A stretch of DNA of 64,000 nt from Flavobacteriaceae bacterium. Its GTDB lineage: Bacteria > Bacteroidota > Bacteroidia > Flavobacteriales > Flavobacteriaceae. Numbering within the stretch: position 1 is the stretch's first letter; each line of letters begins with the position of its first letter. Where the stretch lies: assembly GCA_017852395.1 (NCBI GenBank), contig JAFMLE010000008.1, positions 1 through 64,000 on the forward strand, written 5' to 3'. The position numbers and the translations under genes were made by a program. Below the pieces are notes generated by a model, which ran no database searches, had not been told where the DNA came from, and saw nothing but the letters and a program-made list of their open reading frames with translations. Shown here in pieces: positions 1 through 64,000 of the stretch.

Positions 1-245
1 AGTTGCGCTGCTTCTTCTTTGAGGGGTGCCGCTTTTTGGGCTTGACCGCTTTTAAAAAGTGGGCCAATTTCTTTGGCCAATTGATTGGCTCGGGCCAATT
101 GGGCGTCAAGGGTGGTTTGTATTTCACGTCTTTTTTGATCCAATTCAATGATTTTGTCAATCAAATCAATACGGTCAAAATTTCTTTTTTGAAGCCCTAG
201 TATTACTTCTTGTTTGTGGTTGCGGATATCGTTTAGCGCAAGCAT
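1..245 (-). CDS. serS: Seryl-tRNA synthetase, N-terminal part (cut by window edge)
   Basis: Class II aminoacyl-tRNA synthetase that charges tRNA-Ser with serine in the cytoplasm. Only the first 81 codons lie in the window and the gene continues beyond position 1. The visible protein starts MLALNDIRNHKQEVILGLQK and continues with a long charged helix containing RREIQTTLDAQLARANQLAKE, which is the family's N-terminal coiled-coil arm that grips the tRNA. The catalytic domain is outside the window. The ATG at 245 is preceded about 20 bases upstream by a promoter-like TACCTTTG. It lies downstream of ribF on the same strand. Identification rests on the arm alone but the match to the SerS pattern is good. 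Confidence 0.85.
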   Translation of the reverse strand, partial: MLALNDIRNHKQEVILGLQKRNFDRIDLIDKIIELDQKRREIQTTLDAQLARANQLAKEIGPLFKSGQAQKAAPLKEEAAQ

Positions 246-265
246 AGGATAGATACTATTTTTGG

Positions 266-273
266 CAAAGGTA
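266..273 (-). promoter_or_regulatory. Probable -7 promoter element of serS
   Basis: Reads TACCTTTG on the minus strand, matching the Bacteroidota -7 consensus TAnnTTTG. It ends about 20 bases before the serS ATG. No TTTG is visible at the -33 position. Confidence 0.45.
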
Positions 274-317
274 AGGCTTTATGCATTTTTCGGGCTTGAT
301 CCATGACGGAAATATGG

Positions 318-1262
318 TTAGGGGTTGGTGGTGTTTTGTTGGTGGAGTTCCAAACATTTGGTTTTATCCTTTTCTAACTGAGCTTGTAAGGCCTCTAGCG
401 AATCAAATCGAACTTCATCACGAATTTTTTGTAATACCTGAATGACCAGTTTTTGGTCGTATAGCGATTGGTTGAAGTCAAAAAAATGCACTTCGATTGT
501 GGCATTCTTACCATCAACGGTCGGTCGATTGCCAATATTCATCATCCCGTGGAGTTGTTGACCCTTCCAGTGGCTTTGCACCCAATAGACACCGTTGGCA
601 GGGAGTATTTTGTACGGAAATTGGAGTTGCAAATTGGCGGTCGGAAAGGCAATGGTTCTTCCCAGAGCTTGACCCCTAACCACCAGGCCTGATAGAATAA
701 AATGACGTCCAAGATAGCGGTTGGTTGTTTGCATATCACCGGTTGCAAGGGCTTGACGAATTTTGGTAGAACTTACCGCCACATCTGCAATGTCCTGTGC
801 TGGGATAACTTTAACTTCAAAATTGTAAAGTTGTCCATAGCCAATCAAATCACTGACCGTAGCCTCTCTGTTTTTTCCAAAACGATGGTCATACCCAATG
901 ATCATTTTTTTGGTGTTGATTTTTTTAAAAAGTAAATCCCGAGCAAAGGTTTCGGCTTTGATACGAGAAAATGCCGTGGTGAATTTTTGAACAATCAAAA
1001 TATCGATTCCCAATTTTTCAAGACTTGTAATTTTTTCATCCAAAGTATCAATCATGCGGACGCTATGGTCTTGCTGAAGTACAATTCTGGGATGTGGAAA
1101 AAACGTGAGCACAACACTGTGGCAATTTTGCTGTTGGGCTTCATCAACTAAACTTTTCAGAATTTTTTGATGCCCTATATGCACACCATCAAAGGTACCG
1201 ATGGTCAAAATTGCTGGTTTTGCAGGCGAATATTTATCGAGATCGTAGAGGACCTTCATCAA
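318..1262 (-). CDS. ribF: Bifunctional riboflavin kinase / FMN adenylyltransferase
   Basis: Makes FMN from riboflavin and then FAD from FMN, in the cytoplasm. The N-terminal half is the nucleotidyltransferase (FAD synthetase) domain with TIGTFDGVHIGHQKIL near residues 20-35 and an SSTKIRQAL segment near residue 165. The C-terminal half (about residues 180-305) is the riboflavin kinase domain with GRTIAFPTANL and the GVYWV and MMNIGNRPT stretches. The length of 314 residues is typical. The protein begins Met-Met, so the start could be one codon further in. It is divergent from the secreted protease gene and followed by serS. Confidence 0.95.
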   Translation of the reverse strand: MMKVLYDLDKYSPAKPAILTIGTFDGVHIGHQKILKSLVDEAQQQNCHSVVLTFFPHPRIVLQQDHSVRMIDTLDEKITSLEKLGIDILIVQKFTTAFSRIKAETFARDLLFKKINTKKMIIGYDHRFGKNREATVSDLIGYGQLYNFEVKVIPAQDIADVAVSSTKIRQALATGDMQTTNRYLGRHFILSGLVVRGQALGRTIAFPTANLQLQFPYKILPANGVYWVQSHWKGQQLHGMMNIGNRPTVDGKNATIEVHFFDFNQSLYDQKLVIQVLQKIRDEVRFDSLEALQAQLEKDKTKCLELHQQNTTNP

Positions 1263-1304
1263 TTTTTTATATCTTTCAAATTAACAAATTTATGCTCAAG
1301 CATA

Positions 1305-1312
1305 CAAAAATA
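1305..1312 (-). promoter_or_regulatory. Probable -7 promoter element of ribF
   Basis: TATTTTTG on the minus strand fits TAnnTTTG and lies about 42 bases before the ribF start. No clear -33 partner is seen. Confidence 0.4.
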
Positions 1313-1373
1313 ATAGGCCTAAGCATCGATTTGAAAATTTAAAAAAACGTATATCTACAAACGGATACCTCGG

Positions 1374-4300
1374 TTGAATCATCGCTTGCTAATATTATTA
1401 TTTTTTTTGGCATCCCTACCGATGCATGGCCAGCAGTATTGGTCAAAAAACCCGCCCTCTGCAACTCATTTGTTTGCCCTTAGCACACCCCAAGAAGGAA
1501 CTGCATGGGTTTGGCAGCCCGACCAATGGCAACCTGCCGCTTTTTCGACAACGAACAAAACTTCTCTTGCACTTGCTTTGCCCAATGAGCAGTCAGAATT
1601 AGAGGTTTTTGAGCTCTATCCGTTAAAAATTTTGAGCGAACGCTTGCAGCAAAAATATCCCAATATTAGGACCTATGCTGGCAAAAGCAATACACGGCCG
1701 GGAGTTACTGTTCGAGCCACACTATCTCCTTTGGGGGTAAGTGCTTGGATACAATTGCCAGATCAGCAACATTTTTTCATTCAACCCCAGCAAAATATCA
1801 AAGGTTTGCACTGGGCGTATAAACGAAAATCTACTGATTTTTCACCCGCATTTGTTTGTAAAACTGAAGATAGAAGCCGTTTAAAAAATTTATCTACTTC
1901 AACAACCGCGAAGCTTACAGCAACCAATGATGAGGTAAAAACCTTTCGGATTGCGGTTACTACAACAGGAGAATATACCCAGCACTGGAATGACGGTGAT
2001 GACTCCAATGGGACTGCCAAAGAAGATGCATTGGCCGCTATCGTCAACACCATCAACCGTGTGAGTCAGGTTTATGAAGTCGATCTGGGGATTCGACTGG
2101 AGTTGGTTACTGGGACAGAAACCTTATTTGACGATCCGACTACAGATCCATTTAATACTAATTTTAACGCCGAAGCCCAAAGTACCATTACAGAATTGGT
2201 GGGAGAAGCCAATTATGATCTTGGCCATTTGTTTGATTATGCCGCTGATCCAACCGGAGATGCAGGGTGTATTGGTTGTGTCTGCGAGGACAATCAAAAG
2301 GGACAGGCCTATAGCGTGCATCCTTTTTCTTCAGATACCGGCCCTTATTTGAGTGACTACTTTGATCTGGATTATGTGGCGCACGAAATAGGGCATCAGT
2401 TTGGTGCAACGCATACGTTTTCGCATAATGTAGAAGGCTTTGGCACCAATGTAGAACCCGGAAGTGGGAGTACCATAATGGGATATGCAGGGATCACTGG
2501 TGCAAACAACGTGCAACTTCATGGCGATCCCTATTTTCATGCAAAAAGCATTGAAAATATCTTGGATTATGTTGCTACGACCTCCTGTTATCGGGTGACC
2601 GCGATAACCAATCAAGCACCAGAAATCACCCCTGGAGACGATTATACAATACCCAAAGGAACTCCCTACAGGCTCAGTGCTCATGCTACCGATCCCGATG
2701 GCGATCTTTTGTATTATACATGGGAGCAGATGGATGATGGGGCAGTGCCACAAGAAGTTTTTGGGCCTGAAAACTTTGTGGGTGCTCAAGCACGTTCGCT
2801 TCCGCCATCTGAAGATGCTTGGAGATCAATTCCTAATATGGAGGCAGTTTTGGAAGGAACCCTTACCGAGGTAGCGCCAAATGTAAATAGCAACTGGGAA
2901 ACCGTTTCTTTGGTGGGCCGTATTTTGAATTGGACCGTAACGGTACGCGATCGGTTTGCGAATGCCTTGGGACTCGAAGGACAAACAGTTCGTGATGACA
3001 TTGTAATAACCGTAACCGATGATGCCGGACCATTTAGAATCAGTTCTCAAACTACAACAGGAACCACTTGGCGCTCGGGTGCTCGAGAATCCATCACTTG
3101 GGAAGTGGCTAATACAGATCAATCTCCAATCAATACAAGTACGATATCAATCTATTTGTCAATCGATGGTGGTGCAAATTTTGACGTTGTATTGGCAGAA
3201 AATATTCCGAATACAGGCCAAGCTTTTGTAACTGTACCCAAAGATGCTGACACCACCAATGCACGGATAAAGATTGTTCCTACCAATTCGATTTATTTTG
3301 CTGTCAATGCGGCCGCTTTTACAATCGTTACGCGTCCCTACCAAATGGAATTTGAGGAGTATAACAAAGACCTTTGTGATGTTGGAACCATTAGCTATCC
3401 TTTCACATTTTCTTTTGCTGAGTCAGACGGACAAGCGGTACAATTGACTGCAGAAGCCCCAGAGGGCGTTACTGTGACCATTGACCCGAGCAATTTTTCA
3501 AATAATGGAAATGGAACCGTAAGAATTGTTACCGATTCAAACACCCCATTAGGTCCTCAAAGCTTGGTCCTAAAAGCGGTTCGAGGCAGTTTAGAAGAAT
3601 CTTTTTCGGTCGAATATCGAATATTTGATTCGGATCTTCAGGCACCTGCGCCGATCAGCCCTCCAAATGCCGCAACCGAAATAGGTTTAAATACGACGTT
3701 GGTCTGGCAAGAAGATCTGAACGCCGAATCCTATGATATTGAACTCGCAACAAATCAAAACTTTTCTAATCCAATACTATCAAAGAGCGTAATTTCTTCT
3801 CGATTAATTTTAAACGATTTGGAGGATTCAACCACCTATTTTTGGCGTTACAGGTCTATCAATCCTTGTGGACAAAGCTCGTATAGTCCCACACAACAAT
3901 TTAGAACGACCTCAATCAATTGTGTCAATTTGAGTGCAGAAGGGCTCCCTAAAAATCTTAATGATGCCACCAGTGTGGGCAATGGAGTGACATTGGCTTC
4001 AGTTTTTGTTGATCAGTACAATGTGGTTGAAAGTGTGCGTGTAAAAGTTCGGATTACACACACCTATGTATCCGATCTGATTTTGTATTTATTGGCACCC
4101 AACGGCCAACGTGTGATGCTTTCGAGTGAAATAGGCGGTAGTGGTGATAACTATTTGGATACGGTTTTTGATCAAAGTGCATCACAAAGTATTTTGAGCG
4201 GTACACCTCCTTTTACCGGTACGTATAGACCCCTTGAGAGTCTGGATCTTTTTAAAGGGATCAGTGCAGCTGGAGAGTGGAAGTTGCGCGTGGTCGATGT

Positions 4301-5204
4301 CTATACCCAAGACACAGGAAGTATTTCAAATTTTGAACTAGACTTGTGTTTGCAAGGTGTTCTAGAGACAAATGCCGACGAAGATTTGTTTGTAGATAGT
4401 GTAGATAACTGCCCTTTTGTTTTCAATAACAATCAAGAAGATTTTGACGGTGATGGACAAGGAGATCTGTGTGATTTGGATGGCCAAAATAATTTTACTT
4501 TAACAGCTTATGATGAAACGTGCATTGGAAAATCAAATGGCCGATTGCGTATCGATGTCATAGCAGACTTTGATTATCAAGTTCATGTATTAGGCCCCAA
4601 TGGTTATGATAGAAACTACACGATGGATCATCAGGGATTGGAGATAGAAAATTTAGGTGCAGGTACATATCTTATATGTATTTCAAGTGATACTGACCCC
4701 AATTTTGAACGCTGTTTTACAACGGTATTAGAAGCCCCAGAACCCATGACCGTACAAAGTTTTGTAGATCCGAGCAATCATATTTTGCAATTGGACGTTT
4801 CTGGTGCAGCAAATTATGAAGTTACTCTCAATGGGATATCGTATCAATACAGTCAAAAAGATCGCCCCGAAATTCTTCTTAAAGAAGGTGCTAACGTACT
4901 TCAGGTGACAAGCACAATTCCCTGTCAGGGGAGCTATAACGAATTGGTGTATCTAGACACAGAATCGATGAGTTTTCCCAATCCTACCTCAGGGGCTTTC
5001 ACGCTCTTGGTCGGCGGAAAATCTAAAACCGTAGCATTGACACTCCGAGCGATGGACGGTACTTTGCTGAGATCCGAATCGCATCAAATCGGTGAACAAA
5101 ACCGATCCGTTCCGTTGGACATAAGCACCTATCCACCAGGGACATACCTCCTACAAATCAATACGGCAGGACGCGTTGAGACCCTTAAAATATTGAAAAA
5201 ATGA
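1374..5204 (+). CDS. Secreted reprolysin-like metalloprotease with P-domain and T9SS sorting domain
   Basis: Predicted zinc endopeptidase exported by the type IX secretion system. The first 20 residues form a signal peptide (MNHRLLILLFFLASLPMHGQ). The zinc motif HEIGHQFGATH lies near residues 337-347, followed by a Met-turn STIMGYAG, as in M12B/reprolysin-like enzymes. Later come Ig-like or fibronectin III-like modules (about 760-845), a proprotein-convertase P-domain (about 880-1000), a thrombospondin type 3-like Asp-rich stretch (DNCPFVFNNNQEDFDGDGQG), and a C-terminal type A sorting domain starting SFPNPTSGAF and ending in Lys-Lys. The start is a TTG codon. The first in-frame ATG, at 1422, would remove the signal peptide, so TTG is preferred. 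The stop overlaps the next ATG. Substrate unknown. Confidence 0.93.
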   Translation: MNHRLLILLFFLASLPMHGQQYWSKNPPSATHLFALSTPQEGTAWVWQPDQWQPAAFSTTNKTSLALALPNEQSELEVFELYPLKILSERLQQKYPNIRTYAGKSNTRPGVTVRATLSPLGVSAWIQLPDQQHFFIQPQQNIKGLHWAYKRKSTDFSPAFVCKTEDRSRLKNLSTSTTAKLTATNDEVKTFRIAVTTTGEYTQHWNDGDDSNGTAKEDALAAIVNTINRVSQVYEVDLGIRLELVTGTETLFDDPTTDPFNTNFNAEAQSTITELVGEANYDLGHLFDYAADPTGDAGCIGCVCEDNQKGQAYSVHPFSSDTGPYLSDYFDLDYVAHEIGHQFGATHTFSHNVEGFGTNVEPGSGSTIMGYAGITGANNVQLHGDPYFHAKSIENILDYVATTSCYRVTAITNQAPEITPGDDYTIPKGTPYRLSAHATDPDGDLLYYTWEQMDDGAVPQEVFGPENFVGAQARSLPPSEDAWRSIPNMEAVLEGTLTEVAPNVNSNWETVSLVGRILNWTVTVRDRFANALGLEGQTVRDDIVITVTDDAGPFRISSQTTTGTTWRSGARESITWEVANTDQSPINTSTISIYLSIDGGANFDVVLAENIPNTGQAFVTVPKDADTTNARIKIVPTNSIYFAVNAAAFTIVTRPYQMEFEEYNKDLCDVGTISYPFTFSFAESDGQAVQLTAEAPEGVTVTIDPSNFSNNGNGTVRIVTDSNTPLGPQSLVLKAVRGSLEESFSVEYRIFDSDLQAPAPISPPNAATEIGLNTTLVWQEDLNAESYDIELATNQNFSNPILSKSVISSRLILNDLEDSTTYFWRYRSINPCGQSSYSPTQQFRTTSINCVNLSAEGLPKNLNDATSVGNGVTLASVFVDQYNVVESVRVKVRITHTYVSDLILYLLAPNGQRVMLSSEIGGSGDNYLDTVFDQSASQSILSGTPPFTGTYRPLESLDLFKGISAAGEWKLRVVDVYTQDTGSISNFELDLCLQGVLETNADEDLFVDSVDNCPFVFNNNQEDFDGDGQGDLCDLDGQNNFTLTAYDETCIGKSNGRLRIDVIADFDYQVHVLGPNGYDRNYTMDHQGLEIENLGAGTYLICISSDTDPNFERCFTTVLEAPEPMTVQSFVDPSNHILQLDVSGAANYEVTLNGISYQYSQKDRPEILLKEGANVLQVTSTIPCQGSYNELVYLDTESMSFPNPTSGAFTLLVGGKSKTVALTLRAMDGTLLRSESHQIGEQNRSVPLDISTYPPGTYLLQINTAGRVETLKILKK

Positions 5205-5869
5205 AGCTAGTAAAGCATCTTATTGTCCTCATTTTTATTTTGGGTTGTGCCAAAGAAAAAATTCCTGTTCCCGAAATCGCACAGTTGTTAGCCCCAGAAA
5301 ATAATGACAATTGCACAACGGCTCAAGTGATTGACGAAACCCAAAGCCAAGTCAATTTTCAATGGGCGACTGCTTTGCATACAGACACTTACATACTTTT
5401 TGTAGAAAATAAAAACACGGGCCAGCAAAATAGTTACAGTACTACATTTTTGACCAAAAGCATACGGTTGTCTCGTGCAGCGACTTATGCTTGGTGGGTA
5501 GTTACTGAATCAGAAGCTTCTGAAATGTCGAGCAAAAGTGCGGTGTGGACCTTTTATTTAGAGGGTTCTGCAGCGGCCAATAGCCTGCCTTACCCGGCAT
5601 TATTGATCAGCCCGGAAGACGACGCTGTTGTATTTGCGGGCAGTGTCAATTTGCAATGGAATGGAAGGCATCCAGAAGGTGCGCCGCTTCAATATGAAAT
5701 ATATGTGGGCAACCAACCCAACAACTTGATCAAAAAGGCAGGGCCTCAATCCGGAAATTCCTACAGTTTTGATGTCAGCGCATCAAGCACCTATTATTGG
5801 AAAATAAAAACCATCGATCCAGAGGGTGATTTTGCAGATTCAGCAGTCTATTCTTTTCATACCCAATAA
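5201..5869 (+). CDS. Small lipoprotein with two fibronectin III-like modules
   Basis: I do not recognise a named family. The N-terminus MKLVKHLIVLIFILGCAKEK is a lipoprotein signal with the lipid-bearing Cys at residue 16. The rest looks like two beta-sandwich modules of about 95 residues each, both with fibronectin III-like hallmarks (VNFQWATALHTDTYILFV in the first, VNLQWNGRHPEGAPLQYEIY in the second, then a YYWKIKTIDPEGD strand). The ATG overlaps the stop codon of the upstream protease (ATGA), so the two are probably translated together. It may be a surface partner of that protease, which is inference only. It ends five bases from the convergent pth gene. Confidence 0.85.
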   Translation: MKLVKHLIVLIFILGCAKEKIPVPEIAQLLAPENNDNCTTAQVIDETQSQVNFQWATALHTDTYILFVENKNTGQQNSYSTTFLTKSIRLSRAATYAWWVVTESEASEMSSKSAVWTFYLEGSAAANSLPYPALLISPEDDAVVFAGSVNLQWNGRHPEGAPLQYEIYVGNQPNNLIKKAGPQSGNSYSFDVSASSTYYWKIKTIDPEGDFADSAVYSFHTQ

Positions 5870-5873
5870 GATA

Positions 5874-6482
5874 CTAGTTGCCATTGTAAAGATTCATGGT
5901 TTTGGTCACTCCCTGAAGACCAAAACTCAATGCGGCATCCGCGGATTTTTCTACTCGAGAATCTAAAGTTTGCTGTTCTTCTGCATCCCACTCACCAAGG
6001 ACAAAATCAACTTGATTGAACGCTTTTTCAAGCTGACCGATGCCAAATCTAAGTCGGGTGTAGTTAGATGTGTTTAGTTGATCCTCAACATCTTTTAGTC
6101 CATTGTGCCCTCCGGAGCTGCCTTTGGTCCGAATTCTAATGGCCCCAAATTGGAGGTGTAAATCATCGGTGATGACAAAAATATTTTCCAAGGGGATATG
6201 CTCTTTTAACGCCCAATAGCGTACCGCCTTTCCACTGCGATTCATAAGAGTAGTGGGTTTGAGCAATACAAAAGTTTTGCCCTTGTGGTTAAATTGGCAT
6301 TTGAGCGCAGATTTGACCGTTTCAAATTCTTGGTCAAACGCTTTTGCAATATGATCGACAACCAAAAATCCGATATTGTGACGCGTATTTTGATAGTCAT
6401 CCCCAATATTTCCAAGACCTACGATTAAAAATTTTTTCACAGCGAGCGGTTCTTTTTTAAAGAATGACTTTAACCCAAACAT
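5874..6482 (-). CDS. pth: Peptidyl-tRNA hydrolase
   Basis: Releases tRNA from peptidyl-tRNAs that drop off the ribosome. The core carries the family signatures FLIVGLGNIGDDYQNTRHNI (with the catalytic His of TRHNIGF), LLKPTTLMNRSG and the GGHNGLKD loop. I start it at the ATG at 6482 (MFGLKSFFKKEP...), giving 202 residues. An in-frame ATG seven codons upstream lies inside the rplY terminator hairpin and is unlikely to be used. It follows rplY on the same strand but is separated from it by that terminator, so it probably has its own promoter, which I could not identify. Confidence 0.95.
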   Translation of the reverse strand: MFGLKSFFKKEPLAVKKFLIVGLGNIGDDYQNTRHNIGFLVVDHIAKAFDQEFETVKSALKCQFNHKGKTFVLLKPTTLMNRSGKAVRYWALKEHIPLENIFVITDDLHLQFGAIRIRTKGSSGGHNGLKDVEDQLNTSNYTRLRFGIGQLEKAFNQVDFVLGEWDAEEQQTLDSRVEKSADAALSFGLQGVTKTMNLYNGN

Positions 6483-6492
6483 GGTTAAAAAT

Positions 6493-6522
6493 AAAAAAAG
6501 CATCTCAATTTGAGATGCTTTT
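6493..6522 (-). terminator. Rho-independent terminator after rplY
   Basis: Twelve-base-pair perfect stem (AAAAGCATCTCA and TGAGATGCTTTT) with a three-base loop, followed on the minus strand by a run of Ts. It lies directly after the rplY stop and just before the pth start. Confidence 0.85.
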
Positions 6523-6542
6523 CAACAGTGATTACAGATGAT

Positions 6543-7214
6543 TTATTCTGCGTCAGCAGGATTTTGAGCTTCAGTAGCGTCTGCCGAATCTGTGGCTGTT
6601 GCTTCTGATACTGCGCCCTGATCTGCGGTAGCTTCATCTTCCTCCTCTTCAACTGCATTCATTGATGCTCTTGATGTACGTACTTGACATACTACAGTAT
6701 TGTCAGGATGCAAGAAAACGTAGGCGTCGTTTTGAAGTTGTGAAGTATAAAGTTTGTGTCCCAATTTTAGTTTTGAAATATCGGCAATGATATAATCGGG
6801 TAGATTGTTAGGTAAAGCACGGATACGTAGCTTTCTTTTGTTAAGACGCAGTACCCCACCACCGTTTAAAACACCAGGCGCTGCACCTTGTATTTTTACA
6901 GGGATATCCATAGAAATTTCTCTGTCGTCGAACAATTGATAAAAATCGACGTGCAAAATCTTGTCGGATACAGGATGGAACTGAATGTCTTGAAGTACGG
7001 CATTGATGGTTGTTCCGTCTTCTAATTTGATGACCACAGTGTGGGCATTGGGTGTGTAAACGAGTTTGCTGAAATCAAGTTCGTTTGCGGAAAAATGAAG
7101 GGGTTGGTCGCCTCCATATAACACACAAGGAACTCGTCCAGCATTACGTAAGGCTTTGGTCGCTACCTTGCCCACGCTTTCTCTTTTCGAACCGTTAATA
7201 GTAATTGATTTCAT
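6543..7214 (-). CDS. rplY: 50S ribosomal protein L25 / Ctc family
   Basis: Binds 5S rRNA in the large ribosomal subunit. The protein starts [20 protein letters not shown] and has the long two-domain form (TL5/Ctc type). The L25 domain spans about residues 1-95 and contains [12 protein letters not shown]-terminal beta domain (about 100-185) contains the [15 protein letters not shown] stretch. An acidic Ala/Glu-rich tail of about 35 residues follows. Bacteroidota usually carry this long form. It sits ten bases downstream of prs on the same strand, the usual prs-rplY operon, and ends at a strong terminator. Confidence 0.95.
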
Positions 7215-7224
7215 TGTAGTGTAT

Positions 7225-8160
7225 TTATTGAATTATAAAGTTTGATCCTATGGATTTATTGTTGTGAACGTTTTGCATTACAGCAGCAAAAAGTTTTGCA
7301 CAGCTAAGCACCCGAACCTTATCGCTTGATTTGCGGGGGGGGATAGAGTCGGTCACAATCAATTCTTTGAGTTGGGATTTTTCGATTCTCTCGTAGGCAT
7401 CTCCAGACAACAACGCGTGTGTGCATACTGCTCGTACAGATAGCGCACCTCGCTCAATCATCAAATCTGCAGCCTTGGTTAGTGTGCCGGCAGTATCTAC
7501 CATATCATCGACAAGAATGACATTTCGACCTTTTACTTCCCCGATCAATTCCATGTGAGAAATAACGTTGGCCTTGGCACGTTGCTTATAACAGATCACC
7601 ACATCACTTTCTAAATATTTAGAATATGCATAGGCGCGTTTAGAGCCACCCATGTCAGGAGAGGCCACAGTAAGGTTGTCCAACCCCAAAGATTGAATGT
7701 AGGGAAGAAAAATACTGGAAGCAAAGAGATGATCCACGGGTTTTTCAAAAAATCCTTGAATTTGATCTGCATGGAGATCCATCGTAATGATACGCGTAGC
7801 ACCTGCGGCTTCTAAAAGTTTAGCAATAAGTTTAGCGCCTATCGGTACACGAGGTTTGTCTTTGCGATCCTGTCGCGCCCATCCAAAATAGGGCAAAACA
7901 GCAGTGATATGCCGTGCAGATGCGCGCTTGGCAGCATCGAGCATCAAGAGCATTTCCATGAGATTGTCCGAACTAGGGTGTGTAGATCCAATGATAAAAA
8001 CACGCGTACCACGCACTGATTCTTCAAATGATGGCTGAAATTCGCCATCGCTGTAGCGCTGAAATAGCACATTGCCCATAGAAACACCAAAGGCATCGGC
8101 AATCTCTTTTGATAGCGTCTGGGTTTGTGTACAAGTAAATATTTTTGCTACTGTATCCAA
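7225..8160 (-). CDS. prs: Ribose-phosphate pyrophosphokinase
   Basis: Makes 5-phosphoribosyl diphosphate (PRPP) from ribose 5-phosphate and ATP, for nucleotide, His and Trp synthesis. The characteristic stretches are visible: FQRYSDGEF near residue 33, FGWARQDRK (ATP site) near 93-101, [12 protein letters not shown] near 127-138, and the PRPP-binding loop [14 protein letters not shown] near 214-227. The length of 311 residues is standard. It is first in an operon with rplY and has a TACATTTG promoter element 22 bases before the ATG. Confidence 0.97.
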
Positions 8161-8182
8161 CGTCCTAATTTTGTCCGGGATG

Positions 8183-8190
8183 CAAATGTA
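8183..8190 (-). promoter_or_regulatory. Probable -7 promoter element of prs-rplY
   Basis: TACATTTG on the minus strand, exact match to TAnnTTTG, ending 22 bases before the prs start. No obvious -33 TTTG. Confidence 0.5.
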
Positions 8191-8254
8191 AAATAAATAT
8201 TTTGCTCCATGTCGAAATCTTTATTGAAATCCCTTTTTTAAGTAATAAATTTTA

Positions 8255-8262
8255 TATTTTTG
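8255..8262 (+). promoter_or_regulatory. Probable -7 promoter element of tRNA-Leu(CAA)
   Basis: TATTTTTG matches TAnnTTTG and ends 13 bases before the first base of the tRNA, a spacing that suits a start site close to the mature 5' end. Upstream is only a T-rich stretch in the -33 region. Confidence 0.5.
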
Positions 8263-8275
8263 GCCTCCACAAGGA

Positions 8276-8359
8276 GCCTTGGTGGCGGAATTGGTAGACG
8301 CGCTGGATTCAAAATCCAGTGCTGGCAACAGCGTGTGGGTTCGATTCCCACCCAAGGTA
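8276..8359 (+). tRNA. tRNA-Leu (anticodon CAA)
   Basis: Class II tRNA of 84 bases. The acceptor arms GCCTTGG and CCAAGGT pair (one G-T end pair) with discriminator A. The D-arm is of the GGTAGACGC leucine type. The anticodon stem TGGAT/ATCCA encloses TCAAA, a variable stem (GCTGGCAACAGC) is present, and the T-arm is GTGGG-TTCGATT-CCCAC. CCA is not encoded. Confidence 0.95.
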
Positions 8360-8367
8360 CTTATATT

Positions 8368-8411
8368 ATCCGTAACAGTTTTTTTTCCAAAAAAAGGTTG
8401 CGGATTTTTTC
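8368..8411 (+). terminator. Terminator after tRNA-Leu(CAA)
   Basis: A nine-pair outer stem (ATCCGTAAC with GTTGCGGAT, one G-T pair) encloses a T-run and an A-run that can extend it, and is followed by a T-tract at 8405-8410. Confidence 0.7.
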
Positions 8412-8431
8412 TTTAGTAGAAAATAGGGATG

Positions 8432-8459
8432 ACTAATCTGTTTGGGGGAAATGATTAGT
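8432..8459 (+). repeat. Inverted repeat upstream of the OmpA-type gene
   Basis: ACTAATC and GATTAGT form a perfect seven-base inverted repeat around a 14-base G-rich spacer. It lies about 60 bases upstream of the OmpA-family start and has no T-tract, so it could be an operator or leader hairpin. Function unknown. Confidence 0.35.
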
Positions 8460-8519
8460 ATTGGGGTTTAATATTTATTCTATTACATTTAAAATATTGT
8501 TCACTGTAAACCAATTAAA

Positions 8520-9506
8520 ATGAATAAAATAATAGTTCTCAGCTTAATTCTATTTTCTATTGCTCTAAACAGTCAAACTGCTTACGAATATTCTGGGGTG
8601 GTAAAAGATAAAAATACAGGCACAACCATTGAAGATGCAATTGTTTTTGTTCAACCTTCAAGAATTTTTAAAGCAGGCTATTATTCTGGTGTAAAGACCA
8701 AGAAAGATGGTGCTTTTAGTGTACGTTCAACCTACGGGCTTCCGTCTTTTTTAAAAGTTAGTAAAAACGGCTGTACGTCCAAAAAAATTAAAATTAAAGA
8801 GGGAGAAAAATATTTTGAGGTTCTAATAAAATGTGATTCCAGCACCATCGAGGAGATTATTACTGCCCGAAACTCCGATGATGATTTGGATGGGGTTATA
8901 AACTATGATGACGATTGCCCCAATGAGGCAGGAGACCCTAATAATAATGGTTGTCCATGGCCGGATACAGACAATGATGGTGTTTTTGATAAAGATGACA
9001 AATGCATTAATGAAGTAGGAGATCCGAATAATTCTGGATGTCCATCAGATAGGGACAATGATGGGGTAAATGATAATGAAGATAAATGTCCTAATGAAGC
9101 TGGAGACCCGAAGAATAACGGATGCCCGATTCTACCAAAAAAGCTACTTTCTCTTTTAGAAAGTGACCAACGAAATATTTTGTTTGAAGCGAATGTTTTT
9201 CAATTAAATCAATCTGGAGAAAATATAATTAGTGAAATTGCACAGGAGCTCAAGCAATTTCATAATGTTAGAATACGCGTCTCTGGACATGCCTCTAGTG
9301 ATGGAAGTCGAGGTTTTAATCAAATATTATCTGAAAAACGCGCTTTAGAAATTAAAAAATATCTAATGGACAAAGAAATTGATTCTAGTAGAATTGAAAT
9401 TAAAGCTTTTGGTGAAGATGCGCCCGAGCACAACAATAACACAAAAGAAGGCAGGGCCAAAAATAGAAGAGCTAATATTGCTATCATTGAGATGACCAAA
9501 AATTAA
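8520..9506 (+). CDS. OmpA-family protein with thrombospondin type 3 repeats
   Basis: Cell-envelope protein predicted to tie the outer membrane to peptidoglycan. A signal peptide (MNKIIVLSLILFSIALNSQ) is followed by a carboxypeptidase-regulatory-like beta domain (about 25-110). Next come three Ca-binding thrombospondin type 3-like repeats (DxDxDGV...CPNEAGDPxNNGCP pattern, about 118-195). The C-terminal OmpA domain (about 215-325) contains VSGHASSDG, the LSEKRALEIKKYL helix and the NRRANI stretch typical of the peptidoglycan-binding fold. It has no N-terminal beta barrel. The upstream region holds the tRNA terminator and an inverted repeat. It appears to be a single-gene transcript. Confidence 0.92.
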   Translation: MNKIIVLSLILFSIALNSQTAYEYSGVVKDKNTGTTIEDAIVFVQPSRIFKAGYYSGVKTKKDGAFSVRSTYGLPSFLKVSKNGCTSKKIKIKEGEKYFEVLIKCDSSTIEEIITARNSDDDLDGVINYDDDCPNEAGDPNNNGCPWPDTDNDGVFDKDDKCINEVGDPNNSGCPSDRDNDGVNDNEDKCPNEAGDPKNNGCPILPKKLLSLLESDQRNILFEANVFQLNQSGENIISEIAQELKQFHNVRIRVSGHASSDGSRGFNQILSEKRALEIKKYLMDKEIDSSRIEIKAFGEDAPEHNNNTKEGRAKNRRANIAIIEMTKN

Positions 9507-9624
9507 AACCAATCGATAAAGCTTAGATTCCACCGATTAATACTCTTCAATGCCATTGGTTTAGCCTTTTGGTCGTTCTGTTTGGGCCATAATTTCGGTG
9601 GCTTGTTTGGATAAAGAGACCAAA
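9506..9624 (+). other. Structured intergenic segment with three crossing inverted repeats
   Basis: Three perfect complementary pairs lie in 119 bases. Pair A is AAACCAAT 9506-9513 with ATTGGTTT 9555-9562. Pair B is CCACCGA 9530-9536 with TCGGTGG 9595-9601. Pair C is TTTGGTC 9568-9574 with GACCAAA 9618-9624. A and C give two side-by-side hairpins with loops of about 40 bases, and B would join those loops. There is no terminator T-run. A structured RNA or untranslated region is possible but so is chance. Confidence 0.3.
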
Positions 9625-9675
9625 CGGAGTGTAGTTTATTTCTTATTTTGCATCCATATTTAATAAAAACAAGAG

Positions 9676-11757
9676 ATGCTAAGGACGCTGTTGGCTATTG
9701 GATTTTGGGTTGGGATTGCTACATCTTATTTATTTGCTCAAAATCAGAAAAAAGCAAATAACCTCATCAATGAAACCAGCCCATACTTGCTTCAACATGC
9801 CTACAATCCGGTTGCTTGGAATCGTTGGGAGCCACGTTCATTGAAACAAAATGATCAGGACCGTTTGCTAATCATCAGTATTGGTTATTCAAGTTGTCAT
9901 TGGTGTCATGTCATGGAAGAGGAAACCTTTAGTGACGACGCGGTTGCTGCGCTGATGAATGAAAATTTTATCAATATCAAAGTTGATCGCGAAGAAAACC
10001 CCGATGTTGATCAACTCTACATGCGCGCTGTTCAGTTAATGACCGGAACGGGGGGCTGGCCACTCAACGTGGTAGCACTGCCAGATGGACGACCCATTTT
10101 TGCAGGCACTTATTTTGAAAAAGATCAATGGGTAGCAATTTTGGAACAGCTCATCACGGCTTATAAAAACGATAAGGATAAGCTTTATGATTTTGCCGCC
10201 CAATTGGCCGAAGGGATATCGGGTCTAAATCCTGTGATAAAATCGTCTGTTGAAGCGGACTTTGAGCCTCAAGTACTTGATGCCGCAATGCTTCAATGGA
10301 CCCAGCAATGGGACCAATCTTGGGGAGGGCTAACTGAAGATCGGCAGAAATTTATTCAACCTGGGCAACTTCAATATTTGATGCAGTACGCTTATTTATC
10401 CCATCAACAAACCGTAGATGACTACATCGAAAATAGTTTGGAGATCATCTTACAAAGCGGCATAGTCGATCAGCTCAATGGCGGTTTTTATCGGTATAGT
10501 ACAGACCCCTACTGGCAGGTTCCGCATTTTGAAAAAATGCTGTACGACCAGGGCCTTATGCTCTCTTTTCTAGCTGCCGCCCATCAACGGTATAAAAGCC
10601 CATTAGTCACGAAGCAGCTCAATGCTACTTTTGACTTTTTAGTCCAGTCCTTTCAAAATCCCGAAGGAGGATTTAGTGCGTCTTTTGATGCAGACACCCC
10701 TTTGGGAGAGGGTGGATATTACCTTTTTACTTCCGATGAAATTCAGCAGGTTGCTCAAGAAAATCTAAAAGCATTTTGCGAACTTTTTAAGGTGGATTTA
10801 AACACCCCATCGTTTGAAAATAAATTCCATTTACAATGGAATACCTCAGCCGCTATTTTTGGAACACCAGAAGGTATTGGCCGCTTTGAGGATTGGATTA
10901 GTGACTTAAAAAACATTCAACAAGCACGCTTGGCACCCAAGAGAGATGATAAAATTGTGCTTTCTTGGAATGCCATGGTGCTCAAAGGTTTTGTTAGAGC
11001 CTATCAAGCTACCTCAGATCAAAAATTCTTAGACGCTGCCGTCCAGCTATGCGATTTTATAAACCAAAATATGACCAAAGGTGATTTGTTGTTCCATACC
11101 TTTCAAAACGGGAAACCAGCAATTGACGGCTATCTAGAAGATTATGCGTTTTATGTAGAGGCACTTTTAGCCCTTTATGAAACCACCGCAAACACCGACT
11201 ACCTAACTCAAGCTACCGTACTTACTCAAAAGGCCATTGCCCTTTTTGAAGATCAAGAGCAATTGTTTTTTAATTTCAAATCGGAGGACGACCATTTTGT
11301 TGATTTAATTCTTGTCGAGGACGGTGTAATACCTTCTGCAAATGCTGTAATGGCGGAAAATCTATTTCGTTTAGGAACACTTTTGGATCGCGAGGAAGAT
11401 AAAAAACGGGTGGTGTCATTGTTGCAAAATATGCAGCCCAGCATCTTGGTACATCCCTCAAATTATTATCGGTGGGCCAATTTGTGGATGTATCAGGCCC
11501 ATCCCTTTTATGAAATTGTAATTGTTGGCCAGGAAGCTCAACAGAAAACGCTAGAATTTGGTCGCAATTTTCTGCCCAATGCACTCTTTCAATTTTCGGA
11601 AAGAGCAAGTGCATTGCCCTTACTTGAAGACCGATATTTTGAAGGAGAAACCTACATCTATGTTTGTCAAAATAAGGTTTGCAATCTCCCTGTTATGGAT
11701 GTAAAAAAAGCACTTGATCAGTTGCATAAAACCGAACAAGTGCTCTTTGGTAATTGA
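9676..11757 (+). CDS. Thioredoxin-fold DUF255 protein (YyaL / SPATA20 family), secreted
   Basis: The N-terminal part is a thioredoxin-like DUF255 domain with the SSCHWCHVMEEETF signature (Cys74 and Cys77). It is followed by an alpha/alpha-barrel like that of N-acylglucosamine 2-epimerases and six-hairpin glycosidases (about 200-560), with motifs such as HFEKMLYDQGL and LSWNAMVLKGF. The length of 693 residues is typical. The start MLRTLLAIGFWVGIATSYLFAQ looks like a signal peptide, which would place this copy in the periplasm, whereas many homologues are cytoplasmic. The reaction catalysed by the family is not established. It is convergent with aconitase, nine bases apart. Confidence 0.9.
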   Translation: MLRTLLAIGFWVGIATSYLFAQNQKKANNLINETSPYLLQHAYNPVAWNRWEPRSLKQNDQDRLLIISIGYSSCHWCHVMEEETFSDDAVAALMNENFINIKVDREENPDVDQLYMRAVQLMTGTGGWPLNVVALPDGRPIFAGTYFEKDQWVAILEQLITAYKNDKDKLYDFAAQLAEGISGLNPVIKSSVEADFEPQVLDAAMLQWTQQWDQSWGGLTEDRQKFIQPGQLQYLMQYAYLSHQQTVDDYIENSLEIILQSGIVDQLNGGFYRYSTDPYWQVPHFEKMLYDQGLMLSFLAAAHQRYKSPLVTKQLNATFDFLVQSFQNPEGGFSASFDADTPLGEGGYYLFTSDEIQQVAQENLKAFCELFKVDLNTPSFENKFHLQWNTSAAIFGTPEGIGRFEDWISDLKNIQQARLAPKRDDKIVLSWNAMVLKGFVRAYQATSDQKFLDAAVQLCDFINQNMTKGDLLFHTFQNGKPAIDGYLEDYAFYVEALLALYETTANTDYLTQATVLTQKAIALFEDQEQLFFNFKSEDDHFVDLILVEDGVIPSANAVMAENLFRLGTLLDREEDKKRVVSLLQNMQPSILVHPSNYYRWANLWMYQAHPFYEIVIVGQEAQQKTLEFGRNFLPNALFQFSERASALPLLEDRYFEGETYIYVCQNKVCNLPVMDVKKALDQLHKTEQVLFGN

Positions 11758-11766
11758 TTTACGCCT

Positions 11767-14034
11767 TTAGGCTGCGTTGATCTCCTTGATAAGATTGAGC
11801 GCAGACCCTGCTCTAAACCATTCGATTTGAGAAGTGTTATAGGTATGATTGGCTTTGATCGTGTCTTTAGAACCATCGCTATGTACCAACTCTATAGTCA
11901 AAGGTTTACCAGGAGCAAAATCTTTGAGATCGACAAAGTTAAAGGTGTCGTCTTCTAAGATTTTGTCATAATCATCAGGATTGTCAAAAGTAATTCCTAG
12001 CATTCCTTGTTTTTTGAGGTTGGTTTCGTGAATACGGGCAAAAGATTTTACCAGCACTACACGTACACCCAGGTGTCGAGGCTCCATCGCAGCATGTTCT
12101 CTTGAAGAACCTTCACCATAGTTTTGGTCACCCACAACAACGGTAGGGATATTTGCTGCTTTATAGGCACGTTGAACGTCGGGGACGCCGCCGTATTCGC
12201 CGCTAAGTTGATTTTTTACAAAATTGGTTTTTTCGTTAAAAGCATTCACGGCACCGATCAGACAGTTGTTGGAAATGTTGTCCAAGTGGCCTCTATATCG
12301 CAACCAAGGACCGGCCATTGAGATGTGGTCTGTCGTACATTTGCCTTGTGCTTTTATCAGCAATTTGGCCCCTTCGATGTTTTTTCCATCCCATGGCGCG
12401 AAAGGCGTAAGCAATTGTAGTCGCTCAGAGTTTTCTTTGACAATGACTTCTACGCCAGAACCATCTTCTTGTGGTGCAATGTATCCGTTGTCTTCTACAT
12501 CAAATCCCTTAGGGGGGAGTTCTAATCCTTTTGGTGGGTCAAGACGCACTTCGTTACCTTCTTGGTTGATGAGGGTATCTCGAGTGGGGTCAAAATCCAA
12601 ACGTCCCGAAATTGCAATTGCTGCGACCATTTCTGGAGAAGCAACAAAGGCATGTGTATTGGGATTACCGTCAGCACGTTTAGAAAAATTTCTATTGAAC
12701 GAGTGTACAATTGTATTGCGCTCTTGTTTGTCGGCTCCTGCGCGTGCCCATTGGCCAATACAAGGCCCACAGGCATTGGTAAAAATTTTAGCATTTAGTG
12801 CTTCAAAAATCGAAAGAAGACCGTCTCGTTCTGCAGTATAGCGTACTTGTTCAGACCCAGGGTTGATTCCAAATTCTGCTTTGGTGACCAATTTTTTTTC
12901 AACGGCTTGTTGTGCGATAGAGGCGGCACGTGATAAGTCTTCATAAGAAGAGTTGGTGCACGACCCAATCAACCCCCATTCTACTTCTAGAGGCCAATTG
13001 TTTTCTTTTGCTTTTTGGGTCATCTCAGATACGGGTGTGGCCAAGTCTGGTGTGAAAGGGCCATTGAGGTGCGGACTGAGCGTATCGAGATCGATTTCGA
13101 TGAGTTCGTCAAAATAAAGTTCGGGATTGGCATAGACTTCGGCATCTGCAGTAAGATGTTCTCTTACGGCATTGGCTGCATCGGCGACATCGTCGCGATC
13201 GGTTGCTCTAAGATAGCGTTCCATGGAAGCGTCATAACCAAAGGTAGAAGTGGTTGCTCCAACTTCTGCGCCCATGTTACAGATGGTTCCTTTTCCGGTA
13301 CAAGACATAGATTCCGCTCCGGGGCCAAAATACTCGATGATGGCTCCTGTGCCCCCTTTGACGGTGAGGATTCCTGCTACTTTAAGAATTACGTCTTTTG
13401 GTGCGGTCCACCCGTTGAGTTTTCCGGTTAATTTTACACCGATAAGTTTTGGAAATTTAAGCTCCCAGGGCATATCGGCCATGACATCAACGGCATCTGC
13501 TCCACCTACGCCAATGGCTAACATGCCAAGACCTCCTGCGTTGACGGTATGCGAATCGGTTCCGATCATCATACCACCAGGGAATGCATAATTTTCCAAT
13601 ACGACTTGGTGAATGATACCGGCACCGGGTTTCCAAAAACCAATTCCATATTTTTTTGATACGGACTCTAAAAAATTAAAAACTTCGGCACTGGTATTAT
13701 TGGCCGAACGCAAATCGGCTGCCGCTCCTTCTTTGGCTTGGATCAAGTGATCGCAGTGAACCGTAGTTGGTACAGCAACTTTAGATTTTCCGGCTTGCAT
13801 AAATTGCAAAAGTGCCATTTGGGCAGTTGCATCTTGACAGGCGATACGGTCGGGAGCAAAATCTACATAATCAACACCGCGTTTAAATGCGGTGCTTGGC
13901 ATGGCATCCCAAAGATGGCTGTAGAGAATTTTTTCACTAGCAGTAAGCGGACGATTTAATAGTTTTCGAGTTTGCGCAACCTGCGCGGCAAGTTTGGCAT
14001 AATGCGCTTTTATCATTTCAATGTCAAAGGCCAT
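11767..14034 (-). CDS. acnA: Aconitate hydratase (mitochondrial-type aconitase)
   Basis: Interconverts citrate and isocitrate in the TCA cycle. It carries the three cysteines of the 4Fe-4S cluster: one in [11 protein letters not shown] and two in ACGPCIGQW. It also has the substrate-site stretch [20 protein letters not shown] and the mobile C-terminal domain motif [18 protein letters not shown]. The N-terminus ([15 protein letters not shown]) and the 755-residue length match the mitochondrial aconitase type common in Bacteroidota rather than the roughly 890-residue AcnA of enterics or AcnB. The symbol acnA is therefore used loosely. It appears to be transcribed alone. Confidence 0.95.
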
Positions 14035-14162
14035 TGTTTGTGTTTTTGGTTTCGCGCTAAAATAATACTTTACAGCGATTTCTAGAACCGTTTTGACGAA
14101 GAAATGGCATTCTGTGAATCGAGATTATGGGATTCTCTTTTTTTTATATAAAAATCAAATTT

Positions 14163-15536
14163 TTACAAACGTGAAAGGATATTTTTTAACCATTCGAAAG
14201 ATTTTGGGTAGGGCGCATAGCGAACAAAGGGATCGGTCCATAGCCCTCTTTTGACAATGGGTTTAAAATGAGTAAAAGTATCAAAGCTATACCGTCCATG
14301 ATAGCTGCCCATACCGCTGTGCCCAACCCCACCGAAGGGCATATTGTCATTGACAAATTGGACAATCGAATCGTTGATTACCATACCGCCGTTGGAAAAA
14401 TTTTGGCTGAGTTGTTGTACCCATTTTCGATTATTAGAAAAAACATAAAACCCTAGGGGCTTTTCAAATTGTCGCAAAATTTTGGTCACATCTGCTTCCG
14501 TTTGATAGGGGATGATGGGAAAAATAGGTCCAAAAATTTCATCTACCATAGCGGGTCCATTTCCAGTTTGGTCGAGTATGAGGGTCGGTGCAATAAAAAG
14601 GTCTTTGGCATCTGACTGTCCACCATAAAGTAGGTTAGCATCTTTGAGGTATGCTGTTAATCGGTTAAAATGTTTTTCATTAATGATCCTTCCATAACTC
14701 GATGAGTTTTGCGGTTGGTCACCAAATGCTTTTTGGATTTCTTCAATCATCAACTGGGTCAATGGTGCTACCACATCCTCCTTTACAAGGGCATAATCGG
14801 GGGCAATACACGTTTGACCACAATTGAGAAACTTGCCCCATACCATCCGTTTAGCAGTAATTTTGAGTGGGGTGGTGCCATCAACGATACACGGACTTTT
14901 GCCTCCCAACTCTAAAGTAGTGGGGGTGAGGTGTTCGGCTGCAGCTCTTGCAATGTGTTTTCCAATTGCGGTGCTTCCCGTGTAGATGATATAATCCCAG
15001 CGCTGTGCCAGGAGTTCTTGAGCGGTTTGTGCATCACCAAGCACTGTTGTGACATGTTCGGGTATAAAGGCTGCTTTGATGATTTTTTCCAAAACAGTTG
15101 CCGTATGGGGAGCTTGTTCGGAGGGTTTGAGCACTACCGTGTTGCCTGCGGCTACAGCGCCAACTACCGTATTTAAAGAAAGTTGAAAGGGATAATTCCA
15201 AGGGCTGATGTGTAGGGTGCAGCCATAAGGTTCTGGTACAAGATAGTCTTTGGAGGGGAAATTTAAAATCGAGCTGGGCATTCTTTTGGGGGCGGACCAT
15301 CGCTTTAGATTACGGAGCATATTTTTGGTCTCTTTGACGACAACAAAATACTCCGAAAGATAGGTTTCGTATGCGGGTTTTTTTAGGTCTTTGTAGAGCG
15401 CATCATAGACTTCTTTTTCATGATTTTTTAAAACCGACAAAAACTGTCGTAGCGTTTTTTTTCTAAAGGCAACCTCTTTGGTTTGGTGGGTGTCAAAAAA
15501 GGCCCGTTGCGCCTGAACAATTTGTTTGGCTTCCAT
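14163..15536 (-). CDS. Aldehyde dehydrogenase (class 3 / fatty aldehyde type)
   Basis: NAD(P)-dependent oxidation of an aldehyde to a carboxylate. The catalytic Cys243 lies in FLNCGQTCIAPDY and the general base Glu209 in TLELGGKSPC. The coenzyme-site stretch GNTVVLKPSE and the GSTAIGKHI loop are also present. The lack of the long N-terminal region and the total of about 457 residues fit the class 3 and fatty-aldehyde branch. I start it at MEAKQIVQAQ (15536). A further ATG nine codons upstream (MLYFSQKKQ) is possible but adds nothing conserved. It is divergent from a TonB-dependent receptor. The substrate cannot be read from sequence. Confidence 0.93.
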   Translation of the reverse strand: MEAKQIVQAQRAFFDTHQTKEVAFRKKTLRQFLSVLKNHEKEVYDALYKDLKKPAYETYLSEYFVVVKETKNMLRNLKRWSAPKRMPSSILNFPSKDYLVPEPYGCTLHISPWNYPFQLSLNTVVGAVAAGNTVVLKPSEQAPHTATVLEKIIKAAFIPEHVTTVLGDAQTAQELLAQRWDYIIYTGSTAIGKHIARAAAEHLTPTTLELGGKSPCIVDGTTPLKITAKRMVWGKFLNCGQTCIAPDYALVKEDVVAPLTQLMIEEIQKAFGDQPQNSSSYGRIINEKHFNRLTAYLKDANLLYGGQSDAKDLFIAPTLILDQTGNGPAMVDEIFGPIFPIIPYQTEADVTKILRQFEKPLGFYVFSNNRKWVQQLSQNFSNGGMVINDSIVQFVNDNMPFGGVGHSGMGSYHGRYSFDTFTHFKPIVKRGLWTDPFVRYAPYPKSFEWLKNILSRL

Positions 15537-15657
15537 TTGCTTTTTTTGTGAAAAATACAACAATTATTTTTTGATATAGAAACCCCAATCGATTGTTTAA
15601 TTGTCAGTCAAGATGCTTAATATTTGTTTAGAAACTGCTATTTTCGAATCATAATCT

Positions 15658-17694
15658 ATGAAAAAGAACGCCTGTTTACTCCTTATTTGGATATTGGGAT
15701 TGAGCGCAATTGCTCAAGAAGACTCGATTCCTGTGATAACATTAGATGCGGTAGAGCTCAAATTGTTTCGCTCTGCAGTTTCCCAAGAAAAAACCCCCTT
15801 TGCAATCAGTCAATTTTCATTTTCAAATATTGATCCACCCCGTCCAGAGGGTAGTTTAGATGCTTTTTTGGCGGCAACCCCGGGGCTTTTTATACAAAAC
15901 AGCTCTAATTATGCGCAAGATTCTAGAATTTCGATTCGTGGATTTGGAAGCCGCGCAGCTTTTGGAATTCGGGGCATCAAACTTATTGTAGATGGGCTTC
16001 CTGAAACCACCCCCGATGGGCAAGGTCAGGTGGATAATCTTACTTTGGGCTTGATTCGCAATATCGAAGTATTGCGCGGTGCTCAATCGGCACTATATGG
16101 CAATGCCTCAGGTGGTGTTATACTCATCAACACCCTTGATTTTGATCCAAATGCTTCAACAACTGCAGGATTGAGAATGGGAAGTTATGGCCTGCAACAG
16201 CAGCAAATTGCCACCCAATTTGCTACGCCCAATCAACAGTGGATGATTCATGCAGGAAGGTTTAAAACAGACGGCTATCGGTCGTTTAGTCAAATGCTGA
16301 GTCATCAACTTCAGCTCAAAGGAAAGTTTGACCGTCCCAATGATGCGCAGTGGAATTGGCAATTGAATTATACGGACAGTCCTTATGCTCGAGACGCAGG
16401 AGGACTTACACTGGAGGAGGTCAAAAACAACCGCAAACAAGCACGTGATCGCAATGTTCAATTTCAAACCGAAGAAGCCGTCCAGCAACTAAAAACGGGA
16501 TTGGCCTACAGGAAAAAAGAAGGGGATCGACTTTTTAATAGCTATGCGTTTTTCAATCACCGGATTTTTGATGCTTTTTTGCCCCTCAACGATGGCGGGG
16601 CAGTGGCTTTACAGCGCAGCTATTTTGGTCAAGGTGCAAGTTGGCAAATACCATTTTTGCCTCAACGGGGCCAAGGAACCCTCCGACTGGGGTTTGATTG
16701 GGCGGTACAAAACGATGCTCGAAAGCGCTATGACAACAACTTTGGTAAGCGTGATGCAGCGACTCTCGATCAGATTGAGATCTTCCAAAACCTGGGCATG
16801 TTTGCGCTGGGCCAGTGGATGGTCGGAGCTTCAAATTGGATGGCGGGCTTGCGCTACGACACCAATATTTTGAAGGTGAATGATCGTTTTTTAGTCAATG
16901 GTAATGCATCTGATCGGATTTTGCTCAATGCCCTAAACCCGAGTTTGGGTTGGCATTATGACTACAAAAAGGGAGGTTCGTTGTTTGCCAATTTTAGTAC
17001 AGCTTTTGAGACCCCAGCTTTGAGCGAATTGTCAGCGGACCCTCTTGGCACAGGCGGGTTTAATAATGACCTAAAGCCCCAAAAAAGCACAACCTACGAA
17101 ATGGGATGGCGAATCAAAAAAGCAGATGTCGAAACGGAATTGGTAGTGTTTTGGATCAAAACAAAAGACGAATTAACCCCCTATGAATTGGCAGCCTTCA
17201 ATGGAAGAACTTTTTATCAAAATGCGGGAAGTACAGACCGAAAGGGCGTAGAATTTTTTCATAAACGAAAATTGTCAACATATTTAACTGCACGTATTTC
17301 GTACACCTTCGCGGATTTAAAATTTGATGCATTTTTGACCGAAAACAATGACTTTTCAGGCAATGTGCTGCCGGGGATTCCAAAGCATACAAGTTATGGA
17401 CAGCTCAATTATACTGGTCCAGCGTGGCAGGGTCAATTGGCACTTCAATATCGGGGAGATTTTTTTGCTGACAATAGCAATGCCGTTGCGGTGGATAATG
17501 TGTTGTTGATCGACCTGAGTTTGCAAAGAACGATTACGCTTCAAAAAACACGTCTAACCCCATATTTTGGAATTCAAAATTTGATGAACCAAGACTATTT
17601 TGACAACATCAGAATCAATGCCTTTGGTGGACGGTTTTATGAGCCAGCGGCAGGACGTCAACTATATCTAGGGATAAAATTTGCAGTTAAATAA
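15658..17694 (+). CDS. TonB-dependent outer-membrane receptor (siderophore-type)
   Basis: Outer-membrane gated channel driven by TonB. It has a signal peptide (MKKNACLLLIWILGLSAIAQ) and a plug domain at about 50-165 with ISIRGFGSRAAFGIRGIK and LRGAQSALYGNASGGVI. The 22-strand barrel ends in LYLGIKFAVK with aromatic and hydrophobic alternation. Unlike the other two receptors in this window it has no CarboxypepD-like N-terminal domain. The 678-residue length and direct plug fit siderophore, vitamin or metal receptors rather than SusC. The next gene, on the opposite strand, is a PepSY membrane protein of a kind often found beside siderophore receptors, so iron uptake is a reasonable inference. 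TATTTTCG at 15639-15646 is one mismatch from the promoter consensus. Confidence 0.93.
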   Translation: MKKNACLLLIWILGLSAIAQEDSIPVITLDAVELKLFRSAVSQEKTPFAISQFSFSNIDPPRPEGSLDAFLAATPGLFIQNSSNYAQDSRISIRGFGSRAAFGIRGIKLIVDGLPETTPDGQGQVDNLTLGLIRNIEVLRGAQSALYGNASGGVILINTLDFDPNASTTAGLRMGSYGLQQQQIATQFATPNQQWMIHAGRFKTDGYRSFSQMLSHQLQLKGKFDRPNDAQWNWQLNYTDSPYARDAGGLTLEEVKNNRKQARDRNVQFQTEEAVQQLKTGLAYRKKEGDRLFNSYAFFNHRIFDAFLPLNDGGAVALQRSYFGQGASWQIPFLPQRGQGTLRLGFDWAVQNDARKRYDNNFGKRDAATLDQIEIFQNLGMFALGQWMVGASNWMAGLRYDTNILKVNDRFLVNGNASDRILLNALNPSLGWHYDYKKGGSLFANFSTAFETPALSELSADPLGTGGFNNDLKPQKSTTYEMGWRIKKADVETELVVFWIKTKDELTPYELAAFNGRTFYQNAGSTDRKGVEFFHKRKLSTYLTARISYTFADLKFDAFLTENNDFSGNVLPGIPKHTSYGQLNYTGPAWQGQLALQYRGDFFADNSNAVAVDNVLLIDLSLQRTITLQKTRLTPYFGIQNLMNQDYFDNIRINAFGGRFYEPAAGRQLYLGIKFAVK

Positions 17695-17696
17695 AT

Positions 17697-18269
17697 CTAT
17701 TTCTTGTTTTTTTGCCTTCTAATTTTTTTGGGATTGATCCACATCCAAAACCCACTAACACTTAAAGTAAGCAGTCCCAAACCAAGCAAACTAGTATAGG
17801 ATAGTTTGAAAAAACTTTGATCCTCATTGATCCAATAATCCAGAATGGAGCCGTCATGAATTTTTTCGATAAAATCCGAATTTCGTGTAGCAACGGAGAG
17901 AATCAAACCGCTAGCACAGTCAACTTGGATTTCTGAAAAATGGTTTTTAAAAACAAATTTTACGGTTCCTTTTTCGGGTCGAATATCAATACGGCTGACG
18001 GCTGTGTTTTTTTGCAACGAATCAGAAACATAGGTTTGGGCAATTGTCGTTAGGTCAGCGATGCTTAACCATCGGTTGGGTTGGTTTGGGGCAATTCCGT
18101 TATTTGTTTTGGGTAAGAGTGTTGTCTGTTTTTTCCAACCTAATAAGATTCCGGTAGTGGCCGTAAGCAGAAAAAAACTGAGCAATACAATAGAGACGGA
18201 CTTGTGAATATTGCGCCACCAGCGAGTTTTTTTGGCCAGGATTTGGGTAGAAGTGTCTTTTGTTTTCAA
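17697..18269 (-). CDS. PepSY-associated membrane protein
   Basis: Small inner-membrane protein of 190 residues. A transmembrane helix near residues 22-45 (VSIVLLSFFLLTATTGILLG) is followed by a soluble PepSY-like region (about 70-130), then a second helix (about 155-178) and a very basic C-terminus (NPKKIRRQKNKK). The arginine/tryptophan-rich start (KKTRWWRNIHKSVS) is typical of PepSY-TM proteins. Such proteins accompany iron-siderophore receptors in many Bacteroidota, and a role in periplasmic iron reduction has been suggested for some. It ends three bases from the convergent receptor gene. The exact function is unknown. Confidence 0.85.
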   Translation of the reverse strand: MKTKDTSTQILAKKTRWWRNIHKSVSIVLLSFFLLTATTGILLGWKKQTTLLPKTNNGIAPNQPNRWLSIADLTTIAQTYVSDSLQKNTAVSRIDIRPEKGTVKFVFKNHFSEIQVDCASGLILSVATRNSDFIEKIHDGSILDYWINEDQSFFKLSYTSLLGLGLLTLSVSGFWMWINPKKIRRQKNKK

Positions 18270-18401
18270 AAGGTTTTAATTCGGCTTCAGAGTTTTGGTA
18301 AAGATAAAATTTAATGAGAACTAATACGAAATAGTTTTAATAGCAAAATATTAAGTGGGTTTCTAAAAACAATTGTATTTTTAAAAAAAGATACAGATTT
18401 T

Positions 18402-18713
18402 ATGATCAAAAAAGTGCTTTCAATTTTATTGATGGGGTTGATTTTCAGCCCACAGCTGATTCAGCTTCAGCATGCCTTTTCAGATCATAAACATCCTACA
18501 TGTCAGATAGCAAAACACCATTTGCACGAAGACAACTTGGACTGTGACTTTGGCGATTATTTTCATACCTCCCACTATGTTATCAGCCCTTTTTATGCGC
18601 AAGAAGTTTTTGTAGTTCCGGCACATAAAACCCCTCAAATCTACAAATCGCCCATAGTGGAAACGACGGTTTTGCAACATAAACTATTGCGAGGCCCTCC
18701 TATATTTTCATAG
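18402..18713 (+). CDS. Small secreted His/Cys-rich protein, probable metal binder
   Basis: Protein of 103 residues with an N-terminal signal sequence (MIKKVLSILLMGLIFSPQLI). It then has a dense set of His and Cys residues (HAFSDHKHPTCQIAKHHLHE followed by DNLDCDFGDYFHTSH). I do not recognise a named family. The residue pattern suggests zinc or copper binding in the periplasm. It is first in a run of same-strand genes with a lipoprotein and a ZnuD-like TonB receptor, which supports a metal-uptake role. It is divergent from the PepSY gene. I could not identify a convincing metal-regulator box upstream. Confidence 0.8.
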   Translation: MIKKVLSILLMGLIFSPQLIQLQHAFSDHKHPTCQIAKHHLHEDNLDCDFGDYFHTSHYVISPFYAQEVFVVPAHKTPQIYKSPIVETTVLQHKLLRGPPIFS

Positions 18714-18764
18714 TTTTTTTGTCCCAAACAGGACCTACATTTTTTTAATTTTTTTAAACATACT

Positions 18765-19307
18765 ATGAAAACACACGTATATATATCCCTGAGTAGCTTA
18801 TTGTTTTTTACGTTACTGATAAGTTGTACCAAAAAAGAACCCGTATCTATTAATGAAGAAGAAGTTATCGACAGAGTAGTTGTCGAGTTGACCAATTCCA
18901 ACACCAACGCCAAGACAACTCATACTTGGAATGAAGGTGATACCAGCCTAGCCATCTCGTTGGTTAAGGGCGAGCGCTATAGGGCCTCGGTATATTTTTA
19001 TAACGCGACAGACCCCTCAGATATCGAAGATATCACCGAAGAGGTTCGTGAAGAAGCGGATGAGCATTTTGTATTTTATGAAATTGCTTCGGATAACCAA
19101 TTGGCAATAACTACAGCTTCGAATGACACCAAAGACAGCAGTGGCAATGCAATTGGATTGCAAACCCAATGGGAGGCAAAAGAACGAGGGACGACCCTGG
19201 TACGTCTCTATCTTATCCATGAGCCGTCTAGCAAAAGTGGTAGTAGCCGCAATGACTTTGGAGGAGAAACGGATGCTCAAATTGATTTGAACATTACGGT
19301 AGAATAA
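18765..19307 (+). CDS. Lipoprotein of the receptor-associated 'type 1 periplasmic binding fold' group
   Basis: Lipoprotein of 180 residues with lipobox LLISC (Cys21). The mature part contains EEEVIDRVVVELT, a stretch on polymer-like beta strands, VREEADEHFVFYE, and ends GGETDAQIDLNITVE. This arrangement recurs in small Bacteroidota lipoproteins encoded next to ZnuD-like TonB receptors and often annotated as type 1 periplasmic binding fold proteins (from memory of the family, not a search). It sits 51 bases downstream of the His-rich gene and is followed by a terminator hairpin and the receptor gene. A surface or periplasmic metal-capture role is inference. Confidence 0.8.
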   Translation: MKTHVYISLSSLLFFTLLISCTKKEPVSINEEEVIDRVVVELTNSNTNAKTTHTWNEGDTSLAISLVKGERYRASVYFYNATDPSDIEDITEEVREEADEHFVFYEIASDNQLAITTASNDTKDSSGNAIGLQTQWEAKERGTTLVRLYLIHEPSSKSGSSRNDFGGETDAQIDLNITVE

Positions 19308-19311
19308 TCAT

Positions 19312-19339
19312 AAGGGGTTGGTTTTTACCAACCCTTTTT
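19312..19339 (+). terminator. Hairpin terminator (or attenuator) between lipoprotein and receptor genes
   Basis: AAGGGxTTGG-type stem (GGGTTGG with CCAACCC) with a six-base T-rich loop, followed by TTTTT. It lies 4 bases after the lipoprotein stop and 20 bases before the receptor ATG. It may end the two-gene message, or allow only partial read-through into the receptor. Confidence 0.7.
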
Positions 19340-19359
19340 ACTATAAATAAAATAACAAT

Positions 19360-21777
19360 ATGCAACGCTGGTTTGTAAGGTTGTTTGTGCTAGTATTTTT
19401 GCTGGTCTCCAATACGGTATTTGCTCAAGATTGTCACATTGAGTTACGGGGTCGTGTTATTGATCTTCATGAAAATATTTCTTTAGAAAGTGCATTAATT
19501 CTTTTGAATGATGATCAATTCTATACCTACAGCGATTCCAATGGCCTATTTGTAATCGAAGGACTTTGCCCCGGAAGTTATAAACTCACAATCAGTCATC
19601 CGAGTTGTGATGCACTTAATAAAACAATTGACCTCAAAGCAGATTATGAGGATACTTTTTATCTCGAGCACCACATAACTGCGCTCAGTGAGGTTATTAT
19701 CAACGACCAAAATGCTCAAAAAAAGGTAGAAACAACCCCAGAAGCGTTGATCCAAAAAAATCAACTCGATCGTTTTGCCGGGCAGAGTTTGGGAGATGCA
19801 CTTTCACAGGTAGCTGGGGTAACTACCCTCAAGACAGGCAATGTAATTGTCAAGCCCGTTTTGCACGGTATGTATGGTGCCCGTGTTGCGATGGTTGCCG
19901 ATGGGGTTCGGGTCAATGATCAAGAGTGGGGAGCTGATCATGCGCCGTCTATAGACCTCAATGCTGTTGAGCAAATCAGTGTTGTAAAGGGGGCAGCAAC
20001 CCTTAGATATGGGGGGGATACGCCCGGAGGAGTTATTATTATGGAAAAAAGTAAATCGTTTCTAAAAGACACCCTCTTTGGTCATGTGATTTCATCACTT
20101 GCTTCTAATGGAAAAGGAGCCGCTTTGACAAGCAATCTCGTACGGGGGTTTTCTAATGGTAAATACCTAAAAGGGCAGGCAACTCTTAAAAAAAGAGGCG
20201 ATGTCTCCGCACCAGATTATAATCTTTCCAATACCGGTTGGACTGAAGCGGCAATCAGCTTCCAATTGGGGAGCAATAAAATCCTTAACGGTTGGGAAAT
20301 TGATTATAGTTTTTTTAAAAATACCATAGGGATATTGCGTAGTGCACACATTGGTAATGTCGAAGATTTAGAACGTGCATTGTCAAGTACAACACCTTTA
20401 CGAATCCATCCATTTACATATAGTATCACAGCCCCCAAGCAGCAATCACAACACCACAATGCCAAGCTGAATTATTTTAAACGTTGGGACGATAATTCCA
20501 AACTAGAAGTTTATTATAATTTTCAATGGAATCAACGCAAGGAGTTTGATGTAAGACGTGGTGAAGATCGTAATATGGCGGCTATTGATTTGCAATTGAT
20601 GACGCAGAACATTGCCTTGCATTATGCATGGAAAGGCATCGAGGGGCTTCGCTATACTACGGGGATACAAGCCCTTTTGCAAGACAACTTTTCCAACCCC
20701 GAAACGGGAGTAAAACGGTTGATTCCTGATTATTTAAAATACAATTTAGGCGCCTATGCAACGGCCCATTTCAGTCCAAATAATCAGTGGGCTTTGGATG
20801 TTGGGGGACGTTTGGATTGGAGTTTTCTTGATGCCCAAAAATATTATAGCAATGCCACATGGGCTGCTCGTGGTTATGATTTGCGATACGCCTCATTTGA
20901 AGTGCGGCAATTGGCTACTCAAATATTGACCCGCCCACAATTTGAATTTTACAATTGGGCATTTACCACAGGAGCGCGCTATCAATTGTCGTCCAATTTT
21001 GAGGGGACCATTAGCTATAATTTGTCCCAGCGCGCGCCGAATGCTGCAGAACTGTTTAGTGACGGTTTGCACCATGCCCTAGCCACAATAGAATATGGCA
21101 ATCTTGACCTCAAAAAAGAAATAGCACATAAAATTTTGTTTAATGGCAACCTTAGTTTCGGAGCAAATACATGGAATATAACCCCTTATATTTCTTGGAT
21201 CAAAGATTATATTTTACTCGAACCAGGAGGTTTTGAACAGACCATCAGGGGGGCATTTCCCTATTATAACTACAAAGGGGTTGATGCCCAATTTTTGGGT
21301 ATGGATATGGAAGCGCAATGGGTTTTTACCCCTACAGTCGCATTGAGACAACAACTCAGCTGGGTGCGTGCCAAAGAGACCCGTAAAAAAAGGGATTTAA
21401 TACACATTCCCCCATTGTCTCTATCACAGAGCATCTTATTGACGCATCCCAAAAGAAAGTATTGGAAATGGGAAATTTTTAATACCACTGTATTGAAGCA
21501 ACAGCATTATCCAAACAACAATTTTGATTATCAATTTATTGAAAACGGTCAATTAACCTCCAAGCAAATCGATATTAGTACCCCTCCAGACGGCTATTCG
21601 ATCTGGGGAACTTCTCTAACGATGAATTGGAAGTTTGCCGGCCAGCGTGCGCTAAAATTTCAAATTACTATAGATAATCTATTTGATGTGTCTTATAGAG
21701 ACTACCTAAATCGTTTGCGTTTTTATGCTGATGAAATAGGGCGCAATATTCAACTTATGATAAAATATAACTTGTGA
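19360..21777 (+). CDS. TonB-dependent receptor, ZnuD-like, with CarboxypepD-like domain
   Basis: Outer-membrane receptor of 805 residues. Order: signal peptide (about 1-23), CarboxypepD-regulatory-like domain (about 28-105), plug (about 125-230), barrel to the C-terminus. The plug stretch KPVLHGMYGARVAMVADGVR followed by NDQEWGADHAPSIDLN is characteristic of the ZnuD-like group that imports zinc and related metals. LRYGGDTPGGVII closes the plug. It follows the His-rich protein and the lipoprotein on the same strand. Metal import is inferred from these features, and the metal itself cannot be told. Its stop overlaps the GTG start of the lysoplasmalogenase gene. Confidence 0.93.
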   Translation: MQRWFVRLFVLVFLLVSNTVFAQDCHIELRGRVIDLHENISLESALILLNDDQFYTYSDSNGLFVIEGLCPGSYKLTISHPSCDALNKTIDLKADYEDTFYLEHHITALSEVIINDQNAQKKVETTPEALIQKNQLDRFAGQSLGDALSQVAGVTTLKTGNVIVKPVLHGMYGARVAMVADGVRVNDQEWGADHAPSIDLNAVEQISVVKGAATLRYGGDTPGGVIIMEKSKSFLKDTLFGHVISSLASNGKGAALTSNLVRGFSNGKYLKGQATLKKRGDVSAPDYNLSNTGWTEAAISFQLGSNKILNGWEIDYSFFKNTIGILRSAHIGNVEDLERALSSTTPLRIHPFTYSITAPKQQSQHHNAKLNYFKRWDDNSKLEVYYNFQWNQRKEFDVRRGEDRNMAAIDLQLMTQNIALHYAWKGIEGLRYTTGIQALLQDNFSNPETGVKRLIPDYLKYNLGAYATAHFSPNNQWALDVGGRLDWSFLDAQKYYSNATWAARGYDLRYASFEVRQLATQILTRPQFEFYNWAFTTGARYQLSSNFEGTISYNLSQRAPNAAELFSDGLHHALATIEYGNLDLKKEIAHKILFNGNLSFGANTWNITPYISWIKDYILLEPGGFEQTIRGAFPYYNYKGVDAQFLGMDMEAQWVFTPTVALRQQLSWVRAKETRKKRDLIHIPPLSLSQSILLTHPKRKYWKWEIFNTTVLKQQHYPNNNFDYQFIENGQLTSKQIDISTPPDGYSIWGTSLTMNWKFAGQRALKFQITIDNLFDVSYRDYLNRLRFYADEIGRNIQLMIKYNL

Positions 21778-22424
21778 AGCAACGACAATTAGTTTATGCA
21801 ATAATTTTTGTGCTGCTCAGCATCGTTCATGTTTGTGCCGTTGCTGTCGATGCAGAAACCATTCGTTTTTGGACCAAGCCCATGTTGATGCCGTTATTGG
21901 GACTCGTATATTATGAGTATGCAATTCAACGTACCAATAAGGTGATTTGGGCGTTATTTTTCTCTTTTTTGGGTGATGTATTTTTGATGGGATCTGGTGT
22001 TTCCTTTTTTTTGGGAGGGTTGGGGTTCTTTTTGTTGGCGCACCTCTTTTATAGTTATCAATTGATGGTTATGCAACAATGGAATCTAAAAGGGATGCTA
22101 CTCGCACTAGTGCTTTTTGGGTCCTATGCTAGCGTTTTGATGACCGTACTCTATCCAACACTCGATGCGTTGTTGTATCCTGTTTTTGCCTACGCGTTGA
22201 TAATTTGTTTCTTTGGGTGTTTGGCTTTCCATGCCTTTTATACCGCACCCAAAAGAGGCTTATCGATTTTTTTGGGCGCAAGTATTTTTATCCTATCAGA
22301 TAGTATGATCGCAATAAATACTTTTTATCTTGATTATGAATACTTTACAACTGCTGTTATGACAACCTATTTGGTAGCACAAGCATTGATTGTCTATTAT
22401 TTTGCCCGAGAAGTTGTAAATTGA
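21774..22424 (+). CDS. Lysoplasmalogenase, YhhN family membrane protein
   Basis: Integral membrane protein of 216 residues with about eight predicted helices, of the TMEM86/YhhN family. Characterised members hydrolyse the vinyl-ether bond of lysoplasmalogens. Visible family features include FWTKPMLMPLLGLVYY near residues 35-50, LFFSFLGDVFLM near 62-73 and the polar helix FILSDSMIAINTFY near 175-188. The start is a GTG whose last two bases form part of the TGA stop of the upstream receptor, a 4-base overlap that suggests coupled translation. Why this enzyme would be co-expressed with a metal receptor is not clear. Confidence 0.87.
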   Translation: MKQRQLVYAIIFVLLSIVHVCAVAVDAETIRFWTKPMLMPLLGLVYYEYAIQRTNKVIWALFFSFLGDVFLMGSGVSFFLGGLGFFLLAHLFYSYQLMVMQQWNLKGMLLALVLFGSYASVLMTVLYPTLDALLYPVFAYALIICFFGCLAFHAFYTAPKRGLSIFLGASIFILSDSMIAINTFYLDYEYFTTAVMTTYLVAQALIVYYFAREVVN

Positions 22425-22427
22425 GGT

Positions 22428-23024
22428 ATGAAAGATCTCCATTTTTTTGCCGTTGCTTTATTGATTTTGTTTTTTTCGATGCCCTTTCTTCATGCACAAG
22501 AAGAAAATGACTATGATGATACTGAAGAAGAAAATTATGACATACTTTTGCCTTTGAATGATCCTACTTCCGAAGGACAAACCCTATTTGTAGAAGAACT
22601 TTTAGATCTTGCCGGATATGTTCCAGAAAAGATTGTCATCTATCAAACGCTTCCCAACAACGCCCGTGTGTTTCGAGTTCGGTTAGATTCTGTAACAGGC
22701 GGTTTTGTCTTTGTCCGTTTTGATAAAAAAAGCAAAGAAAATTTTGTTGCCAACAAAATGATTGATCCCGGGGTATATTTTAACCTTCAGGCGGCCAAAG
22801 AAATTATGCGAAGACAAACCGACAAGGCGACACTCAATAAAAGTGATGTTGCCATACAAGCTTCGGATCAAGAACGAATCACCAATGGCGAACTCAATAG
22901 TTTGCGAGAAGGGTTTCAGGTCAAAGAAGAAGAGCGCTTGCAGCAAGAAAAAAGTGCGTTTGAACAACGCCGCGATAAAGCACGTGCCAAACAGTTACGC
23001 AAACGCAAACGCAAAAATAATTAG
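22428..23024 (+). CDS. Secreted protein of unknown function with acidic start and basic tail
   Basis: I do not recognise a family. The protein has 198 residues. A signal peptide (MKDLHFFAVALLILFFSMPFLHAQ) is followed by an acidic stretch (EENDYDDTEEENYD) and a compact region of about 80 residues (YVPEKIVIYQTLPNNARVFR onward). The helical C-terminus is strongly charged and ends in a run of Lys/Arg (KQLRKRKRKNN), suggesting nucleic acid, LPS or membrane contact. It starts three bases after the lysoplasmalogenase stop, so it belongs to the same message. Its end overlaps the convergent Rieske gene by four bases. Confidence 0.75.
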   Translation: MKDLHFFAVALLILFFSMPFLHAQEENDYDDTEEENYDILLPLNDPTSEGQTLFVEELLDLAGYVPEKIVIYQTLPNNARVFRVRLDSVTGGFVFVRFDKKSKENFVANKMIDPGVYFNLQAAKEIMRRQTDKATLNKSDVAIQASDQERITNGELNSLREGFQVKEEERLQQEKSAFEQRRDKARAKQLRKRKRKNN

Positions 23025-23443
23025 CGTTTGACAGTCAATATTCCATCAGCAATGCTGGTTTGATAACATCTCAAACTGCCGTTACAATTGTTTTCAAAAC
23101 TATTGTTGTGATAGCTACAAGTAAACGTGTTGTTCGCAAAAGACCATTTGTCGCGGTTGCCTTCATGAGGGCAAGCATTGTCAAAAGCACGGATCTGGGT
23201 GTTGCTGATGCGTATCAATAAGAGGTTTTCTGCTGTATAATTCATCCAGCCACCTACGGCGCTCAAGCTGCTAAACTGCGACTCACTTAGGTTGATACTG
23301 ACCGTTCCACCAATATTATTGGTAGCGTTTGTTTCTTCATTGTCATCCTGTTTTCCACAAGCTTGCATTACCGGAATTCCAAAAGCTACCATTAGTACAG
23401 GTGCGCAAGCTTGTTTTAGAAAATCTCTTCTTTTGTTTTTCAT
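23021..23443 (-). CDS. Secreted Rieske-type [2Fe-2S] protein
   Basis: Small electron-transfer protein of 140 residues. The cluster ligands are visible as Cys91-x-His93 (ACPHEG) and Cys109-x2-His112 (CSYHNNSF). The N-terminus MKNKRRDFLKQACAPVLM carries a twin-arginine motif (RRDFLK), so the protein is probably exported already folded with its cluster. A possible weak lipobox at Cys29 (MQAC) would anchor it to a membrane. It lies divergent to a TonB-dependent receptor gene. No cytochrome or oxygenase partner is nearby. The assignment as Rieske is firm, the partner is unknown. Confidence 0.9.
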   Translation of the reverse strand: MKNKRRDFLKQACAPVLMVAFGIPVMQACGKQDDNEETNATNNIGGTVSINLSESQFSSLSAVGGWMNYTAENLLLIRISNTQIRAFDNACPHEGNRDKWSFANNTFTCSYHNNSFENNCNGSLRCYQTSIADGILTVKR

Positions 23444-23502
23444 TGCAGTTTTAAATATGTTTAATTTTTATTAAAAATACTAAAACAAAATTAACCCATC
23501 CG

Positions 23503-23522
23503 AATACTTATGAGTATTTTTG
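23503..23522 (+). promoter_or_regulatory. Promoter -7 element overlapped by a palindrome, upstream of a TonB receptor
   Basis: AATACT-TATG-AGTATT is a perfect six-base inverted repeat (23503-23518) that overlaps TATTTTTG (23515-23522), a match to TAnnTTTG. The receptor ATG is only 10 bases further on, so the leader would be very short. The palindrome may be an operator. Confidence 0.45.
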
Positions 23523-23532
23523 AAAAAAAAAG

Positions 23533-25884
23533 ATGCGACTATATCTATTATTACTCTTCATTGGAGGTGGATTGTATGCTCAAAATTTGGGAACTCTTGC
23601 CGGACGTATTACAGATTCTAAAACGGGTTTACCTTTGGAGGGCGCCAACATAATTTTGGAAGGCACTACTTTGGGGGCCGTGACCGATTCGGATGGTTTT
23701 TTTAGGCTCGAAAATATCCCTCCCCAAACCTATAATATCCAGGTGCGTTATTTGGGATATGAATCCCGAACCCTTTTCAATCAGATAATAAAATCTGTCG
23801 GGACTCCAGAGCAACTAATTGCTTTGGTAGAGCAAAGTGATGACTTGGCAGAGGTCGTTGTATCGAGCCCGTTTCGTACTACAAGAGAGACACCGCTATC
23901 TACTCAAACTTTTTCTGCAGTTGAAATCGAAACCTATCCAGGTGGAAACAACGACATTACCAAAGTGGTGCAAAGTATGCCCGGAATTTCACCCTCTATT
24001 GGTGGTTTTAGAAACGATATTATTATTCGTGGAGGTGCCCCAAACGAAACAGTATATTATCTGGACGGTATTGAGATTCCTAACATCAATCACTTTAGCA
24101 CGCAAGGGAGTGCTGGTGGTCCGGTAGGGATGATCAACGTTTCTTTTGTGCGCGATGTTACTTTGTCAAGTTCTGCTTTTGGTGCGGAGTATGACAACCC
24201 GCTTTCGGGTGTATTATCTTTTCAGCAGCGTGAAGGCAATGCCAACTCCTTTGGCACCAATTTTAGATTGGGAGCGAGTGAAGCGGCATTTACTTTTGAA
24301 GGACCATTATTTCGAAAAAATAAAACCGAGCCTGCTGCAACTACTTTTTTATTTTCGATTAGACGTAGCTATCTACAGTTTCTTTTTGAGCTTATCGGGC
24401 TGCCCATACGACCCGATTATTGGGATTATCAGTGGAAAGTAAAACACCAGATCAACGCAAACAACTCCCTCACCTTTATTGGTATTGGGGCGATTGATGA
24501 TTTTTCAGTGAAAGCACCTGATACCTTTGACGAAAGGCAACAAGCAGCCATTGAGCAAGTACCGATTATTCAGCAAAAATCCTTTACCATGGGGGTGTCT
24601 TGGAAGCATATTTTGTCAGACAACAATGGATTGCTTACCACAAGTCTTAGCACCAATCGTTTGGACAATAATTTTTCGAGGTATTTGGACAACGAGGCAC
24701 AAACAGGCTTGGTTTTTCAAAACGACTCTTATGAGTGGGAAACCAAATTGCGCTCCCACTTGCAGTGGTATAAAGGTCCATGGAAATACGGTTTGGGATT
24801 CAATCTTCAATATTCAGATTATATAAACGACACCTCAAGTTTGCAGTACAGCCTCATATATGGTACGGCTATAGATTTTGTCAAATACGGTCTTTTTGCT
24901 AAAGCAACTCGCAGTTATTTTGACGATCGATTAGACCTTTCATTGGGGGTGCGATGGGATGCCGACACCTATACTTCGGCTTCAAGTTTTATGGATAATT
25001 TTTCGCCACGCGCTTCTTTTTCTTACCGACTGACCGAAGATCAACGCTGGAAGTTCAACGGATCTTTGGGTCGCTATTATAAAATTCCAACCTATACAAT
25101 GTTAGGCTATCAGAACACGGAAGGCGTGTTTGTCAATAAAAATGCACAATACACCCAAAGTGACCATATCGTTGCTGGCATCGAACACAATTTGGGGCCT
25201 GCCGCACGTTTGACTTTTGAAGGATTTTATAAAAAATACAATCAATACCCGGTTTCTATTCGAGACGGGGTAGCATTGGCCAATAAAGGAGGTGGATTTG
25301 AAGTCTTAGGTAACGAACCAATCACGACCGATGGAGCAGGTAAAGCCTATGGGATCGAACTACTTTATCAGCAAAAACTGACGGGAAATTTTTATGGGAC
25401 GTTTGCTTATACCTTTTTCTACAGCCAATTCACAGGTCGTTCAATTACGTATTTGCCCTCGGTATGGGACAGTCGTCATTTGATTTCTTTTACGGGTGGG
25501 TATAAGCTCAAACGCAACTGGGAACTCAGTGCACGTTGGCGTTATGCGGGCAATACCCCATATGTCCCTACAGATCCTGTTGCCACTCTGGCAAATTATC
25601 CTGAAGTGGTCTTGGATTATAACCGATTGGGAGACGAATTGTTAGATCCTTTTAGTCAAGTCGATGTACGGGTCGATAAAAAATGGAATTTCTCCAAATA
25701 TTCATTAAACCTTTATTTTGACTTTCAGAACTTTTTTGCTCAAGGGACCCCTTCTCCTGATGACTATGGTTTGGCTCGGGCAGAAGACGGAACCTTACTA
25801 TTACCGAGACAACTAGTACGTATCGCAAGAGAAGATCAAAACAATGTGCCCATCCCTTCTTTTGGAATTGTAGTGGATTTCTAA
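23533..25884 (+). CDS. TonB-dependent receptor with CarboxypepD-like domain
   Basis: Outer-membrane receptor of 783 residues: short signal peptide (MRLYLLLLFIGGGLYAQ), a CarboxypepD-regulatory-like domain at about 20-95 (GRITDSKTGLPLEGANIILE), a plug at about 110-240, and a barrel. The plug has NDIIIRGGAPNETVYYLDGI and SAFGAEYDNPLSGVLSF. There is no SusD-like partner next to it and the length is below that of SusC proteins, so uptake of a metal complex or other small ligand is more likely than a glycan. It is divergent from the Rieske gene. The ligand is unknown. Confidence 0.93.
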   Translation: MRLYLLLLFIGGGLYAQNLGTLAGRITDSKTGLPLEGANIILEGTTLGAVTDSDGFFRLENIPPQTYNIQVRYLGYESRTLFNQIIKSVGTPEQLIALVEQSDDLAEVVVSSPFRTTRETPLSTQTFSAVEIETYPGGNNDITKVVQSMPGISPSIGGFRNDIIIRGGAPNETVYYLDGIEIPNINHFSTQGSAGGPVGMINVSFVRDVTLSSSAFGAEYDNPLSGVLSFQQREGNANSFGTNFRLGASEAAFTFEGPLFRKNKTEPAATTFLFSIRRSYLQFLFELIGLPIRPDYWDYQWKVKHQINANNSLTFIGIGAIDDFSVKAPDTFDERQQAAIEQVPIIQQKSFTMGVSWKHILSDNNGLLTTSLSTNRLDNNFSRYLDNEAQTGLVFQNDSYEWETKLRSHLQWYKGPWKYGLGFNLQYSDYINDTSSLQYSLIYGTAIDFVKYGLFAKATRSYFDDRLDLSLGVRWDADTYTSASSFMDNFSPRASFSYRLTEDQRWKFNGSLGRYYKIPTYTMLGYQNTEGVFVNKNAQYTQSDHIVAGIEHNLGPAARLTFEGFYKKYNQYPVSIRDGVALANKGGGFEVLGNEPITTDGAGKAYGIELLYQQKLTGNFYGTFAYTFFYSQFTGRSITYLPSVWDSRHLISFTGGYKLKRNWELSARWRYAGNTPYVPTDPVATLANYPEVVLDYNRLGDELLDPFSQVDVRVDKKWNFSKYSLNLYFDFQNFFAQGTPSPDDYGLARAEDGTLLLPRQLVRIAREDQNNVPIPSFGIVVDF

Positions 25885-25886
25885 AA

Positions 25887-27065
25887 CTATTTAAAGGCGT
25901 TTAGTCCTGTAATATCCAAGCCGGTGATTAGCAAATGGATGTCGTGTGTGCCCTCATAAGTGATCACGGATTCTAGATTCATCATATGGCGCATAATGCT
26001 GTATTCGCCGGTGATCCCCATACCTCCAAGCATTTGTCTTGCTTCACGAGCTATAGCAGCCGCCATGGCTACGTTGTTGCGTTTGGCCATAGAAATTTGT
26101 GCAGAGGTTGCCTTTCCTTCATTTTTGAGTGTCCCAAGGCGCCATGCGAGCAATTGCGCTTTGGTGATTTCCGTAATCATCTCGGCCAATTTTTTCTGTT
26201 GCAATTGGGTTTGCCCAATGGGTTTATCAAATTGAACACGTTCTTTGGCATAGCGTAGCGCTGTGTCATAACAATCCATGGCAACACCTATTGCACCCCA
26301 AGCGATACCGTATCGTGCCGAATCTAAACAGGATAAAGGGGCGCCGAGTCCTGACCTTCCGGGCAATAGATTTTCTTTAGGAACTTTGACATTGTCAAAG
26401 ATGAGCTCTCCTGTTGCTGAGGCTCGTAGCGACCACTTGTTATGGGTTTCTGGAGTAGAAAATCCTTCCATCCCACGTTCTACAATCAGGCCATGTATTC
26501 GCTTGTTTTCATCTTTGGCCCAGACTACTGCAATGTCTGCAAAAGGGGCGTTAGAAATCCAAAGTTTTGCACCATTTAACAAAAAATGATCACCTTGATC
26601 CGAAAAATTGGTGGTCATTCCAGAGGGATTAGACCCATGATCGGGTTCGGTAAGACCAAAACATCCCATCATTTTTCCAGTGGCCAATTGAGGCAAGTAT
26701 TTTTGTTTTTGTGCTTCACTACCGTATTTCCATATTGGGAACATGACCAACGAAGATTGTACCGAAGCTGTAGATCGGATACCACTATCTCCGCGTTCGA
26801 TTTCTTGCATCAGAAGACCATAACTGATATAATCCAGTCCTGCTCCGCCATATTCTTCTGGAATGTACGGGCCAAATGCACCAACTTCTGCCAATCCAGG
26901 AAGTAGATGTTCGGGAAAACGTGCTTCCTGTGCATAGTTTTCTATTATGGGAGAAATTTCTCTTTTTACCCAATCTCGCGTTGCTCCTCGAACCAAAAGG
27001 TGTTCTTCGGTCAGTAAATCATCAATTTGATAATAATCGGGTGCTGAAAATAAATCTGGCTTCAT
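25887..27065 (-). CDS. gcdH: Acyl-CoA dehydrogenase, glutaryl-CoA dehydrogenase type
   Basis: FAD enzyme of 392 residues that converts glutaryl-CoA to crotonyl-CoA and CO2 in lysine and tryptophan breakdown. The family stretches are present: FGLTEPDHGSNPSGM near 145, LNGAKLWISNAPFAD, the AWRLGTLKNEG region, MLGGMGITGEY, and the catalytic base Glu371 in ITYEGTHDIH. The RSTASVQSSLVMFPI segment near 97-111 is characteristic of glutaryl-CoA rather than short-chain acyl-CoA dehydrogenases. It is downstream of rimM on the same strand but has its own promoter-like element. Function beyond the subfamily match is inferred. Confidence 0.88.
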   Translation of the reverse strand: MKPDLFSAPDYYQIDDLLTEEHLLVRGATRDWVKREISPIIENYAQEARFPEHLLPGLAEVGAFGPYIPEEYGGAGLDYISYGLLMQEIERGDSGIRSTASVQSSLVMFPIWKYGSEAQKQKYLPQLATGKMMGCFGLTEPDHGSNPSGMTTNFSDQGDHFLLNGAKLWISNAPFADIAVVWAKDENKRIHGLIVERGMEGFSTPETHNKWSLRASATGELIFDNVKVPKENLLPGRSGLGAPLSCLDSARYGIAWGAIGVAMDCYDTALRYAKERVQFDKPIGQTQLQQKKLAEMITEITKAQLLAWRLGTLKNEGKATSAQISMAKRNNVAMAAAIAREARQMLGGMGITGEYSIMRHMMNLESVITYEGTHDIHLLITGLDITGLNAFK

Positions 27066-27082
27066 ATTAGGTCTTTCTTTTT

Positions 27083-27090
27083 CAAATGTA
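27083..27090 (-). promoter_or_regulatory. Probable -7 promoter element of gcdH
   Basis: TACATTTG on the minus strand, 17 bases before the gcdH ATG and inside the short rimM-gcdH gap. No -33 TTTG is seen. Confidence 0.45.
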
Positions 27091-27106
27091 GAAAATAATA
27101 GACGAT

Positions 27107-27634
27107 CTAAGAAAGAAAAAGATCCAACAAACCTTCGGGGAGTTGCATGTGAATCGTTGTTTTCTTTCGGTCGATTTTTTTAATCAGATCATCGTGTAGT
27201 GGCACCAGTATTTCTGTTCCATGCTGATCGATGACAAATAAGGGTTGGGGGCCCATGTCATTGATTTGTTTGACGGTGCCTATAGTACCCTTTTGATCAT
27301 CAATAACTTCAAAACCAGTAACCTCGTGATAATAAAATTGCTTACCAGTCAATTTTGGTAAAATGTCCAAGGGCAAGTAGAGTTCGCACTTCAAAAGTTG
27401 CTCAGCATCAGATTCGGTATCTACTCCTTCAAATTTTATGCGAAGTAAACGCGATTTGTGGAGTTGGCAATTTTCTATAAAAAAAGGAATCAGTCCTGTA
27501 GGTGTTTCAACAAAGACTGATTCCATCTGTGTGTATTCTTCAAGGTCGTCACTTTCTATTTTGGCTAGTAGCGCTCCCTTAAAACTGAATTTCCCAACAA
27601 TCGTTCCGAGATAAAAGCAGTCCTCTTTTTTCAT
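27107..27634 (-). CDS. rimM: 16S rRNA processing protein RimM
   Basis: Ribosome maturation factor that binds S19 in the 30S head. It has the N-terminal beta-barrel domain (about 1-85, starting MKKEDCFYLGTIVGKFSFKG) and the C-terminal PRC-barrel (about 95-170) with QFYYHEVTGFEV and the ILVPLHDDLIKKID stretch. The length of 175 residues is standard. It lies 20 bases downstream of rpsP, the conserved rpsP-rimM pair, and is driven by the rpsP promoter. The usual trmD and rplS genes do not follow; gcdH does. Confidence 0.95.
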   Translation of the reverse strand: MKKEDCFYLGTIVGKFSFKGALLAKIESDDLEEYTQMESVFVETPTGLIPFFIENCQLHKSRLLRIKFEGVDTESDAEQLLKCELYLPLDILPKLTGKQFYYHEVTGFEVIDDQKGTIGTVKQINDMGPQPLFVIDQHGTEILVPLHDDLIKKIDRKKTTIHMQLPEGLLDLFLS

Positions 27635-27654
27635 AAAAAGGTGCTTTGTACGCG

Positions 27655-28347
27655 TTACTCTGCGGACTTTTCTTCAGAAGCTTCTTCTGCTGACGCTTCA
27701 GCAGTGGGTGCTTCTTCAGTATCAGGTGCTTCTTCAGCAACAGGCGCTTCTTCAGTAGCAGGTGCCTCTTCAGTAGCAGGTGCTTCTTCAGCAACGGGTG
27801 CTTCTTCAGCAACGGGTGCTTCTTCAGCAACGGGCGCTTCTTCAGCAACGGGCGCCTCTTCAGTTGCAGGTGCCTCTTCAGCAGCGGCTTCTGTTTCAAT
27901 TGCCTGCAGGGCAGCAATACGTTTTTCGTTGGCTTCTTTTTCTGCAGCTAATGCTTTGGCTTTTGCATTGGCCTCTTCTTTTGAGAGACCATCAACTTTA
28001 GCTTGAATTTTAGCTTCTTTTTCCTCAAGCCAAGCAGCAAATCGTTTGTCTGCTTCTTCTTGAGTAAGTGCTCCTTTGCGAACCCCTCCATTTAGGTGGT
28101 GTTTCATCATCACACCTCTATAAGAGAGTAATGTACGAGCAGTATCTGAAGGTTGTGCTCCATTTTCTAACCATTTCACGGCAGTATCAACATCGAGGTT
28201 GACGGTAGCGGGATTGGTTGTTGGATTGTAGATTCCGATTTTTTCAAGGTAACGACCATCACGTTTTGATCTGCTATCAGCGGCGACGATCCAATAGAAA
28301 GGTTTCCCTTTTTTTCCGTGTCTTTGAAGACGAATTCTTACTGGCAT
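27655..28347 (-). CDS. rpsP: 30S ribosomal protein S16 with long acidic repeat tail
   Basis: The first 80 or so residues are a standard S16 ([20 protein letters not shown], then [13 protein letters not shown] and [13 protein letters not shown]). A Lys/Ala/Glu helical extension (about 90-155) follows, then ten tandem copies of a six-residue unit EEAP-x-x (residues 157-216) and an acidic end. The total of 230 residues compares with about 80-90 in most bacteria. Bacteroidota S16 proteins often carry an acidic extension, but this one is unusually repetitive. It is first in the rpsP-rimM operon and has the best promoter match in the window. Confidence 0.95.
27700..27879 (-). repeat. Ten tandem 18-bp repeats inside rpsP
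   Basis: Encodes ten consecutive hexapeptides of the form [18 protein letters not shown] or EEAPTA. The DNA copies are close to identical, so the number of copies could change by slippage or recombination while keeping the frame. Confidence 0.9.
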
Positions 28348-28397
28348 AGTATATTAAATTTTGAGGTGCACGACCCCGGTTATTAATTATTAGGCTG

Positions 28398-28428
28398 CAA
28401 ATGTAAACTTATTTCAACAATCGACAAA
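28398..28428 (-). promoter_or_regulatory. Promoter of rpsP-rimM
   Basis: On the minus strand TTTG (28425-28428), a 19-base spacer and TACATTTG (28398-28405): an exact match to the Bacteroidota TTTG/TAnnTTTG promoter. It lies about 50 bases before the rpsP ATG, between the truncated hydrolase remnant and rpsP. Confidence 0.75.
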
Positions 28429-28459
28429 TCTTATTGTAATTGTTTTTCGATTTGGGTTA

Positions 28460-28762
28460 TTAGGGTTTGCTTTCTTGATCAATGATTTCAACCAGGTGCT
28501 TGATATAATCTTCCATAGTAATTGATCCAGGACTTGTTTGGTCTTCACCATGGCCTGGTAGGTCTGGTGTAATCACACGATGCCCTTCTTTTTCAAGATG
28601 AGGAACTACGGCATTCCATTGCCATTTACCCAGCCAAGCTGAGTGAACCAATACGATGGTTATTTTGGGCTGGTTAGCTTGCGTGGCACTTTCTGATTGT
28701 GGGGAGGTGGTAAAGGTACCATCAGGCGGTATCGCCTGATGGTTTAAGAGGTGGGTTTTCAT
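28460..28762 (-). pseudogene. Truncated alpha/beta hydrolase remnant
   Basis: The frame from the ATG at 28762 gives 100 residues. The middle matches the start of an alpha/beta hydrolase of the EstA/salicylate esterase-like type: TIVLVHSAWLGKWQWNAVVP, then HRVITPDLPGHGEDQT and MEDYIKHLVEIIDQ. It stops right after ESKP, where full-length members would continue into the nucleophile elbow (GHSxGG-type). The catalytic Ser, Asp and His are therefore all missing, and family members are usually 230-260 residues. Only about 110 bases separate the stop from rpsP, so the rest has been lost. It follows the M16 peptidase on the same strand. Confidence 0.75.
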
Positions 28763-28799
28763 AAGTAGGTAAATTTTTGGGGGTAGGGTTAGGTGTTTT

Positions 28800-31724
28800 T
28801 TAGTAGTTAAACAAATAATCGACATCCAATTCTTTGACTTCACCGATTTTTGATAGTTCTTTAAAATCAATGTCTTTGCGGTTTCCGATGATTGCCATGT
28901 CAAAAACAACATCTTTTACATTTTCATCAAAAAAGGCTTTTAGATCGTCAAATTCAAAATCTTTAAGTTGTTGGTAGGTGTCTTTTCTAATGTCATAATC
29001 AAGGCCTCTTTTTTTTAGGTCTTCATAGGTCCAAAATATTTTGTCTTTGGTAATCCTTTCGGCTTCAATTTTTTTAAGTTCAGCGGCTTTAGCCCCTTCG
29101 AATTGTTCTTTGGCATAAGGAATATCAGACAATAATTCGTTTAAAGCCTCGACAGCCAGAGGGATTTTGTTGGCTTGTGTACCGATATAGTTGAATAGAA
29201 AGTCGGGCTTTCCTTGTTTTGAGTTCTGTGCATACACAGAAGCTGCTGAATAAGCTAAGGAACGGGATTCTCTAATTTCTTGAAAAACAATTGAGGATAA
29301 GCCTTGGCCAAAATAGGTGCCAAACATTTGAGCTGCTGCCGTCTTGGAGGGATCATATTTTTCGCCTTTATGCATTAAGATGATTTCGGATTGTACCATG
29401 TCATAATTCACAAAATAAACCTTCCCTTCATTTTCTTTTTCAATGTACGTATCCGGTTCTGGATAGTCCTCTAGAACATCGGCAACCTTATGTACACGGT
29501 CAATACTTTTGGAGATGTAGTCTAAATCTTTGCCATAATAGAAAAAACGATGCTTATAGTTTGGCAAGGATTTGACCAAATCTACTAAAGTTTGTGGGTC
29601 AATTTGTTCCAGTTCTTCTACTTTAATAACGTTTCGTAATCGTGAGTTTTCACCATATTGCAAATAACTTGCAAAACCATTCCAAAGAATACTACTTTTA
29701 CTGCTCTTTATATTTTCTCGACTTTTGGCCACACTTTCAATATACTTTTGGTAGGCTTCTTGGTCAACTTTTAAGTCTTTGATCACGTGTTCCATAAGGG
29801 TAAGGCCTTCTTCAAGATTTTCTTGAAGTCCAGCAAGACTAAAAAACACTTGATCGCTGCTGGATTGTGTATCAAATTCGATACCCAATTTGTAAAATTC
29901 TTTTTTGAGTGCTTCTGGATCGTATTTGGTAGTGCCCAAATAATCCATATAACCCAAGGCATAGGGTAATAATTTGATGTTATCACTCCCCATGTCAAAA
30001 ATCATATCCAGTGAGGCGAGTGAGTTGACAGGGTTTTCTATGGATGCAATTTCTATATCCGAAGCCGTTTTGTTTTTTAAAATGGCGTTGTCATAGTCTA
30101 CAAAAACAGGCTTTAACTCTTCGCTAGGAGTGTTGGTAAATTGGACTAAGAAATCTGATTTTTTATCGCGGTTGAGCTCAATGGGTGTGATCTCAGGTTT
30201 ATCTACTTTGACAAGCCCCGTAGCCTCTCCCTGTCTTTTGTAGGCAACCACATGGTTGTTTTGAAAAAAGGTGTTGGCAAAATTGACAATGTCTTGTTTG
30301 CTAATGTTTTTGATGTCGTCCAAAAACCGAACTCGGTCTTCCCATTTTTGGAACTGCGTAAAGGCTTTGATATAGGAATAAGCAACATTGCCTACTTGTT
30401 CATATTGTCTGATCTCACTAAGCTTGAGGTCGTTTACGACTGCTTCTGTTAACCAGTCTTCAAAATTCCCTTTTTTGAGTTCTTCTAGTTGGCCCAAAAG
30501 CAAATCCCTAACGTCTTCTAGTGTTTGGTCTTTTTTGGGCGTTCCTGTAAGTTCAATATAACCATAATCATTAAAAAACGAAGCACGTGATCCGGCCGAT
30601 TGAAGGGCCTTTTTTTGATTGAGGTTTAAATCGATAAGTCCTGCGGTGGAGTTGTTTAGGATCATGTCAATCAATCTGAGGTACTTTTCGTCCTCAGACC
30701 CAACACCTTTACTTCTAAAAGCGACCTTTACAACTTCTTGGTCTGGACCAAAAACCACTGTTTCTATGGGTGCTGTTATTGCGGATTCTTTGGGCTGTTG
30801 GGGGTGTGTTAAGGGCTGGTTTTTAGAGCTGCCAAATGCGGCGTCTACCAATTGTATTGTTTCTTCAAATTCCAAATCTCCGACCAACACAATTGCCATA
30901 TTGTTGGGCACATAATATTTTTCGAAATAATTATTGATCGCGACTAAAGAAGGATTTTTGAGGTGCTCAGATTTACCTATTGTGGTTTGTTGACCATAAG
31001 GATGGTTAGGAAAAACGGCATCCATAAGGGTATAGAATAATTTTCTTTGGTCATTGTCTTGAGCACGATTGAATTCTTCATAAACGGCTTCCAATTCTGT
31101 ATGAAACAGTCGGAGAACCAGTTTGCTCATTCGCTCCTTTTCAAGAGTCAGCCACTTTTTGAGTTGTGTGTTTTGAATTTTACTTTGATATACGGTTTCT
31201 TCAAAAGAGGTCCATGCATTGACCCCTTCTGCACCAATCGATGTCATCATTTTGTCAAATTCATTTGCGATTGAGTATTTTGATGCCTCAAGTGAGATTT
31301 GATCAATTTCGCGATAGATTTTCTTTTTTTCTTCTAGATCATCTGTTTTCTTGTGTTTTTCGTAGAGATCAGAAATTTGATCAAGAAGCACCTTTTCTTT
31401 TTCCCAGTCTTGGGTACCGAATTGATCGGTTCCTTTAAAGAGCATGTGTTCTAGATAGTGTGCAAGCCCTGTGTTGTCGGCAGGATCATAAACAGATCCG
31501 GCTCGTACGCCGATAAAAGTTTGGATTTTTGGCTCGTCTTTATTTTGACTCAGATAGACTTTAAGTCCGTTTTCTAATGTATAAAGTCTAAGACCGGTTG
31601 GATCATTGCTGACCGTTTCATAATCGAAACCGTTGGCATCAGTATGCTGTATTGTTGTAATCGTGTTTTGCTGACAACTAACAACGATAAATAAATTGAG
31701 GATGAGTAGCAGTAGGTTTTTCAT
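28800..31724 (-). CDS. M16 family metallopeptidase lipoprotein
   Basis: Large zinc peptidase of about 970 residues made of two M16 halves. The inverted zinc motif HYLEHMLFKGT lies near residues 89-99, and the third ligand is expected in the LRLFHTELEAVYEEFNRAQD region about 80 residues later. The C-terminal half lacks a zinc motif, as in PqqL and other pitrilysin-like proteins. The start at 31724 gives a lipoprotein signal MKNLLLLILNLFIVVSCQQ (Cys17). Further in-frame ATGs lie 6 and 30 bases upstream, and the latter follows a typical A-rich leader, so the start is not certain. It acts at the periplasm or outer membrane. The peptide substrate is unknown. Confidence 0.92.
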   Translation of the reverse strand: MKNLLLLILNLFIVVSCQQNTITTIQHTDANGFDYETVSNDPTGLRLYTLENGLKVYLSQNKDEPKIQTFIGVRAGSVYDPADNTGLAHYLEHMLFKGTDQFGTQDWEKEKVLLDQISDLYEKHKKTDDLEEKKKIYREIDQISLEASKYSIANEFDKMMTSIGAEGVNAWTSFEETVYQSKIQNTQLKKWLTLEKERMSKLVLRLFHTELEAVYEEFNRAQDNDQRKLFYTLMDAVFPNHPYGQQTTIGKSEHLKNPSLVAINNYFEKYYVPNNMAIVLVGDLEFEETIQLVDAAFGSSKNQPLTHPQQPKESAITAPIETVVFGPDQEVVKVAFRSKGVGSEDEKYLRLIDMILNNSTAGLIDLNLNQKKALQSAGSRASFFNDYGYIELTGTPKKDQTLEDVRDLLLGQLEELKKGNFEDWLTEAVVNDLKLSEIRQYEQVGNVAYSYIKAFTQFQKWEDRVRFLDDIKNISKQDIVNFANTFFQNNHVVAYKRQGEATGLVKVDKPEITPIELNRDKKSDFLVQFTNTPSEELKPVFVDYDNAILKNKTASDIEIASIENPVNSLASLDMIFDMGSDNIKLLPYALGYMDYLGTTKYDPEALKKEFYKLGIEFDTQSSSDQVFFSLAGLQENLEEGLTLMEHVIKDLKVDQEAYQKYIESVAKSRENIKSSKSSILWNGFASYLQYGENSRLRNVIKVEELEQIDPQTLVDLVKSLPNYKHRFFYYGKDLDYISKSIDRVHKVADVLEDYPEPDTYIEKENEGKVYFVNYDMVQSEIILMHKGEKYDPSKTAAAQMFGTYFGQGLSSIVFQEIRESRSLAYSAASVYAQNSKQGKPDFLFNYIGTQANKIPLAVEALNELLSDIPYAKEQFEGAKAAELKKIEAERITKDKIFWTYEDLKKRGLDYDIRKDTYQQLKDFEFDDLKAFFDENVKDVVFDMAIIGNRKDIDFKELSKIGEVKELDVDYLFNY

Positions 31725-31785
31725 AATCATGGGGTTAGAGTCAAATTTATTCATTTTTTTTAATTTTTAATAGGTGCTAAAGGGT

Positions 31786-32649
31786 TTATTTCCAATTTAT
31801 GGCCAGATTAAATTCAATGATTTGATCAGGTTTCAACAACTGTTTAATTTTATCTTCAAATACGGGCAAATTTTGTGGAGTTATGTCTGATGTGACCAAC
31901 AGTTTAAGATCAGCCACATGTTGTGCTCCGTCCAAAGACCAGATCTTCAGATGTTCAATAGCGACAACTTCAGAGTAGTCTAGAATCTTTTTTTCAATGT
32001 CTTCAAGGTTGATATTTAGCGGAGTTCTTTGAAGAAAAAGCTGCAAAGTTTCTCGAAGCCGCCGAACCACATTCCACATAATATAAACCATGATACCCAA
32101 TGAGAGCATCGGATCGAGCCAGGGCAAGTCAAAAAACAGAAGCAAAATAGATCCGATTAATATGGCGGTCCATCCCAATACATCTTCGAGCAAATGCAAC
32201 GAAATTATTTTCTGATTCATACTTTGGCCACTATGAAGTTTCCAAGCGGCAAAGCCGTTAAAGATTACACCCAGTATGGCAAAAACCACCATGCCTTCGG
32301 CATCGGTTGGTTCTGGATGCAGCAAACGTTTGACGCCCTCCAAAAAAATAAAGATACTTCCGATCAATAATACCATAGCGCTTATAAGGGCGCTTAAAAG
32401 CGAAAATCTTCTAAAGCCATAGGGGTAATTTCTGTTGGCGGGTTTTTTAGATTTTTTCTCTAAAAAATAGGCCGTACCAATCGTTAGGGTATCACCCAAG
32501 TCATGGATGGCATCCGACAAAATGGCAATGCTATTGGTATAGAGTCCTCCGATGATTTCTATGAGCGTAAAAATCAGGTTGAGGAAAAACGCAACCTTAA
32601 AGTTTTGAGTATCCTCATCTACAATTTGATGCGCATGGTGGTGTCCCAT
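31786..32649 (-). CDS. Cation diffusion facilitator family transporter
   Basis: Inner-membrane metal/proton antiporter of 287 residues that exports Zn2+ or similar divalent cations. Six predicted helices precede a cytoplasmic C-terminal domain. The metal site residues lie in the helix 2 stretch SIAILSDAIHDLGDTLTIG (Asp and His-x3-Asp) and in the helix 5 region around SLHLLEDVLGWTAIL. The N-terminus is His-rich (MGHHHAHQ), a common metal-sensing feature. It lies 32 bases upstream of the M16 peptidase on the same strand and may be co-transcribed. The exact metal cannot be told from sequence. Confidence 0.93.
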   Translation of the reverse strand: MGHHHAHQIVDEDTQNFKVAFFLNLIFTLIEIIGGLYTNSIAILSDAIHDLGDTLTIGTAYFLEKKSKKPANRNYPYGFRRFSLLSALISAMVLLIGSIFIFLEGVKRLLHPEPTDAEGMVVFAILGVIFNGFAAWKLHSGQSMNQKIISLHLLEDVLGWTAILIGSILLLFFDLPWLDPMLSLGIMVYIMWNVVRRLRETLQLFLQRTPLNINLEDIEKKILDYSEVVAIEHLKIWSLDGAQHVADLKLLVTSDITPQNLPVFEDKIKQLLKPDQIIEFNLAINWK

Positions 32650-32762
32650 CTATATAATTCAAATTTCTTTAGCGTTTAAATGTAATTAGTTCTCAGCGAT
32701 CAGCCCCAATTCGAGCTGTTTTTTTTTACAATGGATCAAAAAGCCACTTCCCTAAGCGATGG

Positions 32763-32794
32763 TTTGTTCAACCCCACAAAAAACCTTATTTTTG
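32763..32794 (+). promoter_or_regulatory. Promoter of tig-clpP-clpX
   Basis: TTTG (32763-32766), a 20-base spacer and TATTTTTG (32787-32794), with the tig ATG 23 bases downstream. This is a good TTTG/TAnnTTTG match. Confidence 0.65.
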
Positions 32795-32816
32795 CGCCCT
32801 AATTTTATATTTCTTT

Positions 32817-34145
32817 ATGAAAATTTCGCACCAAGAACTCGACGCCCTCAATGCTGTTTTAACTGTAGCCATCGACCGTAAAGATTTTTCGGAAAAGGTA
32901 GAGGCTATTCTAAGCGACTATCGTAAAAAAGCCAATATACCTGGTTTTCGAAAAGGACATGTGCCTATGGGCATGATCAAAAAACAGTATGAGACTGCAG
33001 TAACTGCCGATGAAGTCAACAAACTCTTGCAAGAAAATTTGGACAAATACCTCAAAGAACAAGCCATTGATATTTTGGGAAATCCATTGCCCAAAGCCCA
33101 AGATCAGCTCGACTGGAAGGCGGACCAACTCAATTTTGAGTTCGAGTTGGGGTTGGCGCCAAAGTTTGAAATCGATCTCAAATCACGAAAAAAAGTGACG
33201 CAATACATCATCACTGCCGAAGATAAAATGATCGACGAGCAAATTGAGCAGATTCAAAAGCAGTATGGGAAACTTGTGGCACAAAAAGAAATTAAAAACG
33301 GCTACGAAATCACGGGTCATTTTTTTAGTGAAGCGCTAGAGATTGACACTACTTCAACCTTTACGGTTGACCAAATAAAGGGCAAAAAAAACACCGATGC
33401 GCTCAAGGTAGCCAAAAACGGAGCAGCCCTAGAACTCGAAACCAAAAACCTGTTTCAAGAAGCCGCTGTTGCGCAACAAAAATTAGGCATTAGTGCAGAC
33501 CAAGCAAAAGCCCTCAAAGGACCGGTCACACTCAGTATTAAAGAAATTAACGAACGGGTTTTGGCAAAACTTGACCAAGAATTGTTTGACAAACTCTACG
33601 AACCCGGAACCGTCACTGCTGTAAAGCAGCTCAAAGAAAAAATTAGAGAAAATATCGAAAAGCAGTTCGAACAGCAATCCGATCAAAAACTGCTTAACGA
33701 CGTCACCGACCACCTGATCGAGAACACGCAATTTGATCTACCCGAAGTTTTCTTGAAAAAATGGTTGCAAACCACCTCCAAAGAACCCCTTACAGAAGAA
33801 CAGGCTGCTGCCGAATACGACCAGTCTGTTAAGGGAATTCGTTATCAACTTATCGAAGGAAAAATAATTGCAGATCACAACCTCCAGTTGCAATTTGAAG
33901 AGCTCAAAACCTTTGCCAAAAGCATGATCGTCAGACAAATGGCACAATATGGGCAACTTCCCCCCGAGGACAAACAACTCGATGAGATTGTCGCACGTGT
34001 AATGACCAATCAAGAAGAAACCCGCCGCTTGTCCGAACAATTGATAAGCAGCAAACTCTTAGAATTTTATAAAGAAAACGCACCCCTTAAGCCTAAGAAA
34101 GTAACGTTTGGCGATTTTGTCAAAGAGGCGTACAGTCAAGGCTAA
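32817..34145 (+). CDS. tig: Trigger factor
   Basis: Ribosome-bound chaperone that receives nascent chains at the exit tunnel. The N-terminal ribosome-binding domain carries the signature stretch IPGFRKGHVPMGMIKKQYE near residues 40-58, and the helical C-terminal chaperone domain (about 250-430) is rich in Lys/Glu/Gln. The peptidyl-prolyl isomerase domain in the middle (about 150-240) looks poorly conserved, as in other Bacteroidota trigger factors. The length of 442 residues is normal. It is followed by clpP and clpX on the same strand, the conserved tig-clpP-clpX order. Confidence 0.93.
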   Translation: MKISHQELDALNAVLTVAIDRKDFSEKVEAILSDYRKKANIPGFRKGHVPMGMIKKQYETAVTADEVNKLLQENLDKYLKEQAIDILGNPLPKAQDQLDWKADQLNFEFELGLAPKFEIDLKSRKKVTQYIITAEDKMIDEQIEQIQKQYGKLVAQKEIKNGYEITGHFFSEALEIDTTSTFTVDQIKGKKNTDALKVAKNGAALELETKNLFQEAAVAQQKLGISADQAKALKGPVTLSIKEINERVLAKLDQELFDKLYEPGTVTAVKQLKEKIRENIEKQFEQQSDQKLLNDVTDHLIENTQFDLPEVFLKKWLQTTSKEPLTEEQAAAEYDQSVKGIRYQLIEGKIIADHNLQLQFEELKTFAKSMIVRQMAQYGQLPPEDKQLDEIVARVMTNQEETRRLSEQLISSKLLEFYKENAPLKPKKVTFGDFVKEAYSQG

Positions 34146-34184
34146 TTTATTTTCATTACTTTTATTAAGACAATAAAATATAAA

Positions 34185-34844
34185 ATGGACTACGGAAAAG
34201 AATTTAAAAAATACGCGACCAAACACCACGGTATCAATGCCATGTACTATGACAAAATTGTCAGTAGTATGACGCCATACATCATTGAAGAGCGCCAACT
34301 CAACGTGGCCCAGATGGATGTTTTTTCGCGATTGATGATGGATCGTATCATGTTTCTTGGTACGGCAATCAATGATCAGGTCGCCAACGTGATCCAAGCG
34401 CAACTTTTGTTTTTACAAAGTATCGATAGCAAGCGCGATATTCAAATGTATATCAATTCACCAGGAGGGGGTGTATATGCTGGTTTAGGCATCTATGACA
34501 CCATGCAATTTATCACCCCAGACGTAGCCACAATATGCACCGGTATGGCCGCATCAATGGGTGCAGTGTTGTTGTGTGCTGGCGCTGCGGGCAAACGCTC
34601 TGCACTCACCCACTCGAGGGTCATGATTCACCAACCTCTAGGCGGTGCACAAGGCCAAGCTTCCGATATCGAAATCACTGCTCGTGAAATCCTTAAGCTT
34701 AAGGACGAGCTTTATGAAATCATCGCAAAACATAGCAATCAAAAAGTAGAAAAAGTACATCAAGACAGTGATCGTGATTACTGGATGCGTGCCGAAGAAG
34801 CCAAAGCTTACGGTATGGTAGACGAAGTACTCGCTCGAAAATAA
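34185..34844 (+). CDS. clpP: ATP-dependent Clp protease proteolytic subunit
   Basis: Serine peptidase that forms the 14-subunit chamber of ClpXP. The triad is visible: Ser124 in GMAASMGAVLL, His149 in SRVMIHQPLGG and Asp198 in SDRDYWM. MYINSPGGGVYAGLGIYD near 89-106 is the oxyanion-hole segment. The protein has 219 residues, including an N-terminal propeptide region of about 25 residues. It lies 39 bases after tig and 21 bases before clpX. Confidence 0.97.
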   Translation: MDYGKEFKKYATKHHGINAMYYDKIVSSMTPYIIEERQLNVAQMDVFSRLMMDRIMFLGTAINDQVANVIQAQLLFLQSIDSKRDIQMYINSPGGGVYAGLGIYDTMQFITPDVATICTGMAASMGAVLLCAGAAGKRSALTHSRVMIHQPLGGAQGQASDIEITAREILKLKDELYEIIAKHSNQKVEKVHQDSDRDYWMRAEEAKAYGMVDEVLARK

Positions 34845-34865
34845 ACAGCCTAAAACCCCAATCCT

Positions 34866-36098
34866 ATGAGTAAAGAAGAATTGAGTTGTTCCTTTTGTGG
34901 TCGGACAAAACCGCAAACCCAACTTTTAATAGCCGGCCTAGATGCACATATCTGTGACAAATGCATCGAGCAAGCTCATGGGATTGTTCTAGAAGAAGGA
35001 CACGAAGACAAAGAAAAGCAACAGCCAGAAATTGAGCTAAAAACACCCAAAGAAATAAAAACCTTTTTGGACACCTATGTGATTGGACAAGACGATGCAA
35101 AAAAGGTACTTTCTGTCGCGGTTTATAATCACTATAAAAGAATTCTGCAACACCCTGCCGAAGCAGATGCGGTAGAAATTCAAAAAAGCAACATATTGAT
35201 AGTAGGTCAAACCGGTACTGGCAAAACACTTTTGGCACAGACCATTTCAAAACTGTTAAAGGTGCCTCTGGCCATTGTAGACGCCACTGTACTTACCGAA
35301 GCTGGATATGTCGGCGAAGACGTCGAAAGTATTCTTACCCGTTTATTGCAAGCTGCAGATTATGACGTTGAGCGCACACAAAGAGGAATCGTTTTTATTG
35401 ATGAAATTGATAAAATTGCTCGCAAAAGCGACAACCCCTCCATAACCCGAGATGTGTCTGGAGAAGGTGTGCAACAAGCATTACTTAAATTGCTCGAAGG
35501 GACCATTGTCAACGTACCGCCTAAGGGAGGCCGAAAACATCCCGATCAAAAATTTATTGAAGTAGATACTTCAAATATTCTCTTTATTGCTGGCGGTGCT
35601 TTTGATGGCGTTGAAGCCCACATTAGCAAACGACTCAACGTCCAAGCCATAGGGTATAAAGCTGAATCCGAGCGTACTCAGATAAAAGATAATGATCTAC
35701 TGCAATACATTACACCCACAGATGTAAAATCATTTGGATTAATCCCCGAAATCATCGGAAGACTCCCTGTGCTGACCCATCTCAAACCCTTGGATAGTGA
35801 GGCGTTACGCGCTATTTTAACCGAGCCCAAAAACGCACTGATCAAACAATATGAAGCCCTCTTTCAGATGGATGGCATTACTCTAACAATGACCACAGGG
35901 GCTTTAGATTTTATCGTAAGCAAGGCGGTTGAATACAAGCTTGGTGCCCGCGGTTTACGCTCGTTATGTGAAGCCATACTCAACGAAGCCATGTTTGAAC
36001 TTCCCAAGTCAGAAACTACCGAGCTTAAGGTTACCAAAAGCTATGCAGAAGCACAATTGAGTAAAATTGAGCTTCCCAAACTCAAGGCCGTTTCTTAA
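34866..36098 (+). CDS. clpX: ATP-dependent Clp protease ATP-binding subunit ClpX
   Basis: AAA+ unfoldase that feeds substrates to ClpP. The N-terminal zinc-binding domain has Cys8, Cys11, Cys30 and Cys33 (CSFCG...CDKC). Walker A is GQTGTGKT (about 114-121) and Walker B is [10 protein letters not shown]. The [20 protein letters not shown] stretch and the [12 protein letters not shown] sensor-2 region are present, as is the [10 protein letters not shown] segment near the ClpP contact. The length of 410 residues is standard. Its stop overlaps the end of the convergent GH3 gene by four bases. Confidence 0.97.
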
Positions 36099-37606
36099 TT
36101 GTTGAGGGCCAACAACACTTCCAAAAATTCCCGAGAATTGGACAGTCGAGGGACTTTATGTTGTCCGCCCAATTTGTTCTTAGAGGCCAACCATTGATAA
36201 AATAACCCTTTGGGTGCAGCATGTACTTTTGGAAGGTTAAGGGTCATGTTTTTATATCTTTTGGCTTGATAATCTGAGTTGATCTCTTGCAATTGTTGGT
36301 CTAGATAGTGCGTAAAAGTATCAAGATCTTGGGGTGCAGATTTAAATTCAATCAACCACTCGTGACCTCCTTTTTTATTTTTTTCCATAAATATCGGTCC
36401 GGCTGTGTAGTCAACAACCTCTAATCCAAATTTTTCGCAAGCCATTGCCAATGCTCTGTCAGCGTTTTCTATCATAAGCTCTTCACCAAATACATTGATG
36501 TGGTGTTTTACCCGTCCACTCACCCGAATGCGGTAGGGATCGAGACTCGTAAATCGAACAGTATCTCCAAGTTGATAACGCCACAGCCCTGCATTGGTAG
36601 TGATTACAACTGCATAGGTTTGGTGGAGTTGCACAGCATTGAGAGGGATCGGTTGCTCTTGGTTTTGGCTGGCGTTGATAGGAATAAATTCATAAAAAAT
36701 ACCATAATCTAACATCAACAAAAGATCTTGAGAGTTGTTCTGATCCTGAATTGCAAAGAACCCTTCTGATGCATTATAGATTTCATAATATTGAAATTTA
36801 TTGCTTGGAAACAATTTTTGAAACTGTGCCCGATAGGGATCAAAATTGACTCCCCCGTGAAAATAGACTTCCGCTTCTGGCCAGATTTCTAATATCGAAG
36901 TTTTACCTTCTTGTTGGAGCACCTTTTCTAATAAAACCAACATCCATGAGGGCACCCCTGCTAGACTGGTCACGTTTTCTTCCAAAGACTCTTTTATGAT
37001 TGCTGCCATCTTCTGCTCCCATTCGGACATTAGAGAAACCTTCTGGCTGGGGGTGCTACTCAGCTCTGCCCAAAAAGGGAGGTTGTCGATAATGATGGCG
37101 GATAGATCGCCAAAATAACTGGTGTTGTTTTGATATAATTCAGAGCTACCGCCCAAACGCAAGCATTTTCCAGACAGTAGTTGGGCATTTTCATTATTAT
37201 TAAAATAGAGCGACAGCATGTCTTTGCCGGCTTTAAAATGACAATTTTCTAACGCCTCACTACTCACCGGAATAAATTTGCTTTGCGCGTTGGTCGTGCC
37301 ACTGGATTTGGCAAACCATTTGATTGAAGTGGGCCAAAAAATATTTTGTTCTCCCTGTCGGCAACGTTCGATATCATCTGCAATATCTTCATAGGTAACC
37401 AAAGGGACCTGTTGGGTAAAGTCATGATAATTGCGGATGCTATCAAACCCATATTTTTTGCCCACAACCGTGCCAGCCGCATTACTTAGAAGATGATGTA
37501 ATAACTCTTGTTGGACCTCATGGGGGTATTTTATAAAAAGTTCAATTTGGTGAATCCTTTTTTTTAAAAACCAAGAAGCAATTGAATTGAAGAGGGGGAT
37601 GGGCAT
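36095..37606 (-). CDS. GH3-family acyl-adenylating enzyme
   Basis: Member of the GH3 (auxin-responsive) family in the ANL adenylating superfamily. Plant members join amino acids to acyl acids such as indole-acetic acid via an acyl-adenylate, and the bacterial substrate is unknown. Visible features: [20 protein letters not shown] near 92-110 (phosphate loop), [13 protein letters not shown] near 275-288, [13 protein letters not shown] near 348-360 and [12 protein letters not shown]-like [17 protein letters not shown] near 378-393. I start it at [15 protein letters not shown] (37606), giving 503 residues. A 45-codon in-frame upstream extension overlaps the divergent neighbour and is unlikely. 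Confidence 0.9.
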
Positions 37607-37615
37607 TAGATTTGT

Positions 37616-37623
37616 TATCTTTG
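37616..37623 (+). promoter_or_regulatory. Probable -7 promoter element of the DUF2797 gene
   Basis: TATCTTTG matches TAnnTTTG and ends 29 bases before the ATG at 37653, in the 46-base gap between divergent genes. Confidence 0.4.
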
Positions 37624-37652
37624 GATGTTTAAAAATATAAAACTTTCCCAGT

Positions 37653-38444
37653 ATGTTTGAGGGTACACTCAAAAAAATGTTGACCGAAATGCAAGCTCCA
37701 ATTCGGTACTTTTTGGATTTGGACACCGATTTTGTTGACATGAATCAGTGCCTAGAGCATACGCTTTCTATAGAGTTGATCGGTACCCAATGTTTGAGTT
37801 GCCAGGCTGATAAGCCAATTTTTAGACAAGGATTCTGCCAAAGTTGTTTTTTTGAGTCTCCCCAGGCTGGGGAGTGGATCATGCGACCCGAACTAAGCAC
37901 AGCCCATTTGGATATCGAAGACCGTGATTTGGCATATGAGCGCAAAATTCAATTACAACCACACATCGTATATTTGGCCATGAGCAGCCATCTAAAGGTA
38001 GGCATCACCAGAAAATCACAAGTGCCTACCCGTTGGATCGATCAAGGGGCACATCTTGCCCTATCGTTGTTAGAAGTTCCTAATCGGTATTTGGCGGGTG
38101 TAGGGGAAGTAGCTTTAAAAAATCTTTTTTCAGATAAAACCAACTGGCGTAAAATGCTCCAAAATGACCACGATCAAATAGATTGGACAACTGCCCGTCA
38201 ACAAGCAATTAACGCCCTGCCCGAAGAACTAAAGCCCTATGTGCAGTCCGAAACCCACCCTACGGCGCTTCATTTTCCTGTAAATCAATATCCACAGAAA
38301 GTCAACAGTCTCAATCTGAGCAAAACACCCTCTTATCAAGGGGTGTTAAAAGGCATCAAAGGGCAGTACCTCATCTTTGGAGACCAGACCGTATTTAACG
38401 TTCGGTCCAATGAGGGGTATCGGGTTCGATTGACACTTCAATAA
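37653..38444 (+). CDS. DUF2797 family protein with four-cysteine zinc site
   Basis: Cytoplasmic protein of 263 residues, function unknown. The DUF2797 hallmarks are a small Cys cluster (GTQCLSCQADKPIFRQGFCQ, then SCFFESPQAGEW), HIVYLAMSSHLKVGITRKSQ and PTRWIDQGAHLALSLLEVPN. The last two resemble a GIY-YIG-like strand order, which might hint at nuclease ancestry but is unproven. It is divergent from the GH3-family gene and convergent with rluF, which it overlaps by seven bases. Confidence 0.87.
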   Translation: MFEGTLKKMLTEMQAPIRYFLDLDTDFVDMNQCLEHTLSIELIGTQCLSCQADKPIFRQGFCQSCFFESPQAGEWIMRPELSTAHLDIEDRDLAYERKIQLQPHIVYLAMSSHLKVGITRKSQVPTRWIDQGAHLALSLLEVPNRYLAGVGEVALKNLFSDKTNWRKMLQNDHDQIDWTTARQQAINALPEELKPYVQSETHPTALHFPVNQYPQKVNSLNLSKTPSYQGVLKGIKGQYLIFGDQTVFNVRSNEGYRVRLTLQ

Positions 38445-39169
38445 GCCGTTTTGCTAGAAGACGCCACGAGCCTATTTAAGGCTTTTAATTCATTGGAGGT
38501 GAGGTTGCGATACGTTCCTACTTTGACATCCAAAGGAATGTTCATGATACGGATTCGTTTGAGTTTGGTAACGCGATACCCTAGGTATTCACACATTCTT
38601 CTAATTTGACGATTGAGCCCTTGCGTTAGTACAATCCGAAACGAATTTTTATGGATTTGCTGCACTTCACATTTTTTGGTAATCGTATCCAAAATTGGAA
38701 CACCTTCCGCCATTTTTTGAATAAAATTTGCCGTAACGGGTTTATTGACAGTAACGATATATTCTTTCTCGTGGTTGTTTCGTGCTCGTAAAATTTTATT
38801 GACAATATCACCATCATTAGTCAATAAAATCAGCCCTTCACTCATCTTATCCAAACGACCAATCGGAAAAATTCTTGTTGGATAATTGATGTAGTCAATG
38901 ATATTGTCCTTTTCTACTCGAGTATCCGTTGTACAGACAATGCCGATGGGTTTATAAAAGGCGATATAAACCGGTTTTTCACCGGGATTTTCGATGGTTT
39001 GGCCATCAACCTTGATCAGGTCTCCTGGGGCAACTTTGGTTCCCATCACTACCTTTTCTCCATTGCAGGTAATCCGTCCAGCTTCGATGAGCTTGTCGGC
39101 TGCACGACGCGAACAATATCCGATTTCGCTGAGGTATTTATTGATGCGGGTTCCTGAGTTGGCGGTCAT
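38438..39169 (-). CDS. rluF: 23S rRNA pseudouridine synthase RluF-type
   Basis: Isomerises uridine in 23S rRNA (position 2604 in the E. coli enzyme). An N-terminal S4 RNA-binding domain (about 1-65, RINKYLSEIGYCSRRAADKL) precedes the RsuA-type catalytic domain with the active-site stretch IGRLDKMSEGLILLTNDGD, whose Asp is the nucleophile. LRARNNHEKEYIVTVNKPV and LTQGLNRQIRRMCEYLGY are both typical of RluF rather than RluB or RsuA. It is the last gene of a three-gene run with the VUT transporter and sppA. Confidence 0.9.
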   Translation of the reverse strand: MTANSGTRINKYLSEIGYCSRRAADKLIEAGRITCNGEKVVMGTKVAPGDLIKVDGQTIENPGEKPVYIAFYKPIGIVCTTDTRVEKDNIIDYINYPTRIFPIGRLDKMSEGLILLTNDGDIVNKILRARNNHEKEYIVTVNKPVTANFIQKMAEGVPILDTITKKCEVQQIHKNSFRIVLTQGLNRQIRRMCEYLGYRVTKLKRIRIMNIPLDVKVGTYRNLTSNELKALNRLVASSSKTAY

Positions 39170-39172
39170 GGT

Positions 39173-39874
39173 CTATAGATTCAATTCTTCTCCAGCGGCT
39201 AAATTAAATCGTTTGCGAAACAATCCTACGAAAAAATATAAAAAGGGTGTATCAAAGGCTGCAACCAATACCTTAAATACAAATCCTGAAATCAACAAGC
39301 CCAAAAATGCAGACCATGGAATGATGTCAAACAAACACAACAAACCAATCACCGTAAAGGTGTCTACAAATTGAGAACTGAAGGTAGAGAGGTTATTGCG
39401 AAGCCACAGGTGTTTTCCGGCGGTCAATTTTTTCCAAAAATGATATAAACGGATGTCAATAAACTGGGCAAACAAATAGGCCAGCATCGAAGCAAGTACC
39501 GCTAAGGGCGTCAATGAAAACACCTTTTTGAACGTTTGATCATCAATAGGCGAAATAGCGATTGCCGGAAGCGCATCGGCCAATAGGATTATTCCTATCG
39601 AAAAAAAAGAAGCAAAGATTCCAGAAACAACGACCATATTGGCTCTTTTCTGACCATAAATTTCAGAGATTAAATCGGTAATCAAAAAGGTGATGGGGTA
39701 GGGCAAGATGCCCACAGACAACTCGAAAAGGCGGTTGTCAAAAACACGAACATCAAACGGATGCCAATAAAATATTTTTTGAAAAATTAGATTAGAAACC
39801 ACCAAAGAGGTGATGAATAATGCGGCTAAAAACAAATATATTTTTTCGGCTAAAAGGCGGTCTTTTTCAATCAT
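39173..39874 (-). CDS. Queuosine precursor transporter (VUT / YhhQ family)
   Basis: Inner-membrane importer of queuosine precursors such as preQ0. The protein has 233 residues and about six helices. It carries the family stretches FITSLVVSNLIFQKIF, ILPYPITFLITDLISEIYGQ and QFVDTFTVIGLLCLFD. The stop is four bases from the rluF start and the ATG at 39874 abuts the sppA stop, so the three genes are probably one message. The link to tRNA queuosine is known for the family, not shown here. Confidence 0.9.
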   Translation of the reverse strand: MIEKDRLLAEKIYLFLAALFITSLVVSNLIFQKIFYWHPFDVRVFDNRLFELSVGILPYPITFLITDLISEIYGQKRANMVVVSGIFASFFSIGIILLADALPAIAISPIDDQTFKKVFSLTPLAVLASMLAYLFAQFIDIRLYHFWKKLTAGKHLWLRNNLSTFSSQFVDTFTVIGLLCLFDIIPWSAFLGLLISGFVFKVLVAAFDTPFLYFFVGLFRKRFNLAAGEELNL

Positions 39875-41623
39875 CTAGTCAATCTTTATGGTATAGGGTA
39901 ACTCCATTTGCAGCAAATGTTGGGGGTGTTTTTTGGCGGATAGACCAATGTACTGGTTGAGTTTGGGTGCCAAAAACTCCATCCACGCATGGGTTTGACC
40001 TGCAGGAAATAGACCGGACATCAGTCGCTCCAAACTTGGCTCCCATTTGGGGTAGCTCACTACTGAATAAGATTCTAATTGGGCCTCTTTTGCAACATAT
40101 TCTAGGGCTGCTTGCCAACCGCCAAATTGGTCAACAAGTCCTTTTTCTAAAGCTTCTTTTCCAGACCAAACTCTTCCTTGAGCAAGACGTTCTACTTCTT
40201 CTTCGGACATTTTTCGGGCATCGGCGACACGCGTTTTAAACGTTTGGTAGGTGTGTCCGATTCCTTTTTGGATTTGTGATTCTTGCCCGGGGCTTAAAGT
40301 CTCAAATAGACTATACCCTAAAGCGTTTTGATGGGTCGTTACATGTTCTGCATTAATACCCAAGTCTTCACTGAGCTTTTTGAAATTTGGTAGTGTTGCA
40401 AAAACGCCTATGGAGCCCGTGACACTTAACGGAGAAGCCATTATTGGGGCTTCGGTCATGGCCATATAGTACCCTCCTGATGCTGCTACATTGCCCAAGG
40501 ACACGACAAACGGTTTTTTATTTTTTATTTTTTGCAAATGCTTCCAAATAATCTCAGCAGTCAAGGCGGCACCCCCAGGGGAGTCAATTCGTAATACAAC
40601 TCCTTTGATGAGGGGATGTTCTACTATATCATCAATGGCCTCAATGAGGGCGTCTTGTCCAATATAGGCCTCGCTACCTTCTCCATACAAAATTGGACCG
40701 CTGGCGTAGAGAACCGCAATGCGATCGGTGGTTTGCTCGGTGTCGGTTGCACGGCCATAATCGGCTGCATCTACCCAATTTATTTTTGAGGTTCCAAGGT
40801 ACGCTTTCAATTCTTCCTCGTAGTCTGAAGCATCACTGAGCTTATCTACGATACCCAATGTCAGAGCATCCGAGGGCTGTGTGGCTTCCAGATTGTTAAC
40901 AATGCGTTCTAGTGTTTTTTCGTCAAGGGCCCTACTGGCACGGATGTCGTTTTGAATATTTTCCCAAAAGGAATCTAACAATGCTTTGATTTGAGATCGA
41001 TTTTCTTCACTCATCGTATTGTCCAAATAGGGCTCAACAGCACTTTTGTATTTCCCCAATCGCACCACTTCCATTTTTGCGCCAAAACGGTCTTGAAAAT
41101 CTTTAAAATAGAGCACTTCAGCAGCGAGTCCTTTGAGGTCAATAGTTCCCATAGGATGCACATAAATGCGATCGGCTACCGAAGCCAAATAGTATCCTTT
41201 TTGGGACCAAAAATCACTGTGCGCATTGATCCATTTTCCTTGGTTTTTAAAGCGTATCAGAGACTCGCGCAACTCATGGAGTTGTGCCCAGCCTGCTTGA
41301 GGAAATCCAGCGTTTATACTGATTCCGAGGATTCGATCGTCGGTTCGGGCTTTTTCGATGCTTGTCAACAGCACATCAAGCCCAACGGCTTCTGGCTCAA
41401 GGCCCAACGCTGCGTTGAGGTTGTCAAAGGCAGGTGCTCGATCGACCAGCGGTCTATCGATATCCAATCGCAAGACAGATCCTTCACTTATATAAACCGG
41501 TGTCGATGCACTGCTCCCTAACGCTGCGATACCACTGATAAAGAGTAACACAAAAATCAAGAAGAGGCAAAGGGCAAAAAGACTTCCAAGGGTGGCAGCA
41601 AAAAAACTTCTAATAAAATTCAT
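39875..41623 (-). CDS. sppA: Signal peptide peptidase SppA, long (67K) form
   Basis: Membrane-bound serine/lysine protease that degrades leftover signal peptides. One N-terminal helix (MNFIRSFFAATLGSLFALCL and on) anchors a duplicated S49 domain. The general-base Lys is expected in IDLKGLAAEVLYFKDF of the first half, and the nucleophile Ser in GNVAASGGYYMAMTE of the second half. RIDSPGGAALTAEII is also present. I start it at 41623 (582 residues), because 28 more in-frame codons upstream run into the divergent folK gene and would bury the anchor. A promoter element lies 20 bases upstream. Confidence 0.93.
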   Translation of the reverse strand: MNFIRSFFAATLGSLFALCLFLIFVLLFISGIAALGSSASTPVYISEGSVLRLDIDRPLVDRAPAFDNLNAALGLEPEAVGLDVLLTSIEKARTDDRILGISINAGFPQAGWAQLHELRESLIRFKNQGKWINAHSDFWSQKGYYLASVADRIYVHPMGTIDLKGLAAEVLYFKDFQDRFGAKMEVVRLGKYKSAVEPYLDNTMSEENRSQIKALLDSFWENIQNDIRASRALDEKTLERIVNNLEATQPSDALTLGIVDKLSDASDYEEELKAYLGTSKINWVDAADYGRATDTEQTTDRIAVLYASGPILYGEGSEAYIGQDALIEAIDDIVEHPLIKGVVLRIDSPGGAALTAEIIWKHLQKIKNKKPFVVSLGNVAASGGYYMAMTEAPIMASPLSVTGSIGVFATLPNFKKLSEDLGINAEHVTTHQNALGYSLFETLSPGQESQIQKGIGHTYQTFKTRVADARKMSEEEVERLAQGRVWSGKEALEKGLVDQFGGWQAALEYVAKEAQLESYSVVSYPKWEPSLERLMSGLFPAGQTHAWMEFLAPKLNQYIGLSAKKHPQHLLQMELPYTIKID

Positions 41624-41642
41624 AAGCAGATCTGTTCTGTTG

Positions 41643-41650
41643 CAAAGATA
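41643..41650 (-). promoter_or_regulatory. Probable -7 promoter element of sppA
   Basis: TATCTTTG on the minus strand, 20 bases before the sppA ATG. Confidence 0.5.
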
Positions 41651-41658
41651 GGGTTTTG

Positions 41659-41666
41659 TAGTTTTG
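41659..41666 (+). promoter_or_regulatory. Probable -7 promoter element of folK-dNK
   Basis: TAGTTTTG matches TAnnTTTG and ends seven bases before the ATG at 41673, which would make the message nearly leaderless. It is back-to-back with the sppA element. Confidence 0.45.
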
Positions 41667-41672
41667 TCTTTT

Positions 41673-42785
41673 ATGGGCAAAAAGGTCTTTATTGGTTTGG
41701 GGAGCAATCAGGGCGAACGTCACCGTTTGATGGAGCACGCCTTAGTCGAAATTATCTTGCAGATTGGCAAAATCACCCACTGTTCATCACTCTACGAAAC
41801 GGCCGCTTGGGGTTTTGAGGCACCACCTTTTTTAAATGCTTGTGTGGCTGTTGAAACCCAAAAAAACCCGCAAGAAGTGCTTACGGCACTTTTAGCAATA
41901 GAAAAGCAGCTGGGGCGTATCCGACAAAACACGGGTGGGTACCAATCACGACCTATAGATCTAGATGTCTTGTGTTATGCAGAAGAGGTGCACCAAAGTC
42001 CCGGGCTAGAAATTCCACATCCTCGATGGCATTTGCGAAATTTTGTACTTGCACCTATGGAAGAGATCGCCCCAGATTATCTTCATCCGGTACTTAAAAA
42101 AACCAGTTCAGAATTGCTAAAACAATCTACAGATCCAACAGCGGTGCGTAAGATAGGCACCCCTGATTGGGGACCCCACTTTTTGAGAGGGACAAAAAAA
42201 TTTATTGTACTAGAAGGAAATATAGGCGCAGGCAAAACTACAATGACGCAAAGGCTTCAAGCCCAATTTGAACTGCCCGCGCTTTATGAAAACTTTTCAG
42301 ACAACCCCCATCTTGAGGCTTTTTATAAAGCTCCAGAGCAGCACGCTCTTGCTGTCGAAACACATTTTCTAAAAGACCGCTGCAAGGCCTATTCACAATT
42401 TTTTAAAACAGGAATTCCTCAGGGGGGAGCCGTAGCGGATTATACCTTTCTCAAATCCAACCTTTTTGCTTCACAAACCCTTGGTGCAACTGACTTTAGA
42501 ACCTTCCAAAAAACCTTTCAAGTGGAGACGGCCCACCTTCAACATCCCGATTTGCTGGTCTATATACACAAGCCCGTCTCAGAATTATTAGAACAAATTA
42601 AAAAAAGAGGGCGTACTTACGAACAACAAATCCAAACGACCTATTTAAAAAAAATAGAATCACGATACCACCAATTTTTGGATAAAACCTCCCTTAAGGT
42701 GTTGTATATAGATGCCGCCGGCTTGGACTATGTAGCAGATCTATCGGCCTACCAAAAACTGTTGGCCCAACTTATTGTTGCTTAA
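41673..42785 (+). CDS. folK: FolK fused to a deoxynucleoside kinase
   Basis: Two enzymes in one chain. Residues 1 to about 160 are hydroxymethyldihydropterin pyrophosphokinase of the folate pathway, with FIGLGSNQGERH, YETAAWGFEAPPFLN, RQNTGGYQSRPIDLDVL and IPHPRWHLRNFVLAPM. Residues about 175-370 are a deoxynucleoside kinase with P-loop LEGNIGAGKTT (about 180-190), a FLKDRCKAYSQF stretch (DRS-like motif) and the RGRTYEQQI lid region. The fusion is known in Bacteroidota. The true start is the ATG at 41673, since a TTG three codons upstream lies inside the promoter element. It overlaps the convergent methyltransferase gene by 14 bases. Confidence 0.92.
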   Translation: MGKKVFIGLGSNQGERHRLMEHALVEIILQIGKITHCSSLYETAAWGFEAPPFLNACVAVETQKNPQEVLTALLAIEKQLGRIRQNTGGYQSRPIDLDVLCYAEEVHQSPGLEIPHPRWHLRNFVLAPMEEIAPDYLHPVLKKTSSELLKQSTDPTAVRKIGTPDWGPHFLRGTKKFIVLEGNIGAGKTTMTQRLQAQFELPALYENFSDNPHLEAFYKAPEQHALAVETHFLKDRCKAYSQFFKTGIPQGGAVADYTFLKSNLFASQTLGATDFRTFQKTFQVETAHLQHPDLLVYIHKPVSELLEQIKKRGRTYEQQIQTTYLKKIESRYHQFLDKTSLKVLYIDAAGLDYVADLSAYQKLLAQLIVA

Positions 42786-43305
42786 ATTTTTGATAAAAAT
42801 CCCACAGAACTACCCCTGTAGCTACCGCGATATTCAAAGAATGCTTGGTGCCTTCTTGAGGGATTTCGAGCACGTCGTCGGCCCTATCGACCACCGTTTG
42901 TTGTACCCCCAAAACTTCATTGCCCAAGACCACCGCATAGGTTTTATTTTTTTCTGGAATAAAATCCAAGAGCGATCGTGCTCCTTCGGCCTGCTCAATA
43001 GCCAAAACCAAAACCCCTTCTTCTTGAAGTCGTTCGATCAGATCTATGACAGAGTTTTCGTAGGCCCAATCAACGGCATCGGTTGCGCCCAAAGCGGTTT
43101 TTTGAATGTCTTTGTGAGGGGGTGTAGCCGTTATGCCACAGAGAAAGACTTTTTTGACTAAAAAAGCATCACTGCTACGAAAGACCGATCCAATATTGTT
43201 AAGGCTTCTAATATTATCGAGCACGATGTACAGCGGAAGTTTTTCGGACGCTTTAAATTCGTCGATAGATTTGCGATTGAGTTCCTCGTTTTTTAATTTT
43301 CGCAT
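42772..43305 (-). CDS. TrmH-family RNA 2'-O-methyltransferase
   Basis: SPOUT-fold methyltransferase of 177 residues. The three SpoU motifs are visible: NIRSLNNIGSVFRSSDAFLV (motif 1), VVLGNEVLGVQQTVVD (motif 2) and LEIPQEGTKHSLNIAVA (motif 3, cofactor knot). It lacks the extra N-terminal domain of the 23S rRNA enzyme RlmB, so tRNA (TrmH or TrmL-like) is as likely a target as rRNA. I start it at MRKLKNEELN (43305). An ATG six codons upstream lies inside the promoter-like element. Confidence 0.92.
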   Translation of the reverse strand: MRKLKNEELNRKSIDEFKASEKLPLYIVLDNIRSLNNIGSVFRSSDAFLVKKVFLCGITATPPHKDIQKTALGATDAVDWAYENSVIDLIERLQEEGVLVLAIEQAEGARSLLDFIPEKNKTYAVVLGNEVLGVQQTVVDRADDVLEIPQEGTKHSLNIAVATGVVLWDFYQKFKQQ

Positions 43306-43309
43306 TCTG

Positions 43310-43317
43310 CAAAAGTA
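43310..43317 (-). promoter_or_regulatory. Probable -7 promoter element of the TrmH-family gene
   Basis: TACTTTTG on the minus strand, ending five bases before the preferred ATG at 43305, so transcription would start at or just before the start codon. Confidence 0.4.
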
Positions 43318-43396
43318 CAGCAAATCTTTTGGAGAGAATCGAACATTAGACGCTAATAATTCTTGCTAATCCGTAACTTAGCACAAACTCAATCCT

Positions 43397-46009
43397 GTGG
43401 CCAAAGCAGCAAAAGAAACCCCTTTAATGAAACAATACAACCAAATCAAAGGGAAGTATCCTGATGCTTTGTTGTTGTTTCGAGTGGGCGATTTTTATGA
43501 AACTTTTGGTGCCGATGCCGTCAAGGCTGCGGGTATTTTGGGGATTATACTTACCAAAAGAGGCGCTGGTAGTGAAAGTGAAACGGAGCTGGCCGGATTT
43601 CCCCATCATGCGCTGGACACCTACCTTCCCAAGTTGGTCCGTGCCGGTTGCCGTGTGGCGATTTGTGACCAATTGGAAGATCCCAAATTGACAAAGAAAA
43701 TTGTTAAAAGAGGTGTGACCGAATTGGTAACTCCCGGGGTGGCCATGAATGCCGAGGTTTTGGAGCGGAAGAAAAACAATTATTTGGCGGCGATTTGTCT
43801 GGGTAAAAAGGCCGATGGGTTGGCACTCCTAGATATATCAACAGGCGATTTTTGGGTGGCTCAAGGCCCTACCGAATGGATCGATCAGTTGTTGCAAAAC
43901 ATGGCGCCCAGCGAAGTTCTTATTGCCAAACCCGATAAAAAAAGAGCCGAAGCAGCGTTTGGGATTGCGATACCGTCTTTTTTTCTTGAAGATTGGGCGT
44001 TTACCCTCGATTTTGCCCACGAAAAACTCAACCGTCATTTTGAAACCCAATCCTTAGCCGGTTTTGGTATTCAAGAGCTAGAAGAAGGACAGCGCGCTGC
44101 TGGTGCCGTCTTGCACTACCTTTCAGAAACACAGCACCATCAATTGGCGCATATTACTGCAATTCGGCGGTTGGTTCAAGAAAACCACGTTTGGATGGAC
44201 CGTTTTACGGTTCGCAATTTAGAATTATTTGTACCCACCACCCCTGGTGGAATTCCTCTGATTGATGTGCTGGATCATACGCTTACAGCCATGGGAGGTC
44301 GCTTGCTCAAGCGTTGGTTGGCATTTCCATTGGTTGATTCCAAGTCCATTATAGAACGCCAAGGAGTGGTAGCCAGCTTTTTGACAGCACAAAACACCCA
44401 TCAAAAAGTAGAAAAACTTCTAAAAGCTACCGTAGATATTGAGCGTATTATGGCACAGATTGCCACATATAAAGTCAGTCCGCGGGCACTGGTTCAATTG
44501 CGCGAAACCTTGCAGCTCTTGCCCCAACTAAAAGAAGTTTTGGGGAATTCAGATCAAAAGGCTTTGCAAGATTTTTCCCTACAATTTGAAGATTTGAGCG
44601 CGCTTCAAACTTTGTTGGAGCAACAACTTGCCGACGAGGCGCCTGTTTTGGTTTCCAAAGGCAATGTCATCGCCACCGGGGTTTCGGAAGAATTGGACGC
44701 CTTGAGAGGTCTTTTGCATTCTGGTCAGGATCATCTAGATCGGATGCTAGAAACGGAACGGCAACGGACGCAAATAGCGTCTTTAAAAATCGCTTTTAAT
44801 AATGTCTTTGGCTATTATATTGAAGTGCGAAATACCCACAAAGATAAAGTTCCCGAAACTTGGATTCGCAAGCAAACCTTGGTCAATGCCGAACGCTACA
44901 TCACCGAAGAACTCAAAGAATATGAGTCTAAAATTTTAGGTGCTGAAGAAAAAATCAAAAGCCTAGAGCAGCGTCTCTATCAGGAGTTGCTGGACGACAT
45001 ACAAGCCTACCTTGCGCCATTGAAAAACAATGCAATGCACTGGGCCAAAATCGATGTGCTTTGGGGTTTTGCCTATGCCGCCAAAAAATTTAAATATTGC
45101 CCTCCTCAATTTGAATCGGGGGCAGCACTAACCATCACCGAAGGGCGCCATCCCGTGATCGAGCAGCACCTTCCTGCTAACGCACCTTACGTGTCCAATG
45201 ATCTGTTTTTGGACCGCGACCAACAGCAAATCATTATGATAACGGGGCCCAATATGTCCGGAAAATCGGCCATACTTCGCCAAACAGCTTTGATCGTTTT
45301 GATGGCGCAGATGGGCAGTTTTGTTCCTGCAAAAGCCGTTAAAATGGGCTTGGTGGACAAATTGTTTACCCGTGTTGGCGCAAGTGATAATATTTCTATG
45401 GGAGCCTCTACATTTATGGTAGAAATGAACGAAACCGCATCGATTCTCAATAATATTTCAGAAAACAGTCTGGTGCTCTTGGACGAAATCGGTCGGGGTA
45501 CCAGTACTTATGACGGTATCTCAATTGCTTGGGCAATCGCTGAGTATCTGCACGAACACCCCTTGCGACCCAAAGTGCTTTTTGCCACCCACTATCACGA
45601 ACTTAATACCATGTGTAACACCTTTGAGCGGATCAAAAACTTTAATGTTTCTGTAAAAGAATTGCACGATAAAGTATTGTTTTTGCGTAAACTTGTGGCC
45701 GGTGGTAGTGCCCACAGTTTTGGCATTCATGTTGCTAAAATGGCGGGGATGCCCAAGTATGTAGTCCAAACCGCACAGCGCAAATTAGAGGCCTTGGAGG
45801 AAACCCACGGTACAGAAATTCGTACTGCAGCACTCGATCAAGAGCAGGAAGCAATGCAGCTCAGCTTTTTTAATTTGGACGACCCCCTGTTGGAGGCTGT
45901 ACGCGACGAAATCGATCAATTGGACATTGATACGCTGACTCCCGTTGAGGCTTTAATGAAACTTAACACCTTAAAACGCAAACTGAAAGGCTCCAAAAAA
46001 GAAAAGTGA
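43397..46009 (+). CDS. mutS: DNA mismatch repair protein MutS
   Basis: Recognises mismatches and starts repair. The mismatch-reading Phe-x-Glu motif is in LLFRVGDFYETFG near residues 28-40. The ATPase has Walker A TGPNMSGKSAILRQ (about 616-629), the LVEMNETASIL and VLLDEIGRGTSTYDGISIAW (Walker B) stretches and FATHYHELN. The 870 residues match MutS1. The start is a GTG, with no ATG close enough to keep the N-terminal domain. No mutL is nearby, as is usual in this phylum. It is divergent from the TrmH-family gene and followed by two tRNA genes. Confidence 0.97.
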   Translation: MAKAAKETPLMKQYNQIKGKYPDALLLFRVGDFYETFGADAVKAAGILGIILTKRGAGSESETELAGFPHHALDTYLPKLVRAGCRVAICDQLEDPKLTKKIVKRGVTELVTPGVAMNAEVLERKKNNYLAAICLGKKADGLALLDISTGDFWVAQGPTEWIDQLLQNMAPSEVLIAKPDKKRAEAAFGIAIPSFFLEDWAFTLDFAHEKLNRHFETQSLAGFGIQELEEGQRAAGAVLHYLSETQHHQLAHITAIRRLVQENHVWMDRFTVRNLELFVPTTPGGIPLIDVLDHTLTAMGGRLLKRWLAFPLVDSKSIIERQGVVASFLTAQNTHQKVEKLLKATVDIERIMAQIATYKVSPRALVQLRETLQLLPQLKEVLGNSDQKALQDFSLQFEDLSALQTLLEQQLADEAPVLVSKGNVIATGVSEELDALRGLLHSGQDHLDRMLETERQRTQIASLKIAFNNVFGYYIEVRNTHKDKVPETWIRKQTLVNAERYITEELKEYESKILGAEEKIKSLEQRLYQELLDDIQAYLAPLKNNAMHWAKIDVLWGFAYAAKKFKYCPPQFESGAALTITEGRHPVIEQHLPANAPYVSNDLFLDRDQQQIIMITGPNMSGKSAILRQTALIVLMAQMGSFVPAKAVKMGLVDKLFTRVGASDNISMGASTFMVEMNETASILNNISENSLVLLDEIGRGTSTYDGISIAWAIAEYLHEHPLRPKVLFATHYHELNTMCNTFERIKNFNVSVKELHDKVLFLRKLVAGGSAHSFGIHVAKMAGMPKYVVQTAQRKLEALEETHGTEIRTAALDQEQEAMQLSFFNLDDPLLEAVRDEIDQLDIDTLTPVEALMKLNTLKRKLKGSKKEK

Positions 46010-46026
46010 AAAATTGGATTCTCCCA

Positions 46027-46056
46027 TTTGGATTTGTTCAAAAATAATTACATTTG
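46027..46056 (+). promoter_or_regulatory. Promoter of the tRNA-Gly / tRNA-Leu pair
   Basis: TTTG (46027-46030), an 18-base spacer and TACATTTG (46049-46056), ending 12 bases before tRNA-Gly. Strong match to the Bacteroidota promoter. Confidence 0.7.
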
Positions 46057-46068
46057 CTGTCCACAAAC

Positions 46069-46140
46069 GCGAAAGTAGCTCAGGGGTAGAGCATCACCTT
46101 GCCAAGGTGAGGGTCGCGGGTTCAAATCCCGTCTTTCGCT
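46069..46140 (+). tRNA. tRNA-Gly (anticodon GCC)
   Basis: 72 bases. Acceptor GCGAAAG pairs fully with CTTTCGC, discriminator T. D-arm GCTCAGGGGTAGAGC, anticodon arm CACCT-TGCCAAG-GTG with GCC, T-arm GCGGG-TTCAAAT-CCCGT. CCA is not encoded. Confidence 0.95.
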
Positions 46141-46149
46141 CTGACGTAT

Positions 46150-46234
46150 GCTCGGATGGTGGAATTGGTAGACACGTTGGACTTAAAATCCAATGACCAT
46201 TGCGGTCGTGCGGGTTCAAGTCCCGCCCCGAGTA
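46150..46234 (+). tRNA. tRNA-Leu (anticodon TAA)
   Basis: Class II tRNA of 85 bases. Acceptor GCTCGGA against CCCGAGT leaves an A-C mismatch at position 7-66 and a G-T pair at the end. The D-arm is GGTAGACAC, the anticodon stem TTGGA/TCCAA holds TTAAA, and the T-arm is GCGGG-TTCAAGT-CCCGC. It is ten bases downstream of tRNA-Gly and probably co-transcribed with it. Confidence 0.93.
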
Positions 46235-46236
46235 CG

Positions 46237-46264
46237 AAACCCCTCCCAGACGGAGGGTTTTTTT
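46237..46264 (+). terminator. Terminator after the tRNA pair
   Basis: Stem of CCCTCC against GGAGGG extended by A-T pairs, five-base loop, followed by a run of seven Ts. Confidence 0.8.
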
Positions 46265-46458
46265 ATTTTCTCGTATTTGCATTTAAAGAGCGCTGGTTTA
46301 GACCTGTTCTAAAATATTTTTTGTTTCGTAATTTATTGCAGTTAAATTAGGAAGATCCTTAAGGAGTTTTACAAAAGCATATTTGAAGATACTAACATCA
46401 TCAAAATGAGCTTTCAAAATCTCAGACAGTCTTCTTATATTTAGAAAAATAAACCAAC

Positions 46459-47049
46459 ATGAAAAAACAACTATTCCTTTTTGCTTTTATAGCCCATGTA
46501 TTTCTACTCCAAGCACAGACCGCAATTTTTAATGGTAAAAATTTGGAGGGCTGGCAAATCCACGGCACCGAACTGTGGTATGTCGAAGACGGCGAGTTGA
46601 TCTGCGAAAGCGGCCCTGATGCAGAATACGGCTATTTGAGTACCGTTGCGCACTATAAAGATTTTGAGCTTGAGTTAGAATTCAAACAAGAGGCCGATGG
46701 CAACAGCGGTGTTTTTTTTAGATCTACTGTAGAAGGCACCATCGTTAGTGGCTGGCAGGTAGAAGTTGCACCACCCAAAATGCATACTGGAGGCATTTAC
46801 GAATCCTATGGACGCGGCTGGTTGATCAAGCCTGATCCCGAAAAAGACCAATACCTTAAAATGGGCGATTGGAACACGCTCAAAATTATTGTTGTTGGTG
46901 ATCAGGTCAACACCTATCTCAATGGACACGAAATGGTGGCCATCAACGATGAAAAAATCGGACAAGGAGTCGGTGGCATTGCCCTTCAAATTCATTCTGG
47001 GGGAGGGATCAAAGTCAAATGGAGAAACATCAATATCAAACCACTATAA
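46459..47049 (+). CDS. Secreted DUF1080 (3-keto-disaccharide hydrolase-type) protein
   Basis: Protein of 196 residues with a signal peptide (MKKQLFLFAFIAHVFLLQAQ) and one concanavalin-like DUF1080 domain. Hallmarks are the FNGKNLEGWQIHGTELWYVE start, YKDFELELEFKQEADGNSGV, FFRSTVEGTIVSGWQVEV and WRNINIKPL at the end. Characterised DUF1080 proteins cleave or eliminate 3-keto glycosides made by partner oxidoreductases. The next gene, one base downstream, is such an oxidoreductase, which supports the same role here. The natural substrate is unknown. TATATTTA about 15 bases upstream is one base off the promoter consensus. Confidence 0.9.
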   Translation: MKKQLFLFAFIAHVFLLQAQTAIFNGKNLEGWQIHGTELWYVEDGELICESGPDAEYGYLSTVAHYKDFELELEFKQEADGNSGVFFRSTVEGTIVSGWQVEVAPPKMHTGGIYESYGRGWLIKPDPEKDQYLKMGDWNTLKIIVVGDQVNTYLNGHEMVAINDEKIGQGVGGIALQIHSGGGIKVKWRNINIKPL

Positions 47050-47050
47050 G

Positions 47051-48394
47051 ATGGAAAAAAGAACCTTTTTAAAATCCCTGTCCCTTTCAATTGGAGCTTC
47101 ATTTTTGCCCATATCAACTTGGTCTTGCGCCTCTCAGCCCACTCAATTGCGTACCGCCCACATTGGTGTTGGCAATATGGGGTTTGAAGACCTCAAGGCC
47201 ATTGCTTCGCATCCTCAAGTAGTGGTTACTGCCTTATGTGATGTTGATCAAAATCATTTGGAGGCCGCCCATGCCTTATTTCCCAAAGCAAAAATTTACA
47301 AAGACTATCGGGTACTTTTTAAAGAAATTGCCGATCAAATCGATGCAGTGGTAGTTTCTACACCCGACCACACCCACGCACCAGCATCTTTATTGGCAAT
47401 GGAAAATAATAAAGCGGTGTATTGTCAAAAACCCTTGACACATTATGTTGCAGAGTCCCGCCAGATGCGACAAGTGGCCAACGAAAAAGGATTGATCACC
47501 CAAATGGGTATTCAGGTGCACTCGTTTTACGATTACAAATTAGCAACCCTACTAATCCAAGGCGGTGTTATAGGTAAGGTAAGCAAAGTCATAGCATGGT
47601 CCAATAAAAACTGGGGATTTGATGGTCCTGCACCCGAAGGTGCTGACCCCGTTCCGGAACACCTTGACTGGAACTTATGGACCGGGACTTCTCAAGAGCG
47701 TTCTTACAAAGAGGGCTACTATCACCCGCAAAACTGGCGGAAGTTACTCGACTATGGTTGCGCAACGCTCGGTGATATGGGGGTACATATTTTTGACACA
47801 CCCTACAACGCCTTGCAGTTAGACGTGCCCAATACCATCTCTAATACCTGTAGACCGGCAACCGGGTTTGGCTATCCAGAACGTAATGTGGTACATTATA
47901 CTTTTGATGGAACGGCTTATACCACGGATGATTTTGAATGGCTTTGGTATGATGGAATTGATGGACCAGAAATTACCGAAGATTTGGAATTGCCCGATAA
48001 TGCAACCCTACCCGGACAGGGGGCTATGTTTATCGGAGAAAATGGAAAGCGACTGTTGCTCCCTCATTTTATGCAACTGCCCAAACTCATTGAAGGAAAT
48101 GAATTCAAAGACTACAATATTGTCGATTTTGACCCGCAAAACACCTTAGGCGAACCTGTTAGGGATTACAGCGGAGAGTCTCCAAAGCACTATCATCAAT
48201 TTGTTGATAGCTGTTTGGGAAATGCAGCCTGCTCGGCCCCTTTTGATTATGCGGCACGACTAACCGAAACCATACTTTTGGGTGTGATTGCAGGAAGGTT
48301 TCCCAACCAAGTGTTGCATTATGACAAGGAGCAATCTGCTTTTGTAGAAGAAGCGGCCAATGAATACCTAAAAGGCCACTACCGCAACTTTTAG
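47051..48394 (+). CDS. Exported Gfo/Idh/MocA-family oxidoreductase
   Basis: NAD(P)-dependent sugar oxidoreductase of 447 residues. The N-terminus (MEKRTFLKSLSLSIGASFLP, then STWSCAS) has a Tat-like signal and a possible lipid-bearing Cys. The Rossmann domain follows (TAHIGVGNMGFEDLKAIASH; ALCDVDQNHLEAA) with DAVVVSTPDHTHAPASLLAM and the catalytic-Lys motif YCQKPLTHYVAESRQM. The longer C-terminal domain contains GCATLGDMGVHIFDTPYNAL, as in the Bacteroidota glycoside-3-dehydrogenase group. Start at 47051, one base after the DUF1080 stop. A longer frame extends back over that gene and is rejected. It likely oxidises a sugar at C3 for the DUF1080 partner to act on, by inference. Confidence 0.92.
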   Translation: MEKRTFLKSLSLSIGASFLPISTWSCASQPTQLRTAHIGVGNMGFEDLKAIASHPQVVVTALCDVDQNHLEAAHALFPKAKIYKDYRVLFKEIADQIDAVVVSTPDHTHAPASLLAMENNKAVYCQKPLTHYVAESRQMRQVANEKGLITQMGIQVHSFYDYKLATLLIQGGVIGKVSKVIAWSNKNWGFDGPAPEGADPVPEHLDWNLWTGTSQERSYKEGYYHPQNWRKLLDYGCATLGDMGVHIFDTPYNALQLDVPNTISNTCRPATGFGYPERNVVHYTFDGTAYTTDDFEWLWYDGIDGPEITEDLELPDNATLPGQGAMFIGENGKRLLLPHFMQLPKLIEGNEFKDYNIVDFDPQNTLGEPVRDYSGESPKHYHQFVDSCLGNAACSAPFDYAARLTETILLGVIAGRFPNQVLHYDKEQSAFVEEAANEYLKGHYRNF

Positions 48395-48445
48395 TTTTTT
48401 GAGCACTTTTTGTATTTTTTTAAAATCTACATTTGGCAAAAAATA

Positions 48446-48889
48446 ATGAAGCTAACTTTTGGTGCCCTTTGATTTGTTAAAATGACTAAAACTAATTGAC
48501 AAAAAGTTCAAATTCATTTGGGCATGCATCTCCCTGCGGTTCAAGTCGATGAAAACCACCATATGGACACCTTTTTTGCTTAAGAAATCATAATGACTTA
48601 TCCCGTCTCCGAAAAATGGATGTTGAGTAGTATGTAGATTTATGGAAAAGGGAAAAATAATGATTTAGAAATCAATTTATTGAAAGTAAACACCCAGACT
48701 AGTTGGGGCAGGTTTGGTTTTCCGTCGCAAGGCTACATTTTGGATTTAGACCAAACCTTTAACGTGGCCGAAACGGTGAGCTATTCTCTAAACCCACGTT
48801 TTTCACTAAAAGGTTTTGTCAATCAAACCTTATCAAACAATGATTTTAAGTGGATCCTTGGATTGGCGCACAAGCTAAAATCCGGAGCT
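48446..48889 (+). pseudogene. Decayed outer-membrane-protein-like reading frame
   Basis: The 480-base gap between two genes holds a protein-like frame broken only by stops. From an ATG at 48446 one frame reads through four stop codons (48470, 48497, 48581, 48635). Between them it contains QIHLGMHLPAVQVDENHHMD and MTYPVSEKWMLSSM, then an open part with NDLEINLLKVNTQTSWGRF, PSQGYILDLDQTFNV and SLNPRFSLKGFVNQTLSNND, ending LGLAHKL. The alternating polar and hydrophobic strands look like a small beta-barrel outer-membrane protein. Its end overlaps the convergent sulfatase gene. Family unknown. Decay by nonsense mutation is the simplest reading. Confidence 0.55.
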
Positions 48890-50422
48890 TATCGCATCGA
48901 TCGGATGAGGTACTTGTTCCCCTGTACGTTTCAATCGAGGCATTTGTGCGTTAGTACTTTTGAGATGGTCTGTTAGGAGCTGAGCCAATTCGAGGGTTTT
49001 TTCTTGGTCATCTAAAGATCGGTTTTCTTCCTCGCCAATATCTAGTGCTAAATTATACAACTCAAAACGCTGGTCTTCATGAAAATAGATCAACTTCCAA
49101 TCGCCCTTTCTTACGGCACTATAACTCCCTATTCCTGGACCTTTTGGTCCCCATGCATTGGGGTAGTGCCAAAACAAGGGGCGTTCCGAAGAAGGGGTTT
49201 CATTCTTGAGAAGACCTACAAAGCTTTTTCCGTCAATTTTTTGAATGGTTTTCGGTGTTTTGATGGCTGCCATTTCAAGAAGAGTTGGAAAAAAATCCTC
49301 GATAATAATAGGCTGGTCGTTACTTGTGTTTGAAGAGGTCAATCCCGGCCAGTAGGCCAACATAGGCACACGGATTCCGCCTTCATAGATGGAGCCTTTA
49401 CCACTTTTGAGGGGTGCATTATGGGTGTGTTTTTCTCCGCCTCGCGCCACCGCACTCAGTCCACCGTTGTCCGACATAAAAAGAACGATAGTATGCTCTG
49501 CGATTCCATTTTCATTGATAAAATCTAAAAGCCTGCCCAGGGCATGGTCCATGCTTTCGATCATCGATGCGTATTTGGCTTCTTCGGGATCTAGATTGGC
49601 CGCTTGGTATCGATCGATAAAACGTTGATCGGCCATCAAAGGAGCATGAACACCATAGAGTGAAAAATATAAGAAAAAGGGCTGTTTTTGATCGACTATG
49701 GGTTGCAAAGACTTTAGCGTTTCTTGGGTAAGTGCTTCGGTAAGAAAAATATCCTTTCCATGGTAGGCCTCGAGCCCCGGAACAGCCCAAATAGTTTGTT
49801 TGGGATTGCCGTTGCCAAAATTATCCAAGCCCAAATAGCTAGAAGGCGCTCCAGCGGCATGACCAGCAATATTGATGTCAAACCCAATATGTTCTGGGTT
49901 TGCACTTGGATAACCCAAGGCGCCAAAATGCCCTTTTCCAACATGGAGAGTCGTATATCCACTTTCTTTGAGAAGTTGTGGAAGGGGTGTGGCCAGTGCA
50001 GCGTGGGGGATTCCTTCTTGGGTGGCCAAACCGTTGACATTCCACATCGGAAATTCTAAATTGGGGTGATTGGTTTCCATCGGCTGTAAAATATCAGGCT
50101 GCAAGGTCCAATTGGTTACCCGGTGTCTGGCGGCATTCATTCCCGTCATTAAGCTGATCCGCGAAGGAGAACATACGGGAGTGCTGTAGGCGTTGGTAAA
50201 CTTGACCCCCATAGCACTGAGGCGCTCCATATTGGGGGTGTGGTATCGTTGGTTTAAAGGGGTCTTTTGATTCCAAAAAGGAACCGAAGTATCTTGCCAT
50301 CCCAAATCATCAACAAAAAATAAAAGGATGTTTGGAGGGGGGGCTGTGTCTGGGGATTTGCAACCCAACAAAAAACCCAAAAATACCAATCCGAGGCGCG
50401 CTAATAACTTGGTTCTAAACAT
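48875..50422 (-). CDS. Sulfatase (type I, formylglycine), lipoprotein
   Basis: Removes sulfate esters, probably from a polysaccharide or its fragments. The signal ends in the lipobox FLLGC (Cys21), placing it on the periplasmic or outer face of a membrane. The metal-binding start is NILLFFVDDLGWQD. The modification motif Cys84-Ser-Pro-Ser-Arg (PVCSPSRISLMTG) marks the Cys converted to formylglycine. LHVGKGHFG and LFMSDNGG are further active-site stretches. The length of 515 residues is typical of family S1. It is divergent from a GH29 fucosidase, 114 bases apart, which fits action on sulfated fucose-containing glycans such as algal fucans. The S1 subfamily cannot be set by eye. Confidence 0.93.
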   Translation of the reverse strand: MFRTKLLARLGLVFLGFLLGCKSPDTAPPPNILLFFVDDLGWQDTSVPFWNQKTPLNQRYHTPNMERLSAMGVKFTNAYSTPVCSPSRISLMTGMNAARHRVTNWTLQPDILQPMETNHPNLEFPMWNVNGLATQEGIPHAALATPLPQLLKESGYTTLHVGKGHFGALGYPSANPEHIGFDINIAGHAAGAPSSYLGLDNFGNGNPKQTIWAVPGLEAYHGKDIFLTEALTQETLKSLQPIVDQKQPFFLYFSLYGVHAPLMADQRFIDRYQAANLDPEEAKYASMIESMDHALGRLLDFINENGIAEHTIVLFMSDNGGLSAVARGGEKHTHNAPLKSGKGSIYEGGIRVPMLAYWPGLTSSNTSNDQPIIIEDFFPTLLEMAAIKTPKTIQKIDGKSFVGLLKNETPSSERPLFWHYPNAWGPKGPGIGSYSAVRKGDWKLIYFHEDQRFELYNLALDIGEEENRSLDDQEKTLELAQLLTDHLKSTNAQMPRLKRTGEQVPHPIDAISSGF

Positions 50423-50536
50423 AATACTGGTCTATTTCCTTTAAATTTAAAAAAATTAGTCCTGTATTTTGTTCTTTTTGCTGGATTTGAAGTTTACTAG
50501 AAAGTAAGTACCTTTTCAAAATTAAATACTATTAAG

Positions 50537-51883
<1,347 letters not shown>

Positions 51884-51890
51884 AGGGACA

Positions 51891-52079
51891 CTACTGTGCC
51901 TCTTTATGCGATCCATCGCAAAACGGTTTGCCTTTTGAGCGTCCGCATCCACAAAGGGTAAAACGGTTGCGGTGTTCGATGGGTTGGCCGTTGGCATCGA
52001 CCAACTCAAAGTTAGTAGCTTCGGCATTCTGAATAACATAGCGTCCGTTGGGGTGAACTTCTATTTTTACTTTTTCCAT
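51891..52079 (-). CDS. CDGSH iron-sulfur domain protein
   Basis: Protein of 62 residues with the [2Fe-2S] CDGSH signature: Cys43, Cys45, Cys54 and His58 in LCGCGRSKGKPFCDGSH. This three-Cys one-His ligand set is redox-active in the mitoNEET family. There is no signal or membrane segment, so it is cytoplasmic. It ends seven bases from the convergent fucosidase and is preceded by the SGNH hydrolase gene on the same strand, 20 bases away. Its partner is unknown. Confidence 0.92.
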   Translation of the reverse strand: MEKVKIEVHPNGRYVIQNAEATNFELVDANGQPIEHRNRFTLCGCGRSKGKPFCDGSHKEAQ

Positions 52080-52099
52080 AACATATAATAATTAGAGGT

Positions 52100-52807
52100 T
52101 TATTGCAGTTTCTTAAAGGCTTGTTCTAAAAGGGTTTCCATCACCAAATAGCCTGCTCGGTTGGGGTGTACCAAATCCGTTGCAGTTGTATAGTCAGGAA
52201 CTTTTAGTCCGCCCTCACCGTCTTCTAAAGCGCTATAATAATCGACATAGATATGTCCTTTTTCGGCACAATATTTTTTGAGGTATTCGTTGAGTTGCTT
52301 CACTTTGGGTGCCGGTTCTAGTCCGGGACGCCATGGAAAATCTTTGGCAGGCAAAACCGCGCACAACACCACCTGGATGTTATGTGCCGTTGCAATTTCG
52401 GCCATTGATGCAATGTTCTCAAAAATATTTTCCAATGTCATAGGACCTGTATTGCCAGCGATGTCATTGATACCTGCTAATAGCACCACCGCCTTGGGGT
52501 TGAGGTTGACTACATCAGGCTTAAATCGAATCAACATCTGCGGGGTAGTTTGTCCACCAATTCCACGGTTGATATAGGATTTATTTTCGAAAAATTCGGG
52601 GTGGTGATACAACCAACCTTCGGTAATAGAATTGCCCATAAAAACAATTCGATTGGGGTCTTCTAGGTTTGCAATTTGGACATTCGAAGCACGGTATTTG
52701 GACAAATTTGCCCAGTCCTCCAAAGTACCCCCTCCTTGGATATAAACTTCTTGCCCATTTAGACTAAATAGTGTTAGTGATAGCAACCACCCGATAATTG
52801 ACTTCAT
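52100..52807 (-). CDS. Secreted SGNH/GDSL hydrolase
   Basis: Predicted esterase or deacetylase of 235 residues with a signal peptide (MKSIIGWLLSLTLFSLNGQE). The four SGNH blocks are visible: Ser60 in FMGNSITEGW, Gly in NRGIGGQTTPQM, Asn in LLAGINDIAGNTG and the Asp/His pair in DLVHPNRAGYLVM. Sequences of this kind include carbohydrate esterases that strip acetyl groups from glycans. Its place in the carbohydrate region fits that role, but the substrate is not proven. It is upstream of the CDGSH gene on the same strand. Confidence 0.92.
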   Translation of the reverse strand: MKSIIGWLLSLTLFSLNGQEVYIQGGGTLEDWANLSKYRASNVQIANLEDPNRIVFMGNSITEGWLYHHPEFFENKSYINRGIGGQTTPQMLIRFKPDVVNLNPKAVVLLAGINDIAGNTGPMTLENIFENIASMAEIATAHNIQVVLCAVLPAKDFPWRPGLEPAPKVKQLNEYLKKYCAEKGHIYVDYYSALEDGEGGLKVPDYTTATDLVHPNRAGYLVMETLLEQAFKKLQ

Positions 52808-52830
52808 ATGCCTATAGATTTAGTATGCTT

Positions 52831-53676
52831 TTATACACCCTTTTCCTCAGGGGTTAATGTTGGTTTTTGATATTTTTGGAAAGGTTGTTTTAAGAGTTCT
52901 TTGATGTTAGAATTTTTGGTCTCATCAGGAAAAACGTCGACTCCGTATACCAATTTTTCACGATCAAAATCCATATACGTGCCAAAGAGGCGGTCCCAAA
53001 CCGAAAAAATGTTACCATAATTGGCGTCCGTGTAGGGGAGTCGATAATGATGGTGCACTTTATGCATGTCTGGTGAGACTAGAAAATAGCTCATCAAACG
53101 GTCGATATTTTTAGGAAGTCTAACGTTGGCATGATTAAATTGCGACAGCACCAAAGACATTGATTGATACAACATCACCAACCCGATAGGTGCTCCAACC
53201 ACAACAACGCCCACTAGTGTAAACACAAAACGGATGATGCTCTCAAGCGGATGATGTCTGTTTGCTGTGGTGGTATCAACCTTGTGGTCAGAATGATGTA
53301 CGAGGTGGACCATCCATAAGATCTTGATCCGATGTTCTGTATAATGCGCCAGATAGGCTCCAATAAGATCAAGCAACATCAAGCCCAATAATGCAAAGCC
53401 CCATAAGGGCAAACCAGGAATCCAATGCAATACACCAAATTTGTTCGCGGTGACCCAGTCCGCGGCATTCAATAAAAGAAAAGCCAATGCAAAGTTGATG
53501 ATGATGGTTGTCCCTGTAAAAAACAAGTTGGGTAGGGCATGTCGCCATTTTTTATAATCAAAACGAAATAAGGGCACCGCACTTTCTATAAGCCAGAAAA
53601 AAGTGAGCCCGCCAACCAGTATAAGGCTTCGGTGTGTGGAAGGGATCGTTTCAAAATAGTCCATTATCATTTCCAT
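52831..53676 (-). CDS. Sterol desaturase / fatty acid hydroxylase family protein
   Basis: Membrane di-iron oxygenase family, 281 residues with several hydrophobic segments. The histidine clusters that bind the metals are present: HYTEHR, VHLVHHSDH, NRHHPLE and DMHKVHHHY. Bacterial members act on lipids, carotenoids or sterol-like molecules, and the substrate here is unknown. The start is MEMIMDYFE. The third and fifth residues are also Met, so the start may be up to four codons later. It is upstream of the SGNH gene on the same strand with a 23-base gap. Confidence 0.9.
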   Translation of the reverse strand: MEMIMDYFETIPSTHRSLILVGGLTFFWLIESAVPLFRFDYKKWRHALPNLFFTGTTIIINFALAFLLLNAADWVTANKFGVLHWIPGLPLWGFALLGLMLLDLIGAYLAHYTEHRIKILWMVHLVHHSDHKVDTTTANRHHPLESIIRFVFTLVGVVVVGAPIGLVMLYQSMSLVLSQFNHANVRLPKNIDRLMSYFLVSPDMHKVHHHYRLPYTDANYGNIFSVWDRLFGTYMDFDREKLVYGVDVFPDETKNSNIKELLKQPFQKYQKPTLTPEEKGV

Positions 53677-53763
53677 ATCTGATCCAATTTTTTAATAAAG
53701 ATATTTAATTTTAAAAAAAATAGCCTTTTGAGGTTGGATCTTGTTCATTTGATCTGCAGTGAA

Positions 53764-55263
53764 TTATTTCCAAACCCGTTCTATTTGCTTTTGATGGCCT
53801 GCACTAATATTTTTTAGGAGCAATTGATTAAATGGCTGTGTTGGAAAAATCAGATTGGTAGAAACCAAGGCATTTTCATTCACAAAAAGTTCAATGGAAG
53901 ACCGGTCCAAATAAAGCGTTAGATTTTCTACTTTAAGCCTGTTTAGAGGGATTTCTAAGGTCTTTGCAAAAGCGTCACTAAACGAATTATTGCTGGATTG
54001 AGTGCGATCAATTCGGATCGTATTTGCATTTTGAGAAATGGCAAAAAATTCACCAACAGCATTGGACAAGGTCACCGACCAGTCACTATCAGGAGCAACC
54101 TCAAAGTATAGCTGTGTTTCTTGTGCGAGGAGTGTTATGGCCGCTTGCGGATCCAGTTTTTGCTCGGGCCCCAAAATCGTACTCATTTCATCGATTGCTG
54201 CAGAACGCAATTCGAATTTTTGATCAGCTGTTTGGTGCAAGGATAATGTTCGGGGTAAGGTCATTGCGCTTCGCCATGTTTCGGTAGGCACTTGATTGGC
54301 ATAGTCCCAGTTGCTCATCCAACCGATAAGAATTTTTCTTCCATCCGAAGCAGGAATATCACTGTAGGTTACTCCAGCATAGTTATCAGATCCAAAATCC
54401 ATCCAGCGGATTTGTGTGTCTTGAGGGGTAAATGTTTTGCCGTCAAAATCTCCAATAAAATACTGGGTGGCAGAACCCCCATAGGGACCGCCGGGATTGA
54501 TGCTTACCAATAAGACCCATTTTTCATTCCCGTTTTGGTCGTTTAGCGGGAACAGATCTGGACATTCCCAAACACCTCCATGTGCACCAAGGTCTTTGCC
54601 AAAGGTGGTCAGGGCCTCCCATTCGATGAGGTCTGGAGATCGGTAAAAAGCAATATGATCTTGAACCGCCAAAGACATAATCCAATGTTTTGAGGTTTCG
54701 TGCCAAAAGACTTTAGGGTCTCTAAAGTCACGAATCCCAGGGTTTTGAAGTACAGGATTGTTTTGGTATTTTTTCCAGCTTCGACCCCGGTCCAAGCTGT
54801 AGGCCAAACCTTGAGTTTGAAAATCGTTTTTTTGTGCCTGTTCACCGATGGGATCGTGATAGGTATAAAGCGCAACAATGGGTGGGTTTTCTGAGGTTCC
54901 CAAGCCCGAGGTGTTTTTCCAATCTACAACAGCGCTGCCACTAAAAATATACCCCAAACTATCAGGATACAAGGCAATAGGCAGTTGCTCCCAGTGGAGC
55001 AAGTCTTTAGAAACCGCATGTCCCCAGTGCATGGGCCCCCAAACGATATCTTTGGGATAGTGTTGATAAAAAAGATGGTACTCTCCCTCGTAAAAAAACA
55101 TCCCGTTGGGATCGTTCATCCAGTGGGACTCAGGTGTAAAATGATACTGAGGACGATAGCGTTCTTGATATTTTTGTGCGGTTCGTTTCATTTGACAGCC
55201 CGAAAATAAGATTAAAAATAAAGTTGGAAATAAAAATTTTGATTCGTATACTAATTTTTTCAT
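53764..55263 (-). CDS. Fructan hydrolase, GH32, lipoprotein
   Basis: Hydrolyses fructosyl bonds in fructans (levan or inulin) or sucrose. The lipobox SGC (Cys23) anchors it to a membrane. The nucleophile Asp51 is in ESHWMNDPNGMFFYEG, the stabiliser Asp in FRDPKVFWH and the acid/base Glu in WECPDLFPL. The five-bladed propeller is followed by a beta-sandwich from about residue 370. The 499-residue length is normal. Its ATG overlaps the end of the upstream sugar porter (55260-55263), so the two are translated together: a one-two for external cleavage and import of fructose. Confidence 0.95.
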   Translation of the reverse strand: MKKLVYESKFLFPTLFLILFSGCQMKRTAQKYQERYRPQYHFTPESHWMNDPNGMFFYEGEYHLFYQHYPKDIVWGPMHWGHAVSKDLLHWEQLPIALYPDSLGYIFSGSAVVDWKNTSGLGTSENPPIVALYTYHDPIGEQAQKNDFQTQGLAYSLDRGRSWKKYQNNPVLQNPGIRDFRDPKVFWHETSKHWIMSLAVQDHIAFYRSPDLIEWEALTTFGKDLGAHGGVWECPDLFPLNDQNGNEKWVLLVSINPGGPYGGSATQYFIGDFDGKTFTPQDTQIRWMDFGSDNYAGVTYSDIPASDGRKILIGWMSNWDYANQVPTETWRSAMTLPRTLSLHQTADQKFELRSAAIDEMSTILGPEQKLDPQAAITLLAQETQLYFEVAPDSDWSVTLSNAVGEFFAISQNANTIRIDRTQSSNNSFSDAFAKTLEIPLNRLKVENLTLYLDRSSIELFVNENALVSTNLIFPTQPFNQLLLKNISAGHQKQIERVWK

Positions 55264-56564
55264 CGTTCCAAAAATTCACTGAGTTTATCTAGTGGCACTC
55301 CCTTCGTTTCGGGCATCATAAACCACACAAAGAGGAGTTGAAGAACCATCATAAAAGCAAAGAAAATAAAAACAATTCCAGGATTTTCAAAAGCGCTTAA
55401 AGCCATGGGCATAAACAGGGTAATCAGTGCGGCCAACACCCAATGTACCGAAGAGCCAAAGGCTTGTCCTTGAGCACGGAGGTGGTCCGGAAAAATTTCT
55501 GATATAAAAACCCAAATGACGGCACCTTGTCCAATGGCATGAGATGCGATAAACAAAAATAAGAACATAGGCACCAGTATCCCTTCCCATTCTTGAAGAA
55601 AAGCAATACCAACCAAGGTTAGTGAAATTATATACCCATATGACCCGATATGCAATAACGTTTTTCGACCTAGTCGATCGATAAGATAAAGCCCCAGGAG
55701 TGTAAAAATCAAATTGGTGATTCCAATGCCAACACTACTCAATAAGGCCGAACTTGCCCCTAGACCCGCAGACTCAAAAATACGAGGGGCGTAATACAAA
55801 AACGCATTGATACCCGAAAGTTGATTGAAAAACGCGACTAAAAAAGCGAGTACTATCGGAAAACGATGCTTTTTTTGAAATAACTTTTCGGACACACCTG
55901 CAGTGCTTTTTGCATCCAACTCTTGCGTATCTTCTTTGATGCCGAGTTGTTCAAAAACAGCATGAGCCGATTGAACATCCCCGTTGTTTATAAGCAACCA
56001 CCGTGGGCTTTTAGGCAAGGTCAATACTCCTAAACAATACAGCAGCGCTGGAAATGCTTCGATGCCTACCATCCAGCGCCAAGGTGATGCCCCAAAATCG
56101 CTCAAAAGATAATTAGACAAAAAAGCAACCAAAATTCCAAAAACAATATTGAATTGATACAAGGCAACCAAACGACCCCGTTGATCTGCTGGCGAAACTT
56201 CAGCAATATAGGTTGGAGCGGCAATCGTAGAGGCCCCAACGCCCAATCCTCCAATAAACCTGAAGAAAGAAAAAAGATACGGACCCGTTGCAAGCCCTGA
56301 TCCCAATGCTGAGATAAAATATAAAACACCGATACCGATCAGTGTGTTTTTTCGCCCAAAATAATCGGTCGGAAAACCACCAAATATGGCCCCAATGACT
56401 GTACCCCAAAGGGCCATTGCCATAATAAAAGTGCCATGAAAAAGGTCTGACATACCCCAAAGGGCCTGAAGCTGTTGGTCTGCACCAGAAATGACAACGG
56501 TGTCAAATCCAAACAAAAATCCTGCAAGTGCAGCGATGATTGCTATCCTGTATAGTTTATTCAT
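55260..56564 (-). CDS. MFS sugar porter (fructose-type)
   Basis: Twelve-helix sugar:proton symporter, 434 residues. Sugar-porter signatures: ALAGFLFGFDTVVISGADQQ near 12-31, DYFGRKNTLIG between helices 2 and 3, VSPADQRGRLVALYQ between 4 and 5 (PESPRxL-like PKSPRWLL near 195), QLSGINAFLYYAP in helix 7, and PETKGVPLDKL at the end. It is first in an operon with the GH32 enzyme, so fructose is the likely substrate. TATATTTG lies 22 bases upstream. There is no SusC/SusD pair or fructokinase next to it. Confidence 0.93.
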   Translation of the reverse strand: MNKLYRIAIIAALAGFLFGFDTVVISGADQQLQALWGMSDLFHGTFIMAMALWGTVIGAIFGGFPTDYFGRKNTLIGIGVLYFISALGSGLATGPYLFSFFRFIGGLGVGASTIAAPTYIAEVSPADQRGRLVALYQFNIVFGILVAFLSNYLLSDFGASPWRWMVGIEAFPALLYCLGVLTLPKSPRWLLINNGDVQSAHAVFEQLGIKEDTQELDAKSTAGVSEKLFQKKHRFPIVLAFLVAFFNQLSGINAFLYYAPRIFESAGLGASSALLSSVGIGITNLIFTLLGLYLIDRLGRKTLLHIGSYGYIISLTLVGIAFLQEWEGILVPMFLFLFIASHAIGQGAVIWVFISEIFPDHLRAQGQAFGSSVHWVLAALITLFMPMALSAFENPGIVFIFFAFMMVLQLLFVWFMMPETKGVPLDKLSEFLER

Positions 56565-56586
56565 TTTGATTTCTTAGCGATCAAAA

Positions 56587-56594
56587 CAAATATA
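56587..56594 (-). promoter_or_regulatory. Probable -7 promoter element of the fructan operon
   Basis: TATATTTG on the minus strand, 22 bases before the porter ATG. No -33 TTTG at the usual spacing. Confidence 0.5.
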
Positions 56595-56645
56595 GGATTT
56601 TAGTCGTATAGCGGTTCTTTTTCAAAAAAAACTGTCGGGTTTCTA

Positions 56646-56939
56646 TTAACCCAATAGCGATTGAACTTTCATTGCCAGCCCCATATCGCCTCCAATTTTT
56701 ACTTGTCCTCCCATAACAGCCATCATAGGATTAAGCGCACCGTCTCGCAATTTTTCTAATACCTCACGACTTACCGTTATGGTGCAATCTGCTTCTTGAT
56801 CTTCTTGAGTCGTTATGTTGTGATCGCCGCTACCATCAATGAATACAATGGTTTCGTCAACAACAAATTTGAGTGTACCTCCAAGTGCGGAAGCCGCATC
56901 AGCCCGTTTTTTGAACTGTTCAAATACTTCGTTTGCCAT
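56646..56939 (-). CDS. SCP2 sterol-binding domain protein
   Basis: Small lipid-carrier-like protein of 97 residues with a single SCP2 domain (FVVDETIVFIDGSGD, ADCTITVSREVLEKLRDG, MMAVMGGQVKIGGDMGLAMK). Such domains bind fatty acyl-CoAs or sterols. It is divergent from the beta-oxidation genes, with a shared regulatory region, and likely helps with acyl-CoA handling. The fine role is unknown. Confidence 0.9.
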   Translation of the reverse strand: MANEVFEQFKKRADAASALGGTLKFVVDETIVFIDGSGDHNITTQEDQEADCTITVSREVLEKLRDGALNPMMAVMGGQVKIGGDMGLAMKVQSLLG

Positions 56940-56958
56940 GTTTATTTTTTTTCAAATT

Positions 56959-56966
56959 CAAAAGTA
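56959..56966 (-). promoter_or_regulatory. Probable -7 promoter element of the SCP2 gene
   Basis: TACTTTTG on the minus strand, 19 bases before the ATG. The large inverted repeat starts three bases upstream of it. Confidence 0.5.
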
Positions 56967-56968
56967 AT

Positions 56969-56995
56969 AAAAAAATGACATAGCGTCATTTTTTT
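56969..56995. promoter_or_regulatory. Candidate operator of the beta-oxidation locus
   Basis: Perfect 11-base inverted repeat AAAAAAATGAC with GTCATTTTTTT around ATAGC. It lies between two divergent start codons and covers the -33 region of both promoter candidates, so it is more likely an operator than a terminator. The ATGA...TCAT core resembles FadR sites of TetR type, and a TetR gene closes the operon. Confidence 0.6.
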
Positions 56996-56998
56996 TAA

Positions 56999-57006
56999 TA
57001 CATTCG
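56999..57006 (+). promoter_or_regulatory. Probable -7 promoter element of the fadN-like operon
   Basis: TACATTCG, one mismatch from TAnnTTTG, 22 bases before the ATG, directly after the inverted repeat. Confidence 0.4.
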
Positions 57007-57027
57007 TATTTTAAAGTACAAATAACT

Positions 57028-59421
57028 ATGAGTTACCGCATAAAAAAAGTCGCTGTTTTGGGTTCAGGAGTCATGGGTACTGGCATCGCTTGCCACCTTG
57101 CCAACGTGGGTATGGAGGTGTTGATGCTCGATATTCTTCCCCAAAATTCTGACAATCCCAAAGGTTCACAACGCAATGCTGTTGCTGCCGCCGCGCTAAC
57201 GGCCGCCCTAAAAGCGAAACCAGCACCTTTGTATGACAAAGCTTTTGCGCAAAGAATAACGATAGGAAATCTAGAAGATGATTTAGAAAAAATCAGCGAT
57301 TATGATTGGATTATTGAAGTCGTTGTCGAACGCTTGGACATCAAGCAACAGCTTTTTGAAAAGGTTGCCAAATTTCGCACACCCGGTACACTAGTTACTT
57401 CCAATACATCCAGTATCCCTATTCATTTACTTGCAGAGGGTAGAGATGCCGAATTCAAACAGCATTTTTGTGGGACACATTTTTTCAATCCCCCCCGCTA
57501 TCTTCGGCTGTTAGAAATTATTCCTATTGCAGAAACCGACCCCAAACTGGTTGATTTTTTCATGAAGTTTGGTGACACGCATCTAGGCAAACAAACCGTT
57601 TTGTGCAAAGATACACCAGCCTTTATTGCCAATAGAATTGGTGTAATGTCTGGTGCCAAAATCACCATGCTCACCCAACAACTCAATATGCGTATCGAAG
57701 AAGTCGATGCACTGACTGGCAATCTAATCGGTCGCCCCAATACGGCAAGCTATAAACTGCAAGATCTTGTCGGTATTGATACGGGTGAAAAGGTGACCAA
57801 ATTTGTACAACAGGCCGTAAAAAATGACCCCTTTTTTGAGCAACTTAATACCGCTGCCCCGCTAAAGTTTATGGAGTTTTTGCTCGAAAATAAGTTCTAT
57901 GGTAACAAATCTGGAAAAGGTTTTTATGAACGCACCTCACAAAAAGATGAAAATGGTCGCACGATATACAAAGCCCTCAACTTACAATCCCTAACCTACG
58001 AAATGGCCATCAAACCCAAATTGGATCTCGTAAAATCTGCTAAGGGTATAGAGCTGATGGGTAAAAGATTACAACATCTTATTGATGGCGCAACGCGCGA
58101 GCATCAATTTATGAAAGCCTATTTTGGAGCGTTGTTATCCTATACCGCACATCGGGTTCCAGAAATTGCCGACGAATATTTTCAGATCGATGATGCCATG
58201 CGTGCAGGCTATGTTTGGGATCATGGTCCCTTCGAATATTGGGATTTAATCGGTTTTGAAAACGGAATTGCACTCATCGAGTCCCAAAACGAAACCCTGC
58301 CCCAATGGATCTCCAAGCTACAAGCCTCTGGTTTTACCTCCTTTTACAAATACGAAGCAGGCACCAAAAAATATTTTAATCTCAAAACACAATCCTATCA
58401 AGCCGTTCCGAGTGCAGCAGAATATATCATCTTAGATAGCTATCGTCAAAACACCCCCATACTCAAAAACAGTGAGTGCACCCTTCATGATATTGGTGAT
58501 GGGGTTATGTGTCTCGAATTTACCTCCAAAAGCAACGCCATCGGGGAAGGAATTGGTCGTGCTATGGTCGAGGCCATTGATCGTGCAGAAAGTGAAAATT
58601 GGAATGGGATCGTCATCGGAAATAACGCCCCTCAATTTTCGGTCGGGGCCAATTTGATGAATGTTGGCATGCTGGCCATGCAAAAGCAGTACGATCAACT
58701 CAACGAAATGGTAAAAGGTTTCCAAAACATCAATATGCGCATTAGAACCTCAAAAATACCGGTGGTTATAGCTACACAAGGCTATGTTTTTGGTGGAGGT
58801 TGTGAAATTGCAATGCATTGTGATGCTGGGGTTTATGCCGCAGAATCCTACATTGGCCTAGTCGAAGTCGGTGTTGGACTATTGCCTGGTGGAGGGGGTA
58901 CCAAAGAATTTGCTCTAAGAGCTTCGGATCTGTTTTTTGAAGGTGATGTTCAAATCCCAACCCTGATCGATCATTTCAAAACCATTGCCACTGCAACAGT
59001 AGCTACTTCAGCTTATGAAGCATTTAATTTACATTATTTGCAAAAGGGCCGTGATTTTATATGCTATAACACCCCTCGAAATATCGGTATGGCCAAAGAA
59101 AAAGTATTGCAACTGGCACCAAATTATGTCCCACCCAGCCCTAGAAATGACATTCAAGTATTGGGGCGCGGTGGATTGAGCGTGCTGTATTCTGCAATCA
59201 ATGAATTTCGATTGGGGGAGTACATGTCTGACTATGACGTAGAAATCGCAAGAAAAATCGCGTATGTCCTTTGTGGAGGCGATCTTACAAGCAGCCAGCA
59301 AGTCAGCGAGCAATATCTCCTAGATATTGAACGCGAGGGCTTTATGAGTTTGCTTGGAAATCAAAAAACCCTTGATCGGATTCAATATCTATTGATGAAT
59401 AACAAACCGCTAAGAAACTAA
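57028..59421 (+). CDS. 3-hydroxyacyl-CoA dehydrogenase / enoyl-CoA hydratase (FadN-like)
   Basis: Two steps of fatty-acid beta-oxidation in one chain of 797 residues. The N-terminal NAD domain (AVLGSGVMGTGIACHLANVG, about 9-28) and the dehydrogenase C-domain come first. The enoyl-CoA hydratase/isomerase domain (about 490-720) has QFSVGANLMNVGML, GYVFGGGCEIAMHCD and LVEVGVGLLPGGGGTKE. This order is opposite to that of FadB/FadJ and matches FadN (YusL) of Bacillus. The catalytic His is expected in FCGTHFFNPPRYL. It is first in an operon with thiolase and a TetR regulator. Confidence 0.94.
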   Translation: MSYRIKKVAVLGSGVMGTGIACHLANVGMEVLMLDILPQNSDNPKGSQRNAVAAAALTAALKAKPAPLYDKAFAQRITIGNLEDDLEKISDYDWIIEVVVERLDIKQQLFEKVAKFRTPGTLVTSNTSSIPIHLLAEGRDAEFKQHFCGTHFFNPPRYLRLLEIIPIAETDPKLVDFFMKFGDTHLGKQTVLCKDTPAFIANRIGVMSGAKITMLTQQLNMRIEEVDALTGNLIGRPNTASYKLQDLVGIDTGEKVTKFVQQAVKNDPFFEQLNTAAPLKFMEFLLENKFYGNKSGKGFYERTSQKDENGRTIYKALNLQSLTYEMAIKPKLDLVKSAKGIELMGKRLQHLIDGATREHQFMKAYFGALLSYTAHRVPEIADEYFQIDDAMRAGYVWDHGPFEYWDLIGFENGIALIESQNETLPQWISKLQASGFTSFYKYEAGTKKYFNLKTQSYQAVPSAAEYIILDSYRQNTPILKNSECTLHDIGDGVMCLEFTSKSNAIGEGIGRAMVEAIDRAESENWNGIVIGNNAPQFSVGANLMNVGMLAMQKQYDQLNEMVKGFQNINMRIRTSKIPVVIATQGYVFGGGCEIAMHCDAGVYAAESYIGLVEVGVGLLPGGGGTKEFALRASDLFFEGDVQIPTLIDHFKTIATATVATSAYEAFNLHYLQKGRDFICYNTPRNIGMAKEKVLQLAPNYVPPSPRNDIQVLGRGGLSVLYSAINEFRLGEYMSDYDVEIARKIAYVLCGGDLTSSQQVSEQYLLDIEREGFMSLLGNQKTLDRIQYLLMNNKPLRN

Positions 59422-59425
59422 AACG

Positions 59426-60595
59426 ATGGATGCATATATTATAAAAGGATACCGCTCAGCGGTGGGTAAAGCTAAAAAAGGAGGCTTCAAAAATTACCGT
59501 TCCGATGACCTTGCCGTAGATGTTATTAGGCACCTTATGACTACTGTGCCTCAACTAGATCCCAAGCTGGTGGATGATGTTATCGTGGGCTGTGCCAATC
59601 CAGAAGGCGAACAAGGCCTTCAAGTAGGGCGGCTTATTGCCGCAAGAGCATTAGGAAAAGAAGTCCCTGGGATCACCATAAACCGTTATTGTGCTTCTGG
59701 ACTAGAAGCCATTGCTTTAGCAACAGCCAAAATAAAAGCAGGTATGGGCCACGTCTATTTGGCTGGAGGAGCAGAGAGTATGAGTATGATCCCCATGACT
59801 GGATATAAACTGGCTCCCAGCTACAAAGCCAACATCGAAAATCTCAACTACCATGTCAGTATGGGGGCTACTGCTGAAGCCGTGGCATCCAAATACAACA
59901 TCACACGAGACGCAGCTGACGCATTTTCGGTGCGCTCACATCAAAGAGCCGCAGCAGCCATTGACGCTGGATATTTTAAGGACGAAATCGTTCCTGTTAC
60001 TATAGAAGAAGTTTTTGTAGAAAATAATCAAAGAAAAACCCACACCCATACAGTCCAAGTAGATGAAGGAGTTCGTAGAGACACCACCATCGAAGGACTG
60101 GGTCAATTGCGCGCTGCATTCAAAAAAGACGGTGTAGTTACTGCGGGCAATGCGTCACAAACTTCTGACGGCGCCGCATTTACCCTAGTCGTCAGTGAAG
60201 AGATGGTTAAAACATTAGGGCTTGAGCCTATCGGTCGATTGGTAGGATGTGCAGTGGGGGGAGTAGACCCATTATATATGGGGATCGGTCCATGTGTAGC
60301 CATACCAAAGGTCCTCAAACAAACCGGCCTTTCACTCAAAGACATTGAGCAAACAGAGTTAAATGAAGCATTTGCCGCACAGGCACTCGCCGTAATTCAA
60401 GAAGCAGGATTGGACCCCGAAACCGTCAATGTCAATGGAGGTGCCATTGCCCTTGGACACCCTCTTGGGTGTACCGGAGCAAAATTGAGCATTCAGCTGT
60501 TAAATGAAATGAAAAGACGTCAACAAAAGTATGGCATGGTCACTGCCTGTGTCGGAGGAGGACAAGGCATAGCAGGTGTTATCGAACGGTTCTAA
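59426..60595 (+). CDS. fadA: Acetyl-CoA acyltransferase (thiolase)
   Basis: Last step of the beta-oxidation cycle: splits 3-ketoacyl-CoA with CoA. Of 389 residues. The nucleophile Cys89 is in INRYCASGLEAIALA, and the second Cys and His are in GHPLGCTGAKLSIQ and ACVGGGQGIAG. The NEAFAAQALAV stretch is also present. It lies four bases after the FadN-like gene and six bases before the TetR gene, so all three are one message. Confidence 0.95.
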   Translation: MDAYIIKGYRSAVGKAKKGGFKNYRSDDLAVDVIRHLMTTVPQLDPKLVDDVIVGCANPEGEQGLQVGRLIAARALGKEVPGITINRYCASGLEAIALATAKIKAGMGHVYLAGGAESMSMIPMTGYKLAPSYKANIENLNYHVSMGATAEAVASKYNITRDAADAFSVRSHQRAAAAIDAGYFKDEIVPVTIEEVFVENNQRKTHTHTVQVDEGVRRDTTIEGLGQLRAAFKKDGVVTAGNASQTSDGAAFTLVVSEEMVKTLGLEPIGRLVGCAVGGVDPLYMGIGPCVAIPKVLKQTGLSLKDIEQTELNEAFAAQALAVIQEAGLDPETVNVNGGAIALGHPLGCTGAKLSIQLLNEMKRRQQKYGMVTACVGGGQGIAGVIERF

Positions 60596-60601
60596 AAATT
60601 T

Positions 60602-61186
60602 GTGGGACTACGACAACAAAATAAAGCACGTATTCGAGAGGCATTAGTGCAGCAAGCACTGCTGCTATTTTCTGAACACGGCGTAGAAAAAACAACCGTA
60701 CATGATATTGTTAAAAAAGTAGGAATAGCACGCGGTACTTTTTATAATTATTTTGAAGACATCGATGCAATTTTTCAAGCGGTAGTCCATCAAATGAACC
60801 AACAGATCAAAACCGTTCTTGATACTTCTCGTGCCCATGCAAGCTCGGTTTATGATTATCTGTATTTGAGTTTTAAAGGATATTTTGACTATGTAAGCCA
60901 TGCGGAGGTCAAAAATTTTTTTATTACGAATCAATCCTATGTTCGAAAAAGCACCTATCAAAGTCCCATTTTGTTGGCACTAATCAAAGACCTTAATCGT
61001 GATCTACGCAATCGAAAGGATTTGCCTTCTTTTACCGAAAAACATGAATTCCTATTGTTGAGTATCATGCTCGTGGGTAGCCCTCCAGAGCTGTTTTTGG
61101 CCACCCAACAATCCGCAATGGAATTTTCTAATGATCAATTGGCTGTTTTTCTTGCCAAAACCTTCCATAAGGTTCTACAAGACTGA
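60602..61186 (+). CDS. TetR/AcrR-family regulator, probable fatty-acid regulator
   Basis: Repressor-type regulator of 194 residues. The N-terminal helix-turn-helix is clear: FSEHGVEKTTVHDIVKKVG then IARGTFYNYFEDIDAIFQAV, about residues 20-58. The C-terminal ligand domain is variable. The start is a GTG six bases after the thiolase stop. Its place at the end of the beta-oxidation operon and the inverted repeat ahead of that operon suggest that it senses acyl-CoA and represses the locus, like FadR of Bacillus or Thermus. This is inference. Confidence 0.9.
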   Translation: MGLRQQNKARIREALVQQALLLFSEHGVEKTTVHDIVKKVGIARGTFYNYFEDIDAIFQAVVHQMNQQIKTVLDTSRAHASSVYDYLYLSFKGYFDYVSHAEVKNFFITNQSYVRKSTYQSPILLALIKDLNRDLRNRKDLPSFTEKHEFLLLSIMLVGSPPELFLATQQSAMEFSNDQLAVFLAKTFHKVLQD

Positions 61187-61187
61187 C

Positions 61188-61616
61188 CTATATTTTTTTG
61201 ACCACATAGGTCACGATACCCCAAATTTGTAGTTGTTGATCTTCGGTGACCTTAATCGGTTTGTATTTTGGGTTTTCGGGCATGAGATAGATGCAGTCTT
61301 TTTCGACTTTTAGCCTTTTTACGGTAAACTCACCATCAATAAAACAAACCGCTATTTTGTTGTTCTCAGGCTGTTGGCTTTTGTCAATTACCAAAAGGTC
61401 TCCATCTTCTAGTCCTGCCCCTTGCATCGAGTCTCCAGATACGCGTGCATAGAAGGTAGCTTCTTCATTTTTGACCACTTCTTGGTCGATACTAATGCGC
61501 AGTTCTTTGAAGTCATCTGCAGGAGAAGGAAACCCAGCCGAAATCCCTTCTTGGGCCAGAAAGCGCTCTTTGCCGATGCTGGCATCGGGTTTGTAAAACA
61601 CAATTTTGTCTGCCAT
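61188..61616 (-). CDS. umuD: UmuD-type self-cleaving S24 peptidase
   Basis: Accessory subunit of translesion polymerase V, 142 residues. The self-cleavage site is Ala27-Gly28 (GISAGFPSP). The catalytic Ser63 is in SGDSMQGAGLEDGDLL and Lys100 in GEFTVKRLK. The domain ends with an S24 strand pattern (IWGIVTYVV). It is a single-domain UmuD with no LexA DNA-binding part. It lies three bases downstream of umuC, so the two genes are translated from one message with umuC first. Confidence 0.95.
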   Translation of the reverse strand: MADKIVFYKPDASIGKERFLAQEGISAGFPSPADDFKELRISIDQEVVKNEEATFYARVSGDSMQGAGLEDGDLLVIDKSQQPENNKIAVCFIDGEFTVKRLKVEKDCIYLMPENPKYKPIKVTEDQQLQIWGIVTYVVKKI

Positions 61617-61619
61617 AAA

Positions 61620-62879
61620 TTACTTTACTCGAATTATTTCGGTCAATTCGGTGGTAAAGCGTGGGGACAGGTGATTTTGTTTCATTTTCCAGGTACGTTT
61701 TAGGTCCTGATTGGCAAGTTTCATACGGTTGGGGCCAAAACGTTTATGAATAGTATCTATAGTTTTCATGAGGACATCATGCCGACCAATAGCAGCATCA
61801 AAAAGTGTTAATTGCTGTGTGTCTGCTGGGGTTAGACCAAGTAAAATTACTCCTGCTTTTTTGTACACAATGCCAGATTGATAGAGTGTTTTGAGCCCTG
61901 CCCGAGCAAATTTGCTCAAGGTGATGCTGCTATTGGTCGCATAAGGAAGTCCAACCGTACAACTGTTTTGATAGTAGGTTGCTTCTTTTTTGTGTGGATC
62001 ACTACGTACAAAAACAACAAGGGCATTGCAATGACTGTTTTGCTGGCGTAGCTTTTCGGCACAGCTAGTAGCAAAGGTAGTGACGCGTTCTTCGAGGTCG
62101 TCAAAACGGGTCACAGTCCCTTCAAAACTGCGGGTGGTAGCAATTGATTTTTTGGGGTTTTGTATTTCTTCGAGTTGAATAAAAGGAAGCCCTTCCAAAT
62201 CTTTTTTGAGACGCAGCCCGATGACGCTCATTTGTTTGCGAATCCATTCATCTGGAAGGTGCACAAAGTCCAATGCGGTTCTAATCCCCATGGCTTCGAG
62301 ACGTTTGCGGTGCTGTCGTCCGATACCCCAAACATCACCAATGGTAGTCCACTGAAGGGCTTTGAGGCGTTTTTCTTCACTATCAATAAGGTAAACACCG
62401 TTGGTTCGTTGCGCAAATTTTTTGGCAATACGATTGGCAATTTTTGCTAAAGCTTTGCTGGGGGCGATCCCTACAGAAACGGGGATGCCCGTCCACTGAT
62501 GGACTTGCTGCCGCAGTTTTTGCGCCTCGGACAGGAGGTCTTTGTAGTCAAAACCCTTAAAGCGCAAAAAGGCCTCATCGATACTATAGACCTCTACTTC
62601 GGGAGTGTACCGCTCTAGAATTTTCATTACCCGGCTACTCATATCTCCGTATAAAGGGTAATTGGATGAAAAAACTTTGACACCGTGTTTTTTAAATTCT
62701 TGTTGATACTGAAACGCAGGAGCACCCATAGGAATGCCTAAGGCTTTTGCTTCGTTGCTTCGGGCAATAACACAACCGTCATTGTTGGATAAAATAACGA
62801 CCGGTTTGCCCTCCCATTGTGGTTGAAAAACCCGCTCACAAGAGGCATAAAAATTATTGCAATCGACTAAAGCAAACAT
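61620..62879 (-). CDS. umuC: Y-family DNA polymerase V catalytic subunit
   Basis: Translesion DNA polymerase of 419 residues. Visible: the palm start MFALVDCNNFYASCERVFQP with its metal-binding Asp, SNNDGCVIARSNEAKALGIP, the catalytic acidic pair VEVYSIDEAFLRF, the RIAKKF finger region, and the little-finger domain with IATTRSFEGTVT. It is first in the umuC-umuD pair, the reverse of the E. coli order. No LexA-type box is apparent in the 180-base gap to sucA, and the regulation is unclear. Confidence 0.95.
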   Translation of the reverse strand: MFALVDCNNFYASCERVFQPQWEGKPVVILSNNDGCVIARSNEAKALGIPMGAPAFQYQQEFKKHGVKVFSSNYPLYGDMSSRVMKILERYTPEVEVYSIDEAFLRFKGFDYKDLLSEAQKLRQQVHQWTGIPVSVGIAPSKALAKIANRIAKKFAQRTNGVYLIDSEEKRLKALQWTTIGDVWGIGRQHRKRLEAMGIRTALDFVHLPDEWIRKQMSVIGLRLKKDLEGLPFIQLEEIQNPKKSIATTRSFEGTVTRFDDLEERVTTFATSCAEKLRQQNSHCNALVVFVRSDPHKKEATYYQNSCTVGLPYATNSSITLSKFARAGLKTLYQSGIVYKKAGVILLGLTPADTQQLTLFDAAIGRHDVLMKTIDTIHKRFGPNRMKLANQDLKRTWKMKQNHLSPRFTTELTEIIRVK

Positions 62880-63025
62880 GTTTTAAAATTCTTAAAAATC
62901 TTTAAAAAATAAGACGCTTTGCTGCACTATTTTTTTTAACAAAACAAATTTCGTTTAAAAATGCAAAAGCAGTTTTAAAACGATGATTTATTGTCAAACA
63001 AATAAGGGGCTTTAACGAAAAGTTG

Positions 63026-63033
63026 TACTTTTG
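63026..63033 (+). promoter_or_regulatory. Probable -7 promoter element of sucA
   Basis: TACTTTTG matches TAnnTTTG and ends 28 bases before the sucA ATG. No -33 TTTG at the usual spacing. Confidence 0.45.
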
Positions 63034-63061
63034 AAAACTGTAAGCAATAGAATTTGCACTT

Positions 63062-64000
63062 ATGGATAAGTATTCCTTTTTGAATGCCGCCCACACCGAA
63101 TATTTTGCACAACTCTACGATGATTATTTGCAAAATCCTGACGGGGTAGAACCGAGTTGGCGTGCCTTTTTTCAAGGATTTGATTTTGGAATAGAAAACG
63201 GCGCCATAGATACGGCAACGGCAGAAGTTCCGGAAGAGGTTCGCAAAGAATTTCAAGTAGTCAAACTCATTGACGGGTACCGGACAAGGGGCCATTTGTT
63301 CACCAAAACCAATCCGGTTCGTGATCGAAGAAAATACAGCCCTACACTAGCAATAGAAAATTTTGGTCTTACCGAAGCAGATTTAGACACCGTCTTTAGT
63401 GCTGGATCTATTATGGGAATAGGGCCAACAAGCTTGCGGGAGATTATTGCGCACCTTCAACGGGTCTATTGTGAGTCAATCGGCGTCGAGTATATGTACA
63501 TTCGTGATCCTGAAAAAGTAAATTGGATTCAGCAACGACTAAACATCAACGACAACCACCCCCGTTTTGATGTTCAACAAAAAAAGCACATTCTTAAAAA
63601 ATTGAATCAAGCGGTCAGTTTTGAGAATTTTTTACATACCAAATATGTGGGTCAAAAGCGGTTTTCTCTCGAAGGAGGCGAATCACTTATTCCTGCCCTA
63701 GATGCCGTAATTGAGTCTGCAGCCGAAGCCGGCGTAAAAGAATTTGTCATGGGGATGGCCCATCGAGGCCGTTTAAACACCCTGACCAACATATTTGGAA
63801 AATCGGCAAAAGATATTTTTAGTGAATTTGACGGAAAAGACTATGAGGAAGTTGTTTTTGATGGGGACGTAAAATACCACCTCGGCTGGACCTCCAACCG
63901 CACAACGGACAAAGGACATCAAATCAACATGAATATTGCACCCAACCCCTCGCACTTAGAAACAGTAGGTGCCGTGGTAGAAGGCATTACAAGAGCCAAG
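63062..64000 (+). CDS. sucA: 2-oxoglutarate dehydrogenase E1 component, N-terminal part (cut by window edge)
   Basis: Thiamine-diphosphate subunit of the 2-oxoglutarate dehydrogenase complex in the TCA cycle. The first 313 codons are in the window and the gene runs off its right edge. It starts MDKYSFLNAAHTEYFAQLYD with the E2-binding N-terminal helix and PSWRAFFQGFDFG, then LIDGYRTRGHLFTKTNPV, KRFSLEGGESLIPALD and MGMAHRGRLNTLTNIFGK, whose His and Arg belong to the active site. The second half, including the thiamine-diphosphate motif, is not visible. It is divergent from umuC. Confidence 0.95.
   Translation, partial: MDKYSFLNAAHTEYFAQLYDDYLQNPDGVEPSWRAFFQGFDFGIENGAIDTATAEVPEEVRKEFQVVKLIDGYRTRGHLFTKTNPVRDRRKYSPTLAIENFGLTEADLDTVFSAGSIMGIGPTSLREIIAHLQRVYCESIGVEYMYIRDPEKVNWIQQRLNINDNHPRFDVQQKKHILKKLNQAVSFENFLHTKYVGQKRFSLEGGESLIPALDAVIESAAEAGVKEFVMGMAHRGRLNTLTNIFGKSAKDIFSEFDGKDYEEVVFDGDVKYHLGWTSNRTTDKGHQINMNIAPNPSHLETVGAVVEGITRAK

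Follow-up and report, generated by a model that had tools for sequence, protein, structure and literature searches.

The locus examined here raises the question of what a perfect palindrome does between the divergent starts of SCP2 and fadN, and which protein reads it. From comparison across genomes, we consider it highly probable that the palindrome is the operator of a TetR-family protein, itself the product of the final gene in a fadN-fadA-tetR operon; the reading draws on the dyad itself, its conservation with tetR, a fixed promoter geometry, sites before etfBA, and a lack of the motif at fadN in sister genomes that have no tetR. The window (the whole stretch of DNA analysed, 64,000 nt) holds the following features at this locus:

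56649-56939, minus strand: SCP2 sterol-carrier-domain protein, predicted divergent target gene (Pfam SCP2 1.8e-18, 97 codons searched)
56959-56966, minus strand: -7-like box TACTTTTG of the predicted SCP2 promoter, starting 16 nt from the operator centre
56969-56995, no strand: candidate operator AAAAAAATGAC-ATAGC-GTCATTTTTTT, centre 56982, conserved in relatives
56976-56988: core of the repeat, TGACATAGCGTCA
56999-57006, plus strand: -7-like box TACATTCG of the predicted fadN promoter, starting 17 nt from the operator centre
57028-59421, plus strand: fadN, 3-hydroxyacyl-CoA dehydrogenase/enoyl-CoA hydratase, 797 aa (Pfam 3HCDH_N 2.2e-42, ECH_1 5.7e-18)
59426-60595, plus strand: fadA, acetyl-CoA acyltransferase (thiolase), 389 aa (Pfam Thiolase_N 3.8e-64; above the TIGR01930 cut-off)
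60602-61186, plus strand: tetR, TetR-family repressor (predicted), 194 aa, GTG start, last gene of the predicted operon (Pfam TetR_N 1.2e-12)

An inverted repeat between SCP2 and fadN

The repeat comprises perfect 11-nt arms around a 5-nt spacer and is placed between the SCP2 start (56939, minus strand) and the fadN start (57028, plus strand). Both the repeat with its ATAGC spacer and the TAnnTTTG-like boxes on either side (minus strand 56966-56959, plus strand 56999-57006) are present as the initial annotation described them, as is an operon ending in a TetR gene at 60602; tetR very probably belongs to this operon, because gaps of just 4 nt (fadN to fadA) and 6 nt (fadA to tetR) separate the three genes. 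A Peptidase S24 (UmuD/LexA-like) gene and, after it, a gene that looks UmuC-like by eye occupy 61188-62879 on the minus strand, convergent with tetR; the pair lies near tetR in most related loci. On the far side of SCP2, a sugar transporter adjoins a secreted glycosidase-like ORF (glycosidase-like by eye; 53764-56564, minus strand), and the same pair is found beside SCP2 in the genus sister G001. Elsewhere in the window's genome, a hydratase-like reading frame has one TAA inside the match (G000:C3:98840-99310, locus L038).

Three perfect inverted repeats of this class (arms of at least 11 nt, gaps of at most 10) occur in the window, the one at 56969-56995 among them; 9 of 30 whole-window dinucleotide shuffles held any such repeat, and at most 2. 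When the 88-nt intergenic stretch was shuffled locally, such a repeat arose in 21 of 5000 single-base and 16 of 2000 dinucleotide shuffles. The repeat by itself is only moderately unlikely, since its arms are mostly A/T tract, and it is conservation that provides the strong evidence.

Exact ATGAC-N5-GTCAT is found once in the 1.75-Mb genome sequence of the window's organism, at SCP2/fadN, and once in G001, at the same place with a different spacer. A search of the window's genome with this pattern for sites at further fatty-acid genes, as the initial annotation proposed, returned no second exact copy, and no site precedes etfB in that genome. A core-only search of the window with at most one mismatch gave chance-level matches, and a 2-mismatch search of its genome was uninformative (521 matches versus 431 for the reversed control).

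Conservation of the site in tetR-bearing genomes

With four aligned TetR proteins as the query, GTDB genomes were scanned and 80 loci kept; 57 of these (L091-L147) match TetR at 34-82% identity, most of them carrying fadN-fadA-tetR in a row with SCP2 divergent. G002, the third member of the window's genus, has TetR at 82%, its contig ending inside fadN. The window and the 44 loci containing a fadN start supplied 45 fadN-upstream regions, and TGAC-N5-GTCA lies no more than 130 nt upstream of fadN in 42 of these 45 regions of tetR-bearing loci. The remaining three are Saprospiraceae: in L138 the site stands 149 nt ahead of fadN, in L130 and L136 just ahead of tetR, in each case within 150 nt of one of these genes. 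The consensus core is TGACAC-N-GTGTCA, commonly in the form AAAAAATGACAC-N-GTGTCATTTTTT; the window's copy, TGACATAGCGTCA, deviates from it at one arm position and is a slightly decayed version. Across 34 distinct 37-mers, positions 8-12 from the centre are nearly fixed and drift sets in beyond 13 (positions 3-6 are invariant because the search pattern demands it), and in some rows both arms have changed together at positions 7, 10 and 12. Some of this conservation is shared descent. The initial annotation had made conservation of the repeat in relatives one test of its reading, and dyad, position and promoter geometry are indeed kept in dozens of tetR-bearing genomes.

The motif is missing at fadN where tetR is missing: three sister genomes with a window-type FadN (69-71% identity) and no TetR (G022, G106, G120) have no motif there. 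A single match in G120 (C11:42895), between two ORFs resembling groES and secG by eye, was taken as chance. In a draw of 120 Flavobacteriaceae genomes, TetR (E 1e-10 or better) was found in the window's genome only, apart from a 34% relative that G016 carries. Of the 120, 46 contain the motif; among the motif places listed for this draw, none is near a fadN position by our reading of the lists.

Promoter geometry is conserved with the dyad. In the window, the SCP2-side box agrees with TAnnTTTG at 6 of 6 fixed bases and the fadN-side box at 5 of 6. Requiring 5 or 6 of the 6 fixed bases, a box starts 16-18 nt from the operator centre in 39/42 regions on the fadN side and 41/41 on the SCP2 side; shuffled flanks reach a score of at least 5 at any position in about 31-37%, so the fixed distance is the informative part. 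The Bacteroidota housekeeping promoter box TAnnTTTG is thus found on both sides at a conserved distance, marking two predicted promoters. In Flavobacterium psychrophilum the -7 box TAnnTTTG is reported to lie at -12 to -5 (PMC9723704), a position from which we calculate an operator centre at about -29, placing the operator over the -33 region in each predicted promoter. With boxes 16-18 nt from the centre on both sides, one site could block the fadN operon and divergent SCP2 together.

Copies away from fadN were sought with the stricter pattern RTGACANNNTGTCAY in 25 genomes, all but G000-G002 (the window's genus, G000 being its own genome) having been reached through TetR loci. The pattern matched in 19/25, whereas its reversed control gave none in 21/25 and 1-2 in the other four. 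The zero scores of G000 and G145-G147 reflect sites that deviate from the stricter pattern, and that of G002 the lack of the region; G166 (Formosa) has no match to RTGACANNNTGTCAY. Twelve Flavobacteriaceae genomes have exactly two sites, and in all twelve these are the fadN site and a second about 40 nt before etfB (one etfB start, in L191, is a TTG read by eye), etfBA being the electron acceptor of beta-oxidation. All twelve etfBA sites have a box of score 5-6 on the etf side at 16-17 nt. G154 has a looser site before etfB. No site was found before etfB in G000, G001, G002, G145, G146, G147, G162 or G163, and the etfBA target is hence seen in relatives of the window's genus only. In Saprospiraceae G164, one site precedes etfBA and another separates fadN from an acyl-CoA dehydrogenase gene divergent from it; the Saprospiraceae etfBA site L204:225 has no such box at that distance on its etf side. 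L126-L128 have a comparable layout: the site separates fadN from a 604-aa ORF divergent from it, which Pfam identifies in L126 as an acyl-CoA dehydrogenase, and SCP2 stands beyond this ORF. The best explanation of these sites includes control of etfBA by the same TetR in many related genomes.

Copies at neither etfBA nor fadN number two in G161 and one each in G163, G164 (C25) and G165. Two Saprospiraceae copies (L205:4051, L206:4045) lie near biotin-carboxylase-like genes, after an enoyl-CoA-hydratase-like gene (by eye), and possibly mark further targets.

A MarR site and other readings of the repeat

Ordinary Flavobacteriaceae carry a different arrangement. In 26 loci (L044-L069), whose fadN is 47-48% identical, TATGC-NN-GCATA lies upstream of a MarR-like gene preceding fadN in 25 of the 26 (MarR assigned by Pfam on one locus), with a perfect -7 box 17-18 nt away in 23 of these 25; a roughly 600-aa ORF beginning like acd of the window's genome (itself assigned by Pfam) follows fadA in 6/6 loci checked. 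Our analysis labels TATGC-NN-GCATA at marR-fadN-fadA and marR-acd a second beta-oxidation regulon, of which the literature searches found no account. The enzymes and the spacing from operator to box are those of the TetR loci; the protein family and the operator differ, and in the window's genome MarR stands with acd only. There, TATGCGCGCATA precedes marR-acd (L238:5119), and the pair comes after an AMP-binding (acyl-CoA synthetase-like) gene. Loss of MarR from tetR-bearing genomes was considered and rejected, MarR being kept in 16 of the 23 searched, the window's included. Because MarR persists there only beside acd, the beta-oxidation regulon of the window's genome looks divided between two repressors.

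MarR proteins also bind dyads, and with a beta-oxidation MarR retained in the window's genome, the palindrome might bind that protein, or a global regulator, with the adjacent tetR a coincidence. We regard this as improbable: the conserved MarR site is a different one, TATGC-NN-GCATA, present in 9/9 marR neighbourhoods fetched and in 0/45 fadN-upstream regions of tetR loci, and the TGACAC site follows the presence of tetR, even in Saprospiraceae L130 and L136, where it precedes tetR itself. A dyad with flanking A and T runs also resembles an intrinsic terminator, yet a bidirectional terminator or 5'-UTR hairpin is a highly improbable reading, the first of which the initial annotation had likewise thought unlikely. 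Both neighbouring genes begin at the repeat and none ends there, and since the repeat is flanked on each side by a -7-like box that stands clear of it at a fixed distance, it is predicted to be untranscribed from either promoter; both RNA readings were rejected on this geometry. That A/T-rich intergenic sequence simply produced the dyad by chance, a reading for which the mostly homopolymeric arms and the 16 in 2000 local dinucleotide shuffles with an equally good repeat would speak, is barely credible given a G/C-bearing core kept across dozens of genomes while spacers and flanks diverge.

The TetR protein, its proposed mechanism and lineage history

The preferred reader of the palindrome, the TetR protein, has the family's N-terminal helix-turn-helix (PF00440, 47.8 bits against a cut-off of 24) and a predicted all-helical TetR fold over the whole chain (AlphaFold2 mean pLDDT 90.2; best VIA Z 18.3 over 188 residues). 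In the recognition helix, the stretch from R44 to Y50 (RGTFYNY) is unchanged across 40 TetR proteins. Its PDB neighbours are Rv0078, EthR, EthR2, Bacillus FadR, FasR, SaFadR and DesT (Z 16-18, 13-19% identity), of which FadR, SaFadR, FasR and DesT are fatty-acid regulators; the match is unspecific in that EthR, EthR2 and Rv0078 score equally high, so these modelled likenesses are compatible with acyl-CoA binding without proving it. More distant TetR relatives (34-35%) occur in G016 (L079:5005-5601), next to an ORF resembling aldehyde dehydrogenase, and in Formosa loci L140, L142 and L143; they were rejected as orthologues, given this neighbour in G016 and the lack of any TGACA-N3-TGTCA in loci L140 and L142-L144.

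Binding of TetR to the site and repression from it, autoregulation included, are strongly inferred from the comparative evidence. A TetR dimer would bind the TGAC/GTCA half-sites, whose centre is some 29 nt ahead of each predicted transcription start, and so block RNA polymerase at the fadN-fadA-tetR and divergent SCP2 promoters simultaneously; because tetR lies in the operon, TetR would also limit its own synthesis. Accumulated acyl-CoA, which pathway and fold make a fairly probable inducing ligand, would bind the helical ligand domain and release the repressor, whereby beta-oxidation would be induced.

The initial annotation likened this layout to FadR control of fadN-fadA in Bacillus. In what we take to be the Bacillus FadR box, TGAATGAnTAnTCATTCA, ATGA and TCAT stand 4 nt apart, against 7 in the window's repeat. 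The likeness holds in kind: a gene for a TetR-fold repressor (here predicted) lies inside the regulated fad operon, fadN, fadA and etfBA are targets (here predicted from operator sites, etfBA in relatives only), and the modelled structure superposes on 3whb with Z 17.5. It fails for the regulator itself, which has 15% identity to Bacillus FadR in the structural alignment and was rejected as a member of its equivalog family (NF053878, 29.2 bits against the NCBIfam cut-off of 200). The proposed mechanism is thus ordinary, in the manner of Bacillus FadR; the regulator is not FadR. Bacillus subtilis FadR, a TetR-family protein inhibited by long-chain acyl-CoA, acts on the operons fadN-fadA-fadE and lcfA-fadR-fadB-etfB-etfA among others (PMC4525379). 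SbtR of Thermus thermophilus (TTHA0167), also of the TetR family, shares the TGAC/GTCA half-sites in its consensus, TGACYrnnyRGTCA, with a spacing one base longer (PMC7022988; compared by operator only). FadRSa of Sulfolobus acidocaldarius is likewise a TetR-family protein with few genomic sites, described in PMC6449355 as an acyl-CoA-responsive repressor of beta-oxidation genes (PDB 6el2, 6en8; 19% identity, Z 16.6 in structural alignment); unlike the window's TetR, it is archaeal. Neither the motif nor a fad regulon under TetR or MarR in flavobacteria was described in the literature searched.

In a FadN tree of 76 rows, a branch marked 100* has 27 ordinary Flavobacteriaceae on one side and, on the other, the three TetR-less sisters, six Saprospiraceae and the tetR-type rows; given the starred branches, no fewer than two changes are needed to account for those sisters (quick method, unrooted). 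Two of the three, G022 and G106, have TATGC-NN-GCATA directly before fadN. The tree fits a transferred fadN-fadA-tetR module from which tetR was later lost at least twice, with a MarR site at fadN in 2/3 sisters. It is an evenly balanced proposition that a MarR regulon (marR-fadN-fadA-acd) was split in this way, a diverged, Saprospiraceae-closer fadN-fadA bringing its own TetR and operator, MarR keeping acd, and fadN promoters that lost TetR carrying the MarR site at nearly the same distance. If true, the first step and the later steps of one beta-oxidation cycle would answer to two sensors.

Flavobacteriaceae rank among the major consumers of organic matter from algae in the sea, and the literature searched says little on how they regulate fat breakdown. 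The case gives a testable regulator, operator and set of targets. It also offers a natural series of genomes whose operator at a single core metabolic promoter tracks whichever repressor is present, and would show how a lineage can exchange one core-pathway regulator for another.
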